Assembly: GCA_947044365.1 (NCBI GenBank)
Contig: OX345650.1
Span: 4,149,372-4,213,371, forward strand
Length of the DNA: 64,000 nucleotides
Direction: 5' to 3'
Source: Petrosia ficiformis
Lineage: Eukaryota; Porifera; Demospongiae; Haplosclerida; Petrosiidae
The position numbers were made by a program, and so were the translations under genes. How positions within the stretch are numbered: the first letter of the stretch is position 1; each line of letters opens with the position of its first letter. Shown piece by piece: positions 1 to 64,000 of this stretch. Under the pieces are notes generated by a model. The model was not told the origin of the DNA. It made no database searches and saw only the letters and a list, made by a program, of their open reading frames with translations.

Positions 1-256
1 CTATCAGTCATATGACTCATGACTGATACTTTACAATATCATCAGCTACAAGATTTCTGGGGCTCCAGAAGTCATCACAAGAAAGGCCTAAACATTTAAA
101 ATTTCATGGGGAGTATATCCCATATGTACCATCATAGGATCTTTGTGCTTCACACTGATCAATTGTCCCTCCTACTACCCTACCCTCCTCACCAAAATCA
201 TGAAACCCATTAGTGATACTATATACTGATTGTTGTATTTTAATTTTCACCTTTAG
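1..256. other. Presumed intron upstream of the first visible myosin exon
   Basis: No exon that continues the myosin reading frame can be seen here. The stretch ends in a pyrimidine-rich tract and AG acceptor at 255-256. It most likely belongs to the intron before the first visible exon of the myosin X-like gene. Confidence 0.5.
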
Positions 257-482
257 GGTTATAGAGAGACACCCCGAAACAGAAATGGCCAAATTTGCAG
301 CATATTGTGAAGTGAGTCTTCATAGAACAAAAAAACGGTTAGCACAATATAGTTACATGTGTGTGTGTGTCTGCTGTCTGTCTGTCTGTCTGTCTGTCTC
401 TGTGTTAAAAGACAATATTTTTGATCAAAAGAAACTAATAAGTATATATGTATGTAACTATGTATCTACCTATCTATCTATG

Positions 483-532
<50 letters not shown>

Positions 533-3412
533 ACTATCTATATATTTATCTACATGTATATCTACCTACAAGTACACATATCTAATTGCATTTTGTTTCA
601 CAGAGATTTTGTCCCCTCGCGAGATGAAATCATAGCTTGTTTGGTAAGTATGTTACACAGACCCACTAAAAGGGGGAAGGGAGGTGTATTTCCCTGGGGC
701 CCAGACCTGTTGACAGTCCAAGTATTACAAGTTCTTTAATACTCTTTTTTTTAAAAAGAGATAAAAAGCCAGAACACACAAATAAGTTAAACTACAAAAA
801 TTATGCATACTATAGTTTGAGTTAGGGGCCCAATCTGCTCTCTTATCCATCCATTATCCATTCGTCCCTGCATCCATGCATCCATGCATCCATGCATCCA
901 TTCATCCATTCATCGATTCATCCATGCATCCATGCATCCATTCATCCATTCATCGATTCATCCATTTACCCATGCATTCATTTATCCATCTTCATTAATC
1001 CATGCATCCATGCATTCATTCATCCGTTCAGCATTCATTATTCATTCATCCATGTATCCATTCACCCATTCATCCATTTACCCATGCATTCATTCATACA
1101 TCTTCATTAATCTATGCATCCATGCATCCATTCATCCATCCGTTATCCATTCATCCATCTCTGTTGCCCTGACTAAATACATACATGTACATAGATTAGA
1201 CATAGCATTCCTCAGAAAGTATTGTTTACTATTACAGGGTCGACGTGATCTGAAGACAATAGTGTACTGTTATGGAGGTGGAACTTGTAATATTGAGCTT
1301 AATACAGCTACTACTGCGGGTGATGTGAGTCCATCCATCCATTCTTCCATCTATCTATCCATTCATCCATTCACTCATTCACCCATTCTTTTGATCAAAT
1401 CATCCATCCATCTATCCATCATTCACTGTGCAATCTATCCATCCATTCATTTACACATTGGCATATCTATCATTCACCAATCTATCTATCCATCCTACCC
1501 ATTGGCATATCCATCATTCACCATGCACTCAATCTATCCATTCATTGGCATATCCATCATTCACCATGCAGTCTATCCATTCATTCATGTACACATTGGC
1601 TATCCATCATTCACCAATCTATCTATCCATCCATTCATTTACACATTGGCATATCCATCATTCACCATGCAGTCTATCCATCCATTCATTTACACATTGG
1701 CATATCCATCATTCACCAATCTATCTATCCATCCACATATTGGTATATCCATCATTCACCAATCTATCTATCCATCCACATATTGGTATATCCATCATTC
1801 ACCAATCTATCTATCCATCTATCTATTTATAATTAGGTTGTACAGAAGTTAAGTCTTGGTTTACAAATTAGTACCACAAATAACAGATTTGCTTTATTCG
1901 AATTACACGAAGGAATCTTTAGAATGATAGACGATAAAATTATTCTCTCTGATGTCTTAGCGAAATTTGAAAAGTGAGTTACTTTATATGTGTAAGTCAT
2001 GTGACAATCATGTGATATAATACATGCAGGCAAATGGTAGAAGCTGTTAAACGTCCTCAGAATGGGGTACCAAAGAAGCCAATGCTGTTCTTCAAATTAT
2101 TCTGTTATATACATCCAGAGAATGTGTTGATTGACAGTATTGAAGCAAGTTTCATGTTTGAGCAGGTTTGTAAAAGGGTTTATATGTCTGTGTGTCAATT
2201 ACAAGAATGTGTGTGTGTTTGTGTGTATGTACATGTATGTATGTATGTACGTATGTATGTAGGTAAATATGTATGTCAGAGTTTTTGATAAGTTTTGAAG
2301 CTTGGGCCAAATTGGCTCAAAAATGGTTAGTGTGTACGCCATTGAGAATACATCTTGAGCCAATTAACTAAGAGTTAATGCTGTTAGTGACAATATAATC
2401 ATAATTAACTGCACCACTGGCCCAAAGAGAGAACTGTGCAGTGCCAAATAAGAAGCTCTTAAGGCCAATGGTGTGCCATATGAGCTTATCAAAAACACTG
2501 ATGTATGTATGTATGTATGTATGTATGTAATACTATGTATGTATGTATGCATGTATATATGTATGTATATATGTATAATGTAACTTTGTGTATATAATTA
2601 TTATTATAATTTGGATTGTTAGGCATTGGATGATATAATAATGGGGAGAATACCGATCAGTCATGAAGTGTTGCTAAAACTTGGAGCACTTCGTATGCAG
2701 TTTCTAGAGGGTGATTATGAAACTGGATCTTTCATGTGAGTTAAATGTAAATTAGTATTTACTAACTGAAGTCTTTTCACGTACACAACAATAGTCCAGC
2801 TAAAGTCTTTTCATATTCACAATTGACAGTATACATGTATGTAATATAGTGTATAGTTTAATGTCATAAGGTTAATACATGATTATGCTGTAAGTCTGTA
2901 ACTCAATAATGAAGGATAGAAATTTAACTTACACAAAAAGAACGAGAAGAATAATTATATGAAAATGGTGCAGGAAAAAAGATTATTGGTCATTCCAAAC
3001 TAAAGTTATGAATGTATATTGGGGATACTGCTGGTGTATTAGATTTGAATGAGTACTTCTCTATTGAATGAGTACATGTAATTGTATTTCATTCTCTCAC
3101 AGACAAGATGTTGGAGAAATATATCCTATGAAGCTGATCAGTGAAAGAGCAATATGTCAACAGGATCTTCTTGTATCTGGTGACTTACATGAAACCTATT
3201 ACCAGGTTCCTCCCTCCAACTTCCATCTTCTTTCCTCCTTCCTCCATCTGCCTTCCTTCTTTGTATCTTCTTTTCTGTCTTTTGTTGGCTTTATTTATAC
3301 CTCCCTTTCTCTTTGCTTACCATTATTCTCTTTCTATCATTTATGAGGACGTAAACTTCATTTCTTGTTTTATAATCCCTCATTTCTTATTCTCAATAAT
3401 ATTCTTTCCTTG

Positions 3413-3449
<37 letters not shown>

Positions 3450-5659
3450 CTCTCTCTCTCGATCTCTCTCTCTCTCTCTGCAGAAAACTCTTCGAGCCAA
3501 AAATATTGGCACCTTGAGTAAGAAACTAAAGATGCCTGAAATAACTGATAAAGAAAGAGCTGAAGCAGCACTTCAGGTAGAAATGCAGAAAGTTCGTATT
3601 GACATCACCGAGTTTTGGAAAAGACTTAGGGTATGGTTCAGTAGTCATATGATAACATCACATGATTATCATATGATCTGTTACAGGGAGTACCTGCTTC
3701 TACTGCTCAACAGAAGTATTTAGAAATGTTAATGCAAACTCCATCATTTGGTTCAACCTTTTTTGAAGTGGAGGTACGGATGTCACATGAATGTCACATG
3801 AATGTCACATGATTTCCTCAATAACCTACATACTACAAATAACATGTCATTATAATTATGTAAATTTTAGTGATGTACCAATAATGATCAGATCAGTAAT
3901 CGTTATCTCTTATTATTAGACATTATGGTACTTACTTATTGTATAGTATATAGTACCTACATTTGTAGGTACTATATAGTACCTAGCATCTAGAGTACCT
4001 AGGTATCATATAGTACCTAGGTATTATTTAGTACCTAGGTATTATTTAGTACCCAGGTATCATAATTATAGTACCTAGGTATTATTTAGTACCTAGGTAT
4101 CATATAGTACCTAGGTATCATATAGTACCTAGGTATTATATAGTACCTAGGTATTATAGAGTACCTAGGTATTATGTAGTACCTAGGTATCATATAGTAC
4201 CTAAGGTATTATTTAGTACCTAGGTATCATATAGTACCTAGGTATTATATAGTACCTAGGTATCATATAGTACCTAGGTATTATTTAGTACCTAGGTATC
4301 ATAGAGTACTATTTAGTACCTAAGGTATTATATAGTACCTAGGTACATGTATTACTGTTTGAATGTTGAAATTCTCTTCTATCTCATTTAGTATGTGATA
4401 CCTGACAAGAGATTTCCCAAGGAGCTTCTTGTAGCTATTGGTGCAAAGGGAGTGGGTTTGTATGGTAGAGGTGAATGTGCTCCCATAAAATTCTTTCACT
4501 ATGACACGTAAGTAATATACATGTACATGTATATGACTATAGTACATGTACATGTACTGTCATGTATATGACTATAGTATATTATACATGTACATGTACT
4601 GTGCACATGTATATGACTGTATTATACATGTACATGTATTGTCATGTATATGACTATAATATATTATACATGTACATGTATATGAGTATAGTATATTATA
4701 CATGTACATGTACTATGCACATGTATATGACTGTATTATACATGTACATAGTATATTATATATGTACATGTACATGTATATGACTATATTTGCAAAAATT
4801 GAAAGACCATTATTTACAAATGTGACCAGGTCAAAACGAGCACATTGTTATTCAATTCACATCAACAGTTATTAATAGTTTGAAGTGCTGGCATGTGATG
4901 CCTTTCCTGCAATCTCATTGGTCAGAATTTAATGAGATGCATTAATGATATCCATACTGTATTGTTTAGAATACCAAGTTTTGGAGCTCCTGTTCAAAAT
5001 ATTTATAAACTAGTAATCGAGGATCAAAACCCTATTTCACTACAAACCAGTATGGTAAGTGACCTATTATCTGATTGGTTAAACAATCCTCATGTAATCT
5101 TTATCTCTGGTTGATTAATCCGCATGTAATACATTTATCTCTTATCTGATTGGTTGATCAATCCTCATGTAATCTTTATATCTCTATTCTGATTGGTCAA
5201 TTGATTAATTTCCATATCTTATCTGATTGGTTGATTAATCATCACCTATGATCTCATTGTTTGACTTAATTGTCTGTCCATCCATTCATTCATTTAAGAT
5301 GTTCATACAATTAGTGTTGTTTTAGAGTGACCACATTTGGTTATAGTTATAGTATGCCTGGTTTCTCAAACTAGTTGTAGTTTAATTAACTAAAATAATA
5401 TTAGGCTTACTAAAAGGGTTTTAGTTTTAACTAACTAAAAGTGCCCATTATTGGCTAATTTTCATTTTAGTTAGTTATAGTTATTACAGTAGACTTGTAA
5501 TTTAGTTATAGTTTAATTAACTAAAAGTCACAATGCCTTACTAAAAGGGGTTTTAGTTATAGTTAACTAAGACAACCTACATTCAATAATCCATCTTTCT
5601 TCACTAAGGTGGCAGAAATCGCTAAGTTGATGAAAGCATACATTGCTGTATACAACTGA
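257..5659 (+). CDS. MYO10: Myosin X-like unconventional myosin, C-terminal MyTH4-FERM end (5' end outside the window)
   Basis: Twelve exons give 393 in-frame residues and a stop: 257-337, 604-643, 1238-1324, 1837-1973, 2030-2165, 2623-2735, 3103-3205, 3484-3630, 3687-3773, 4392-4507, 4970-5054, 5609-5659. The translation matches the myosin X tail in order: the end of MyTH4 with 'FVPSRDEI', then FERM F1 with 'TIVYCYGGG' and 'DVLAKFEK', F2 with 'FMFEQ' and 'LRMQFLEGDYE', and F3 with 'YGRGE', 'FGAP' and the terminal 'VAEIAKLMKAYI'. In animals this region binds microtubules and cargo such as integrins, and the motor carries them to filopodial tips. The motor, IQ and PH parts lie upstream of the window. 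Other MyTH4-FERM myosins (VII, XV) are possible, but the order and wording of motifs fit X best. Introns carry large tandem repeats. Confidence 0.9.
463..546. repeat. TATC microsatellite
   Basis: More than fifteen copies of a TATC/CTAT tetranucleotide lie in a myosin intron, preceded by short TGTC runs near 380. Confidence 0.9.
850..1830. repeat. CATCCATT-type minisatellite flanking and interrupted by a myosin exon
   Basis: Degenerate CATC/CATT octamer arrays occupy 850-1160 and 1330-1830. The coding exon 1238-1324 sits between them. The second block has higher-order units of about 50-70 bp with 'TTGGCATATCCATCATT'. Long reading frames across it are repeat artefacts rich in His, Ser, Ile and Pro. 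Confidence 0.85.
2277..2500. mobile_element. hAT-type MITE, family A
   Basis: A 224-bp element runs from CAGAGTTTTTGATAAG to CTTATCAAAAACACTG, so its ends are inverted copies that start with the hAT-like CAGNG. The 8 bp on each side are identical (ATGTATGT at 2269-2276 and 2501-2508), the duplication expected of hAT insertion, although the flank is itself a TATG repeat. There is no coding capacity. Confidence 0.88.
2780..3020. repeat. Degenerate copy of dispersed repeat family G
   Basis: The stretch shares long blocks with 18425-19066 and 54222-54480, including 'AGTTTAATGTCATAAGG' and 'CATTCCAAACTAAAGTTATG'. Here the terminal inverted repeats are mostly lost. Confidence 0.7.
3416..3481. repeat. 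TC dinucleotide tract serving as a splice-acceptor polypyrimidine tract
   Basis: About thirty TC units, interrupted by two GATC, lead directly into CTGCAG and the exon at 3484. The microsatellite therefore acts as the polypyrimidine tract of this myosin intron. Confidence 0.85.
3941..4345. repeat. TAGTACCTAGGTAT minisatellite
   Basis: A unit of about 17-19 bp built on the palindrome TACCTAGGTA is repeated some twenty times, with the spacer alternating between CATATAG and TATTTAG. It ends about 45 bp before the myosin exon at 4392. Confidence 0.9.
4508..4785. repeat. ACATGTACATGT-based satellite
   Basis: Units of 30-50 bp combine the palindrome ACATGTACATGT with TATATGACTATAGTATATTAT. The same core word recurs in introns throughout the window. 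Confidence 0.85.
5056..5250. repeat. Degenerate TCTGATTGGTTGATTAAT repeat
   Basis: About four imperfect units of roughly 45 bp containing CTGATTGGTT and CTCATGTAATCTTTATCTC follow the donor of the penultimate myosin exon. Confidence 0.75.
5325..5590. mobile_element. TTTTAGTTA-family repeat (family H)
   Basis: This AT-rich element repeats TTAGTTATAGTT, 'ACTAAAAGGGTTTTAG' and 'AAAGTGCCCATTATTGGC'. Related copies lie at 6655-6875, 19607-20020, 41010-41210, 49215-49430, 53892-54227 and 61432-61920. The fullest copies start AGTGTTGTTTTAG and end CTAAAACAACACT, so it is probably a MITE. The transposon class is not evident. Confidence 0.75.
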
Positions 5660-6510
5660 ATAGAAACTGGATCACTGCCGATTTCACTAATTTTTAACTT
5701 TCTACTTTCCATTTTTGTAATTTGTTTTGTGTTCAAATTCATCAGGTTAATTAATTAGAATAATGATGTCATTGCTGATTGCTAGTATTAATAATTATCA
5801 TTGATTATTTTTTCAGTATAGGTACGTATTATAATTAGATTTGTTATAATTTATTTATTTATTAAAATGTCTGTTCGAAGTGAGTGTAAAATGCTCCAAC
5901 TGACTACAAAATGAGTTAGCAATAATTTTCTATGGAGCAGTTAAGTCAATGTGATTCGGTATATCAGTAATGAACTTTTCTAATCAAGCATATTCATCCA
6001 TTTTGTACATGTAGCTAACTACAGTATATGTCAATAAAAAGCCACCATACAGTAACGTAATTACTCAGTAGTTTCATTTCTACCCTGCAGTAGTTCCAAC
6101 AGTAGTTGCTGTACTTGTCAATTTAACACCACAGTAGAGAGATAGTAATTACTGTACTATACTGACAGTAGAACTAAGGTAATTACTGTTACTATATATG
6201 GTGACATTTTATTGACATATAATGTACATTTGATATCCCGGTAGAGCAATCATTGCTCCACCAAGATACCAAATCTAGTTAGTTTCCTGCACAAAATAGC
6301 TGACTAACAAGACAAAATTCTTATTTACCAAGTGACTGAATTTCACATCAAAATAATTATGTTGAATTGAAATAATTTTATCTCAAAAAGAATATCTTCA
6401 AAAATCTATCCAAATTAATATCACTGAAAGCAAAAATCAGAATATCTGTTAAGAACAAAACAACAAAATAATGACAATATGTGTATATTGTGACCAAAAT
6501 ATGTGATTAT
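5660..6510. other. Intergenic gap between convergent myosin and WDR12 genes
   Basis: The gap holds the 3' flanks of both genes and a Tc1-like MITE. No ORF worth reporting was seen. Confidence 0.7.
6022..6224. mobile_element. Tc1/mariner-like MITE, family E, copy 1
   Basis: Ends CAGTATATGTCAATA and its inverse TATTGACATATAATG lie between TA dinucleotides. The interior is also partly palindromic, built on CAGTAGTAATTAC-type words. A second copy lies at 35742-35922. A TA target with CAGT ends suggests a Tc1/mariner parent. Confidence 0.8.
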
Positions 6511-9500
6511 CTAAAATGAATAAGTTCTCAACATATTATCAGCACCTCCAGTAGCTATAATCTATAGGATGAATTAGTCACATGATAATCACATGACAAT
6601 GACAATTACATGTATGTCAGTGCTAGCATTTTAGTGACGATAATTATGGTACAACAGTTTTCTCAAAATTGTAGTTATAGTTGATTAACTAAAATGATAC
6701 ATGAATTAGGTTTACTAAAAGGGTTTTAGTTTTAGTTAACTAACTAAAAATTCCCATTATTGGCTATTTTTTGTTTAGTAATTAAGTTAATACACTTGTA
6801 ATTTAGTTATAGTTTAGTTAACTAAAGGTCGCAATGTGTTACTAAAAGGGGTTTTAGTTTTAGTTAACTAAAATAGTCGGTGTATTGTAATCATACCTGA
6901 GGAAGAGACCAGTCCATGCACAATACTTTATCCTCATGTGCAGTTATTGTATACATTGGAGATTTGGGGCTACAAAAATAACAACAAAAAAAAAATTATA
7001 ATTAAATATTTGGGTGTTTTGTGGAGTACCTGGCTTTATTAACATACTATGATAGAAGCTACACTTTAATAAGGTGATAGTCGACTGTACTTCTAAATAG
7101 TACTATAGTACTATAGTACTACTTTGTACTGTAATGTGTTAATTCCTTTTACATTTGTATGTGATAGCATAGTACTAAGGTGTAATACTGTGTAGTACAC
7201 ATGAAGTACAGTGTACTTCATTCACAAAGTACACTATAGTCAATGGAAGTACAGAGATAGTATGTAAACTTAATAATGTCAGGTACATACTGTTTGCAAA
7301 AGCTAGGACACGTGTCTTTACTCTTTAGTGATCAAATGTTGCTGTCTTAACTTGGCATAATAGAAACGAGGCAGCAGTTTAATCAAACGCACCATACAAT
7401 CTACTTCTTTTCATAGTAACATTTATGATAATGAATGATTTATTACACATTCCTCATATCAGTAAAAAAAAATTGAGGGAAAATCCCAGAGGATCGACAT
7501 CCCCACCTTTGTATGAAATATGAAGTGGTGAACACAACAGTTTAATTAAACGCACCATATAATCTACTTCCTTTCATAGTAATAATATATATCCACAGTT
7601 TGGAATGCTTTGTCCTTCATGGAAGATTTAAATCCAATAGGGAGGAATGTGCATCCCTCATGAAAGCACCTTGTAGGACATGCTGTCCCATAATCTACAT
7701 TGTACATTAAATCTCTGCTTTTTTTTTTACAAATTTTTTACACATTCCTCATATCAGTATAAAAAAAATTGAGGGATTTAGAGGATCGACATCCCCACCT
7801 TTGTATGAAATATTTGATACCAGTACGTCATAAATATAAGTATAATACACAAATGCATAGCACCTTCTTGTGTCCCATAATTTAGCAGTGTTGTCATAGG
7901 AACCAGAGACTAACTGATGTTCATTACATGGAGACCATCTCACTCTTCTAACCCATCCATGATGAGAAGAGAGAGTACAGGTCACAAGGGAAGTAGCTGA
8001 GAAAAGAAGATAGCATTTCAGATAATGAGACAGACAGACAGACAGACAGACAGAGACACAGAGAGAAAAACAGAGACAGACAGAGAGAGGATGAAACACT
8101 AATGATTACATGATACACGAGTGTCCCAAATCCGAATATGTTTATCAGTATGTCCAGATGCAATCACATAACCTCCATGCGACTTGTCAATATCTAAGAA
8201 TACTTTAGAACCATTCTAAGAAAAATGAAAAAAACGCTCATTTTCATTGAAAGAATCGGGTACATTAATAAAACCCAATAGTAATAGAAAACATTGTATC
8301 TAAATGTAACAGTCAATATACCAGTGTATCACTAATGATATGTACAAAATACAACATGATAATAGTGGACTAACCCACAATACAGTAAGGGTTAACATGA
8401 AAACACTCTCAAAATGTGTTTCAAAAATTTCAAAAACATTATATTCGGTAGTGAGGTACACTCAGGCAATTTTTAATTTATTTTTGTGAATGCAATATGG
8501 ACAATATCCAGTAGTTGATTTCAGGTTAGGCCACTATGGTGTTGAGTCCTTCATTACCAGTGTATTTATACTGACACCACTCTGTACATCCCACACTCTA
8601 ATACAGTGATCATAACCAGCTGATAGAATCTCTCCTTCCTCCACCCACTTAACACTCATTATGGGATGGGTGTGGCCTGCAAATGTTGCTATAGGAACCT
8701 GAAGTAGTACATGAACTTTTGACACTTACAGTTAGCATAAATTATAATAATAATTATGGTGACTGATGGTCACGAGTCATGCAGACCTCAAGCCCAAGGA
8801 TCGAGGTACGGTAGACTTCAAAATTATCAATTTCCAAACCGTGAAGCCATAGAGTGGTTTTTATGGCTTCGTTTTGAAATCCAAAGTAACTAATGCTTTA
8901 CAAAGTGGCTTTCTAGTATTGGAATCCACATTTTACGTGTATTCCACTTTCATTACACTTATTTGCATGTTGCAATAACTTTGAAGTCTACTGTATTAGA
9001 GAAAATACAAGTCTGTCCTCATTCATAAAGTCACACATGTTTGATGATGATAGAATATTAGAACATCCATAAAAAGATTATAGAAGAATATACGGAATGA
9101 TGTACGCTATATATATACATGTACACATGTACTATATATAACTACATATACACCATGTACATGTACAAGTCAATATTGTACTACACACGTAAAACAACTG
9201 TAAAAATGTTAGCGCCATCATTATTAAATTTTATGTCTGCTATGTCAATTTTAATTAACTTGAAAGTTCAAGATGCAATTTTTAGTCAACATTAATTACT
9301 AAAATGTACATCTCACCCTGCTGTTTGGTTTAGCATCATCCATTAATTTTCGTCTTTTTGGTTCTCCATCTGATTCTTCTTTCAAATCACTATCAACTGG
9401 AAAGTTAAATATTATATTCAATTGTAAAATAAAAGTAAAGTGCCCACTTACTCGTTGAGGACCATATTTTCAGATGTTTATCCCATCCACCTGAACAGAA

Positions 9501-12500
9501 CTATATGAAATGTACATGTACATGTGTATACATGTAATATTACATGTACATGTGTGTACATGTAATGTAATATGTACAATGTACTGTACATGTACATGTG
9601 TACATGTAATATGTACAATTGTACATGTACATGTGTGTACATGTAATGTAATATGTACACATGTACTGTACATGTACATGTGTACATGTAATATGTACAA
9701 TTGTACATGTACATGTGTGTACATGCAATATGTAACATGTAATATAATATTATACATGTACATGTGTGTACATGTAATGTAATATGTACATGTGTGTACA
9801 TGTAATATGCAATATGTACATGCAGTGTTCTGCCCAGGATATTTGGAGTCGTGGTTGGATTCTACATTGTATGATGTACATGGCACAAACTTATAATTTA
9901 TCAAACTGGTTTAACAAGTTATTTATTATACTGACCTTTTCTCCATCAGGACTAACAGTAATTGCTTCAATAATTCGACTGTGACCTTTACATACATACA
10001 ACAACTTTATTTCACCTGTGGCTCCATCAAACTTCCATATATGGGCATGTTGATCATGTGAAGAGCTAACAAACATGTGACTATCACATGACTCTGGTAA
10101 CCAAGCAACACTGGTAACTGCCTGTTCATGACCATGACATTTGGTGATTAATTCTCCTATTTTTAAATTAAAAACTCGTACATGTATGTTCCAGATCTAG
10201 TACATGTAATGTATGTTCCAGACCTAGTACATGTTCCATATCTAGTACATGTAATGTATGTTCCATATCTAGTACATGTAATATATGTTCCAGATCTAGT
10301 ACGTGTAATGTATGTTCCAGATCTAGTACATGTAATGTATGTTCCAGATCTAGTACATGTAATATATGTTCCATATCTAGTACATGTAATATATGTTCCA
10401 GATCTAGTACATGTAATATATGTTCCAGATCGTACTTGTATTAAACTAACCGTCATGTGTCGAGATTTGAATAATATTGTCATAGCTTCCAGTTAGTATG
10501 CTAACAAGGAAAATATTATGAAAATAGCTACATGTACTTGTACACATGTACATGTACACATGTACATGTACACATGTACTTGTATAATGTAAGTCAGTGT
10601 TTTTTGATAAGCTCATATGGCACACCAATGGCCCAAAGAGCTTCTTATTTGGCACTGCACAGTTCTCTCCTTGGGCCAATTGTGCAGTTAATTATGATTA
10701 TATTGTCACTAACAGCATTAACTCTTAGTTAATTGGCTCAAGATGTATTCTCAATGGCGCATATACTAACCATTTTTGAGCCAATTTGGCCCAAGCTTCA
10801 AAACGTATAAAAAACTCTGATGTAAGTGCACATGTAGATATAAATTAATATCGGGGCTCTAGCTAAAGAGTGGAAGAGAGACGCTGGACTGCTATATGCA
10901 ATGATATTACTCTTTGATGTGGCCTTAGGAATGCTCACAGATGTCTTGATTTTTGTATCAGCACCACTCTGTTGAAGTGTGGCTAGCTAAAACACTGTAT
11001 ATAATTATACATATTATTGAAATGAACATTGGGATCTGTTTCTTTTGAAATGAACATTGGGATCTGTTTCTTTGTATCCACAGATATTTGGTTAATGGTG
11101 ATGGATAGGTGTGTTCACTGTCTTGCTCTATGTTACCAGCTTTTCAGGTTCTGCAGAACAGTCTGCAAAAACATGAAGGTTGCATGTATAGACATTGATT
11201 GCAGTTCAACACAGCGAAAGGGTGAGGTAATATTTAATGAATGTCTGAGATTGAAACAATTATTTGTGTACTTGAGTGTTATTGTGAATGGATAGTAAAA
11301 GACAGGATCCATTCCTACAAATTGTACATATACCCACACTATAACTCTCTCAATTAACGATTTACACAGGACATTTCTGTTAGGGAAGGGATGATGTGAA
11401 ACACACTGCTCCTGGGACAGGGGGTGTGTAGGTAGTATACTCCCACAGGAATGTTTAAAATTTAAGCCCTTGAAATTGCATCTAAGGTCCCAGAAGGATT
11501 GTAGCTGAGATGTGTTACACATTGAAGTAAATTTGATGGTGGGTGGGTTAAATCCTCCCTTCCTCTGTTGTATGATATACCTTGACTTGTCACAAATGAT
11601 ATTATTCAACATACTATTTATCATTACAATGTACAGCAGATACCCAGTCATTGTGAGGAAACTCATTATCTAACGAGGGTGGTGGACTACGCTCAATATA
11701 CTCAATCTGAACTACAGTTTCCTACAGAAAATATGTTAATAAATACGATGATGAGATTAATTTCATAAAAATTAAAATAGAAGATTCTTATGTTGGAATT
11801 ATTATTGAAAATTTGAATGGTAAAAGATAGGCTTTGTTGAAGAAAAGCAACATGTAAGTCTCGATACATCTTTTGATATCATCTTTAAATTACTTCATGT
11901 TTAACACATAAAACTTGGAAGTCCATGTGTCCATGTAGGGTATCATATGAAAGGGGGTGGAGACCAGTGATCACATAAGGACTGATTATATCTCATTGTA
12001 CAAATGTGTTTCCCATACAGAACAAAAAAGGGCTCAGCCTCAAAGATGATAACAATGGAGTGGGTGTGTGCTTTATGAATGCTTTTCCCTTCTCTAACTA
12101 AACATCCTGCATGAAACCCAGTCATGGAAATAAAACTCTCTGCTAACTTAATTTAATCTACAAACACACATGTACATGTACATGTACTTCATTTACTCAC
12201 TGTTAATATTTGTAAACTCTCAATCAATTGTCCTAAGGTCTTGTTCAATAGTGTTCCGTTAATTAAGAAATCAAAATCTAATTTAGTACCATGTTCATTC
12301 TCATCACCTGTATAAGATCACACATCATATACACTGTATGTATACATGTACATACAATGAAACATGTACATGTATAATGCCATGACCAGTGACCATGGCT
12401 TTACTAGGTGGCTGGACATGTTATCAAATTATCAGTTTTTGATATAATTTTGAAGTACATGTGTATCAGCTAATCATCTTAATTATAGTTAGTATGCATA

Positions 12501-13241
12501 CCATTTGAGCCAATTAACAAAGGGGTAATACTTAAATGCACCATATTTCTCTGAAAGCAAACTAGGTGACATCTTTTGATCAAATGGCACTACATATGAT
12601 CAATACATGAGCTCATATGAAAACACTAAGCTCCAGGTTAGTGGACAGGTTTCACTGGTAATTATTTTAATACACAAAATAATGTACAGTTACATAATCC
12701 TAGAGGCTGTTCACATAATGGAGACCTGCTGCAGTTGTTGGTACAACAGGGTGTGACAGCATGGTCATTAATTAATATCAGATTTGATGTACATGTAACA
12801 TGGTATGGTTAAAGAAGTCTGCCGCATAAACATTTAAGAGACACATACACAGTAATCAATTCTGTTTAGACTCAGAACAGAATGGCCTAGAGTCTATGTC
12901 ACTGCTATCAAATACCCCTTTAATTAATTGCTCCCATTATCTCATTAATACATCCATATAAGGACTATATGTACATGTAATAATGTATATGGCACAAATC
13001 ACATAATGTTACTACTATTGCCATTTTAGAAAGATACCTGTTAACAGTTGATTAATTAGTTGAGTAAGATCTTCACGAGTGGCAGAGAACGGAAGAGAAA
13101 AAGGTGTATTTTGTACTGAAATTCTGTGTTAATAAATATATGAATCCTAAATGTTTGGTTAATATAATTATTACTTCCTCACCTTTCTATTTCAGTGTAA
13201 AAAGATGCTTGTATATGTACTTCTTCACTAGCCTCAGCCAT
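6511..13241 (-). CDS. WDR12: Ribosome biogenesis protein WDR12 (Ytm1 family)
   Basis: Thirteen exons read on the minus strand: 13183-13241, 13038-13123, 12201-12307, 11615-11721, 10451-10500, 9936-10156, 9452-9500, 9317-9396, 8558-8698, about 8119-8215, 7864-7996, 6897-6969, 6511-6561. They give 417 aa, against 423 in human. The N-terminus is the NLE ubiquitin-like domain; seven WD40 repeats follow, with '[11 protein letters not shown]', '[12 protein letters not shown]', '[12 protein letters not shown]' and the last blade '[14 protein letters not shown]'. An acidic/basic insert '[13 protein letters not shown]' lies between blades, as in the family. WDR12 belongs to the PeBoW complex (PES1-BOP1-WDR12), needed for 60S ribosome maturation in the nucleolus. 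The donor of exon 10 is weak (8117 or 8119); only 8119 keeps the frame. The start lies 97 bp from that of LIN9, head to head. Confidence 0.93.
6655..6880. mobile_element. TTTTAGTTA-family repeat (family H), copy in WDR12 last intron
   Basis: It is recognisably the same element as at 5325-5590, with the blocks 'TACTAAAAGGGTTTTAG' and 'CCCATTATTGGCTA'. It ends next to the donor of WDR12 exon 12. Confidence 0.75.
7040..7285. repeat. Dispersed repeat family I (ACTATAGTACT type)
   Basis: This 245-bp block is shared with 26465-26700 on the same strand and, inverted, with 22555-22735. Shared words include 'GTGTTAATTCCTTTT' and 'GTATGTGATAGCATAGTAC'. It is non-coding and its class is unknown. Confidence 0.75.
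8360..8470. repeat. Fragment of dispersed repeat family K
   Basis: The words 'GGTTAACATGAAA' and 'GTGTTTCA' recur at 43190-43400 and, inverted, at 36800-36900. No end structure was recognised. Confidence 0.5.
9505..9835. repeat. TGTACATGTACATGTG satellite
   Basis: Units of about 30-35 bp built on ACATGTACATGTGTGTACATGTAAT lie in a WDR12 intron. Overlapping frames on both strands are low-complexity artefacts. Confidence 0.85.
10180..10435. repeat. 25-bp tandem repeat with AGATCTAGTACATGT core
   Basis: About ten near-identical units of 24-25 bp read ATGTTCCAGATCTAGTACAT plus GTAAT. They lie between WDR12 exons 5 and 6, with one shortened unit and scattered CAGATC/CATATC changes. Confidence 0.9.
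10595..10819. mobile_element. hAT-type MITE, family A, with 8-bp target duplication
   Basis: A 225-bp element has CAGTG and CTCTG ends, inverted relative to each other, flanked by ATGTAAGT at 10587-10594 and 10820-10827. Its interior is the inverse of the 2277-2500 copy. It lies in a WDR12 intron. Confidence 0.92.
11020..11600. other. WDR12 intron 4 sequence with a short tandem duplication
   Basis: A segment of about 30 bp, 'TGAACATTGGGATCTG', is duplicated at 11022-11075. The rest contains no coding exon that I can place. Long frames on both strands lack family resemblance. Confidence 0.4.
12330..13030. other. WDR12 intron 2 with no recognised element
   Basis: AT-rich sequence with short ACATGTACAT words and no coding exon. 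Nothing else could be supported. Confidence 0.4.
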
Positions 13242-13338
13242 TGCATACCACCACGTGGGTAAATACAATAATAATTATTGTTTGTTTGTTATTACGCATG
13301 CGCAGTAGTTTCCTTGACATTCCGGGAGAATATGAAAA
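13242..13338. promoter_or_regulatory. Bidirectional promoter between WDR12 and LIN9
   Basis: Only 97 bp separate the two divergent start codons. The interval contains a perfect E-box palindrome CCACGTGG (13251-13258), an NRF1-like core GCATGCGC (13296-13303) and an ETS-like TTCCGG. No TATA box was seen. Shared control of a ribosome-biogenesis gene and a DREAM subunit is inferred from spacing. Confidence 0.7.
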
Positions 13339-16300
13339 ATGGCGGAGAGCAGTTCTGTTGTCAATCGGCAGCTTCTGTTTGATATGGATGGAGGTATGTG
13401 TACTACTCAGGAAGGGACATATATCACTGTATGATATTAGATAATGTATATAGAATTTGTTTCAACTGTCAAGATATGATGATAACTAATCACAAAACCT
13501 GACATAGACTGAGTGCTGAACAAAGGGTGGATCTGTTCAATCACTTACATCTCCTATTGGAGTGTTGTGGTTGTATAAAATGTGTCACATGACTTACTAA
13601 AGTAACAGATATATTTAATCATTTATTTCTCATTAGATACACCAATTCCAGCTGCTGAGGTCCTCGTCGATCTTAAAAGTGTGTTAATATTGAATTGCTG
13701 CAAAACTAATCTCACCTGTTATTTCTTTTTCTGTAATTTTAGGATCAACTCGTCATCATAATGCCACTTCGTATATCTCTCCTCGAAAGCATAAGAATTA
13801 TAATAATCATAAAGATACAACACGTAGAGAACAAAAGGTTAGGTTTTAATTATCTATAGCTAATCTACCAATCCCAGGATCAAGTTATAATACTGGTAAT
13901 TATAGTTTGATTGTAAACGAAAAATTCTAATTAAAGTCTGAAAGAGGAAAATTAAAAATACTGGTAGTCACTGGGAATCGAACCCAAGGCCACCGATTTC
14001 AGCCACCAGTGCTCTCACCACTGAGCTATGGCAATCAGACAACCATCAGCTCTTCACAATCCTTCATATACGCTGCATGAGTGGTACTGAATTTTTCAGT
14101 CGTGCTCCAGGCAACCACTATGTATGTACTTTGAGTATATATAATATTATACAAAACTACACTCCACCCCTGATAACTATGCTGACTATAATGTACACAA
14201 TTTCCTTAGTCTTGTCCCCAGCCACATCCCCTCTAAACTCAGGAGAGTGTCTGTCAACAGTGGCCAATATGTTGTGGCAGGGTGACGTTTCATTCCGGAA
14301 TGCTGGAATACTAATTGGATTGCAGATAGCTCAATCAATTACAGGGATGATGTATTAGTGCCCAAGTGCTTTGATTGATATTTGTGTGCTATTTCCATTA
14401 ATCACAGGGGATTTCATGGTGCCCCCTCCCTCTGTATGAAACCCTGACATGTACATGTGCTTACAATCAAGATTTCTTACAGCAGCCCAAATTTACTTTA
14501 ACTTCAAGCTTTGTGGTCCTCATTAGTCTTAAATAAAAGCAACTTCAGAAGGCCTAAATTTTAAACATTTCCTAGGGGAGCATACTACCCACACACCCAC
14601 AGGAGCTCAGGTAATCAATTGTTACCTCCTAAACAAAAAGATAAAATAATAATGTATGATACCCTGACAATGTGTGTTTAGTAATTTATTATTTTAAATA
14701 GACCTTATGGAGATATTCTAATGACATTGTGAGTTATGAAAGTGATGAAGAAGAGGTAAGTCATACTCATTTGCCCCCCCCCCCCCCCCCCCCCCCCCCC
14801 TGGATACTTTAATAAGAAAAAACAAGAGAGAGTAAAATTGTAGAGAAAAACGTATCCCTTTGATTGCTTTGTGGTGTCCAGCATTCAGTAATCATGACTG
14901 ACTTTATCATGCATGACAGCCTATTATAGTTATTATCTACTCTCCTTACCTTTTAAAGGATCTTTTAGAACTTTTGGAATATATTTCAGGTATAATACAG
15001 TGTAGCTTGCTATTAGTTAATTCTGAAAAAATCGCTGCAAATTCATAAACAGAATACAAAGTATTTTGTTGCAGTACATACATCTTATCACAGTCACTCA
15101 CTACAATTTGACTTATTATATACATTAACAATGCATTTTTAACACACATAGTATGTACATGATTTCTATACCATTTAGACCTTTGAAGCACCGCCAGTAT
15201 CAAAAAGAAGGTATGAATGAGACTTGCTTATAGTCTTGTACATGTACATGTATGCATTAATAATGCACATAATACATGTACATGTATGTTGCATGAACAC
15301 CTACATGTACTTCAGTGTTTTTAATAAGCTTATATGGCCCAAAGCCCGTTGGCCCAAAGAGCTTATATTTGGCACAGCACAGTTCTCTCTTTGGGCCTGA
15401 TCGCTCAGTTAATTATGATTGTACTGTTGCAAACAGCATTAATTGGTTCAAGATGTATTCCCAATGGCGCACACACTAACCATTGTTGAGCCAATTTGCT
15501 ACATAGTTTGAAACGTATCAAAAACTCTGATGTACTTGTGTCACTACTATTACATTGCATATGTGTATAATTACATGTACATCATGTATCTTGGTTGCTT
15601 TTGAAACATGTATACCTGTACATGTACGTACTTCAGTGTTTTTAATAAGCTTATATGGCCCAAAGAGCTTATATTTGGCACAGCACAGTTCTCTCTTTGG
15701 GCCTGATCGCTCAGTTAATTATGATTGTACTGTTGCAAACAGCATTAATTGGTTCAAGATGTATTCCCAATGGCGCACACACTAACCATTGTTGAGCCAA
15801 TTTGCTACATAGTTTGAAACGTATCAAAAACTCTGATGTACTTGTGTCACTACTATTACATGCATATGTGTATAATTACATGTACATGTACATCATGTAT
15901 CTTGGTTGCTTTTGAAACATGTATACCTGTACATGTATGTGACAGTATGTCAGTTATTATGTTTAATAAAGCTAAAATAAAACAAGTATATATATGTACA
16001 TGTAAAAATAAATAATTGTGTCATGTTAAAAGCATTTCATTATGATAGTCAGTTGTATGTATTTATCAAATTAATTATCACAATTATATTTTTTATAGTA
16101 AAAGGAGTTTTCATCAAAACCAAACCCATGTAAGTTATATGTACATGTTCATGTACATGTAGATTCATGTACTTAGCTTAATTATTATACATGCAATTTA
16201 CATATACATGTACATGTATAATTCTCTACATGTACATGTGTATAATTATTATACAATGTATGTGAATTTTTGATGATTAGTAATTATTATAATAATTATT

Positions 16301-19300
16301 ATTACAGACTAATGACTCCTTATCAAAGGTACCATGGACCAAACAGATAAAGACTTTCTTACGTTTACCAAAGGCTCTTACCTGGTGTAGATATGAATGG
16401 TTTTGTTCAGATATTGATAAGTGAGTGATCTACATGTACATGTACAATGTATATACATCATGATACAGGTACGTGTACATACGTCATGATACATGTACAT
16501 GCATCATGATACATTGTACATGTACATGTATGTACAGGATTACATGTACATGTATATGGGGGAAATACCCTAGGAAGACCCCCAAAACTTCTGAGTACCA
16601 GATTACACCTGAAGTCTCAGGACAGTTAATTTTCAAGGCCCATAGGAAGGTATGCTTCACATACCATATCCAAATAAATGTGAAATGTCCACCTCAAGTG
16701 AAAAACTCATGTATATGTACATGTAGTATACAGTGTACTGTACTTCCCATTGTGATGATCACTACATGTATTCTTCATTCTTTCTTCTATCTATCCCTTT
16801 ATTCTCATCATCCATCAGGCCATTTCTAGGAGGAGAAAATGATTTTTGTCATTGTTTAAATGAGATGTTTCCTCGACTCAAGACAAGAAACCTATCTATA
16901 ATGCAGTGGCGTATTATAAGACGAATGATAGGAAAACCAAGAAGATGTTCGTCAACTTTCTTTGCCGAGGAGAGAACAGTTTTGACAGAGAAAAGAAGAA
17001 GACTCAGAGAACTGCAAAGAAAGGTCCATCAAGGAACAGTGAGTTTGACAAGTCAGTCTTCTGTATAGTTTCTAGTAGAGCCTCCCCTGTTGTCATGCAT
17101 GTACACACAGCTTTCAATTGGTACCTACATGTATTTATTTACCTGCAAGCAAGGTTCAAGCATCCCCACCCAGTTACAGAAGTCTACATATAAAGGTTTT
17201 CTTAAATTGTTCCCGGTGCGCTTTGAGATTCTTGTGATCAAAACATTTGAGGTTAAAAAATTAAACATTCACTTTAATTGGGCCCCAGGTTCTCCTTGTG
17301 TATATGAAACACAAGCTCTAATGTAGAACCATTATATTCCATGTATTAATCGTGACCTAATATAGAAAAACCACACTTGTGGCGCATAATAATTTTGAAC
17401 AAACGCTTATCTTCCGACACTCGCCATTCAGCCATTTTGCACAGGAAGCAAACTAAATTTAGTATCTAAGAGGAGCATTAACTGGTCTTCTTAGATACCA
17501 AATAGTTAGTGTTTAAAGGTAAGCACTTGTTCAAAATTATTATACACCACAAGTTTTGTTTTTCCAAATTGGGTCGCAATTTATTGTATTAAGATCTCAT
17601 GTTGTACCTTTTCTTTCTCATACAGCAACTATCATTAGCTGATTTCAATCATTTTCGTGATCTTCCTGAAAATATTCCAGCGATGTTAACTGTAGGAACC
17701 AAAGTAATAGGTATGTATAACTATGTACATATGTTCATGATGAAATTATACATGTAAACGTACATGTATAATAACATTACTACTTGTTGTAATGCACACA
17801 ACTTTGTATAGTGTGGGGTATGAGCAGTAATTAGGGAAGTGGAAATGGCCAGTCATGCTGTACTATACAAGTGTACATGTGCATACTACATACATGTACT
17901 TGACTACTTGTACATGTACATGTACATTGTACTTGACTACTTGTACATGTACATGTACATTGCACTTGACTACTTGTACATGTACATTGCACTTGACTAC
18001 TTGTACATGTACATTGTACTTGACTATTGTACATGTATATTGTACTTAAATACATGTACATGTGTATTGTATGTTTACTATAGCTTGGTTGAATATAGAG
18101 AAGGATAAAGGTTTCCATGCTGGTACCATAGAGGCTGTAGATCGAGATGAAAATAAATATTGGGTAACATTTGATAAACAGGGTAAGGAGAATATCTACA
18201 AGTACTTGTGAATATAGATTTTGATGTACATGTTATACATGTGGGTTTTGATATACATGTACATGTACTATACTGTAGTTCAATCACATTTGTCCTTTGC
18301 ATATACAATTTGTATTCGTTCGTTAAGAAAAATATTGAAGGCTTTGAGTGTTTTTATCAATATTGCTCTTACATGTACATGTACTTTGATTGACAGGAAG
18401 CATCCCAAACTGCTTTATAACGACTACTATAGTCTGTTCACATTCACCTTGTCCTCGAAAATATGATGTGTTCACTTTATATGTAATATAGTGTATAGTT
18501 TAATGTCATAAGGTTAATACATGATTATACTGTAACTCAATAATGAAGCAATGGATTGAAATTTGACATACACAAAAAAGAACAAGAAGGACTACCGTAT
18601 AGCAGTTTTTGTTCGCGAGGAATTATATTTTGCGCTTCCACAAGTGCGCGAAATTAAAATCCACATAATATTAATGGTTATAAAATTTGTACCTCTGTAT
18701 TTCTCTTCTACAAATTAGCTCTTCTCCAAGTACAGGATTCCACAAGAAACGATAAACATGGAACCCTCTAACACAGCTAACGATTTCTAGCTCAGCTTCA
18801 GTGGCCATTTTTTAACACGTGTTTAAAAAAAATACCGCAATACTTTTTTTATTAGGAATTTTATATAACAGGAATTTAATTTCACGCACATAGAGTTAAG
18901 CGAATTTAAAATCCAGCAAAAATTATAAACTTAATTAATTAGAACGTCAAAAATTTCCTGCTATACGGTATTATATGAAATTGGTGGAGGAAAAAACATT
19001 GTTGGACATTCCAAACTAAAGTTATGAACGTTTTTCTGAGGTCATAGTGAATGTGAACAGACTTTAGTCTTGTTCCTGTCATTCAGATTTAGTATCACTG
19101 GACTAAGAAATGAGATAGAAGCAGCCAGCAACATAGCCTCGATCTTTCTGGAACACACCCACATTATTAACCACTCGTTTAGATTGTACAGTGTACATAC
19201 ACAAACATTAAAGTGGGCGTGGCAGTGAAGCTTCGAATGCACAGCAAATAAACGAAGATTTGAACCTTCCAACCTTTTCCCAGCCCTAGTATACATTTGT

Positions 19301-22300
19301 AATTATGTATAACATGAGGCACATATACAAAGATATAATTTTTGCATCATGTTTGTATATTTGTAAATATCTTTTCATTTTCTCTTTCAGATATTGGTAA
19401 ACATTCTATTCCTGACACAGACATAAAGGTATGTTTGAATAATGTACAATCAATGTAAACTCACTAGTCAGGACACCACTTTTATTACTAATAAAGAAAC
19501 CAGATGTTTCAATTACATAAAATCTTCAGTAGTGATATAAAAGGGAACAATACATAAAATATGACGTCATAAATCACATGAACATAATGTAGTTGAGTCT
19601 ATACTAAAAAGTGTTGTTTTAGTTAATTATACTGTAACTATATGTATACCTAAAACCATCTTTTAGTAAGCCAGTATGACTTAGACTAAACTATACTAAA
19701 CATTGTTTTTGATAAACTCATATGGTGCACCATTGGCCCAAGAGCTTATTTGGCACTGCACAGTCCTCTCTTTGGGCCAGATGGTGCAGTTAATTAAGAT
19801 TATATTGTCACTAACAGCATTAACTCTTTGTTAATTGGCTCAAAATGTATTGCCAATGGCACACACACTAACCATTGTTGAGCCAATTTGGCCCATGCTT
19901 CAAAAACTCTGATACTAAATTGCAAGTCTACTGCAATAACTATAACTGAAATGAAAATTGGCCAAAGTTTGAGAAGTCAGGCATACATGTACTATAACTA
20001 AAAGTGGTCGCTATACTCACACTAAAATAACATACTAATGTAATTGTAATCATATTTGAATCACCATTTTTTTACTTTTATTCCCACAGAGTGTCACACC
20101 TTGTGAAATGATTAGCCTTTCTTCATTAGAAGCTGTACATACTAACAGACATCTGGTAGCTCTACCACCTTCTACCCCGTAAGAAATATATGTTATATCA
20201 TATGCTCTGGCCACTCTTGAGTTCCTTATTATATATACATGTAATTATTATTACTTTAAGTCTGATCATGTACTGATTTTAGCGACTAATGTAATAATTG
20301 CTAAAATTAGTACATGTACATGTATGTGCTGAAAAATATATATATTTTATGGTCAGGTACCTGTATACATGTATTAGGCGTGGCTCTGAAATTCACTAAA
20401 ATTAATAAATGCTAAATCCTAGCATTTAAAAATCATTAAATTTAGTAGACGCAATTAATAATAGGCTTGTGATATGTGTAATTATGTACACGCTGGACTA
20501 TGTATTTATTCTACAGACCAAGAGCTGCTCCTGTTCTCTCAAGTAGTTCACAAATCTCCACAAATACTTCCGTAAGTATATATATATATACACATGTACA
20601 TGTGGTGTACATGAACAACTATAATATTTATTGATGGATGATAGACAGACGGACAACTAGATAGTGGGATGGAGGGAGCAGGGCTGGGCAATAATTCAAT
20701 ATATCACACATAGACAGTATCAATGAGTAGTTGCAATAATCACGAGTTCACTTTTAGGGAATAATCACAAAACTTAATATTCAATATCGCTCAACCCTAG
20801 GAGTGAAGTCTGTGAAGACTATCTATATACACTGTATTTATTATATTGATACAATGTGTTGCAGGTATTAGATCCACTGTTGGCCTCTTCTCCATCAGTA
20901 TCCAGAGGTAGGATAAGTAGTAACGATCAACAACACAGTCTTGGGGGATTTCCTACCGATTTGTTAAGACAAGTGGTAAGTAACAATTATCACGATTAGA
21001 GTTTCGATGGATGGTGTTATTCAGTATTTGGATATCCTGTTGCAGATAGCCACTATACCAGTGATGTGGAAACATTGAGCCGACTACTGGACATTTTGAC
21101 CTATTTTCATCACTATTGTCATCCTCACCATATACATATACCTTGTATACAGTCAATTTACCAGACATTCATGAGACAATATCCTGTATGACTGGCTGTT
21201 TCCACACCACTGTGCTATACCCAATAAACATTATTCGCAATTGCTTGTTATTAGTGCCATTACTGATGGCAAGCTGTTAGCAATACACTATACAGTACTG
21301 TTCATCCAGTGTTTCCCATAGGATAAATATTAAGTGGTACATGATGTTTGGTCAACAATGTTCAATCAGTGTTATAAAACAGTGTTTTTCAGCATAAAGT
21401 TGAAACTAAAGGGTGGGGGGTGCAATACTAAATGGTGTGGGAGCGCCATGGTACCACCCTATAGGTAAACACTGTTCTTCTATATATCGTTCATCAGATT
21501 GTGATGTGCATACTCCAGCAAAGAGTCACCTACAGTTGTTTAGCTTACATTATATATTCATTGCTACCTTACTGCTATTTGCACTCTGTTATATTGCAGT
21601 GGCTTATTAAACATGTCATACTAGACTTCTTCCCATTATTATCAAATTACATTGGATTTGGCCCCACCTATGTAATTATCTGTAACAAATACATGTGATA
21701 TAGATTTCTTCATGGCGAATCCAGATATATCTGTTGGAACTCTAATTATGATATACACAGTGTTTTCCCTAAATGATGGTATCATCGCACTCCCCCATCC
21801 TTTAGTCTGGCCTCCTTCCTTTAATTTTAAAGTTTAAAAACTCTGTCAACATTGATTGAACATTGTTGACTAAACATCATGTACCACTGATGCACTCCTC
21901 ACCCTGAGGGGAAACAATAATGTACCACTGATACACTCCTGACCCTGAGGGGAAACAATAAATTATACATAATTACATGTACAAATACATGTAATTGTAC
22001 ACATATGCATGTTACATTGTACATGTATTAAAGCCAAATGAATTTCTAATTTGGCACTGTATTGTTTGTTTTGAGTAACTGATGATGTAATGCATATTAT
22101 ATAACATAATCGCTGAAGGTGTTTTCCCAATCTGTTCTTGAGCTAATTTAGTCCATACCTTGTACATGTGAATTTAATAATACTGGTAATTGTATGGAAT
22201 GATTGATAGTGTGGATTGTAAATTGTATCTTGTAAGTTGTTATAATATAATCATGGATTGTCTTAATCTATTCTTAATATACAGGTGCAGATGTCAAAGT

Positions 22301-24594
22301 TGTTAAGTTTGAAACAAGATAGAGTTCGAAGAATGTCATTTTTGAACAAAGATGCAGAAAAAATGGTAAGAGAAGTTTTATATATACACATGTACATGTT
22401 CAGTGTATTATTTATTGACTCTCTCTCTTTCTCTTTCTCACCCTACTCCATACATTTAGCATGCTAGACACATTCCTCTCTCACCAGAGTTTCAGAAACA
22501 TTATGCTACCATAGTAATAGACTTAGATGATATTAATAGAGTAAGTTCAGTGTTATAGTTAGCCAAACTTGAACACTATGCTATCACATACAAATGTAAA
22601 AGGAATTCACACATTACTATGATTACAGTACAAAGTAGTACTATAGTACTACTTAGAAGTACAGTTGATTATCGCCTTATTAAAGTGTAGCTCCCATCAT
22701 ACTATACTTAATAAAGTCAGATACTGTATGTCGGTATGTGACTGTGGAAGTGTGGATGCAAAATACATAATTATAATTTTGATCAAACACTTACCTTTAA
22801 ACACTTGCTAATCGGCCATTTTGTTCAGAAACCCAATTTATCCATAAAGACTAACATAGGCTGCACAGAATCTACCTACATGTAGATACCTGCTTAGTTG
22901 TCTTCATATACAAATGGTCGAAGAGTGAGCAGTAGTTTAATCATCTGAATATTCTCCAAATGTCTCCTTTTCACATCTATTATCATTTACATGTACAAGT
23001 CCCTTCACGTCCAAGTCACCATTGGAGTGTACATGTGTATGTGTATGTGTGCATTAAATAGAGAAACCAAGTCACATGACCACTTACAGCAATCTTTACT
23101 TACGCATACATACATGTATATGACTTATATTGTATTTCATGTACATAGTTAACTATAACTAAAACTAAGTCCCTTTTAGCCAATATTGAGCAATGTTATT
23201 TAATAACATTCATTATTATCAAACTGAAACAACACTTAATATTTGAAATAGTATTTACTTTCTCTTTCAAAACTTCCATCAATAGCAATTGAATATGAGA
23301 TCAGAAGCAGTTAAGAAGTACTGCAGTGAGGTAAGAAATGTTTGGTATTAGTATCCCAGAGACTCATGCCCATTTTCAAACTTAGCTTGGGTATGAGGAT
23401 GAACCTCACCAACTAGCAAGCACACAAGAGTGTATGCAACATGCTCTGGAAATCACACATGATTCTAATGTTAGATTAAAAGCAACAGGAAGGTAAGAAT
23501 ATATGTTTTACATTACTACAGAGGATGTTGTACACGTGTCACTGTGTGTCAATGTTATAGGGTATTTTGTATATATTAGTGTTTTTGATAGCCTTAATTA
23601 AATTCCATGATAATGTGCAACCTCCTTTGTATGCTACATGTACATGTACATGTACTGAAATACACAAAAGTACATATTTGTAATAAGAGAGTACATGACT
23701 ACATGTACATGTGTATACTAGTCATAACAAATGTATGAGTTGTTCGTACATTTGTAATAACTAGTGGATATACCTGTATATGTACATGTATATGTATATG
23801 TACTTGTATACAAATCATAACAACTGTATGAGTTGTTCATAAGTACATTTGTAATAACTATTATATATACATAATACATGTACATGTATATGTGTAAAGT
23901 GAGTGAATATTATTATATAATTATAATATAATTATAATTAATATTAATTTTGTCTTTTTTTCTACAGTGAAGTGAAAGATGAAAGTATTTTAACATTAAT
24001 TTCCAAACTAACTAGTATTTTACTACAAATAGAGGTAAAAAAAATAATAGTTATAATAATATTATGCATATACATGAACATGTACATGTCACTAAACTTT
24101 TTACCATTAATCATCTGGCAATGCCCCATGATTTGTCCCATGTGGTTTATAAACTGATCATTATGGTATAATTGTACATGTACAGTACCAGATATGGGGT
24201 AATAGTAATAGTAATAGGTAATTGGAAAAACTGAGGTAATAGTAATAGATGGTCAAGTAATATCATTAGTAATAGTAATATACTGATTTTTAAGGTAATA
24301 GTAATAGTAATATATTACATTACATTGTAATTGACCCCATGTCTGTTAACAGTACATATACATGTACATGTACATATACATATACATGTACATGTACATA
24401 TACATGTACATGTACATATACATGTACATGTACATGTACATGTACAGTATACTGGAAATTGTGGTGTGATTTATTTTTTGTGTAGTCCATAATTTTCAAT
24501 TAACTGTATATGGTCGACCTATGAGTACAGAGTGTCATGGGTTCAAATCCCACCTGAGGCAACTCTCATTTTCATTTTTCCATTGCCTCAGGTG

Positions 24595-24650
<56 letters not shown>

Positions 24651-25848
24651 TCCTTCTACATCTCTGATAACATGATGTACATGCACACGCACACGCACAC
24701 ACACACACACACACACATTACTTTATACATGTATATGATTATTACATTTGTATTAGTTACAATCTCAAGGGACAAGATCTTACGAACTCTCTGGACTACA
24801 AAATTCCATTACTGAAACCTCATTTCTTGTACATAATGACAACCAAAAGTAAGTAGTAAAGAGAATACAAGATAAGTACAATACATACTCTTGTACTCCC
24901 CCATGCTACATGTATTATAAGAATACCTGTTTGGTGATTTCCTGTACATGGTTTGTATTTCAGGGTTTGGCAATATTTGCATACAAGAAATTAATAGCCA
25001 GGTTCCTATTCTCTTTGGTATCAGGGTGTGACTGAAATGCATATACACAATATACCACCTTGTTTTAATCAGGAAATATTTTAGATTCTTAAACAGTTAA
25101 TTAGTGATAGCATGTGGGTGTGAGAGTGAAATTAGAGGCTTTACTTGGAATTTTATACTCCCCTAAATACATACATGTACTTGTACATGTTAATTGTTTA
25201 TGTATGTACATAACATCGTAGAGAAGTTTGCTACTTCAACATTCCAACTACATTGACTGGTTGTGGTGCATGAATAATGCTCAGAATCTGTACTCAATTC
25301 ACATACTCAGTCTGTATTCTATCTACATCTTTATTCCATCCACATGTACATACTCTATATTGCAACCAGTCTGTACTCAATCCACATACTCTGACTGTAC
25401 TCAATCCACATACTCAGTCTGTACTCAATCCTCATACTCAGTTTATCTACACAACCAGTCAATCCACATACTATGTCCATCTACATACTCAGTCTGTACG
25501 CATCTACACAACCAGTCTGAAAAGATCATCATTTAAAGATATCTTCTTTCTATTACCAATTGCATGGCCTGCAGGTCCATCCTGTGATTGCTTTCCACAG
25601 CGATTATGCTTGTGACACACATATGCATTGTACATGTGTATCAATCCTGAGGGCTCAATAAATTAATGGGCGTGGCATATAAAAGAATGTATGTTTAAAT
25701 TTATACCTTTATTTTCAGGTTATTTCAGAAACACATTGAAACACCTTTAGCTTTGATACAATCTGGTATGAACCCTTCAGATAGCTTACATCCATTTTCA
25801 GTATCTGTATCAAAGAAACCGAACAGAACGAAATCGTCTAAGATTTAA
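13339..25848 (+). CDS. LIN9: LIN9, MuvB/DREAM complex subunit
   Basis: Twenty-one exons give 573 aa (542 in human): 13339-13393, 13637-13678, 13743-13837, 14702-14755, 15179-15210, 16099-16129, 16308-16420, 16819-17038, 17626-17710, 18084-18182, 19391-19428, 20090-20178, 20517-20571, 20865-20975, 22285-22365, 22460-22540, 23286-23330, 23386-23492, 23968-24034, 24757-24848, 25719-25848. The DIRP domain covers roughly residues 114-200, with 'LPKALTWCRYEWF', 'NDFCHCLNEMFP' and 'RRMIGKPRRCSS'. A Tudor-like segment follows ('AGTIEAVDRD.NKYWVTFD'), then the conserved helical region 'GGFPTDLLRQVVQMSKLL' and a C-terminal part resembling vertebrate LIN9. LIN9 is a core MuvB subunit that, with DREAM or B-MYB, represses or activates cell-cycle genes in the nucleus. 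Every junction keeps phase and has GT-AG borders. The start codon sits in an AAAATGGCGG context. Confidence 0.94.
13950..14045 (-). repeat. tRNA-like sequence (pseudo-tRNA or SINE head)
   Basis: On the minus strand there is an A-box-like TAGCTCAGTGG with a GCTC/GAGC D stem, a 5-bp anticodon stem around GGCTGAA, and a T arm with GGTTCGATTCC. The acceptor stem pairs poorly and U33 is replaced by G, so it is not a working tRNA. It most likely derives from a SINE or an inactivated tRNA, in LIN9 intron 3. Confidence 0.65.
14774..14800. repeat. Poly-C tract of about 27 bases
   Basis: An uninterrupted run of C lies shortly after the donor of LIN9 exon 4. Its exact length is likely unreliable in any assembly. 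Confidence 0.9.
14930..15025. repeat. Dispersed repeat fragment shared with 31488-31575
   Basis: 'TTATTATCTACTCT' and 'TTAAAGGATCTT.TAGAACTTT' occur in both places with about 90 percent agreement by eye. The element class is unknown. Confidence 0.6.
15313..15529. mobile_element. hAT-type MITE, family A, in duplicated segment (copy 1)
   Basis: CAGTG and CTCTG ends are flanked by ATGTACTT at 15305-15312 and 15530-15537. It is the first half of a local tandem duplication. Confidence 0.92.
15634..15835. mobile_element. hAT-type MITE, family A, in duplicated segment (copy 2)
   Basis: Near-identical to the element at 15313 but about 15 bp shorter inside. Flanks are ACGTACTT and ATGTACTT. The flanking sequence 'CATCATGTATCTTGGTTG' is also duplicated, so copy 2 arose by segmental duplication and not by a new insertion. 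Confidence 0.85.
17345..17590. mobile_element. Palindromic MITE-like element in LIN9 intron 8
   Basis: Outer arms 'ATAATAATTTTGAACAA' and 'TTGTTCAAAATTATTAT' are inverted copies, and inner words such as 'TTAGTATCTAAG' and 'CTTAGATACCAAATA' also pair. It resembles 62289-62645 and 48838-49085, which share TAATTTTGATCAAA and CCATTTTGT words. Confidence 0.7.
17870..18070. repeat. TACTTGACTACTTGTACATGTACAT tandem repeat
   Basis: About seven units of 24-33 bp lie immediately before LIN9 exon 10 (18084). Confidence 0.88.
18431..19066. mobile_element. MITE family G, split by a nested element
   Basis: Ends AGTCTGTTCACATTCAC and GTGAATGTGAACAGACT form a terminal inverted repeat. The interior agrees with 2780-3020 and 54222-54480. 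An unrelated element occupies 18595-18968 inside it. Confidence 0.82.
18595..18968. mobile_element. Nested MITE family F with CCGTATAGCAG ends and TA target
   Basis: A 374-bp insertion starts CCGTATAGCAG and ends CTGCTATACGG, flanked by TA on both sides (18593-18594 and 18969-18970). It interrupts family G, so it is the younger insertion. TA targets suggest a Tc1/mariner-type parent. Confidence 0.85.
19607..20020. mobile_element. TTTTAGTTA-family repeat (family H) interrupted by an hAT MITE
   Basis: Family H words flank both sides of the hAT-type insertion at 19701-19911 and rejoin when it is removed together with one ATACTAAA copy. Confidence 0.78.
19701..19911. mobile_element. hAT-type MITE, family A, nested in a family H repeat
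   Basis: A 211-bp element starts CATTGTTTTTGATAA and ends CTTCAAAAACTCTG, flanked by perfect 8-bp duplications ATACTAAA (19693-19700, 19912-19919). Confidence 0.92.
21059..21212. mobile_element. hAT-like MITE, family C (CAGTGRTGTGGAAACA ends)
   Basis: CAGTGATGTGGAAACA opens the element and TGTTTCCACACCACTG closes it. Flanks CACTATAC and TGCTATAC agree at six of eight positions, which fits an old 8-bp duplication. A second, more diverged copy begins at 34401 with CAGTGGTGTGGAAGCAG. Confidence 0.75.
21307..21474. mobile_element. MITE family B (CAGTGTTTCCC ends), copy 1
   Basis: It opens CAGTGTTTCCCATAGG and closes GTAAACACTG, with 'GTGGTACATGATGTTTGGTC' inside. Related copies lie at 21758, 30110, 33979 and 52545. 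Flanks TTCATC and TTCTTC suggest a 6-bp duplication. Confidence 0.75.
21758..21962. mobile_element. MITE family B, inverted copy with duplicated 3' end
   Basis: It reads the other way round from the copy at 21307, starting CAGTGTTTTCCC. The end carries a tandem duplication of about 40 bp ('CCTGAGGGGAAACAATA' twice). Confidence 0.7.
22555..22735. repeat. Dispersed repeat family I, inverted copy
   Basis: It is the reverse complement of the block at 7040-7285, including 'CTATGCTATCACATAC' and 'GTACTATAGTACT'. It lies in LIN9 intron 16. Confidence 0.7.
24345..24448. repeat. ACATGTAC/ACATATAC satellite
   Basis: A near-pure palindromic array of ACATGTACATGTACATAT in LIN9 intron 19. Confidence 0.9.
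24512..24683 (+). mobile_element. tRNA-derived SINE with TTTC tail, copy 1
   Basis: The B-box-like GGGTTCAAATCCC is followed by CACCTGAGGCAACTCTC, a T-rich spacer, TTGCCTCAGGTGTC, a run of TTTC and CTACATCTCTGATAACAT. The same body occurs at 44785-44958 and 50333-50448. ACCTGAGGCAA and TTGCCTCAGGT form a perfect 11-bp hairpin. Confidence 0.8.
24685..24717. repeat. CA microsatellite
   Basis: A CACACG/CACACA run directly behind the SINE tail, 40 bp before LIN9 exon 20. Confidence 0.85.
25275..25520. repeat. CAGTCTGTACTCAATCCACATACT tandem repeat
   Basis: About ten variable units of 20-25 bp in the last LIN9 intron. The apparent peptide is a repeat artefact. Confidence 0.82.
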
Positions 25849-26063
25849 ATCAATACTGAGGTATGTATGTACATGTGTATAATTATAATTATATAATTAT
25901 AATTATATTTAGTATTATATTTTCAGTCTCTTGTGTTGCGTTTGTCATTTGTTTTTTTTATGTAATATTAGTATACTTATTTTTTCATATTATATTATTT
26001 GTATATGTATTGCTATCGAATGACAAGTTCTATTATATATTCGTATGTACATGTATATCACCC

Positions 26064-26102
<39 letters not shown>

Positions 26103-27186
26103 CATTATTATTATCCAGTATCTTCCACAACATTACGTAATGTTGACTTTACCACCAGAAAATGTTTTCCAAATTTTACAACACAAGGACTCATTCTCAG
26201 TAGTATAGACATGAGACTTTGCATGGGTGTGAGGAATTTGGAGTTCACTGATAATTAGAAATTTTGGGCTAATTATATGTACATGTATGTAGCTAACGGA
26301 CTCATTTCCATTTCACATACTGTAGTTTAGGCATGAGCCTTCATGTAAGTGCTGTACTAAAGTTTGGTATACTGATAAATTGTATGCATACACTGTAAGT
26401 TTAGTGTTGTTATTAGGTTCATGACTGGTATGTATAACCGGTATGATATGTACAATACCTGACTTTAAGTTTACATACTGTGATGGTAGCTACAGTGATA
26501 ATCAACTGTACTTCTATATAGTACTATAGTACTACTTTGTACTGTAATCATAGTAATGTGTTAATTCCTTTTGCATTTGTATGTGATAGCATAGTACTAA
26601 GGTGTAGTACATTTGAAGTACAGTGTACTTCACTCACAATGTACACTATAGTTAATGGAAGTACAGAGATAGTATGTAAACATAATAATGTCAGGTATGT
26701 ATGTGGACTACAACAGTATGAGTATTGTATGTTCAGTGATATACATAACATTAATATACTGTCCTTATACCTGGAGCTGCATCACTACACCTATACCGAT
26801 CAGAGTGGGGAATAACAGTGCTCCAGTGCTCATTTGAGCACCAGATTTTGACATGACAATGCATGCTATAGCTAGTTGTTCTGTGGTGAGCACTGGTGAG
26901 GGAATTGCTCACCAGATGTTGTAGGCTTATTTCTTGCCATGATACTGATACCCCATGATACTGATACATTCATTTATGATAAAATGGACTAAGTAATCTT
27001 TCCAAGACTTTGTATCATAACAAAGATTATGACCTGGGGATGAGGCTATGCACTGTGTACTGGACTATCCAGATATCTACTCTTACACTTTGGGACTCTA
27101 CTAATTAAAAATTTATTTAAAAAAAAGAAATTTCTATCACTATATTATAAAATTTAATCATAATTTGTAAATAGTATCACATGTTT
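25849..27186. other. Intergenic region between convergent LIN9 and TIR-SLOG genes
   Basis: It holds an ATT trinucleotide run at 26066-26115, a family I repeat at 26465-26700, and a minus-strand AATAAA (27112-27117) about 70 bp past the TIR gene stop. No further coding sequence could be supported. Confidence 0.6.
26465..26700. repeat. Dispersed repeat family I, copy 3
   Basis: Long agreement with 7040-7285, including the poly-palindromic AGTACTATAGTACTAC segment. Confidence 0.75.
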
Positions 27187-29625
27187 TTATGTCTGCATTC
27201 TAGTACATGTATTATTCAAAACTTTGATAATGTTCACAACTGAAACAGCAATATCGGATGGCGAGGCTTGTTCATTCTCCAGCATCAACCAATCAGATTC
27301 TTCCACTAGGTCTGGCTTAATGAATATTGTAGCTGGAACACTAAATTTCCCTCCAGCTGCCCCACCAGTGACTTTAATAGGAATCACTGTATGACCACTC
27401 CAGGTGAATTGATGAGCTTCAAAAGCTGCTCCAGGCCCTCCTTCAATCAGCACACACAAGTCAATAACTTTTGGGGTCAACATTTCTCTCTGTCGAATAC
27501 AGGAACAATAGAAAAGGGTTTTTCCGTAAGGCAATGTCTGAAAGGTACCATCACTGTTTTGACGAGTCTGCAATGTACGATCCTGTTCATCTCTGATGGC
27601 TTGAATATGTATTACCCCTTCATCCCAGCCGAGACGTTTTCGTTCATTATAAAAACTAAATCCTACTTCCTCCCCAACACCAAAGAAGCCACCGGTAACA
27701 ATAACCACATCTTTTTCTCTGGCAAGAAATTTACCAAGCTCAGAACAGATTTCCTTGCCTTTAGGAGAATATATCTTGGTCCCTCCAGCTATGTATACTA
27801 ACCGCCCACTAGGTAGATTTTTTGTAAGGTCTGTGCACATTCTGTGGAGCTGAGTTTTCTGTTCAACGAGTTTACGAAGTCTACCTTCAGCTTTGCCTGG
27901 TTGTGTAGCACACTCTACCTCCTCTAAAAGATTGTCATGGAAACTACTCGTTCGAGAATCTAGGAATGTTTCCGTACCAATAAGTGTCGACATCCAGCCT
28001 GGCATATCAATTGAATCCACGATCACTGGAATAATTCTCTTTCTGCCTTCGCAGTAGTACACTTCCTGCTCACACCACTGAGTGCTAGCAAACTCCTGAG
28101 ACAAAACAAAGACAATTGCTCCTGCTTCGTTAACCTTTGTCTTGAAAAGTTGTCGTTTTTGTGGGTCTGTTCCAGCTGTACTTGCCCATACCTCATATCC
28201 ACGCCCTTCCAAATGGGTCTGAATTCCTTCGATGAATTCCATTTGTGCAGGATGATAACTGACCACTACCAACAAAGATGTTCCTTTTGGTTTCATGATA
28301 GTTTTTCGAATCATTTCTGATAGAGATTTTTGTAAACCCCAACCTTTCTGAGGAGATGCTTTTACGGCTTGTTTGGTTGACTCGGACGTTATCTCCTGTG
28401 TCTGTTTTTCCTCAATTTTTTCTTTTTGTTCCTCTTCTCTCTCCATCTGTTCCTTGAATTCTTTCATGGTTTTATATCGCTCTGAAATCTCTGCAGCAAC
28501 TTTTGAAGCAATTGTACGAGGATCAACTTCAATTGACGCATTCTTTCCCCAACGAATATACTGTGTAGTAGCAAACTGTATTGCTAAACACATCGGAGGC
28601 CACTCTGATATGAAAGTAATAGGAACTATATTTTTCTCAAGTGTGTCGGCCAGCTTTACTTCTTTGTTGGTCCATTCTGTGAGACCATATAGGGTACTGA
28701 CTAGAGGTACAAATAGAGCACAATTGTAAACTGCTTCGTTTAGCACATCTTGCCAATCTGTTCCAGGTTTAATGTAGCGTACATCTATAAATACCGAAAA
28801 CCCAAGTCGACCAAGCTCGTCGCACAATAAACTAGCAAACCTGCTTGTTTCTTTGTGTACGTAACTAATCATGATATCAAACGGTTTTAATGTTTGCCGT
28901 GGTAACGAATGACGGTGAGGAAGAGGTGATGGTTGTGGAGAAATAGAGGGTCTAAATTTTGACTGTTCGTTAGATACTGGTTCATCTGATACTGGCGCAA
29001 GATCTTTGGAAATTACTATTGACTGAGGAGGTCTGAGAATATGGGTTCCTTGTAGCTTGATGACATTGTTCGTAACAGTACGTAATGATGAAACTAATGC
29101 CTCTTGACTGCTACTAATAGGCCAGCCATTGTTATCTAAGAAGTGGAATCCATGTTTGCTAAGACTTTCATAAAGAGCCGGATGTTGTTGCTGCAATTGC
29201 TGTCGTAAATTGGTTACTTTGCATGCATCACTTGTAACATGAATGAATCCGATGGGATGCTCATCTTTTCCATTGCTCAGTACTATACCTAAACGAGGTA
29301 GTTTATCTTTGAAACGAACCTTGATCACATCTCCTTCCCAAAGGAGGTACTTTATTCTCACCGTATGCTCCAGGGCTGGATTTATCTCCCACCCATTAGG
29401 GGTGACAAAGACGAATAGCTGCAAATCTTCCTCGGATACGTGAGATAAGGAATCTATCAAGGATTCTCTAAGCTTATTACCCGGATCATTTTCTGAGGAT
29501 ATCTTGAGATTGCACAACAAGTGAGTAGCGTCTGCACTTGTATCCTTTGTATTATAAACTGCTATGATTTTATGATCATCCATTCTTGTAGCTCTGGCTG
29601 GAATGGCAGTTATTTGTTGCTGCAT
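27187..29625 (-). CDS. Intronless TIR-TIR-SLOG protein (putative NAD-linked immune or signalling protein)
   Basis: A single open frame encodes 812 aa; Met15 (29583) is an alternative start. Residues 20-105 and 112-193 are two related segments, each ending in an 'NGW.I' motif (77-81, 166-170). A Pro/Ser linker leads to TIR1 (about 249-380), with 'IMISYVHKE' and 'KNIVPITF.SEWP' much like SARM1. A charged predicted coiled coil spans 383-412. TIR2 covers about 450-570. Glu322 and Glu521 sit four residues after Trp318 and Trp517, the place of SARM1's catalytic Glu. Residues 608-800 form a LOG-like Rossmann domain of the SLOG superfamily, with 'GGT' 614-616, 'VTGGFFGVGEE' 643-653 and 'IEGGPGAAFEA' 727-737. 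TIR domains of this type cleave NAD, and SLOG domains bind nucleotide ligands. Production and sensing in one chain is inference. There is no signal peptide or membrane segment. Neighbouring genes have 5-21 exons. Confidence 0.9.
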   Translation of the reverse strand: MQQQITAIPARATRMDDHKIIAVYNTKDTSADATHLLCNLKISSENDPGNKLRESLIDSLSHVSEEDLQLFVFVTPNGWEINPALEHTVRIKYLLWEGDVIKVRFKDKLPRLGIVLSNGKDEHPIGFIHVTSDACKVTNLRQQLQQQHPALYESLSKHGFHFLDNNGWPISSSQEALVSSLRTVTNNVIKLQGTHILRPPQSIVISKDLAPVSDEPVSNEQSKFRPSISPQPSPLPHRHSLPRQTLKPFDIMISYVHKETSRFASLLCDELGRLGFSVFIDVRYIKPGTDWQDVLNEAVYNCALFVPLVSTLYGLTEWTNKEVKLADTLEKNIVPITFISEWPPMCLAIQFATTQYIRWGKNASIEVDPRTIASKVAAEISERYKTMKEFKEQMEREEEQKEKIEEKQTQEITSESTKQAVKASPQKGWGLQKSLSEMIRKTIMKPKGTSLLVVVSYHPAQMEFIEGIQTHLEGRGYEVWASTAGTDPQKRQLFKTKVNEAGAIVFVLSQEFASTQWCEQEVYYCEGRKRIIPVIVDSIDMPGWMSTLIGTETFLDSRTSSFHDNLLEEVECATQPGKAEGRLRKLVEQKTQLHRMCTDLTKNLPSGRLVYIAGGTKIYSPKGKEICSELGKFLAREKDVVIVTGGFFGVGEEVGFSFYNERKRLGWDEGVIHIQAIRDEQDRTLQTRQNSDGTFQTLPYGKTLFYCSCIRQREMLTPKVIDLCVLIEGGPGAAFEAHQFTWSGHTVIPIKVTGGAAGGKFSVPATIFIKPDLVEESDWLMLENEQASPSDIAVSVVNIIKVLNNTCTRMQT

Positions 29626-29712
29626 GCGAGGGCTGTAATTCTACTAGCCACACCCCTTCTCTCGTTGATATCAACATCACGTGATTCACGCACGTGTTGT
29701 AAGTTAATTAAG
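29626..29712. promoter_or_regulatory. Bidirectional promoter between the TIR-SLOG gene and CSTF3
   Basis: The divergent start codons are 87 bp apart (129 bp if Met15 is used). The gap contains a palindromic E-box TCACGTGA (29677-29684) and a second CACGTG (29691-29696). In animals such sites bind bHLH-ZIP factors of the MITF/TFE, USF or MYC types. Which one acts here is unknown. Confidence 0.65.
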
Positions 29713-32700
29713 ATGGCGGCAGCAGCAGAGGGTAGAAAGACGGTTAGTATTGACTACCTTACAGATTATGATCATATGTATGTGTATGTATGTACTTATT
29801 GTTTATTTAGGAGGACATGTCAAGCCCTTGGTCTCTCACTGACCATGGTAAACGAGCTGAAATGAAGCTTAGTAACAACTTGTATGATTTAGAGTTGTGG
29901 GCTATTTTGCTAAGAGAAGCACAGGCAAGACGAACTGTCTCACTGAACCACACCCATATGTGCCTATGAGCCAAGGGGTCCAACTCTGAGACAAATATAA
30001 ATAAGTTATTAAATTAGTATGTAATACATTACAAGAACTACATACCAATGTATTGATTGCCATACCGAATTGATCAGTAGTTTGATGGGATAACCAACAT
30101 TGGGTTTATAGGTAGGGTTGAATATTTAACTTCTCCAGCACTAGCAAAGCCTAAAAGGGTGGTATCATCACACTCCCTCTTCAATATTTATGCTGGAATG
30201 CACTGTTTTAACAACATTGATCGAATGTCATGTACCATTGATGCCTTCATATTTATCCTGAGGGAAACACTGATTAAACTGTCACTTCATTTACACTTTA
30301 CAATAGTCCTATGTTTGTTTATAGAGCCTTAAGAGATGCTAAAAACCTATTCAAAGTTTCTTCTAATAATAGAGCAACATTTTTTTATTTCCGAGAAGGG
30401 ACATTTTATCACAAAATAATTTTGTCAAAACGCTTAGCTTGTATTGTTCTACCATTGTGTACCTAAGAAGCTTAATAATAGCTCTTCCTGGATACCAAAT
30501 TTCATTGACTTCCTGTACAAAAATGGTGGAATAGTGTGCAATTGAAAGCAAGTGTTTCTTCTCAAAACGTAGGCCACATAAAATAATTACATCTTTCTCT
30601 ATAGGGTACCGCTACAGTGAGAGCAAGAATTTTGTACGAACGTCTTGTTAAACAGTTTCCAAATTCAGCTCGCTACTGGCGTTTATATATTGAACAAGAG
30701 GTACTGGATACATTCAGATGGTATTTCCATATTTGGTATATGCAAGTTTTATATTATAAGTATATTCTATTTACTCTGTTTGAGTTACTAGTGGGTGTGG
30801 CTTTTATTAATTTTAACCCTTTATGTCTTGCATGGGTATGTATTTTAAATGGTACTTGTATTATACAAATAAAAGCCGTGAATATAGTTAACAAAAACAA
30901 GATGGGCAAAAAGGGAAAACATGAAATACATGTAATTGGGGAGTGATGAAAAAAAAATGAAATTGAATTGAAATTTTTATGTTTTATGTCGCATTACATT
31001 TTATAAAAACATTCGAACAAAAATTGACACGTATTTATGTACATGAGAATTATAGTAATCACTTGTATGGATACTAATACATTACATCAATTTGTTGGTT
31101 GTCTTCTCTGAACATTTTTGATTAATGAATGCACTTGCAGTTCAGAACCCTTGCCACAAATGGGCTCGCAAAACTCAAATATTATTGAGCTCAGACAATA
31201 ATAATGATAAAAGATAAGAAGATATATAATAATACATAATAATTATGTGTGTTTTACAACCTGCCCTTGTAAGAGTGCTATATAGCTAAGAAGTTCATGT
31301 ACAACATGTAGAAAAACAGTCTCTTGGCTTCAATCACGTGCATGAAATGTTGTAGTAGAATTGTACTTGAATTCAAGCAATGCTTTGACAGCAATAGCCT
31401 TTAAACAAGAGGAGTTGTGTTTCTAACTTTTCCAAATATTCTTTTGCTACCAGAAGTCTCCTGAAAGTGGTGATGTGGTAACTGTGTCTGTTATTATCTA
31501 CTCTTCTTACTTTTTAAAGGATCTTGTAGAACTTTAGGAATATATTTCAGGTAGAATAGATTGCTATTAGTTTCAGTTTCTACGCAAGCTACAAGCATGC
31601 AGCCTTCTTCCTGCTGGTCTGTAGCTCGAGTACACGTTCTTTTATGCATCACGCCCATTAATTGACTCAGACCATCAACTTCCTAAACTACATATACAAC
31701 GCATACTCGCATAAATGACACAAACATATATTAAAATTATATAATTATATACATATAAGTATACATATATTGCATGCATTAAACCCATTAAAAAAATAGG
31801 GAATACACTAATACACACCAATTACATAACCACCTACATGGGTGAGGGTTGATAAAGAACTGCAAAATGTCATGAAATCTAAAAACAGCATCGTAGATTA
31901 CAATTTAAAAAACTACTGTATCTTCTGAATATTCTTATAATTCGGTACTTTGGTCATGTGTCTATCACATGCACATCATGTGTTCTTTCTCCTTCCCTTA
32001 CACTGGTCAACTGACTGTTATTAGATCAAACATCGGAACTACGAACAAGTGGAAAAGGTTTGTAAGAAAAACCTTTTTGATTCATGAAGTGCATGTGCAT
32101 GTTTAGGAAGAAAATGATTAGGAAAAAAAATTTAATTATTAACTTGTGTTCCTGACATTCATCTCCTCCTCCTACTTCTCGAGTTCAGCTCTTCCAAAGA
32201 TGTCTAATGGATATTCTTCATATTGATCTATGGCGATGTTACATTACGTACATTAGAGAAACCAAGGCTCCGTTACCAAACTACAGGTAAGTGTATAGGT
32301 TATACCAACTGTAGACTAACATACACTGCTGAATGACTTGGGGAGTAGTCTTGAGGGAATTTAAAGGAGTAGAGGTTTTTATAATGTAACGACAGACTGT
32401 TAGTGATTCAAACATCATTACCCACTGGTTGTTTCTGGAGTTATGCACGAAGGAGGAACTGTTTATTGTAGTTCAATTCTAACTAGTGTGTTTTCTAGAA
32501 GGCAGAATGTAGGTCAATAGCAGGGATGGAGCTACTGTCTGGTAGTTAGATGCTATATAGGACTTAGTTAGTACCTTGTTAGTACTTCAATTCCAGCCAT
32601 AAATCTACTTTCTGTTTACTGGAAATAGAATGCTTCTTGGGCTTGAACTGTGTGTAAATGTTTCTGGTCAGTTTCAGGTCATGTAACTTTCACAACTATA

Positions 32701-35700
32701 ATTTATAAATATTAACAAAACCACAATTCATCCACTATTTATAGTAACAAAATAGCATAAAACTGTTGACTGCCTAGAATGCATGATGTAGTGCAATGAC
32801 ATGCATGAAACACCACCCTGTTTACAGGGTAAATAAAAATGGAGAAACCAATTATAAAGATCTTTAGTGGGTAAATTTGATGTGTACAATTTTCCGCTGT
32901 TCTTGAAACAGACAAATGGGATAATTGTGAAAATATTATTTTGGGGGGTTAAAATTGTAACAGATAAAAATTTTGTACTATAGTGGGAGGACAATGTTTG
33001 ACTAAAGACTAGGTGCTGGGAATTGGCTGCAATTAGGAAATCAAACTTCAATCAATTGATAATCTATTAAAATCAGTGGAAGTAATTAGGCCAATTATGA
33101 TCAAAAAGGCTTCCTGTCACATTATTTGCTGTTGCATGCTCGAAAAGTATGTCTTCTGGAAATAATTTGCATAATCGATATCACAGACTTACAATCCGAT
33201 AATCAGAAGAATTTTCAGTATCATTAATTGATTAATCATCCCAGCCCTACTAAATAACTCACAAAAGATATTGTGATACACAGGCATGAGATAATTATAA
33301 ACAAAGGAAAACTGAAAATAATCATGAGTGTGACTAGTGATTGAACCTACGTAGCATCCCTTATGCAATATTTCCTAGTCTTGTTCCCAGACTTGAAGAA
33401 AATCTGGGAACGAGGCTAGGTACATCCTACCAAAATGTGTTTCAGAAGCAGAGGAAAATAAAAAACGAATTTTGAAATTGTGGATATATAATTGTCAATG
33501 ATTCTACATTCAAACATCACTTGAGAAACAAGATGACCTTTTAGGTCACAGTGGGTAATGATGTGATTCATTGTCGACAAAGATTTAAATAATCTAGATC
33601 TTTATCACACACAGGGACAAACTCCGACAAGCTTATGAATTCACTTTAGATCATATTGGGCTGGATTTTCACTCAACACCTTTGTGGGTGGAGTATATTG
33701 AATTCCTGCAACAAGAGTATGTAAGATGAACAGGGGAACACTATATTACTAGAAGAGAGAAAATTTCACAATTACCTCAGTCTAAATTAGATATACTTAA
33801 TTAATATGAAAGGCCGAGAATCAGTAATTATCTAAATATATAAAACTGTAAATAAATGAAAACTTTCCCAAACTGTTTCAGGAGACTCTAGAAAAAATAT
33901 GGAGTTATGAACAAATTTTAATTTATGTTTGATCCTGGATTAGACCAATATGTTCTGAGCTGTTCATATTTACTCCGGCAGTGTTTCCCCCAGGATAAAT
34001 ATTAAGGGTGGGGGAGTGCATCAGTGGTACATGACGTTTGATCAACAATGTTCAATTAGTGTTATCAGGAGCCCATAAAAAAAAAGATGGGCTCCTGGTG
34101 TTATAAACAATGTTTTTCAGCATAAACTTTAAAATTGAAGGATGGAGGAGTGCCATTCTACCATCCTTTTGGGGAGACACTGCTCTAGTGTACAGTTTAA
34201 AGTGAATGTATGATTATACTGTACCTCAATAATGAAGCAATATTTGGATATGAGCAAAAGAAAGGGGATCAATAATGTAGAATCGCATATAGTTATAATT
34301 ATTGGCCATTGTAGTCTCTGAGTAATAAATTGTTGGAAATTTTTATTATTAGAGTTATCAACCTCTTTGCTTGGAGGAGGTAGGGTCTGGGTCATGTGAC
34401 CAGTGGTGTGGAAGCAGCTGGTCGTACAGATGGGTGGTTCCCAGAATGTGTATATAATCCCATTTGCTGTGCAAACCATATATGGTTTAGGGTTTTGGGT
34501 TAGACATTCTGGGAATAATCCGTACAGATATTGTCTGATGAATCTCTGGTAAAATTAAAACTGAGTTGTATACAAAGTATGTGCATGGGGAACAGGACAA
34601 GAGTGGTGATCAATATGTCCAGTATTCAGCCTAACTATTTCCACACCTCTATGTATCACTAGCAGGGTTTATTCTAGAGATGTAATGTAGGGAAGAAAAT
34701 TGACAAAAGTAGACAAATGCATAAATATTTTGGAGAATTAGCCAACCACCCACCCACCCCTCTAAACGGCCTGAAATGAACACTGATCACTACACCAGTG
34801 TTTACATACATCTTGAAACATTGTCTGAAGTCTATTCCAGTACAATTCATTACATCTATATTCAATAGTTTAATGAGCCTTGCAAATGTTCTTCACTGTC
34901 ACATAGTCTAGTGAACCGGTCTCTCTCTCCCCTTTTTAACAAGTTCGATTGTCAAAATGGGGAGGGGCTGGTTCGCCAGACTTGTACACTCAAGCATTTT
35001 AAAATCACCATTGATTACAGAAATCCTCAAGGTTCCTATGCTGAAAATTTGAAAATTCAGTCAATTAGAAAAGCTTATCAGGTACGTATGTAAATGTGAC
35101 CTTTGACCTTACAATTTATACTATTTCATATTAAAGCAAGCTGTTACATCTCCTAAAATCAATATCGAACAATTATGGAAAGACTACAATAGTTTTGAAC
35201 AGGTAAATATTAAACATGTACATGTATGTATTTTACATGCTCAACAATGAAATATTACATGTATATTACATGTATATTACATGTTCAACAATGAAATATT
35301 ACATGTACTTGAACACAGAAGTATTATAATTTTTGTACAGTCATTATACACATTAATGAAATACATTAGCCCATCTCCATAGCAATGGTAGCAATGATAT
35401 TGATATATCTATAACTACAGACTATATTGAAACCTAAGTAATGTCCTATAAAATGTCCGCAACATAGAAACATTAACAAGTAGAAAATGCATACAATCAA
35501 AATACAGACCCAGTAACATTAGCCATACATACTAGGTATATATGTATGTATGTATAGTTTGTACATGTCAGTCAGTCTGTGTGGTACATAGTTCAGATAA
35601 GCTGGAACATTCTTTTCAAGAATGAATTTATTGTGTTACTATAAAGCTCAAGAAACCTTCGCTATGAATAGGTCAGATATTGGCCACTCTATACTAGCCA

Positions 35701-38700
35701 TAATAATTAAATGCTAGCTTTTGGGTAGTATTAACATACTACAGTATATGTCAATAAAATGTCACCATACAGTATAGTAATTACTCAGTAGTTTGATTTC
35801 CACACCACAGTAGTTCAACAGTAGAAATACCACAGTAGTGAGACAGTAATTACTATACTATACTGACAGTAAAACTAAGGTAATTACTATTACTGTATGG
35901 TGAATGTTATTGACATATACTGTATTTTAGGCACTGAACTATTGGTGTAATGGTATTCAATATTGCAGTGATCTGTAAGAGTCTTCCTCGTGAATCTCAT
36001 TAAAGTATGAGTATAAAGTATTTTGAGAGCTAGAAAATCAGGGGACAGACAGAAAGCCAATTTTGTTTATATAGAGAGATATGTGCCTATGTAATTATTT
36101 CAATCCGTGTAGAATGTCAACAAAATGGCTGCTAAAAAACTAATTGAATCTCAGAGTAGACCATATATTTGTGCTAAACGTGCCTCACATGAATATGACG
36201 CAATAACACGTGGATTAGTGAGAGGAGGGACCTCTGTACCTCCACAAGGTACCCTACAGGAATCTCAACAGGTACCATATGATATATAAATACTATACAA
36301 TTAAAGATCTCAGAATCATAGCTAGTGGTCTAACACAAAATCAACTACTGGACAGAAATATAGACCAACTGATTGTTGCATGACCCTCCGTCCCCTAATT
36401 GTTATACTCATTTATAATATACAAGTTATAATAATGTTTCATGAAACTTTATAACTTTCAAAGTATACTTGTTCAAATATTCTAACTTGCTTTGTTGGAA
36501 AGAGGAGTCGTTAAGACAGCCAGTGATGTAAAACTCATGCTTTGTTAGATGTAGGAAGACTGAAAGAAGCCACAACTAGCGTAGTTCTTACCCTTTTTTG
36601 ATAGCTTCTAGTATGGTAGAGAAAATATTACCGAGTGCTTGTTCTTGCCACTTCAAAGGAGTGTATACATGCCAAGTATGGAAGTCCAGGAGTGTTCAGT
36701 TCTTGAGGTACAGCGGGGTCACACAGACAGACATTTTTTCCAAACCATTTACAGTAACCCCCCAGAAGGGGGAGGGTCAAATATGCCCCACTACCAAATA
36801 TGATGATCTCTTGAATTTTTATCTACTCCTGAAACACATTTTGAGAGTATTTGCATGTTAACCTGAGTATATTACTGTTTTGTGGGTTAGTCCACTTCAT
36901 GGTTCTCAGTCCTTCATAAGTCAATCGTATGATATAATTTAATCAATAGTTACAGATATGGCACCGATATTTCAATTGGGAGAAAGGAAATCCTCTTAGA
37001 ACTGATGATCAATCTTTAGTTGTGAAAAGAGGTATATGAACACATTTACAAACACATAAATATCCAATGGTGCCACAGTCAGTCAGCAGTTCACTGTGGT
37101 GATTATATGTACATGCAACTGTATTTATTCATGCAAATCCTGAAACACCAGTGTAACACTGGATATCCCAGGATGTTACAGTATATAATGGGTACTCACC
37201 CTCTTTGTCAGAGTATCCCAGAATACCAGTGTAACACTGGTTATCCCAGGATGTTACAGTGTATAATGGGTACTCACCCTCTCTGTCAGAGTACCCCAGA
37301 ATACCAGTGTAACACTGGTTATCCCAGGATGTTACAGTGTATAATGGGTACTCACCCTCTCTGTCAGAGTACCCCAGAATACCAGTGTAACACTGGTTAT
37401 CCCAGAATGTTACAGTGTATAATGGGTACTCACCCTCTCTGTCAGAGTACCCCAGAACACCAGTGTAACACTGGATATCCCAGAATGTTACATATTACCG
37501 ACTAGTGTTCCAGGACACTTTGACAGAGTGCAATAGGTAGCTACTATTCCTGTACAATTATAGGATAAATATAGTTACTTTGGTTGCCATGGTCAACTGC
37601 TGAAAGTTAATGCTGTTAGTGACAATATAATCATAATTAACTGCACCATCTGGCCCAAAGAGAGAACTGTGCAGTGCCATCTTTGGGCCAACGTTGCACC
37701 ATATGTGTTTATCAAAAACTCTGTGTCAAGTACACTTGATACAACATGTATATGTATGTTCTGTTTGTGTGTATGTCTGTGATATTATCGTTCTTTATAT
37801 TACAGTGTTATATGCATATAACCAATGTCTCTTGTGTTTTGGATTCTGTCCTGATATCTGGTATGAGGCTGCGTTATATCTTCAAAAAGCCTGTGAAACT
37901 TGTGTATGTATATACATTTATAATTTTATAAACATTTATTTATTTTACAAGTGTTTTACAAATGTGGCTAATGAGGAAGCACAAGTTGGTAATATTAGCC
38001 AGCTTGCTGGGAGTGACCACTTTACATCCCCTCCAAAGGTTGTGGTGACAAATACCTCCTCATTCTGAGGGTGGAGCTGAGTATATTCATGGGTGAATGA
38101 AAAAGCCTGCACCTAGTGGGGGGCTTGAACCTGCAACCTTTTGATTGCAGGCCAGCACTTTAACCAATAGGCCACTAGTACACCTGTACATGTACATTGA
38201 TACATGTGTATCATAATACATAGATACACAGTACATACACTTATTACATGTCCATATAATTATGTGGTAGTTCATACATATGTACATATGTATGTATGCA
38301 CATGCATACATACATACATACATACATACATAGGATTCTCCTTATTCTCATCAATGGGTAGAGGAAACCATAGAACTATATTCACGTGCAATTGGCGGTC
38401 CTCTTAAAAACAATTTAATGCTAAACTTTGCTTATGCTGATTTTGAAGAATCACGACATCAAAATGACAAAGCAGAGAGTGTGTACACTCGACTACTGGA
38501 CAATAGGGACTTAGATTCTACTCTAGTGAGTTATTCACTATTATGGTATGGTTCTAGTCTGCCAAGCCCAGCTCATTTGACCCTCTTTCCTACCTCCCTC
38601 TACCCTTCCTCCCTCTTTTTGTCTTTATGTTCATCTCTCATACCTCTGTTTTCATCTTTACCTTCTCCCTTCCTCTCTCCCTCCTTTCCTCCCTCCCTAT

Positions 38701-41700
38701 TTGACATCCTAACCTCCTTCTTCCTCCCTCCCTCCCTATTTGACATCCTCACCTCCTCCTCCCTCCCTCCCTCACTATTTGACATCCTCACCTCCTCCTT
38801 CCTCCCTCCCTCCCTCCCTATTTTGCATCCTCACTCCTCCTTCCTCCCTCCCTATTTCACATGATCACCTCCTCCCTCCTCCCTCTCTCCCTCCCTCACT
38901 ATTTCACATCCTCACCTCCTCCTTTCCTCCCTCCCTATTTACACATCCTCATCCCCTCCTTCCTCCCTTCCTCATCCTCCCTATCTCACATCTTCACCTC
39001 CTTTGTTCCTCCCTCCCTCCCTCTCTCCCTATTTACACATCCTCACCTCCTCCTCCTCCCTCCCTCCTTCTCTCCCTATTTACACATCCTCACCTCCTCC
39101 TTCCTTCCTCCCTCATCCTCCTTATTTCACATCTTCACCTCCTTTGTTCCTCCCTCTCTCAACTCCTCTATCCCTTCTTCACTCTTTCAAATCTCAGGTA
39201 TATATTCAGTACATGAATTTTGCACGTCGTACTGGAGGAATTAAAAAATCTCGTATTATATTTAAACGAGCAAGAGAAGACAATTTCTGTGGATATCAAG
39301 TGTGTCTTTCTTCATCGTTCATTTAATTAATTATTTATTATTTATTATCACTTCAGGCCTATGTTGCAGCTGCTCTGATGGAATACTACATTACCAAAGT
39401 ATGTACATTACATTAATGAATCATGTTTAGTCACATGACTAGTCACATGACCTTCCTTCAATTAGGACAGAGATATAGCATGCAGAATTTTTGAACTTGG
39501 GATGAAAAAATTTTCGAACAATCTTGGTTTTTTATTAGCGTATATTGATTATCTATCTCATCTGAATGGTTAGTTCAGTTGTATAGTACACTGTATCAAG
39601 AGCACATCAATGGAGGATAGGAGCATGCAACTCCTATGTAATAATTAAAAACGAAATCAGCGAAACGAGTTATGAATATATTGATCACGCCCATGTACAC
39701 AATATATATACAGTACACTGTATATGTACACAGTACACTGTACATGTACACAATATATATACAGTACACTGTACATGTACACAGTACACTGTACATGTAC
39801 ACAATATATATACAGTACACTGTACATGTACACAGTACACTGTACATGTACACAATATATATACAGTACACTGTACATGTACACAATATATATACAGTAC
39901 AATGTACATGTACACTGTACATGTACACAATATATACAGTACACTGTACATGTACACAATGTATACAGTACACTGTACATGTACACAATATATATACAGT
40001 ACACTGTATATGTACACAATGTATACAGTACACTGTACATGTACACAGTACATTGTACATGTACACGATATATACAGTACAATGTACATGTACACAATGT
40101 ATACAGTATACTGTACATGTACACAATACACTGTATATGTAGACAGTACACTGTACACGTACATGATGATGTGTTTGTTTTATATGGTAGAAGATAATAA
40201 TACAAGAGTTCTGTTTGAAAAAGCTCTTTCCAATATTCATAGTGACCAAGCTAGGTACGTTAGTCTATTTGACAGTTGTCTGTCTATTGATACACTTCAT
40301 GTTCTATTTCTAGTGAAGTATGGGAAAAGTTCACTGCATTTGAATCTAGAGTAGGTGATTTGTCAAGTATTTTGAAAGTAGAAAGAAGAAGAGGCACTGC
40401 AATGAGAAATCATCAAATGGTGTGTGTCTGTATCTGTGTACAGTGTATGTATCTGTGTACAGTGTATGTATCTGTGTACAGTGTCTGTATCTGTGTACAG
40501 TGTATGTATCTGTGTACAGTGTCTGTATCTGTGTACAGTGTATGTGTATGTATCTGTGCACAGTGTATGTATCTGTGTACAGTGTCTGTATCTGTGTACA
40601 GTGTATGTATCTGTGTACAGTGTATGTATCTGTGTACAGTGTATGTGTCTGTGTACAGTGTATGTATCTGTGTACAGTGTATGTATCTGTGTACAGTGTC
40701 TGTATCTGTGTACAGTGTATGTATCTGTGTGTCTGTGTACAGTGTATGTGTTGTATGTGTCTGTGTATGTGTCTGTGTCTGTGTCTGTGTACAGTGTATG
40801 TATATGTCTGTGTGTCTATGTCTGTGTGTTTGTGTGTATATGATAATTAATTTTTATTTATATTCAGGAAGGAGACACAAGTAGTTTAGACTCTATTCTG
40901 TTAGTTGACAGATACAAGTATTTAAACATGTTTCCTTGTACAGCAACTGAATTAAAAGTTATGGGATATCCCGTAAGTGTGTGTGTGTGGGTGTGGGTAT
41001 GTAGTTAAACTAAACTAAAGTGTTGTTAGTTAATCTGTAAAATTGCAAAAAAATTAAACAAACTAATTATAATACTTTTAGTTTATTGTTAACTGAAACT
41101 AAAACACTTTTAGTAAGCCCGAGTTAAATCGCTAAAAAATTGAGAAACTAGATCATAATAAAATAAAGTAGTCATTTTAATCATACTAAAACTATGTAAT
41201 AAATATGTGTTATTGAATATAGTCAGTTACCTCTGGGAATGCTGTAACAAACTTACTTCCTCTCACTACTGGAGGAGGAGGAAGAGCGGGAGTAGGAGGA
41301 GGAGGAGGAGGAGGAGGTGGGACAGTGAGTGGAACTAATAATGAACGAACGAAAGAGACTCTCTATGTGAAACCAGATGTTAAGCAAATGCTTCATTTTA
41401 AACCTAGCTGTTCATCAGGTGAAATGGAAATGTAGATTGATGAACCTTTAGATTTATGAATGTACTATATGTGGATGGATGGACTGATGGATGAGTGAAC
41501 ATTAGGATGGATGAAAGTGGACATGTCAATGGACAGATGAATGTGAACATGATGATGGATGAATAGACAGGTGGACAGACATTAGGATGGAGAAATGGAT
41601 ATGTGAATGAAGGAATGGACATGTGGATGGAGGAATGGACATGTGGATGGATAATTAGACATACATGTAGATTGAATATTATAATAGTTGGGTTGGATTG

Positions 41701-42764
41701 ACATAGGCACAGATAGAATTATTTGATAGTACAGTGTTATAATAAATTATGTAATTGATACAGGTGTTGGTATGAATGCAGTAGCAGGAGGTCATTTTCC
41801 TCTTCCCTCTGCTGTGGCACACCTCATGTCTCTTCTACCGCCTCCAGAGTGTTTTCATGTAAGTAGATTAATTTAGTCCAAATGATTATTACCTTAGCCT
41901 ATGTACATGACTTCACATATAAAGTACAGTTCTCTTCAGAGTCAGTTTATAATACTCTTTTTAGATTAATTGATCAGTTGTTTCCTCAGAAATTATTATA
42001 GAAAGATTAATAATATTCATTGTTTTAATAGATATAGTATTTGTACATTGATACAATTCAGTTTGAGGTGTACATCAATGGCTTATTAAGTTGAAAGGTG
42101 AGTGGACAAACCATTTGAAAGATAGTGCAATAACAGATGAAGAGGTACTATACTACATCATATTAAGCAAACGCTGGACTTGATTCAGATCAGGGACTTA
42201 CTCCCAAGCTGATTTTTATCCTATTCTCAAATACTCCTTTAGTTGGACAGTTTCTTTACATATCCCAAGCGGGATTACGTCATCATTATATATATTGTTA
42301 ACTATTCTAGGCAGTATCATTGTTAGGTTTTGTTGTGGTTTTATTTACAGTAGCAAATGACTACATGAAGAAACAATGAACGTTTTATTTATAGTAGCCA
42401 CTACTAGCCTTATATTATAATGAAGGGCACTAAAGTGCAAAACCCGCCTCGCTTGAATTCTACATATCCACATCATTAATTCAAAATTTAATGATTTCAT
42501 ATATACTGGGTTGATTATTATTACGTGTAATTATAAAGTATTTCATTTCTTTAGGGACCTTTTGTTAATTTAGATGAATTAACTGAATTAATTACAAGGA
42601 GCTCAATTCCTGATCTCCCTTCAACACCTCTTGGACTGGGCGGCGGACTAGGTCAAAAGAGACGAAGAGAAGAGGTTGATGAAATTATAGAGGAGGGACA
42701 AACACGTCCTACAAATGATATCTATATTACAAGACAACAGAAGAGAGCACAAACGACAATGTAA
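29713..42764 (+). CDS. CSTF3: Cleavage stimulation factor subunit 3 (CstF-77, Rna14 / suppressor of forked)
   Basis: Twenty-one exons give 715 aa (717 in human): 29713-29742, 29811-29924, 30605-30700, 32025-32057, 32189-32286, 33615-33716, 35021-35081, 35137-35202, 36113-36271, 36956-37031, 37806-37903, 38334-38525, 39198-39299, 39357-39398, 39466-39568, 40191-40254, 40314-40419, 40868-40972, 41223-41418, 41764-41858, 42555-42764. HAT repeats span most of the chain, with '[21 protein letters not shown]', '[14 protein letters not shown]', '[11 protein letters not shown]', '[12 protein letters not shown]', '[10 protein letters not shown]' and '[13 protein letters not shown]'. The C-terminal 'monkeytail' ends '[13 protein letters not shown]', close to the vertebrate end. 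CstF-77 dimerises and bridges CstF-64, CstF-50 and CPSF in pre-mRNA 3' cleavage. Intron 2 uses a GC donor (CAG|GCAAGA). Exon 19 encodes a poly-Gly linker from a GGA repeat. Confidence 0.95.
30110..30275. mobile_element. MITE family B, inverted fragment in CSTF3 intron 2
   Basis: 'GGTGGTATCATCACACTCCC' and 'GTCATGTACCATTGATGC' match the inverted copy at 21758. One end closes with 'CTGAGGGAAACACTG'. The other end is degraded. Confidence 0.65.
30355..30580. mobile_element. Family J MITE-like element in CSTF3 intron 2
   Basis: Words such as 'GGGACATTTTATCACAAAATAATTTTGTC' in short blocks, 'CTGGATACCAAATTTCATTG' and 'AAAATGGTGGAATAGTG' are shared with 48838-49085 and 62289-62645. It is palindromic overall. 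Confidence 0.65.
30950..32024. other. CSTF3 intron 3, mostly without recognised features
   Basis: AT-rich. The segment 31488-31575 repeats 14930-15025. No coding exon fits the CSTF3 frame between 30700 and 32025. Confidence 0.5.
33979..34182. mobile_element. MITE family B, copy with internal hairpin
   Basis: It opens CAGTGTTTCCCCCAGG and closes GGGGAGACACTG. An extra hairpin 'AGGAGCCCAT' / 'ATGGGCTCCT' lies inside. Flanks CTCCGG and CTCTAG are near matches of a 6-bp duplication. Confidence 0.75.
34401..34650. mobile_element. hAT-like MITE, family C, diverged copy
   Basis: It starts CAGTGGTGTGGAAGCAG and ends near CTATTTCCACACCTC, like the element at 21059-21212 but longer. The right border is uncertain. 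Confidence 0.6.
35742..35922. mobile_element. Tc1/mariner-like MITE, family E, copy 2
   Basis: CAGTATATGTCAATA and TATTGACATATACTG ends are flanked by TA on both sides, with the same interior plan as 6022-6224. It lies in CSTF3 intron 8. Confidence 0.85.
36360..36910. repeat. Fragment of dispersed repeat family K in CSTF3 intron 9
   Basis: 'CTGAAACACATTTTGAGAGT', 'GTTAACCTGAGT' and 'TTTTGTGGGTTAGTCCAC' are the inverse of words at 8360-8470 and 43190-43400. The stretch also contains a G/C-rich 'ACCCCCCAGAAGGGGG' block. Confidence 0.55.
37145..37500. repeat. 78-bp in-frame minisatellite with a CCAGTGT-A-ACACTGG palindrome
   Basis: Four and a half units of 78 bp in CSTF3 intron 10 differ at only a few positions. 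Because 78 is divisible by three, one frame stays open across the array (26-residue unit). Each unit carries the near-perfect palindrome CCAGTGTAACACTGG. Confidence 0.9.
37604..37723. mobile_element. hAT-type MITE, family A, truncated copy
   Basis: Only about 120 bp remain, from 'AGTTAATGCTGTTAGTGAC' to the end ATCAAAAACTCTG. The other terminus is missing. Confidence 0.75.
38090..38195 (-). repeat. tRNA-like SINE head in CSTF3 intron 11
   Basis: Minus-strand sequence has an A-box-like TGGCCTATTGG and a B-box-like GGTTCAAGCCC separated by a tRNA-like middle. The sides CTAGTGG and CCACTAG can pair as an acceptor stem. The T stem is imperfect, so a working tRNA is unlikely. Confidence 0.6.
38585..39190. 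repeat. Pyrimidine minisatellite (CCTCCCTCCCTATTTCACATCCTCACCTC)
   Basis: A strongly strand-asymmetric C/T array of about 35-45-bp units fills CSTF3 intron 12 and runs into the polypyrimidine tract of exon 13. Confidence 0.88.
39690..40165. repeat. ACAGTACACTGTACATGTACAC satellite
   Basis: About fifteen units of 30-45 bp made of TACACTGTACATGTACA palindromes and ATATATACAGTAC spacers. It is open in most frames on both strands purely because of its composition. It lies in CSTF3 intron 15. Confidence 0.9.
40422..40810. repeat. TGTGTACAGTGTATGTATC satellite
   Basis: About eighteen units of 19-20 bp start right behind the donor of CSTF3 exon 17 and reach almost to exon 18. Confidence 0.9.
41010..41210. 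mobile_element. TTTTAGTTA-family repeat (family H) in CSTF3 intron 18
   Basis: Diverged copy with 'GTGTTGTTAGTTAAT' and 'AAAACACTTTTAGTAAGCC'. The ends are poorly kept. Confidence 0.6.
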
Positions 42765-43410
42765 ATCCAGTTAATGAAACCTGTTAAAAGTCTCTTCAAT
42801 ACACATTCTTCAATCACTACCTCATTTATGTTTTTGAATAATATCAATAACAATATTTATATTATAATAATTTTATTGATAGTATGCACTTTAATATGAA
42901 ATGTCAAAAAATCAATTAACATAATTAATTAATTAAATTCTTATTTTGTGAGTGTACAACTTCTCTTCCCTCAAATTCCCATTGCCACTTGAATAAACTA
43001 ATATGAGAATAAATGTACATTTGAAATATGAACTTATTTATAATCAACAAGTAGGTATCGTATAGCTGGTTATTTTTTAGGACATGAAAATTTTGAATAC
43101 AAGATAATGTATTAAATTATTTGCATATCCAAATATCACATTATACATATTTTCACGTTCTACAAGTGAAAAATTCCCACAATATTATTTCAGTTTTCAC
43201 TCAAGGAATTCAAATTTAGGAGAACGTAAACCATGAAGACATAGAGAAAAAAGTATCCCTATGATAGCTTTGTGGTGTCATCATTTGAAGGGCAGAGAAC
43301 CATATAATGTAAACCCACAAAACAGCAGGTTAACATGAAATACTCTTGAGATGTGTTTCAGGAGCGGATAAAAATTAAAGAAATCGAAAAAAATGTTTCA
43401 TATTTGATAG
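42765..43410. other. Intergenic region 3' of CSTF3 and of the sorcin-like gene
   Basis: AATAAA signals for CSTF3 lie at 42992-42997 and 43008-43013. A family K repeat fragment covers about 43190-43400. No coding sequence was recognised. Confidence 0.6.
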
Positions 43411-43619
43411 CAGTGTTTTTCATAAGCTTATATGGTACACCATTGGCCCAAAGAGCTTCTAATTTGGCACTGCTGCACAGTTCTCTCTTTGGGCCAGATC
43501 GTACAGTTAATTTGTCACAAACAGTATTAACCAATTGTTAAAATGTATTCCCAATGGCTCAAACACTAACCATTGTTGAGCAAATTTGGCCCATGCTTCA
43601 AAACTTATCAAAAACTCCA
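43411..43619. mobile_element. hAT-type MITE, family A, downstream of the sorcin-like gene
   Basis: It begins CAGTGTTTTTCATAAGC and ends CTTATCAAAAACTCCA, with a mutated terminal base. TTTGATAG occurs on both sides (43403-43410, 43620-43627) as an 8-bp duplication. Confidence 0.88.
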
Positions 43620-43757
43620 TTTGATAGTGTGGTATTCCCAATTTTTTTTGGTTAATCCACAATGATTGAGAAACATTTCACTAAAATTATCATGCATAAT
43701 TTTGTAAAATAATACATGTTCAATATGTCATATCATGACAGTACTATAATTATATTG

Positions 43758-44861
43758 CTATCTTACATCATCAAAAGTGAAAGTAGCAGTTCCATTCCTT
43801 TGGGTGTCTCTGGCTTGAAAATGACCTTAAAAATCAAAAAGAAAGTGATCCGTGACAGTCCTACTACTACTATTAGGAATGGATGACTGGGAATGAGTCT
43901 ATGTAACAATACTACATACTACTACAGTACTACTAGGAATGGATGGATGACTGGTAGGAATGGATGACTGGGAATGAGTCTATGTAACAATACTACATAC
44001 TACTACAGTACTACTAGGAATGGATGGATGACTGGTAGGAATGGATGACTGGGAATGAGTCTATGTGACAATACTAAATACTACTACTAGGAATGGATGG
44101 ATGACTGGGAATGAGTCTATGTAACAATACTATAATATACTACTACTAGGAATGGGATGGATGACTGGGAATGAGTCTATGTAACGGTACTACTACTACT
44201 AGGAATGAATGACTTGGGAATGAGTCTATGTAACAGAACTACTAGTATTAGGAATGACCGACTTGAGAATGAGTCTATGTAACAGTACTACTCTCTCACC
44301 TGTCAGTGCTCTAATCTTCACACAACAAGCAACAAAATCATCAAATTTAATATGACCATTGTCAGAGTATCGTCCAACCAACACATGTAGGGTTGCAGGT
44401 TGCAGTCTGAAACCAAAACTGCCAAGTGCTTGCTGAAATTCACGAGGATCTATTGTACCACTACGATCAGCATCATATGTCATGAATGTGGTCTAGAGGA
44501 TATATATTAATAAAAATATGAATGAATATGCAGATATGATATCCACATAGTCATCACTTAATTATAATATTATAGTGAATACCACTGTTTTGCTAATGAA
44601 GGATAAGTTACAGCATAATTATGTATTAATCCTATGACCTTAAACTATACACTATACACTATACACTATATTAGATGTAAAGTCAAATTAAGTAAATAAT
44701 GTAATTACAGTTACTGGTATATCAACTATCAAGTATTGTGTAGTGTAAACTAAATGTCCATTTCACATTCATTATGAATTACATACAGAGTGTCGTGGGT
44801 TCGAATCCCACCTGAGGCAACTCTCATTTTTCATTTTTCCATTGCCTCAGGTGTCTTTCTT

Positions 44862-44938
<77 letters not shown>

Positions 44939-46301
44939 CTACATCTCTGATAACATCATGTAATATAGTGCATAGTTGTATATACAAGTACATGTACTAT
45001 AGTACTATGTATATGTTACATACATGTGTGCATCCCCCTCCTAAATACCTTCCATTGATTCAATGCAGTCCATAGTTCCTTAAATTCATTAAAACCCATC
45101 TTCCCACTTCTGTCTCTGTCCAACATTGCAATCATGATGCGACAAGTTTCTTTGCTGAACTCTAAAAGGACAAGAAATGATTAAAATACACACATGTTTA
45201 TGCTATGGTCTGTATACATATTTTAATACACTGTGGCAAACCAAGTTAACCAACCGAAACCAGTAGTATTGACTTAAATTCCCAGATCATTGATCTATAG
45301 GGTATAAAAACGCAACCTCCAACCACCAAACCAGCCCTGTGTGTGATATGTGTCCAGTAGTTGCATTCCTTTTGTAAACGTATTCATTAACCAGTTGTGA
45401 TATATAAGTATACTCATGTATATATTAGGGATTAACTGTAATATACAGACAAGGTACTGTAAGGAATTGGGGAGATGGCTGAAAAACGAATGTTTATTTG
45501 CAGCCACTTAACCACTCCAGGGGTGCTTGGAACATATCACCACTCTATAGGGTGCTTGCCCTGCTTGGGATGTATGACCACTCTAGGGGCTATATGACCA
45601 CTCTAGGGGCCCTTGGAACATATGACCACTCTAGGGGTGTACGACCACTCTAGGGGCCCTTGGAATGTATGACCACTGTAGGGTGCTTGGGATGTATGAC
45701 CACTCTAGGGGGCCTTGGAACATATGACCACTCTAGGGGTGTACGACCACTCTAGGGGCCCTTGGAATGTATGACCACTGTAGGGTGCTTGGGATGTATG
45801 ACCACTCTAGGGGCCCTTAGAACATATGACCACTCTAGGGGTGTACGACCACTCTAGGGGCCCTTGGAATGTATGACCACTGTAGGGTGCTTGGGATGTA
45901 TGACCACTCTAGGGGCCCTGGTAAACAATATTGCAGTGTCCTGTCCAGTTGACCCATATACTCATTATATATAATTATATTAGCTAGCAGTTTATAATAC
46001 TACCAGTACCAGTCAGAGTCACAAGCAGTCAGTCAAGACAAGAAGGGAAAAAAAATCTGTTTAGTTTGCAACACTCTTACGTACGTTCGTAAGTTCCACC
46101 TATTCCTGATCGTGTCAAACATGTCTGAAGTTCCAAGGCATCAATTTGTCCGTCTTGACCAGCAACAGCAGAGAAAAAGGGCCATAATGGATCCTGTTAT
46201 AATGTGTGTGTGTATGAAGTGATGAATCACGATAGATCTATGTTTAAACTCACTGGTGGTGGTTGTGAACCGAAGGGTGCGCCGTAGCCTGGATAAGCCA
46301 T
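43758..46301 (-). CDS. SRI: Sorcin-like penta-EF-hand calcium-binding protein
   Basis: Five minus-strand exons are clear: 46254-46301, 46085-46193, 45049-45161, 44300-44492, 43767-43825. They encode a 16-residue Gly/Pro-rich head and then five EF-hand units: 'AGQDGQID' (EF1), '[13 protein letters not shown]' (EF2), '[13 protein letters not shown]' (EF3), a degenerate '[11 protein letters not shown]' (EF4) and a dimer-type EF5. '[10 protein letters not shown]' and 'GFRLQP' are typical of sorcin and grancalcin. Such proteins move to membranes on calcium binding and regulate channels such as the ryanodine receptor. The last family residues (FIQCVMSV in vertebrates) are not found. Reading past the donor at 43766 gives only Val-Arg and a stop (43758-43760), 176 aa in all. 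A small final exon may have been missed. Confidence 0.88.
43855..44290. repeat. GGAATGGATGACTGGGAATGAGTCTATG minisatellite
   Basis: About six units of 55-85 bp in the last recognised intron of the sorcin-like gene, with short ACTACT runs between them. Confidence 0.85.
44785..44958 (+). mobile_element. tRNA-derived SINE, copy 2, with expanded TC tail
   Basis: The B-box-like GGGTTCGAATCCC and the CCTGAGGC hairpin body match copy 1. The tail has become about 70 bp of TC between TTTC ends, followed by CTACATCTCTGATAACATCA. It lies in a sorcin-gene intron, antisense to the gene. Confidence 0.85.
45520..45925. repeat. TATGACCACTCTAGGGGCCCTTGGAA minisatellite
   Basis: Short units with TATGACCACT and CTAGGGG are arranged in a higher-order period of about 115 bp, repeated about three times, in intron 2 of the sorcin-like gene. 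It is more GC-rich than its surroundings. Confidence 0.88.
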
Positions 46302-46351
46302 TTTTACAAAATGATCTTGTTCACTTTTTGAGGGTGTAGCTCGTGTTATAG

Positions 46352-46473
46352 ATAAAGTACAGAGCGTACGGTATATTGAATATACACGAGGCAGTTATTA
46401 ATTAGAAGCCAAAGCTTCTAATTTTAATAACTGCCGAGTGTATATTCAATATACCGTACGCTCTGTACTTTAT
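46352..46473. repeat. Near-perfect 122-bp palindrome upstream of the sorcin-like gene
   Basis: The arms start ATAAAGTACAGAGCGTACGG and end CCGTACGCTCTGTACTTTAT and meet at TTAGAAGCCAAAGCTTCTAA with almost no spacer. Only a few mismatches are visible (ACGAGG against CCGAGT, and an extra AT pair). It lies 50 bp from the sorcin-like start and 85 bp before the Crypton-like ORF. Confidence 0.92.
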
Positions 46474-46557
46474 GTGGTTTGTACTATAGTACATGTGGGT
46501 GTATCAGTAACTGCGCATGCTCGTCTAACACGAGTCAATTCACAGTGTACCGGTACC

Positions 46558-47455
46558 ATGGATAAAGAGAATCTTCCTCCATCTCAGCAAAAGCTAGTAG
46601 AAAAAGACCAACCACCATCAAAAAAGGCAAAGCTAAGTCTCTCTTTGAAAAAGAAAAGGTTTGGTGATTCTGTATCAAGTGAACTGGTCACATTAACGAC
46701 ACCACATGTTCCTAAGAACACTGCCAAGAATACTGAATGGGCCATAAGGAATTTCATGGAATGGAGGCAACAAAGGGAGAAGGATTATCCAGAAGAAAGG
46801 TGCAGACCGGATATTTTTGATAGTACTCCTTGGAATGTCGCAGAGCTCAATCACTGGCTATGCCTTTACGTGTTAGAAACACGACGGACAGATGGAAAAA
46901 GGTATCCAATTTCAACAGTTTACCAGCTGCTGACTGGGGATCTTACGTCACATGAGATCTGTTGACTCTCAATGTCCCAATTTTTTAGACAAAACAAATT
47001 TTTCTTTTAAACAGCTTCATGCTGCCATTGATAACTTTGGAAGACAGCTTCGTTTGGAAGGAATAGGTACTGAAGTGAAACATGGCAGTATTATATCACC
47101 TAGGGAAGAAAATTATTTGTGGGAAGCTGGAGTTTTAGGTGTGGAAAATCCCAAATCTTTACTTTTTGCTGTATTTTATTGTAATGGTAAAAATTTCTGT
47201 TTACGTGGAGGTGCTGAACATAGGCGACTGAAGTTGTCTCAACTACAACGCCTGTCAAATCCTGACAGATACATTTATACTGAACATGGCTCGTCTGAAG
47301 TTTTGTCTGCAAGGTCTGAAGTTTCTGTTACTTCTACTTTACCATCATTCCTACCACTTGGTGCTTTACAAAACTGCACAGTTAACATCAATTATGGACC
47401 AGCCACAATTACATGTAACGTAAATGGCTCAGAGCAAAATGAATTGTCACAGTAA
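46558..47455 (+). pseudogene. Crypton-type tyrosine recombinase-like ORF (KIAA1958/DUF3504 family), broken
   Basis: The first part (46558-46965) has the N-terminal core-binding region, with 'NTEWAIRNFMEWR', 'LNHWLCLYVLETRR.DGK.YP' and 'STVYQLLTG'. One extra base near 46938-46945 shifts the frame. The protein continues one frame later (to 47455) with 'NFLDK', 'LWEAGVLGVENPKSLLFAVFY', 'NGKNFCLRGGAEHR' and 'YIYTEHGS'. It then jumps to a typical tail 'ALQNCTVNINYGP'. The region between, which carries the remaining catalytic residues (HxxR and Tyr) in the family, is missing. So it is doubly broken and very likely inactive. Related genes are transposon-derived and multi-copy in many invertebrates. 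Confidence 0.8.
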
Positions 47456-47764
47456 CTGGACATGTTATGCATTGTTTTTCATTTATTCACAAAGTAAAAA
47501 AAACCTGGACATGTTATGCATTGTTTGTCATTTATTCACAAAGTAAAAAAAAACCTGGTGAAGCGTAGTTAAAAAAATTTGGGTTAAGTGTATTCTAACT
47601 ACCATAATTGGTAGTTAGATGATGCCATCTAACTGCTTGTGGTATGTTTATAAGTTTTAGAGGCGTGTCGGCGCCTTTGATACACCCACGTACTGTAGTA
47701 CAAATGTGTATATACGTACACATGTGATTATGTTGTGGGTGTGGCTTTGAGTGTGTCATGTCTA
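47456..47764. other. Tandem duplication and EAF upstream region
   Basis: A segment of about 51 bp ('CTGGACATGTTATGCATTG') is present twice at 47456-47558. The remaining sequence up to the EAF start has 'GTGGGTGTGGCTT' and a pair of inverted words 'TCTAACTACC' / 'GGTAGTTAGA' near 47593. Confidence 0.7.
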
Positions 47765-50700
47765 ATGGCTGCTGGGCAGTTGCCAGTGATACTGAACCAA
47801 GAATACCGTGTAAAGTTAGGAAGAAGCTTTACCTTCCCTAAAGAAAACTCCTTCCATACTATCAAGTGTAATGGAGAGAAGATCTGTTTGATACCGTATT
47901 TCATTTTATTTTTATCACAGATGACTTCAAACCAAAATCAGTTGATTCAACACAACCTGGGAGATTAAAAGTCAATGGAGAGGAAGTGTCTGTGTCAATG
48001 CCTGTTATTCAGGTGAGAATCAGTTTCCACACTCGGGGGCCATACTTTGGTTTAGTCTCACCAGTCGCCAACCAGCCTGGTGACTCTCGTTGACCTTCCA
48101 TGACAAGGTGGAATACAATAATTAGAAAGGACTTGTGGGAAACGTTGGTGGCAATTAAATGTTAATGAGGTTCCTGGCGGGGTGGCAGTATTCAGTGGAA
48201 TGAAGACGATTGTTCAATACCAGTAGGGAGACTAACATAAACAAATTTTCTTCGTAGAAAGGTCTATTCTTGTTTAGGCCACAGTTCTTTAAAGCTCTAA
48301 ATTTTCAGAGGTTATGTATAATTATATCTAGTCTAGCAATGAATTGATGATAATGACAATAATAATTATTATTATTAACATTTAATCAGGCCTCCAGGTG
48401 CAGGTGCTGCATACATGTATATTCCTGGAGTAGTCACAGAAAGTCGATGCGAGTCACCAGAATTTTATTTTCAGTCTGCCCGCAAAACTAACTCGTATTA
48501 TAGCGTGTCTGAGCCTCTTATTACAGGAAGTCATGAGAATGGGTTTGAGACTGAGAATCAGTTTATTGGTTTGAGGATACAACATGCACATTCAGTTTCA
48601 CAGACCATGTTTTTTATCTTCTGCTTAGGCTGAATCTGTAGATGATGTAGCTATTTTCAAAGGAGCTAAACGATCTTGTACAAAAGAATGTATTCTAATT
48701 ATCAATACAGAGACAGGAGTAAGTTAAAATATAATTAAATGGTGTACTTATAATTAGAATTTTATATGGTACTTCAGGAGGCTGTTCTGGAAAAAATAAG
48801 TAATACAGTACAGCTGAAAGGAGTCAGGTATGATAGACATAATCTGTCTTCCCTAATTTTAAAAAAAGGACACACAAAATAATTTTGATCAAATGAATAA
48901 CTTTAATCGCTTATCATTCCTCCATATGTACGATGGTATTTTGAATCTAATAATAGCTGGATACGAATTTCATTGACTTTCTTTATAAAAATGTGGAATG
49001 GCAAGTGATTAAAGGGTAATTGGTGTTGCATCAAAATTATTTTGAGGGAAAGTGTCCCTCTTTATACATTATGTCACATATAATTACTATTAAGAGGCTC
49101 CAATGAGTAGTGGATTTTAGGATTCAAATATTTGTTTATTTAATGAGCGAATTTTGTTTTCATGCATAATTTGTTCCTTGTGCTGAGAATGATATAATAT
49201 ATTAATAGTATTGTTCATTTAGTTTCGTTTTAGTTTTAACTATAACTAAAACCCCTTTTAGTAAGGTGTTACAACTTTTGGCTAACTAAATTATAATTAA
49301 ATTACAAGTCTATTGTATTTAGAATAACTAAAACTAAAACCATTTTTAGTCAGTTTTAGTTAATCAACTACAACTAAATTTTGAGAATACCGCATACTAT
49401 AACTAAAAGTGGTTATTATTGTCATACTAAAACACTACTAGTTCTTTTCTCTCAATTATTCATAATTAGAGATCTTAACAAGAAAAAGAAATTTCGTTCA
49501 ATTTCTCCACTTCCATCAAAATCTTCAAAACCATCCATAAATACTACACCATTGACTCAGACACTACCTACAAAATCATCAAATGCTACTTCTGGTTTGC
49601 TGAGTGTGGGTGAGAATAAAAAGGTCAGTAACAGACCACCAAAGAGAAGGATGAAAGCGGAAACAGGAAAGAAAGCGCCTACTAACACTACAGAGAAGAC
49701 TGCACCCTCTTTAACTGTCAATAAATCAAATTCACCATCTCCTGCTATCTCACAACATAGCTCAGCTTTATTATCTATGCCTACATTGCAATCAATATCT
49801 CCTATTCGCTCAAACAACCCAACTCCAGAGCCCCAGACCCTTCCTCTTTCCAAGAAATCAAAAACTAGTTTGTCAAGTGATTCCAGTTTATCTGGTTCTA
49901 GTAGTAGTTCATCAGACAGTGATAGTGATTCTGATATGGACCAATCAAATCCCTCCATTTTGCCCTCCAATCCACAGCCTCAAAGCATGCTTCAATTTAC
50001 AACTGCTCCACCTATTACCGCTACAACTCCAACTTTTACTAACGTAAGTCACATTGGTAGTCATGTGATTCCAAGAATATCTGGACAAATTCAAATTGAT
50101 GATAACTTTGGAGGAAACGTTGCAGGTGCTGAAAATTTAAGTGATTCCAGTAGCAGTTCGAGTAGTGATAGTGACAGTAGTGATGAAGAAGAAGATGGTG
50201 ATAGTAGTGGATCAGATTCATCTGGTGATAAAAAAGCTGGGAGAGAGAACATTCAAGTTAGTTCACTGTAGATTGCAGTTAATGCTCTTTCAGATCTACA
50301 AATACAGTTATTAGTACATGTACATGTTACAGTGTGTCGTGGGTTCGAATCCCACCTGAGGCAACTCTCATTTTTTCATTTTTCCATTGCTTCAGGTGTC
50401 TTTCTTTCTTTCTTTCTGTCTTTCTTTCTTTCCTGAGAATATCATGTATATAGTATTCTAATCACATCAGTGTTGTATACAGTGTACATGAAAATTCATG
50501 TGCCTAGCATGCTAGCAATAGGCGTAGAAATGAATAACAAACAAACACAACAAAAAAACATAAGCACATTATGTAAGACATATATTGTATGGAGTATATA
50601 GCAACAGCACTATGTTTAGACAAACTACTGCATGCTATATACGTGTATATATACATTGATCATTTAGAGGAGGGGGAGTTCACCCCCTTTGCCCCCACCC

Positions 50701-50912
50701 CCTTTACAAGTATTCTGAATGCATTGACTTAATCTGAGAGTTTATAATTATATATATATTATATAATTATGACAAAACCTTATGTACGTTTATTTTTATA
50801 TTTTTCAACATGATCATTATTATAGACTTTACTTGTGGATTCAAGACCTCAATCTACACAGCGAGACCTTATGAAAGACCTAGAACTTAGCGATTCAGAT
50901 GATTCAGACTGA
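47765..50912 (+). CDS. EAF: ELL-associated factor (EAF1/2 homolog)
   Basis: Six exons give 402 aa: 47765-47867, 47921-48012, 48629-48718, 48778-48827, 49470-50256, 50826-50912. The N-terminal EAF domain covers about residues 1-115, with 'KLGRSF', 'FHTIKYDFKPKSVD', 'VFKGAKR'-type 'IFKGAKRSCTKECILIINTETG' and 'LEKISNTVQLKGVR'. A long Ser-rich region with two acidic serine clusters (SSSSSDSDSDSD and SSSSSSSDSDSSDEEE) follows. It ends in 'DLMKDLELSDSDDSD', like the C-terminus of vertebrate EAFs. EAF binds ELL and takes part in the super and little elongation complexes at RNA polymerase II. The chain is longer than human EAF1 (268 aa), chiefly in the linker. The ATG used starts the conserved block; an in-frame upstream extension has no ATG. 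Confidence 0.92.
48838..49085. mobile_element. Family J MITE-like element in EAF intron 4
   Basis: The arms 'AAAATAATTTTGATCAAATG' and 'CATCAAAATTATTTTGAGGG' pair, and the interior has 'GCTGGATACGAATTTCATTG' as in other family J copies. Confidence 0.7.
49215..49430. mobile_element. TTTTAGTTA-family repeat (family H) in EAF intron 4
   Basis: Reverse-oriented copy with 'ACTAAAACCCCTTTTAGTAA' and 'AGTTAATCAACTACAACTAA'. It ends about 40 bp before exon 5. Confidence 0.7.
50333..50448 (+). mobile_element. tRNA-derived SINE, copy 3
   Basis: GTGTCGTGGGTTCGAATCCC is followed by the CCTGAGGC body and a short TTTC tail, ending 'CTGAGAATATCATGTA'. One arm of the hairpin has a C-to-T change (TTGCTTCAGGT). 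It lies in EAF intron 5. Confidence 0.82.
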
Positions 50913-51097
50913 TTCAAGCATCAAATACCATATTGTAAATAATTATTTTAATTATAATCATGTCAATTAATAATCATGAATAATCTCGCTAGGCTATAAT
51001 TTACAGTGGGCGTGGTTGTGGGTGTGGTTAAGTATCAAATCAACACGTGTCTGTGGGAGGACCCTTGATGATATTTCTGTGATTCACTCACCTCATA
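50913..51097. promoter_or_regulatory. EAF-to-SPAK intergenic region
   Basis: Only 185 bp separate the EAF stop from the next gene's start. It contains 'GTGGGCGTGGTTGTGGGTG', a GC-box/KLF-like run, and an E-box-like CACGTG core in ACACGTGT. No TATA box was seen. Confidence 0.55.
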
Positions 51098-54000
51098 ATG
51101 TCCGACGAAACAGATCTGGAAGAAGTAACTTCCAAGCCATCACCTCTCAAACCGTGGCCTAACAGGAGAGAAGATTATGAGCTTCTGGAAGTTATTGGTA
51201 AGAACTTACAATACGTTATATGTTAGACTAATTTATACATAAATTGATTATATATATGATAATCCAATAAGCCGATCTGATACTGACCCAATATTACATC
51301 TGCCGTCAAATATCTGATCATTTCAGTGAAAATGAGTGGATATCACAAAGGAATTTATAATCAAGAAATGACGTTATTGGTACACTTATTACATCATTAT
51401 ATCAGTCAAAACTATCTGATACCGATACTAAAATAATGGCCGCTAATAACTGATACTAGTACTAATCCATGCATCAATAATTATTATTATATTTTTTGTG
51501 ATAGGTAGTGGAGCTACAGCAGTGGTACAAGTAGCTATGTGCCTACCCAGACAAGAGAAAGTGGCTATTAAACGGATCGACTTGGAACAATATCGGTCAT
51601 CAATTGAAGAACTTCAGGTAATGGTGACAATGTGTGTGTGTGTGTGTGTGATGAGCTATATGTATACATACTACATGTACATGTATATAATTATAATGTC
51701 TGGTAAAGTGATATATATATTAATCAAAGGGGATGGTAAGTAGTATACTCAATACCAATACTTAAAATTTGAGTATCTAACGAACCTGACGTTACTACCA
51801 CACCCACAAAATTAAATTGTTAAGTAATAATTAATAAAATTATAAATAATATTCATTACCTGTTTGAGCTAAAAAAAATTCCATGCTCTCTGGTTACTCT
51901 GGTACTTCTAGAAGGAGCTTGATAGGGCATCAATGTTGTTGACGAAAGTAAAGCAGTTTGTATTGTTTGCAAAGAGAACAAGTAAGTGTCTAAAAGGGAA
52001 AAATATTTCTACAGTACCTCCCAGAATATTGAGATTATGATACATCTGGTAGAATTACAACTGAAAAGATAATGATATTCATGAGTATGGTTTTTAAGAT
52101 ATTGTACATAATTATAGTATAATTCATTGACATAGCCATTTTAGAAGTTGTATAATTTTTATACTTTATCTAGTGCTGGGGACTCGATAATCAAAATACA
52201 TGTATCAATAATCGTTATCGATATACCACATTTAGCGATAATCGATTTCGTAACCAGATATCGATTTGTACTTATGCGCATGCATATTCAGTACAAGCCA
52301 TTTGTTTTTTTTTTAAACATCCTAGTAACTTAACTTACAACTAGTTTTGTATTTGATACATTATACCCAAATTATATATTTTCATGCCAATTAGTAGGGG
52401 GTCTTTCCTGTCAAGTAATTAATTACTTCCTCTGATATTATCGATAATCAATCAATATTGGGTGCACTAATAATCAATATTAGTCTCTATCGATTCCCAG
52501 CACTAATTGTATCCCAATTTTGGATAGGAGGGTGGGCCAATTCACAGTGCTTCCCCCAGGGATGATGTAGTGCGTCAGGGGCACATGATGTTTGGTCAGT
52601 AATGTTCGATTGCTGTTGTAAAACAGTGTTTTGCAGCATAAACTTTAAAATTAAAGGTAGAGGAGCAAGACTAAAGGGCGAGGGAGCGCCTTGGTACCAC
52701 CCTTTGTGGGTAACACTGAATTCATATAAATACATGTGTATATGTTGTACAGTTAACTGCTGATCTCTTCTCTTTCCTCTCTATCCCCCTCTCCTCCATC
52801 CTCAAACTTCCTCTACTCTCATATCTCCAGAAAGAGATTAACCTGATGTCTCTTTGTAATCATCCAAATGTTAGCAATAGTTACACTTCTTTTGTTGTTC
52901 GAGATGAACTTTGGCTGGTTATGAAACTAATGGCAGGAGGTAATTGAATGCTTTGTTTGTGCCATTATTATCCTCCCATTCTTGTCTGTATCCATCAATG
53001 TAATGTTAAGTATTGCTTTGTTATGAAGTTATACAATAATCCTGTATTGATGTTCACATGACCTCAACTATTACGCTGTAATGATGTACTATACACATAT
53101 ATATCGTGCATAGTTTCAACTATTACGTTGTAATGATGTACTATACACATATATATCGTGCATAGTTTCAACTATTACGTTGTAATGATGTACTATACAC
53201 ATATATATCGTGCATAGTTTCAACTATTACGTTGTAATGATGTACTATACACATATATATCGTGCATAGTTTCAACTATTACGCTGTAATGATGTACTAT
53301 ACACATATATATCGTGCATAGTTTCAACTATTACGTTGTAATGATGTACTATACACATATATATCGTGCATAGTTTGGTGCAACAGACTTTAAGTAATTT
53401 GTAAGGTAATATAGATACATATACATATGACAGGGATTATCTGACTATTTTAGCATTTACTTTTAACTTGCTGTTGATCAAATAAGGTAATGAAAGTTGG
53501 TATCCATGCAAACTAAATATTCAATGGTCATTGTCCAGCCAGCTGCAATTTGGCTGGATATGATCAAACTTTAGCTGCTCAATGGTTACCTCATGCAGAA
53601 TATATATACATGTAGTACTATAATTATTACAATGAGAAATGAGGCCTTCTCTCTGCCAAGTCATTGAGTTTAACGGCTTCTTGTAATGGAAATGTGAAAA
53701 TTTCATTGGACTATTCTCAGACCATAATTTAACTAACCAAAGTGATATTTTGTCTGGAAATGGCCAATGGCCGACTGTTTGTTTTATACTGGACATAGCT
53801 CTACCTACATGTACATAGTGATACTATCCTATACGAAATGACCAGTAGACTTATACAATGTAGTTTGATCAATAAAGAGACATGTATGTATTAGTGTTGT
53901 TTTAGTATGACAATAATGACCGCTTTTAGTTATAGTATAGATAACTAATATTAGGCTTACGAGTTTTAGAAAGTTCCCATTATTGGCCAATTTTCGTTTT

Positions 54001-56455
54001 AGTGAGTTATACAGGAAACTTATAATTGTCCCAATGCTGTCCGCAATAGAGGGGCTATTGTGGACATCATTGAGACATTTGTAAGTGTCCTTAATACAGG
54101 GGTGTCCTCATTTCAGGGTGTCCTGTTTCACTGTAGTTATTACGGTAAGACTTTCAATTTATTTATAGTTTAATTAACTAAATGTCATAATGCCTTACTG
54201 TTATAGTTAACTAAAACAACACTAAAGTCTGTTCACATTCACGATGACCTCAAAATTAGGATGTAATGACTTTATATGTACTATAGTGTATAGTTTAATA
54301 TCATAAGGTTAATACATGATTATACTGTAACTCAATAATGAAGCAATGGATTGAAATTTGACATACACAAAAAAGAACGGGAAGGATAATTATATGAAAA
54401 TGATGTGGGTAAAAATATTACAAACTACAGTTATGAATATTTTTCTGAGGTCATGGTGAACATGAACAACCTTTAATATGTATATATGTACATTGTATTA
54501 GAAATTGGCACTTTTATCACTAATATTTGTAGGATCGTTATTGGATATTATCAAACATGTGAAGGCTAAAGGTACAAAAGGTGGTGTTATTGATGAGGTT
54601 GTCATAGCAACTGTGCTTCGAGAGGTTGGTCAAGGGTTAGAATATTTCCATGGTAATAGACAAATACACAGGTGAGCAAATTAATTACAGAACTAATCTT
54701 ATGAAATATTGTAGGTACCTTTTACTGTTTGCTGTACGTACAGAAAGCAACCAAAATTTGTTATTTACGAGGAGCTATAGATAGTCTTCCTGAATACAAA
54801 ATTTAGTTTTTTTCCAGTATAAAATTGCAGAACAGTGATCATTGAAATGTTAGCGTTTGTTAAATGATTATTATAATCATAAAAACATATTTTCACAATG
54901 CCAGTCACATTTGTAAATCCTTCACTATTTATTATGAAAAATTGGAGTGACTTCCAAATATGTTGAAAACATGTTATAAACATTTGCAAACATTGATTCT
55001 AATCACTTCCTGGATACCATTAAATACCAGTAATGCTTATTTGAATAATGTTTGAGTTATTAATGAGTTTATTTAATTGATTTGTAATGTACATGTACAT
55101 GTATGTCTTTTAGTGTTTTATTATTTTTATTATAGAGATATTAAAGCTGGTAATGTATTAGTAGGAGATGATGGATCTATTAAAATAGCAGGTGTGTGTA
55201 TGTATGTACATGTATGTATCTGTCTGTCTGTATGTAATGTATTAGTAGGAGATGATGGATCCATTAAAATAGCAGGTGTGTGTATGTACATGTGTGTATC
55301 TGTCTGTCTGTATGTAATGTATTAGTAGGAGATGATGGATCTATTAAAATAGCAGGTGTGTGTATGTATGTACATGTATGTATCTGTCTGTCTGTATGTA
55401 ATGTATTAGTAGGAGATGATGGATCCATTAAAATAGCAGGTGTGTGTATGTATGTACATGTATGTATCTGTCTGTCTGTATGTAATGTATTAGTAGGAGA
55501 TGATGGATCCATTAAAATAGCAGGTGTGTACATGTATATGTGTCTATCAGGTGTGTGTTTGTGTTTATCAATGTGTATGTAATGTTACTACTGTATTAGT
55601 ACATGATAAAATAGCAGGTGTGTGTGTGTGTGTGTGTGTGTTGTTTGTGTATGTACATGTACATGTAATAGAGATGATGGATCTACATCTATTAAAATAT
55701 CTTGTGTGTGTATGTATGTATCTGTCTGTCTGTATGTAATGTATTAGTAGGAGATGATGGTTCTATTAAAATAGCAGGCGTGTGTATGTATGTATCTGTC
55801 TGTCTGCCTGTCTGTCTATATATAATGGGAGATGATGGAATAGCAGGTGTGTGTATGTATGTATCTGTCTGTCTGTATGTAATGTATTATATAGTAGATG
55901 ATGGATCTATTAAAATACATGTAGCAGATGTGTGTGTGTGTCTGTGTCCACACATGTATCTGTGTGTGTGTGTGTCTATGTTTACGTGTCTTGTTGTCTG
56001 CATGTGGTCTATATGTGTATGTCTGTATGTTCATTTGAAATGTTCCATGAATTATCTCAAATATCTATTACACGTACGTACATGTATCAAACCACTTCTC
56101 CTCTAAAGAAATAAGTGATCCCAACACGTTTCACTGATCTTTTATTTTAAATAGATTTTGGTGTCAGTAATTGGCTGTATGGCGAAGCCGGTGCTCACAA
56201 GAAAAGAAATCCTAGATTCACATTTGTTGGTACACCTTGCTGGATGGCTCCTGAGGTAATGGATCAAGCTGTTGGTTATGATGCTAAGGTGGACATTTGG
56301 AGTTTTGGTATTATGGCATTAGAACTGGCCACTGGTACTGCACCCTATGCTAAATTTCCTCCAATGAAGGTCTATAGTCTCTCTCTCTCTCTCTTTCTCT
56401 CTCTGTCCCTTTCTCCCTCCCTTTCCCCTTCTCCCTCCCTTTCTCTCTCTCTATC

Positions 56456-56515
<60 letters not shown>

Positions 56516-58636
56516 CCTCCCTTTCTCTCTGTCCCTCCTTCTCTCTCACTCACTCTCTCTCTCTTAGTCTGTCAATCTCTAATTAGTCTGTCAATTCATT
56601 TTGATAACAAAATCATCCTTTGGCCTTTCTATTGTGATTAGGTAATAATGTTAACATTAGAAAACCCTCCGCCCACTTTGGAGACTTGTGGGGAACTCAA
56701 CGGTGAAGATTACCGAAAGAATTACTCTAAACAATTTCAAAAGATGGTTGAAAAGTGTTTGCAGAAAGACCCTAGTAAGAGGTAATTGAAATCAGTGGAT
56801 ACACATGCAGCTGGTAGACAGCTTGAGATAGTTGGTAACGTGGTATATAGCTTTTAACCCTAATGTCACATACATGTACTGTATATGTGACATTTCACCC
56901 CTACGTGGTTCGGAGTGTGTTCCTAGCTTTACAAAGCTCTCCAAATGCTTGTAATTGGCGTCAGGCACAAGCCCATGAAAATGGCTAAAACAGTTGATGG
57001 TTTTTCGGCCGCCCTTTGGCCTAAATAACGACTACAGGGGGATTTTTAAGGGGGGTGTCACCCCGTTAACTGGGGTTTGAAGGGGGCTGTGCCCCCTCGC
57101 TGCCCACATGCTCTGGTGGGTACCTGAGGCATTTCCCTTGCTGTAAAACCTGAAATCGTGGGTGTAGCTGGTACCAACATGCAGTGGGGTCATTTTGTTT
57201 GCCACAGTTCCAGTCAAAAGAGGGAGAGCACTGCATTTGATTTAATCCTACTAAGCGCTTGGGGACTTTTGAGTCCCAGTAAGCAAGGTGGTAGAAGTAG
57301 TACTCCATGTCGGAAAAGGAGCCAAGTTTGGGGCAGAGAAAGTGAACGGTGGCCAAAATACGTATATGCAATAGAGTCGCCAGTGTTGGAAATGGGAAGA
57401 AATTTGAAAAACAAGCTCAGTCCTGTAAGGGTTAAGATAGATGGAAGAATGAAGGAGCTGATAAATGTATACATGTACACACACATGTACATGTATGTGG
57501 CTGTTTAAATAAGGAAGTTAAACAGATGATAAATGAATGTATTAAACCATATAAGTATAATCAATAATGGTACATGTGCATGTACAGGTTGAAGTATACA
57601 TGTACATGTACAGGTGTAGTTACATGTGTATGTACAGATGCATGTAGATGTACATGTACATGAGTGTCGATAATTATTAAACCGTTTAGATATAGTTGAA
57701 CTGAGGAATAATGGAGATACATGTACAGTGTGTACATGTACATGTACATTGTATGTGTATACAAGTAATAAAGTATAGATGTACATGTAGCTACATGTGT
57801 ATGTACATGTATATGTGTAGTTACTGGAAGAAGTATACATGTACATGTATAGAATGAAGTATGGATGTACATACATGTACATAATGTATCAGTATTGAAG
57901 TATAGTTGTACATGTACATGTATGTACATGTACTATTAGTATGTACGTACATTGAATTAGTGTATATTGATCAATTTGCAAAGTAGTGAAATATTCTAAT
58001 TATGGGTGAAGAAATATCATTTACTCCATTAGGCCATCAGCTACTGAATTGTTGAGACATCCATTCTTTAAGAAAGCAAAGGTATAAATAGTAACATGAA
58101 ATACGTAACATCTCATTTGAATCCTTTTCTTTTCAGAACAAAGAATTCATAAAAGAGGTTGTATTAGGTGACGCTCCATCTTTGGCAGCAAGAGCCAAGA
58201 AGGTACTTGTACATGTTACATGTATACAATGTACTAATGTAGGTGATATACATGTACTGACATTCTGGTTTGACCAGTTTGACAGATTGCTTTATATACA
58301 TGTACATGTAGCTGTTAAATTTTCTAAGCCATCTCAGCCGTAAATTTTATAAACTGCTGTAGTTTTTAAATCTTCTGTGGCTATTTCTAAGTCTTTGTGG
58401 TTATTAAAATTATTTATAAATATATATAATCATCAGTGTTCTGCCCAGGATATTTAGAGTGATGGTTGGATTCTAACTTGCATTTAGTGCTGTTTATCCA
58501 GTATATACTTAATACTGTCTCAATAGCCTATATATGTATTATCTGAGAGGTAGTTAAAACATCTGAGTTGTCATTAATTCATCTGAGTGGTGGTTATTCC
58601 TGACCAGTGCCGACCAGTCAGGCCAGAACACTGAAT

Positions 58637-58667
<31 letters not shown>

Positions 58668-61600
58668 ATACATGTACATGTATATACATGTACATGTATA
58701 TTATACATGTATGTATATTTTGTGTGTGGATGTACATGTGTTATTTCCTTTGTGCTAGCTCACTGAGCACATTAATTTCCATGTAAATTACTTATACATC
58801 ATCTATGAGTATTTTATTAACATAAAATGTACATGCAGGTAAAAAGAGTGCCAGGTACAAGTGGACGTCTACGTCGGACAGAGGAAGGAGGATGGGTGTG
58901 GTCAGATGAAGAACTGACAGAAGTGTATAATGATGAAGATGATAAGAATAAAGACAGCGTTAAATTAGTGACTAGACATGAGGTATAATACATGTATCCA
59001 TTCATGTTTGTATATATACATATACATTTAGAAACTTCATTGATTGGGGTGAGGGGTGAAACATGAATTTGAAAGACTACCCTCCTCCTAAATGAAACCC
59101 TGTATATATACATGTACATCTACATGTACATGCACATCCACCTGTACCTTTTGTACATGTACAGTGTATATACATCCATCATCAATCCATTCATCCATAT
59201 GTACATGTACTTTTACATCCACCTATTCATACACAAACATGTACAGTGTATATACATCCATCATCAATCCATTCATCCATATGTACATGTACTTTTACAT
59301 CCACCTATTCATACACAAACATGTACATCCATCTATCCATCATCAATCCATTCATCCATACGTACATGTACTTGTTCATCCACCTATCCTTAAATGTATG
59401 TGTATACATGTACATACATGTGCATGTATATCACCCATGCATCTGCCATCAATCCATCCATCCATCCATCTGTCTACATGTTTCTAAATTTACATACATT
59501 TATATACATGTACATGTACATGTACATGTATTGACATATACATGTACATGTATGTAATATCAATTTTATTTCTCTCGAGTATAATTATAATAAGTTATTA
59601 ATCTCACTATCTGCATATATCCATGTTTGATCAATGTGTATGTATGTATGTACATGGATCACCTTTCTAATTATGTCTCTACATCTAGTCAAAATTATAA
59701 TAAGTTAATAATTTCTCTATACACATGTACATATAGATACATGTATACATGTATTGTATATTCATACAGGATACACTTAAACCTCCTGAACCATCAAACA
59801 TTTCTCTATCATCTGTATCTAATTCTTCTTTGGCTCCATCTTCTTCCTCTCCCTCTACACTTCCTTCATCCACACATCAACACACTGAAGAAATTGCTGG
59901 TTTGCTCAGCCAGTCACAGCAACTCAGCATACATGTTTTAGACACTCAGAAACAAATATCAGATATTAGAGATCAAGAACAAGCATTGATGACTCAGCAA
60001 ATACAGAACCCAGGTACATTATACAGTACTCTAAATAACATTCATTTTCTGGACTAAATTGCATTTGACTGGACAAATTGTCTGATTAAGAATAATACAA
60101 ATTAAGAACAGTAACCTCACAGTGAAGTTAATTATTAGTCAAGAGCTCTGTATATATCTATCTCATAATTTATAAATGGGTACAGTGTCAGTTCATGACA
60201 GTTAAATCCATAACTTGCTTGTTAAATATTGTCTTGTCCAGATGTTTCTGCTGGACACATTCAAAAACTATTTCGAGCAATGATTATGCTTTTGAGGTAT
60301 TTTAAAACCATATCATCTAGTGTTTGGAGTTTAGGATTAATCAAATCCATAGGCAGGGTTTTGTGAGGGGAGGGACATGTTAACAGCTAATATGGGCACA
60401 AGTGAAACATTTATGCGTATTGTATATTTTAATTATTCACAAGGTGTGGTCAATATTCTTATGTTAATGAATGTTCTGTGGCAACCGTACAAATATTAAT
60501 TATGTGACATTTTTTGAACTGTTCATTTGAGAATTAAAATCACAAGTAATTGAATTATTGACACAGAACTAGTTTACATGTAGTCAGTTTAAACCTCTTT
60601 TTCTCACTTCATTTCTTTGTCCTCTCCACCTCCTTTTAGCATTATTAACGACTCCAGAACATCAGCAAAAAGCAGTGGATTTACTACATCAGGTATATAA
60701 CTATAATTACATGTACATGTACATATGTATGTCATTTCATAACACACTTACAATTAGTGATGTGCGATACATATCGATATATCAAAATATCGAAATTTTC
60801 ATTCAATATTGGCTTTTGAGTGTTTTGATACACTAGTGTCGTGGTGTGGGTAGTTTAGTAAACCTGTTTTTTCCCATTTGTATTTACATTTTATAAGCTT
60901 ATTATTTCAAATATCATGATACTGTATCGTATCATGATATTTTTGGCAGCAATAATACTATTTTTTTATTGTATCGCACATCCCTACTTGCATTTACGTA
61001 TCTAAATACATAAATAAATACAACATGCATACCTACATACATACATACATACATACATACATACATACATACATACATACATACATACATACATACATAC
61101 ATACATACATACATACATACATACATGTACATACATCTATACAAACATACATACATACATACATACACACATGTACATACATCCATACATACATACATAC
61201 ATACATACAGCGTCAAGAGTTAGAGAGGAAACAGCAACAATTACAATTTCAACAACAACAAATTGCATTAAAACTACAACAACTACAAAACCACCTACCA
61301 GGTCAAGAAACACCTCCTCAACAAAGAATCGAATCAAAAATAGAAGAACTAAAATTGATAGAACCCAAAGTTATGAAAATAGCATTGAGGAAAAGGTACC
61401 TCCTACTCCTCACAGTTGTACATACATTAGTGTTGTTTTAGTATGGGTATGGTGAACACATTTTTTAGTTATATTTGTAGTGTTGTTTTAGTGCAATCTC
61501 GAGACATGCCCACTACCACACCCACTTTCACTTTAACGATAGTAATAGTACTCAGACTATACATGTATACCCTGTCTATTATATTGGAACATAATCCATC

Positions 61601-62778
61601 CATCATGCCACCCTCATTGCTTAGGATTATATATCAACACTAACCATATTCACATTCTATAACTTATTATATAACTATAAGTATTATTTAATATTAGTGT
61701 TGTTTTAGTATGACTACTTTTAGTTATAGTTATGGTATGCCTAGTTTATCACAATTTTAGTTTGACTAAAATACGTTTAGGCTTACTAAAAGGGTTTTAG
61801 TTTTATTTAGCTAACTAAAAGTGCCCATTATTGGCCAATTTTCATTTTAGTTAGTTATAGTTATTACAGTAGACTTGTAATTTAGTTATAGTTTAGTTAT
61901 AATTAACTATCATGTTATGTATGCATAATTATAATTATTATTAATTGCTCTGTCTATTAACTATAGAACAGACACTAACCAGCTAAAAGACATAAAATTT
62001 GAATATGTTGTCGGGAAAGGTATAATAACCATGTACATGTGATAGTCATGTGATTAAAAAATTTGTACCTCACAGATGGTGCTGATGCCATAGCAAAAGA
62101 TCTGTTATCGGCAGGTTTAGTTGAAGGAAGAGAACTTGTAGTTGGTATGTGATCTCCTCATATAATTTTTTTTAATTTCACTTTGCTTTACTGGTTCCTT
62201 AGTTGCAGCTAATATTCAAAAATTAGTTGATAATCCCACCCAAAAAATTACATTTCAACTGGTGAGTACATGATCACAATTTAATATATGTGACCTAATT
62301 TTCGAAAAGGGTCACTTCACCACAAAATAATTTTGATCGAATGCTTACCTTCAATCTTTCACCAATCTGCCATTTCGTATACGTATAATTTGGTATCTAT
62401 GAAAGGTCATTAATTGATTTAGTTCTGACATAAGTACATCACCTTTTATTTGTGGTTGTATACCACTCTTGGTTCATCTGAGAACCCCAAAAAATCAAAA
62501 GATTCACCTTTTTAAATTCATAATTAATTGTTACTTTGAGTTTTATAAGTTTACAACTTCCTACAGTGTAACCTAATCTTGTACAAAATGGTGGAACAGT
62601 GCATTTATTTTGTGGGGAAGTGTCCCTTTTCAAAAATTAGGTCATAATTATTACTTTCAAATGTATGTACACACACACACACACACACACACAATAGGGT
62701 AATGTCTCTCCAGGACAGCTAGATGACAAAAAACTATATGGATATGCACAAATTTTTGTAGTATCTGACAGTAAATAA
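51098..62778 (+). CDS. OXSR1: SPAK/OSR1 family Ste20 kinase
   Basis: Seventeen exons give 624 aa: 51098-51197, 51505-51617, 52831-52939, 54533-54671, 55136-55191, 56155-56369, 56642-56781, 58033-58081, 58137-58202, 58839-58982, 59770-60013, 60640-60692, 61211-61395, 61967-62019, 62076-62144, 62203-62261, 62698-62778. The kinase domain (about 26-301) has 'GSGATAVVQ', Lys56 in VAIK, HRD 153-155, DFG 173-175 and APE 204-206. Thr195 in '[12 protein letters not shown]' matches the WNK-phosphorylated T-loop Thr. Ser337 in '[22 protein letters not shown]' matches the S-motif Ser. The C-terminal CCT domain (about 545-624) binds RFxV motifs of WNKs and cation-chloride cotransporters. A Ser- and Gln-rich linker makes it about 100 residues longer than human OSR1. 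Animals outside vertebrates usually have a single SPAK/OSR1 gene, so the symbol is nominal. Confidence 0.95.
52545..52718. mobile_element. MITE family B, copy with exact 6-bp flanks
   Basis: It opens CAGTGCTTCCCCCAGG and closes GTGGGTAACACTG. AATTCA occurs immediately on both sides (52539-52544 and 52719-52724). Confidence 0.8.
53065..53378. repeat. 52-bp tandem repeat, six units
   Basis: Six units of exactly 52 bp ('CAACTATTACGTTGTAATGA' onward, ending CGTGCATAGTTT) differ only by a C/T at one site. They lie in SPAK intron 3. Confidence 0.93.
53892..54227. mobile_element. TTTTAGTTA-family repeat (family H), fullest copy
   Basis: It opens AGTGTTGTTTTAGTATGAC and closes GTTAACTAAAACAACACT, an inverted pair, and directly abuts a family G element. 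The interior carries an unrelated-looking 'GCTGTCCGCAATAGAGGGGC' segment. Confidence 0.72.
54222..54480. mobile_element. MITE family G, uninterrupted copy
   Basis: It opens AAAGTCTGTTCACATTCACG and closes GGTGAACATGAACAACCTTT, with the same interior as the host element at 18431-19066. Confidence 0.78.
55150..55930 (+). repeat. Minisatellite made from the end of SPAK exon 5 and its donor site
   Basis: Units of 84 bp (one of 80) start at 55150, 55234, 55314, 55398 and 55482, with at least four more degenerate pieces to about 55930. Each contains the coding end '[13 protein letters not shown]', the donor G|GTGTGT and about 40 bp of TATG/TCTG intron sequence. Only the first is attached to an acceptor and the upstream coding part. 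Confidence 0.93.
56377..56575. repeat. TC-rich tract in SPAK intron 6
   Basis: Long TCTC and CCCTCC/CTTTCT runs follow the exon 6 donor at 56370. Confidence 0.9.
56870..57435. other. GC-richer block of unknown nature in SPAK intron 7
   Basis: The base composition differs clearly from neighbouring introns, with 'TCGGCCGCCCTTTGGCC' and 'GGGGGCTGTGCCCCCTCG'. Neither strand shows a recognisable protein domain or convincing inverted ends. It may be part of a repeat family not otherwise present in this window. Confidence 0.5.
57470..57930. repeat. ACATGTACATGTA-rich array in SPAK intron 7
   Basis: Loosely spaced palindromic TACATGTACATG words separated by 10-30 bp. Long minus-strand frames across it are low-complexity artefacts. 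Confidence 0.8.
58434..58633. mobile_element. hAT-like MITE, family D (CAGTGTTCTG ends)
   Basis: It opens CAGTGTTCTGCCCAGGATAT and closes GGCCAGAACACTG. A fragment with the same first 40 bp lies at 9824-9865. No clear target duplication was found. Confidence 0.68.
59100..59480. repeat. ACATGTAC / CATCCATC mixed minisatellite
   Basis: A unit of about 85 bp ('CATCATCAATCCATTCATCC' plus 'ATGTACATGTAC' and 'CACCTATTCATACACAAACA') is repeated three times in SPAK intron 10. Confidence 0.85.
61031..61210. repeat. CATA tetranucleotide array ending in a splice acceptor
   Basis: More than thirty CATA units run up to ACATACAG and the exon at 61211, so the array contributes the 3' splice site of SPAK intron 12. 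Confidence 0.92.
61432..61920. mobile_element. TTTTAGTTA-family repeats (family H), one partial and one longer copy
   Basis: 'TAGTGTTGTTTTAGTATG' begins at 61428 and again at 61695. The second copy has the full 'GTGCCCATTATTGGCCAATT' interior and stops about 45 bp before SPAK exon 14. Confidence 0.7.
62289..62645. mobile_element. Family J MITE, best-preserved copy
   Basis: It opens GTGACCTAATTTTCGAAAAG and closes CTTTTCAAAAATTAGGTCAT, an inverted pair, with 'GGGTCACTTC' / 'GAAGTGTCCC' next inside. About 357 bp and non-coding, in the last SPAK intron. Confidence 0.78.
62670..62693. repeat. CA run before the last SPAK exon
   Basis: Twelve CA units end in ATAG and the acceptor of the terminal exon at 62698. 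Confidence 0.85.
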
Positions 62779-63211
62779 TGTAATTATTATTTGTGAAATC
62801 ATCTTATACTCTTCCATCTGTTTTTGTGTTTATAGTTAAGTTAACGTACATTTGAGATGTAGATTTAGCGTTTTTTTAGAATATATTCTTATCATAATTA
62901 TGTGTATTATACAAAATGTTACGATTTAATTTTTATATTATTACGTAATAATTATTACCCTCATTTTGAACATTAATTATATGAAACCTGAATCTGAATA
63001 AAGCCACCATTACTGATCTTTTATCATGGCGGACTTCGTCAGTCGTCTCTTGACTCACTTCGTATCTACTGAGCATGCGCAATAAATAACCTTGTCACAT
63101 GATATTGGTTAGTCATATGACATTAATTATACGCATATAAACCGCATCTGAATCTGCAAACCTGCACTCGTGCACTGCTCTACGACTAGTCTCGGACTAG
63201 AAGCCTCAGTC
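62779..63211. promoter_or_regulatory. SPAK 3' flank and granulin promoter region
   Basis: An AATAAA signal for SPAK lies at 62997-63002. Further on are an NRF1-like GCATGCGC (near 63073), a CCAAT motif read as ATTGG, and a TATA-like TATAAA at 63136-63141, about 70 bp before the granulin start. A 19-codon ORF begins at 63026 in a TCATGGCGG context; its role is unknown. Confidence 0.6.
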
Positions 63212-64000
63212 ATGGGTGTCTGCAATATCATTTTACTACTGTGTGCAGTCCAAGCCGTGATCAGTCGTCCATATCACCCTATGGTTGCACTTGTTGGAAA
63301 AGTCGTTTGTCCTGGTAGTACGAGTGAATGCCCTGATGGTAATACGTGTTGTAAACTTTCTTCTGGTGAATGGGGTTGCTGTCCTATGAAAAGTGCAGTT
63401 TGTTGCAATGATGGTGAACATTGCTGTCCTGAGGGGTATACATGTGACACTGGTGCTGGTACATGTATAAAGTCAACTTCAATAGTGCCTATGCTTACTA
63501 AACAACCTTCGATAACGAAACAAGTTGGAAATGTAGAGTGTGACGATGGTACGAGTGAATGCCCTGATGGTAATACGTGTTGTAAACTTTCTTCTGGTGA
63601 ATGGGGTTGCTGTCCTATGAAAAGTGCAGTTTGTTGCAATGATGGTGAACATTGCTGTCCTGAGGGGTATACATGTGACACTGGTGCTGGTACATGTATA
63701 AAGTCAACTTCAATAGTGCCTATGCTTACTAAACAACCTTCGATAACGAAACAAGTTGGAAATGTAGAGTGTGACGATGGTACGAGTGAATGCCCTGATG
63801 GTAATACGTGTTGTAAACTTCCTTCTGGTAGCTGGGGCTGTTGTCCAGTCACTCATGCAGTGTGCTGTTCTGATGGTAAGCACTGTTGTCCTGAGGGGTA
63901 TATGTGTGACACTAGTGGTGGTACATGTACAAAGTCAACTTCGATAGTACCTATGCTTACTAAACAACCTTCGATAACGAAACGAGTTGAAAATGTCGTT
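63212..64000 (+). CDS. GRN: Progranulin-like secreted protein, 3' end outside the window
   Basis: One open frame of 263 codons runs to the window edge without a visible intron. A signal peptide (MGVCNIILLLCAVQAVIS) is followed by granulin modules with the full 12-cysteine pattern C-x6-C-x5-CC-x8-CC-x6-CC-x5-CC-x5-C-x6-C. Modules recur every 77 residues (231 bp) with a Thr/Ser/Lys-rich linker. From about 63320 the first and second units look identical base for base. The third differs at many positions, for example 'LPSGSWGCCPVTHAVCC'. Granulins are secreted or lysosomal growth-factor-like modules. An upstream TATA-like box at 63136 fits the start chosen. An antisense frame across the repeats is a shadow. 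Confidence 0.93.
   Translation, partial: MGVCNIILLLCAVQAVISRPYHPMVALVGKVVCPGSTSECPDGNTCCKLSSGEWGCCPMKSAVCCNDGEHCCPEGYTCDTGAGTCIKSTSIVPMLTKQPSITKQVGNVECDDGTSECPDGNTCCKLSSGEWGCCPMKSAVCCNDGEHCCPEGYTCDTGAGTCIKSTSIVPMLTKQPSITKQVGNVECDDGTSECPDGNTCCKLPSGSWGCCPVTHAVCCSDGKHCCPEGYMCDTSGGTCTKSTSIVPMLTKQPSITKRVENVV

Follow-up and report, generated by a model that had tools for sequence, protein, structure and literature searches.

Can a single animal protein both make an NAD-derived signal and sense it? An open frame in the genome of the sponge Petrosia ficiformis raises this question. In bacteria, cyclic ADP-ribose signals derived from TIR domains are read by SLOG domains, while animals possess TIR NADases such as SARM1. 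The sequence studied here is a window of 64,000 nt from contig OX345650.1 (assembly GCA_947044365.1), forward-strand positions 4,149,372 to 4,213,371. The original prediction was that one of its frames encodes two TIR domains followed by a LOG-like Rossmann domain, an architecture that could form an NAD signalling circuit within one chain. If functional, such a molecule would allow a test of whether TIR-made NAD messengers are paired with a dedicated sensor in animals, as they are in bacteria and plants, or whether animal TIR enzymes serve only to destroy NAD. The features of the locus are collected in Table 1.

Table 1. Features of the TIR-TIR-SLOG locus, in window coordinates.
Feature	Position	Strand	Remarks
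Single-exon open frame	27187..29625	-	812 aa from first ATG; intronless
Met15, possible better or true start	29581..29583	-	A at -3, G at +4 (own reading of sequence)
N-terminal half-repeat A, residues 16-105	29311..29580	-	no known family
N-terminal half-repeat B, residues 106-200	29026..29310	-	FxFxxxNGWxI motif common to half A
TIR1, residues 251-361	28543..28875	-	SARM1-like; PF13676 E 4.8e-17 on piece
Glu322	28660..28662	-	aligned with SARM1 catalytic Glu (W318-TNK-E322)
TIR2, residues 453-558	27952..28269	-	W517-CEQ-E521; PF13676 E 6.3e-14
SLOG domain, residues 607-812	27190..27807	-	sequence, motif register, fold
Arg713	27487..27489	-	LOG catalytic or ligand Arg column (alignment A2; role from excerpt of PMC5379747)
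Glu736	27418..27420	-	LOG catalytic or ligand Glu column; 23 residues after Arg713
Candidate poly(A) signals	27112..27158	-	downstream of stop; ATTAAA from 27158, AATAAA from 27117; motif match only
Candidate start codon of divergent intron-containing CSTF3-like gene	29713..29715	+	own reading; 87 bp from first ATG

The frame and its place in the sponge genome

The uninterrupted frame of 812 residues was found as predicted, on the minus strand. It extends just five codons upstream of the first ATG, and the resulting stretch of 817 open codons would arise by chance with a probability of about 1e-26 at the base composition of the window. Many stops are met when the same interval is read on the plus strand, and the GC content at the three codon positions of the frame (0.51, 0.39 and 0.34) is of the coding type. 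The strand, an N-terminal region of 235 residues and the possible start at Met15 were all absent from the original prediction; Met15 stands out under the start-context rule. The candidate poly(A) signals prove nothing on their own, since AATAAA and ATTAAA are also present within the frame. On its 5' side the gene is bounded to about 87 bp because a divergent gene apparently starts at 29713, and exon 33598-33726 of this neighbour matches CSTF3 (E 4.2e-7). Only one full-length match to the protein was observed in the 191-Mb assembly (29 contigs), and the SLOG piece and the N-terminus likewise gave one match each at E <= 1.

The gene is an animal gene and not contamination. An intronless gene next to an intron-bearing one might point to bacterial contamination, a pseudogene or an assembly artefact, but we regard this as very improbable: the window belongs to contig C15 of 5.6 Mb, the CSTF3-like gene lies close by and an exon of an OSR1/SPAK-like kinase (E 5.3e-27) is also present in the window, these two neighbours supporting an animal host. 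Codon usage is host-like too (RSCU r 0.82; GC3 0.335 vs 0.292 in host frames, which were stop-to-stop stretches at 25 TIR exons that may include intron, together with one 503-aa frame). Pattern-based scans of bacterial genomes, which detect close relatives only, gave no match for the whole protein or the SLOG piece. An ancient bacterial transfer is possible, though the codon usage is host-like. No relative was found in viral contigs by pattern scans, plasmids gave three matches to the whole protein, all of them TIR-only, and neither plasmids searched with SLOG nor phages searched with SLOG alone gave a match.

The window also contains a WD40-repeat frame and two tandem arrays. One is a 231-bp repeat of 2.9 copies at 63318-63996 within a frame that we read as cysteine-rich and granulin-like, and the other is an 84-bp (164-bp) array at 55150-55839 which repeats part of the OSR1-like kinase coding sequence.

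TIR domains and the N-terminal region

Both predicted TIR domains are present, with PF13676 scores of 63.0 bits for TIR1 and 52.9 bits for TIR2 that lie above the curated cut-off of 28. In the whole protein, Pfam lists TIR_2, TIR and LDcluster4 only at E <= 1, with no ARM, SAM or SIR2. All 17 of the PDB sequences matched by TIR1 at E <= 0.001 are SARM1. The WTNKE of TIR1 aligns on the WVHKE of SARM1 and its EWP on EWP, so that W342, 20 residues on from Glu322, is aligned with the tryptophan of the latter motif. The glutamate of WxxxE and the tryptophan of EWP are active-site residues of SARM1; a literature search on the roles of these residues found no mention of them, one paper naming just H685, as an interface residue. 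Among NCBIfam models TIR1 fits Thoeris III ThcB4 best, with a score one quarter of the cut-off. TIR2 weakly matches the TIR domains of TLRs (best E 0.02 in PDB) and ThsB models (best E 8.9e-4).

Each TIR domain has relatives in the same genome, where 27 TIR_2 matches were observed at E <= 0.01 (25 over the cut-off), two of which are this gene. Groups of TIR exons over the TIR_2 cut-off at C16:3924937-3950914 and C13:1419847-1596595 appear to be clustered expansions.

Searches of Pfam, NCBIfam, PHROGs and PDB found nothing for residues 1-216. The two halves of this region resemble each other (p ~0.01 in 2000 shuffles; BLASTP E 0.10), which is suggestive of a possible tandem pair of domains of about 90 residues, of no known family, at window positions 28978-29580.

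The C-terminal SLOG-like domain

The C-terminal region was predicted to be a LOG-like Rossmann domain with glycine motifs, and a structural check had been proposed. Its predicted structure matches the folds of LOG, ThsA-SLOG and TRPM, with LOG as the best, and has the Rossmannoid fold of SLOG; Moco-carrier proteins are also among the close folds. A separate prediction of the SLOG piece from its single sequence gave no usable structure (pLDDT 34.6, pTM 0.30). The sequence profiles agree with a SLOG-like domain below their cut-offs. The PF18306 (LDcluster4) match has an E of 0.0013 when the whole protein is searched; on the piece alone E falls to 8e-5, where its 22.7 bits stay under the curated 26.3, and no curated SLOG model is matched above its cut-off. 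TIGR00725 matches at E 3.7e-4, far under its cut-off, STALD reaches 12.7 bits vs a cut-off of 24, and a LOG of Claviceps matches the region at E 0.0016. LSDAT gave no match in the SLOG piece, and neither PADLOC nor PHROGs (best E 0.2) named a SLOG family for the region. A SLOG model was matched in none of six decoys (five shuffles and one reversal), one of which hit an unrelated DUF at E 0.11. Genome searches with LSDAT_euk and STALD prove nothing, since the controls were silent too. The identities of DprA, TRPM or Moco-carrier were not adopted because no sequence profile named them. The domain is SLOG-like by fold and by these profile matches, with glycine motifs present at 614-615, 645-653 and 729-732.

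Viral contigs contained 109 loci with a GGPGT DNA pattern, and phmmer of the SLOG piece against 4688 frames from these found nothing at E <= 10; the 58 frames holding the motif were, on our reading, judged to be due to chance. A LOG pattern gave at least 120 loci, with 114 motif-holding frames among the matches listed, and a phmmer search of 2485 frames from the listed loci with the query likewise gave nothing at E <= 10. Filtering by length and RK left 103 of the listed frames, from which 17 representatives were aligned as A1. Against the query this alignment gave E 0.018 and a probability of 2.6%, compared with E 0.45 for TIR1 and E 0.065 for the N-terminus as controls. Alignment A2 combines the query with three proteins that we read as TIGR00725-like and with all of the A1 representatives except L227, 16 in number.

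In A2 the glycine motifs are in register with those of LOG, and Arg713 and Glu736 occupy the LOG catalytic or ligand columns. In CgLOGII the catalytic pair is Arg155 and Glu178, 23 residues apart as in the query, and activity is also abolished when Lys156 or Thr175 is changed to alanine (excerpt of PMC5379747). The equivalents of the latter two residues are replaced by Glu714 and Ala733 in the query, which has EGGPGAAFE and RE in place of the LOG PGGxGTxxE and RK pair and has lost 5 of 13 LOG-invariant residues. The pocket of ThsA includes Arg371 and Glu403 (excerpt of PMC7272460), and mutation of R371, K388 or E403 alters its regulation (excerpt of PMC10022894). Since the Arg/Glu pair is retained but the Lys and Thr are lost, the SLOG domain looks like a binder from which LOG catalysis is gone.

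Other SLOG-type sequences occur in the genome. A 503-aa host frame (L240:553-2064; C7, ~7224026-7224541) carries what we read as an adenosine deaminase, then a LOG-type SLOG (PF18306 52.1 bits; PF03641 40.7 bits), and so reads as another fusion of a nucleotide enzyme with SLOG. Apparent classical LOG exons are found at L242 and C9:5193855-5196339 (GGSDYGLLG, MHTRKKMM; PF03641 35.7 bits).

Possible functions and known systems

We give about even weight to the reading in which the product is a TIR protein that processes NAD under the control of a ligand. The SLOG domain would bind an adenine nucleotide, be it NAD, ADP-ribose, an isomer of cADPR or a metabolite related to these, and binding would shift the oligomeric state such that TIR1 and TIR2 assemble as an active NADase. 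The loss of NAD or the product of the reaction would then act as an immune or stress output, while the N-terminal tandem domain may link the protein to an upstream signal. The ligand could be the protein's own product, as in a Thoeris-like system in one chain, or an outside metabolite, as in SARM1. Of the originally proposed make-and-sense circuit, the architecture and the plausibility of its parts were upheld. The complete animal circuit stays a tentative proposal, somewhat unlikely in our estimate, in which TIR1, perhaps with TIR2, would make an ADP-ribose-type messenger from NAD and SLOG would read this messenger or its precursor and switch TIR assembly on or off.

The many TIR exons in the genome and the weak kinship of TIR2 to TLRs, its nearest among solved structures, would suit TIR domains that are adaptor-like scaffolds and not enzymes, with SLOG as a nucleotide-regulated oligomerisation switch feeding a TLR/MyD88-like pathway; however, TIR1 resembles SARM1 and not the TLRs, and the second SARM1-site tryptophan is present, making this unlikely. 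Less likely again is a two-step enzyme in which SLOG is an N-glycosidase acting on the TIR product or on free nucleotides, to break them down or remodel them. It draws on the retained Arg and Glu at the right spacing and on the proposal that viral SLOGs degrade cADPR-type signals (excerpt of PMC9503650), but PGGxGT has become EGGPGA and the lost Lys and Thr equivalents are each essential in CgLOGII (excerpt of PMC5379747). The divergent sequence with its lost invariant residues could also indicate a degenerate or purely structural SLOG in a TIR protein whose N-terminal domains drive it. We doubt this most among these alternatives, as the frame stays open through the domain, which retains Arg and Glu of the pocket and has its glycine motifs in register.

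TIR has been grouped with DrHyd and SLOG among related Rossmannoid domains, and coupling of TIR to SLOG is described for prokaryotic defence (excerpt of PMC9503650). Expansions of death-domain and TRADD-N proteins are described in the sponge Amphimedon in a paper whose main text, in the portion available, lacks the word SLOG (PMC8195603), and the accessible part of a TIR survey does not mention the architecture (PMC7075850). The literature search, within partial texts and with the 2015 SLOG-defining paper outside its reach, found no report of a direct animal TIR-SLOG fusion.

If the circuit is true, Thoeris would have an animal equivalent with maker and sensor fused; in its second form, the protein would be a SARM1-like NADase in which SLOG replaces the ARM sensor. 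Thoeris consists of two proteins (the TIR protein ThsB and ThsA) whereas the TIRs and SLOG are here in one chain; its effector carries SIR2 or TM-macro, but no SIR2 is listed here by Pfam, and the domain differs from ThsA in falling short of the STALD profile and in lacking a PADLOC match. Visual inspection of the listed window frames revealed no Thoeris-type gene with SIR2-SLOG or TM-macro. The MHR1/2 of TRPM is an animal SLOG (excerpt of PMC13143021), of the LSDAT type in TRPM2, but TRPM is a channel and the SLOG piece gave no LSDAT profile match here. LOG phosphoribohydrolases share the fold and the catalytic Arg and Glu; they differ in the active-site Lys and Thr, lost here, and in the fusion to TIRs. 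LDcluster4, TIGR00725 and Moco-carrier proteins, which provide the best profile matches (under curated cut-offs for the first two) or close folds, are not known other than as free-standing proteins. SARM1, which is gated by NMN and NAD, is similar in the sequence of TIR1, in the W-x3-E glutamate and in the EWP tryptophan, and is likewise an animal TIR in a multidomain, possibly metabolite-gated chain. It has ARM and SAM domains, whereas the sponge protein has neither in Pfam but combines SLOG, N-terminal domains of no known family and two TIRs.
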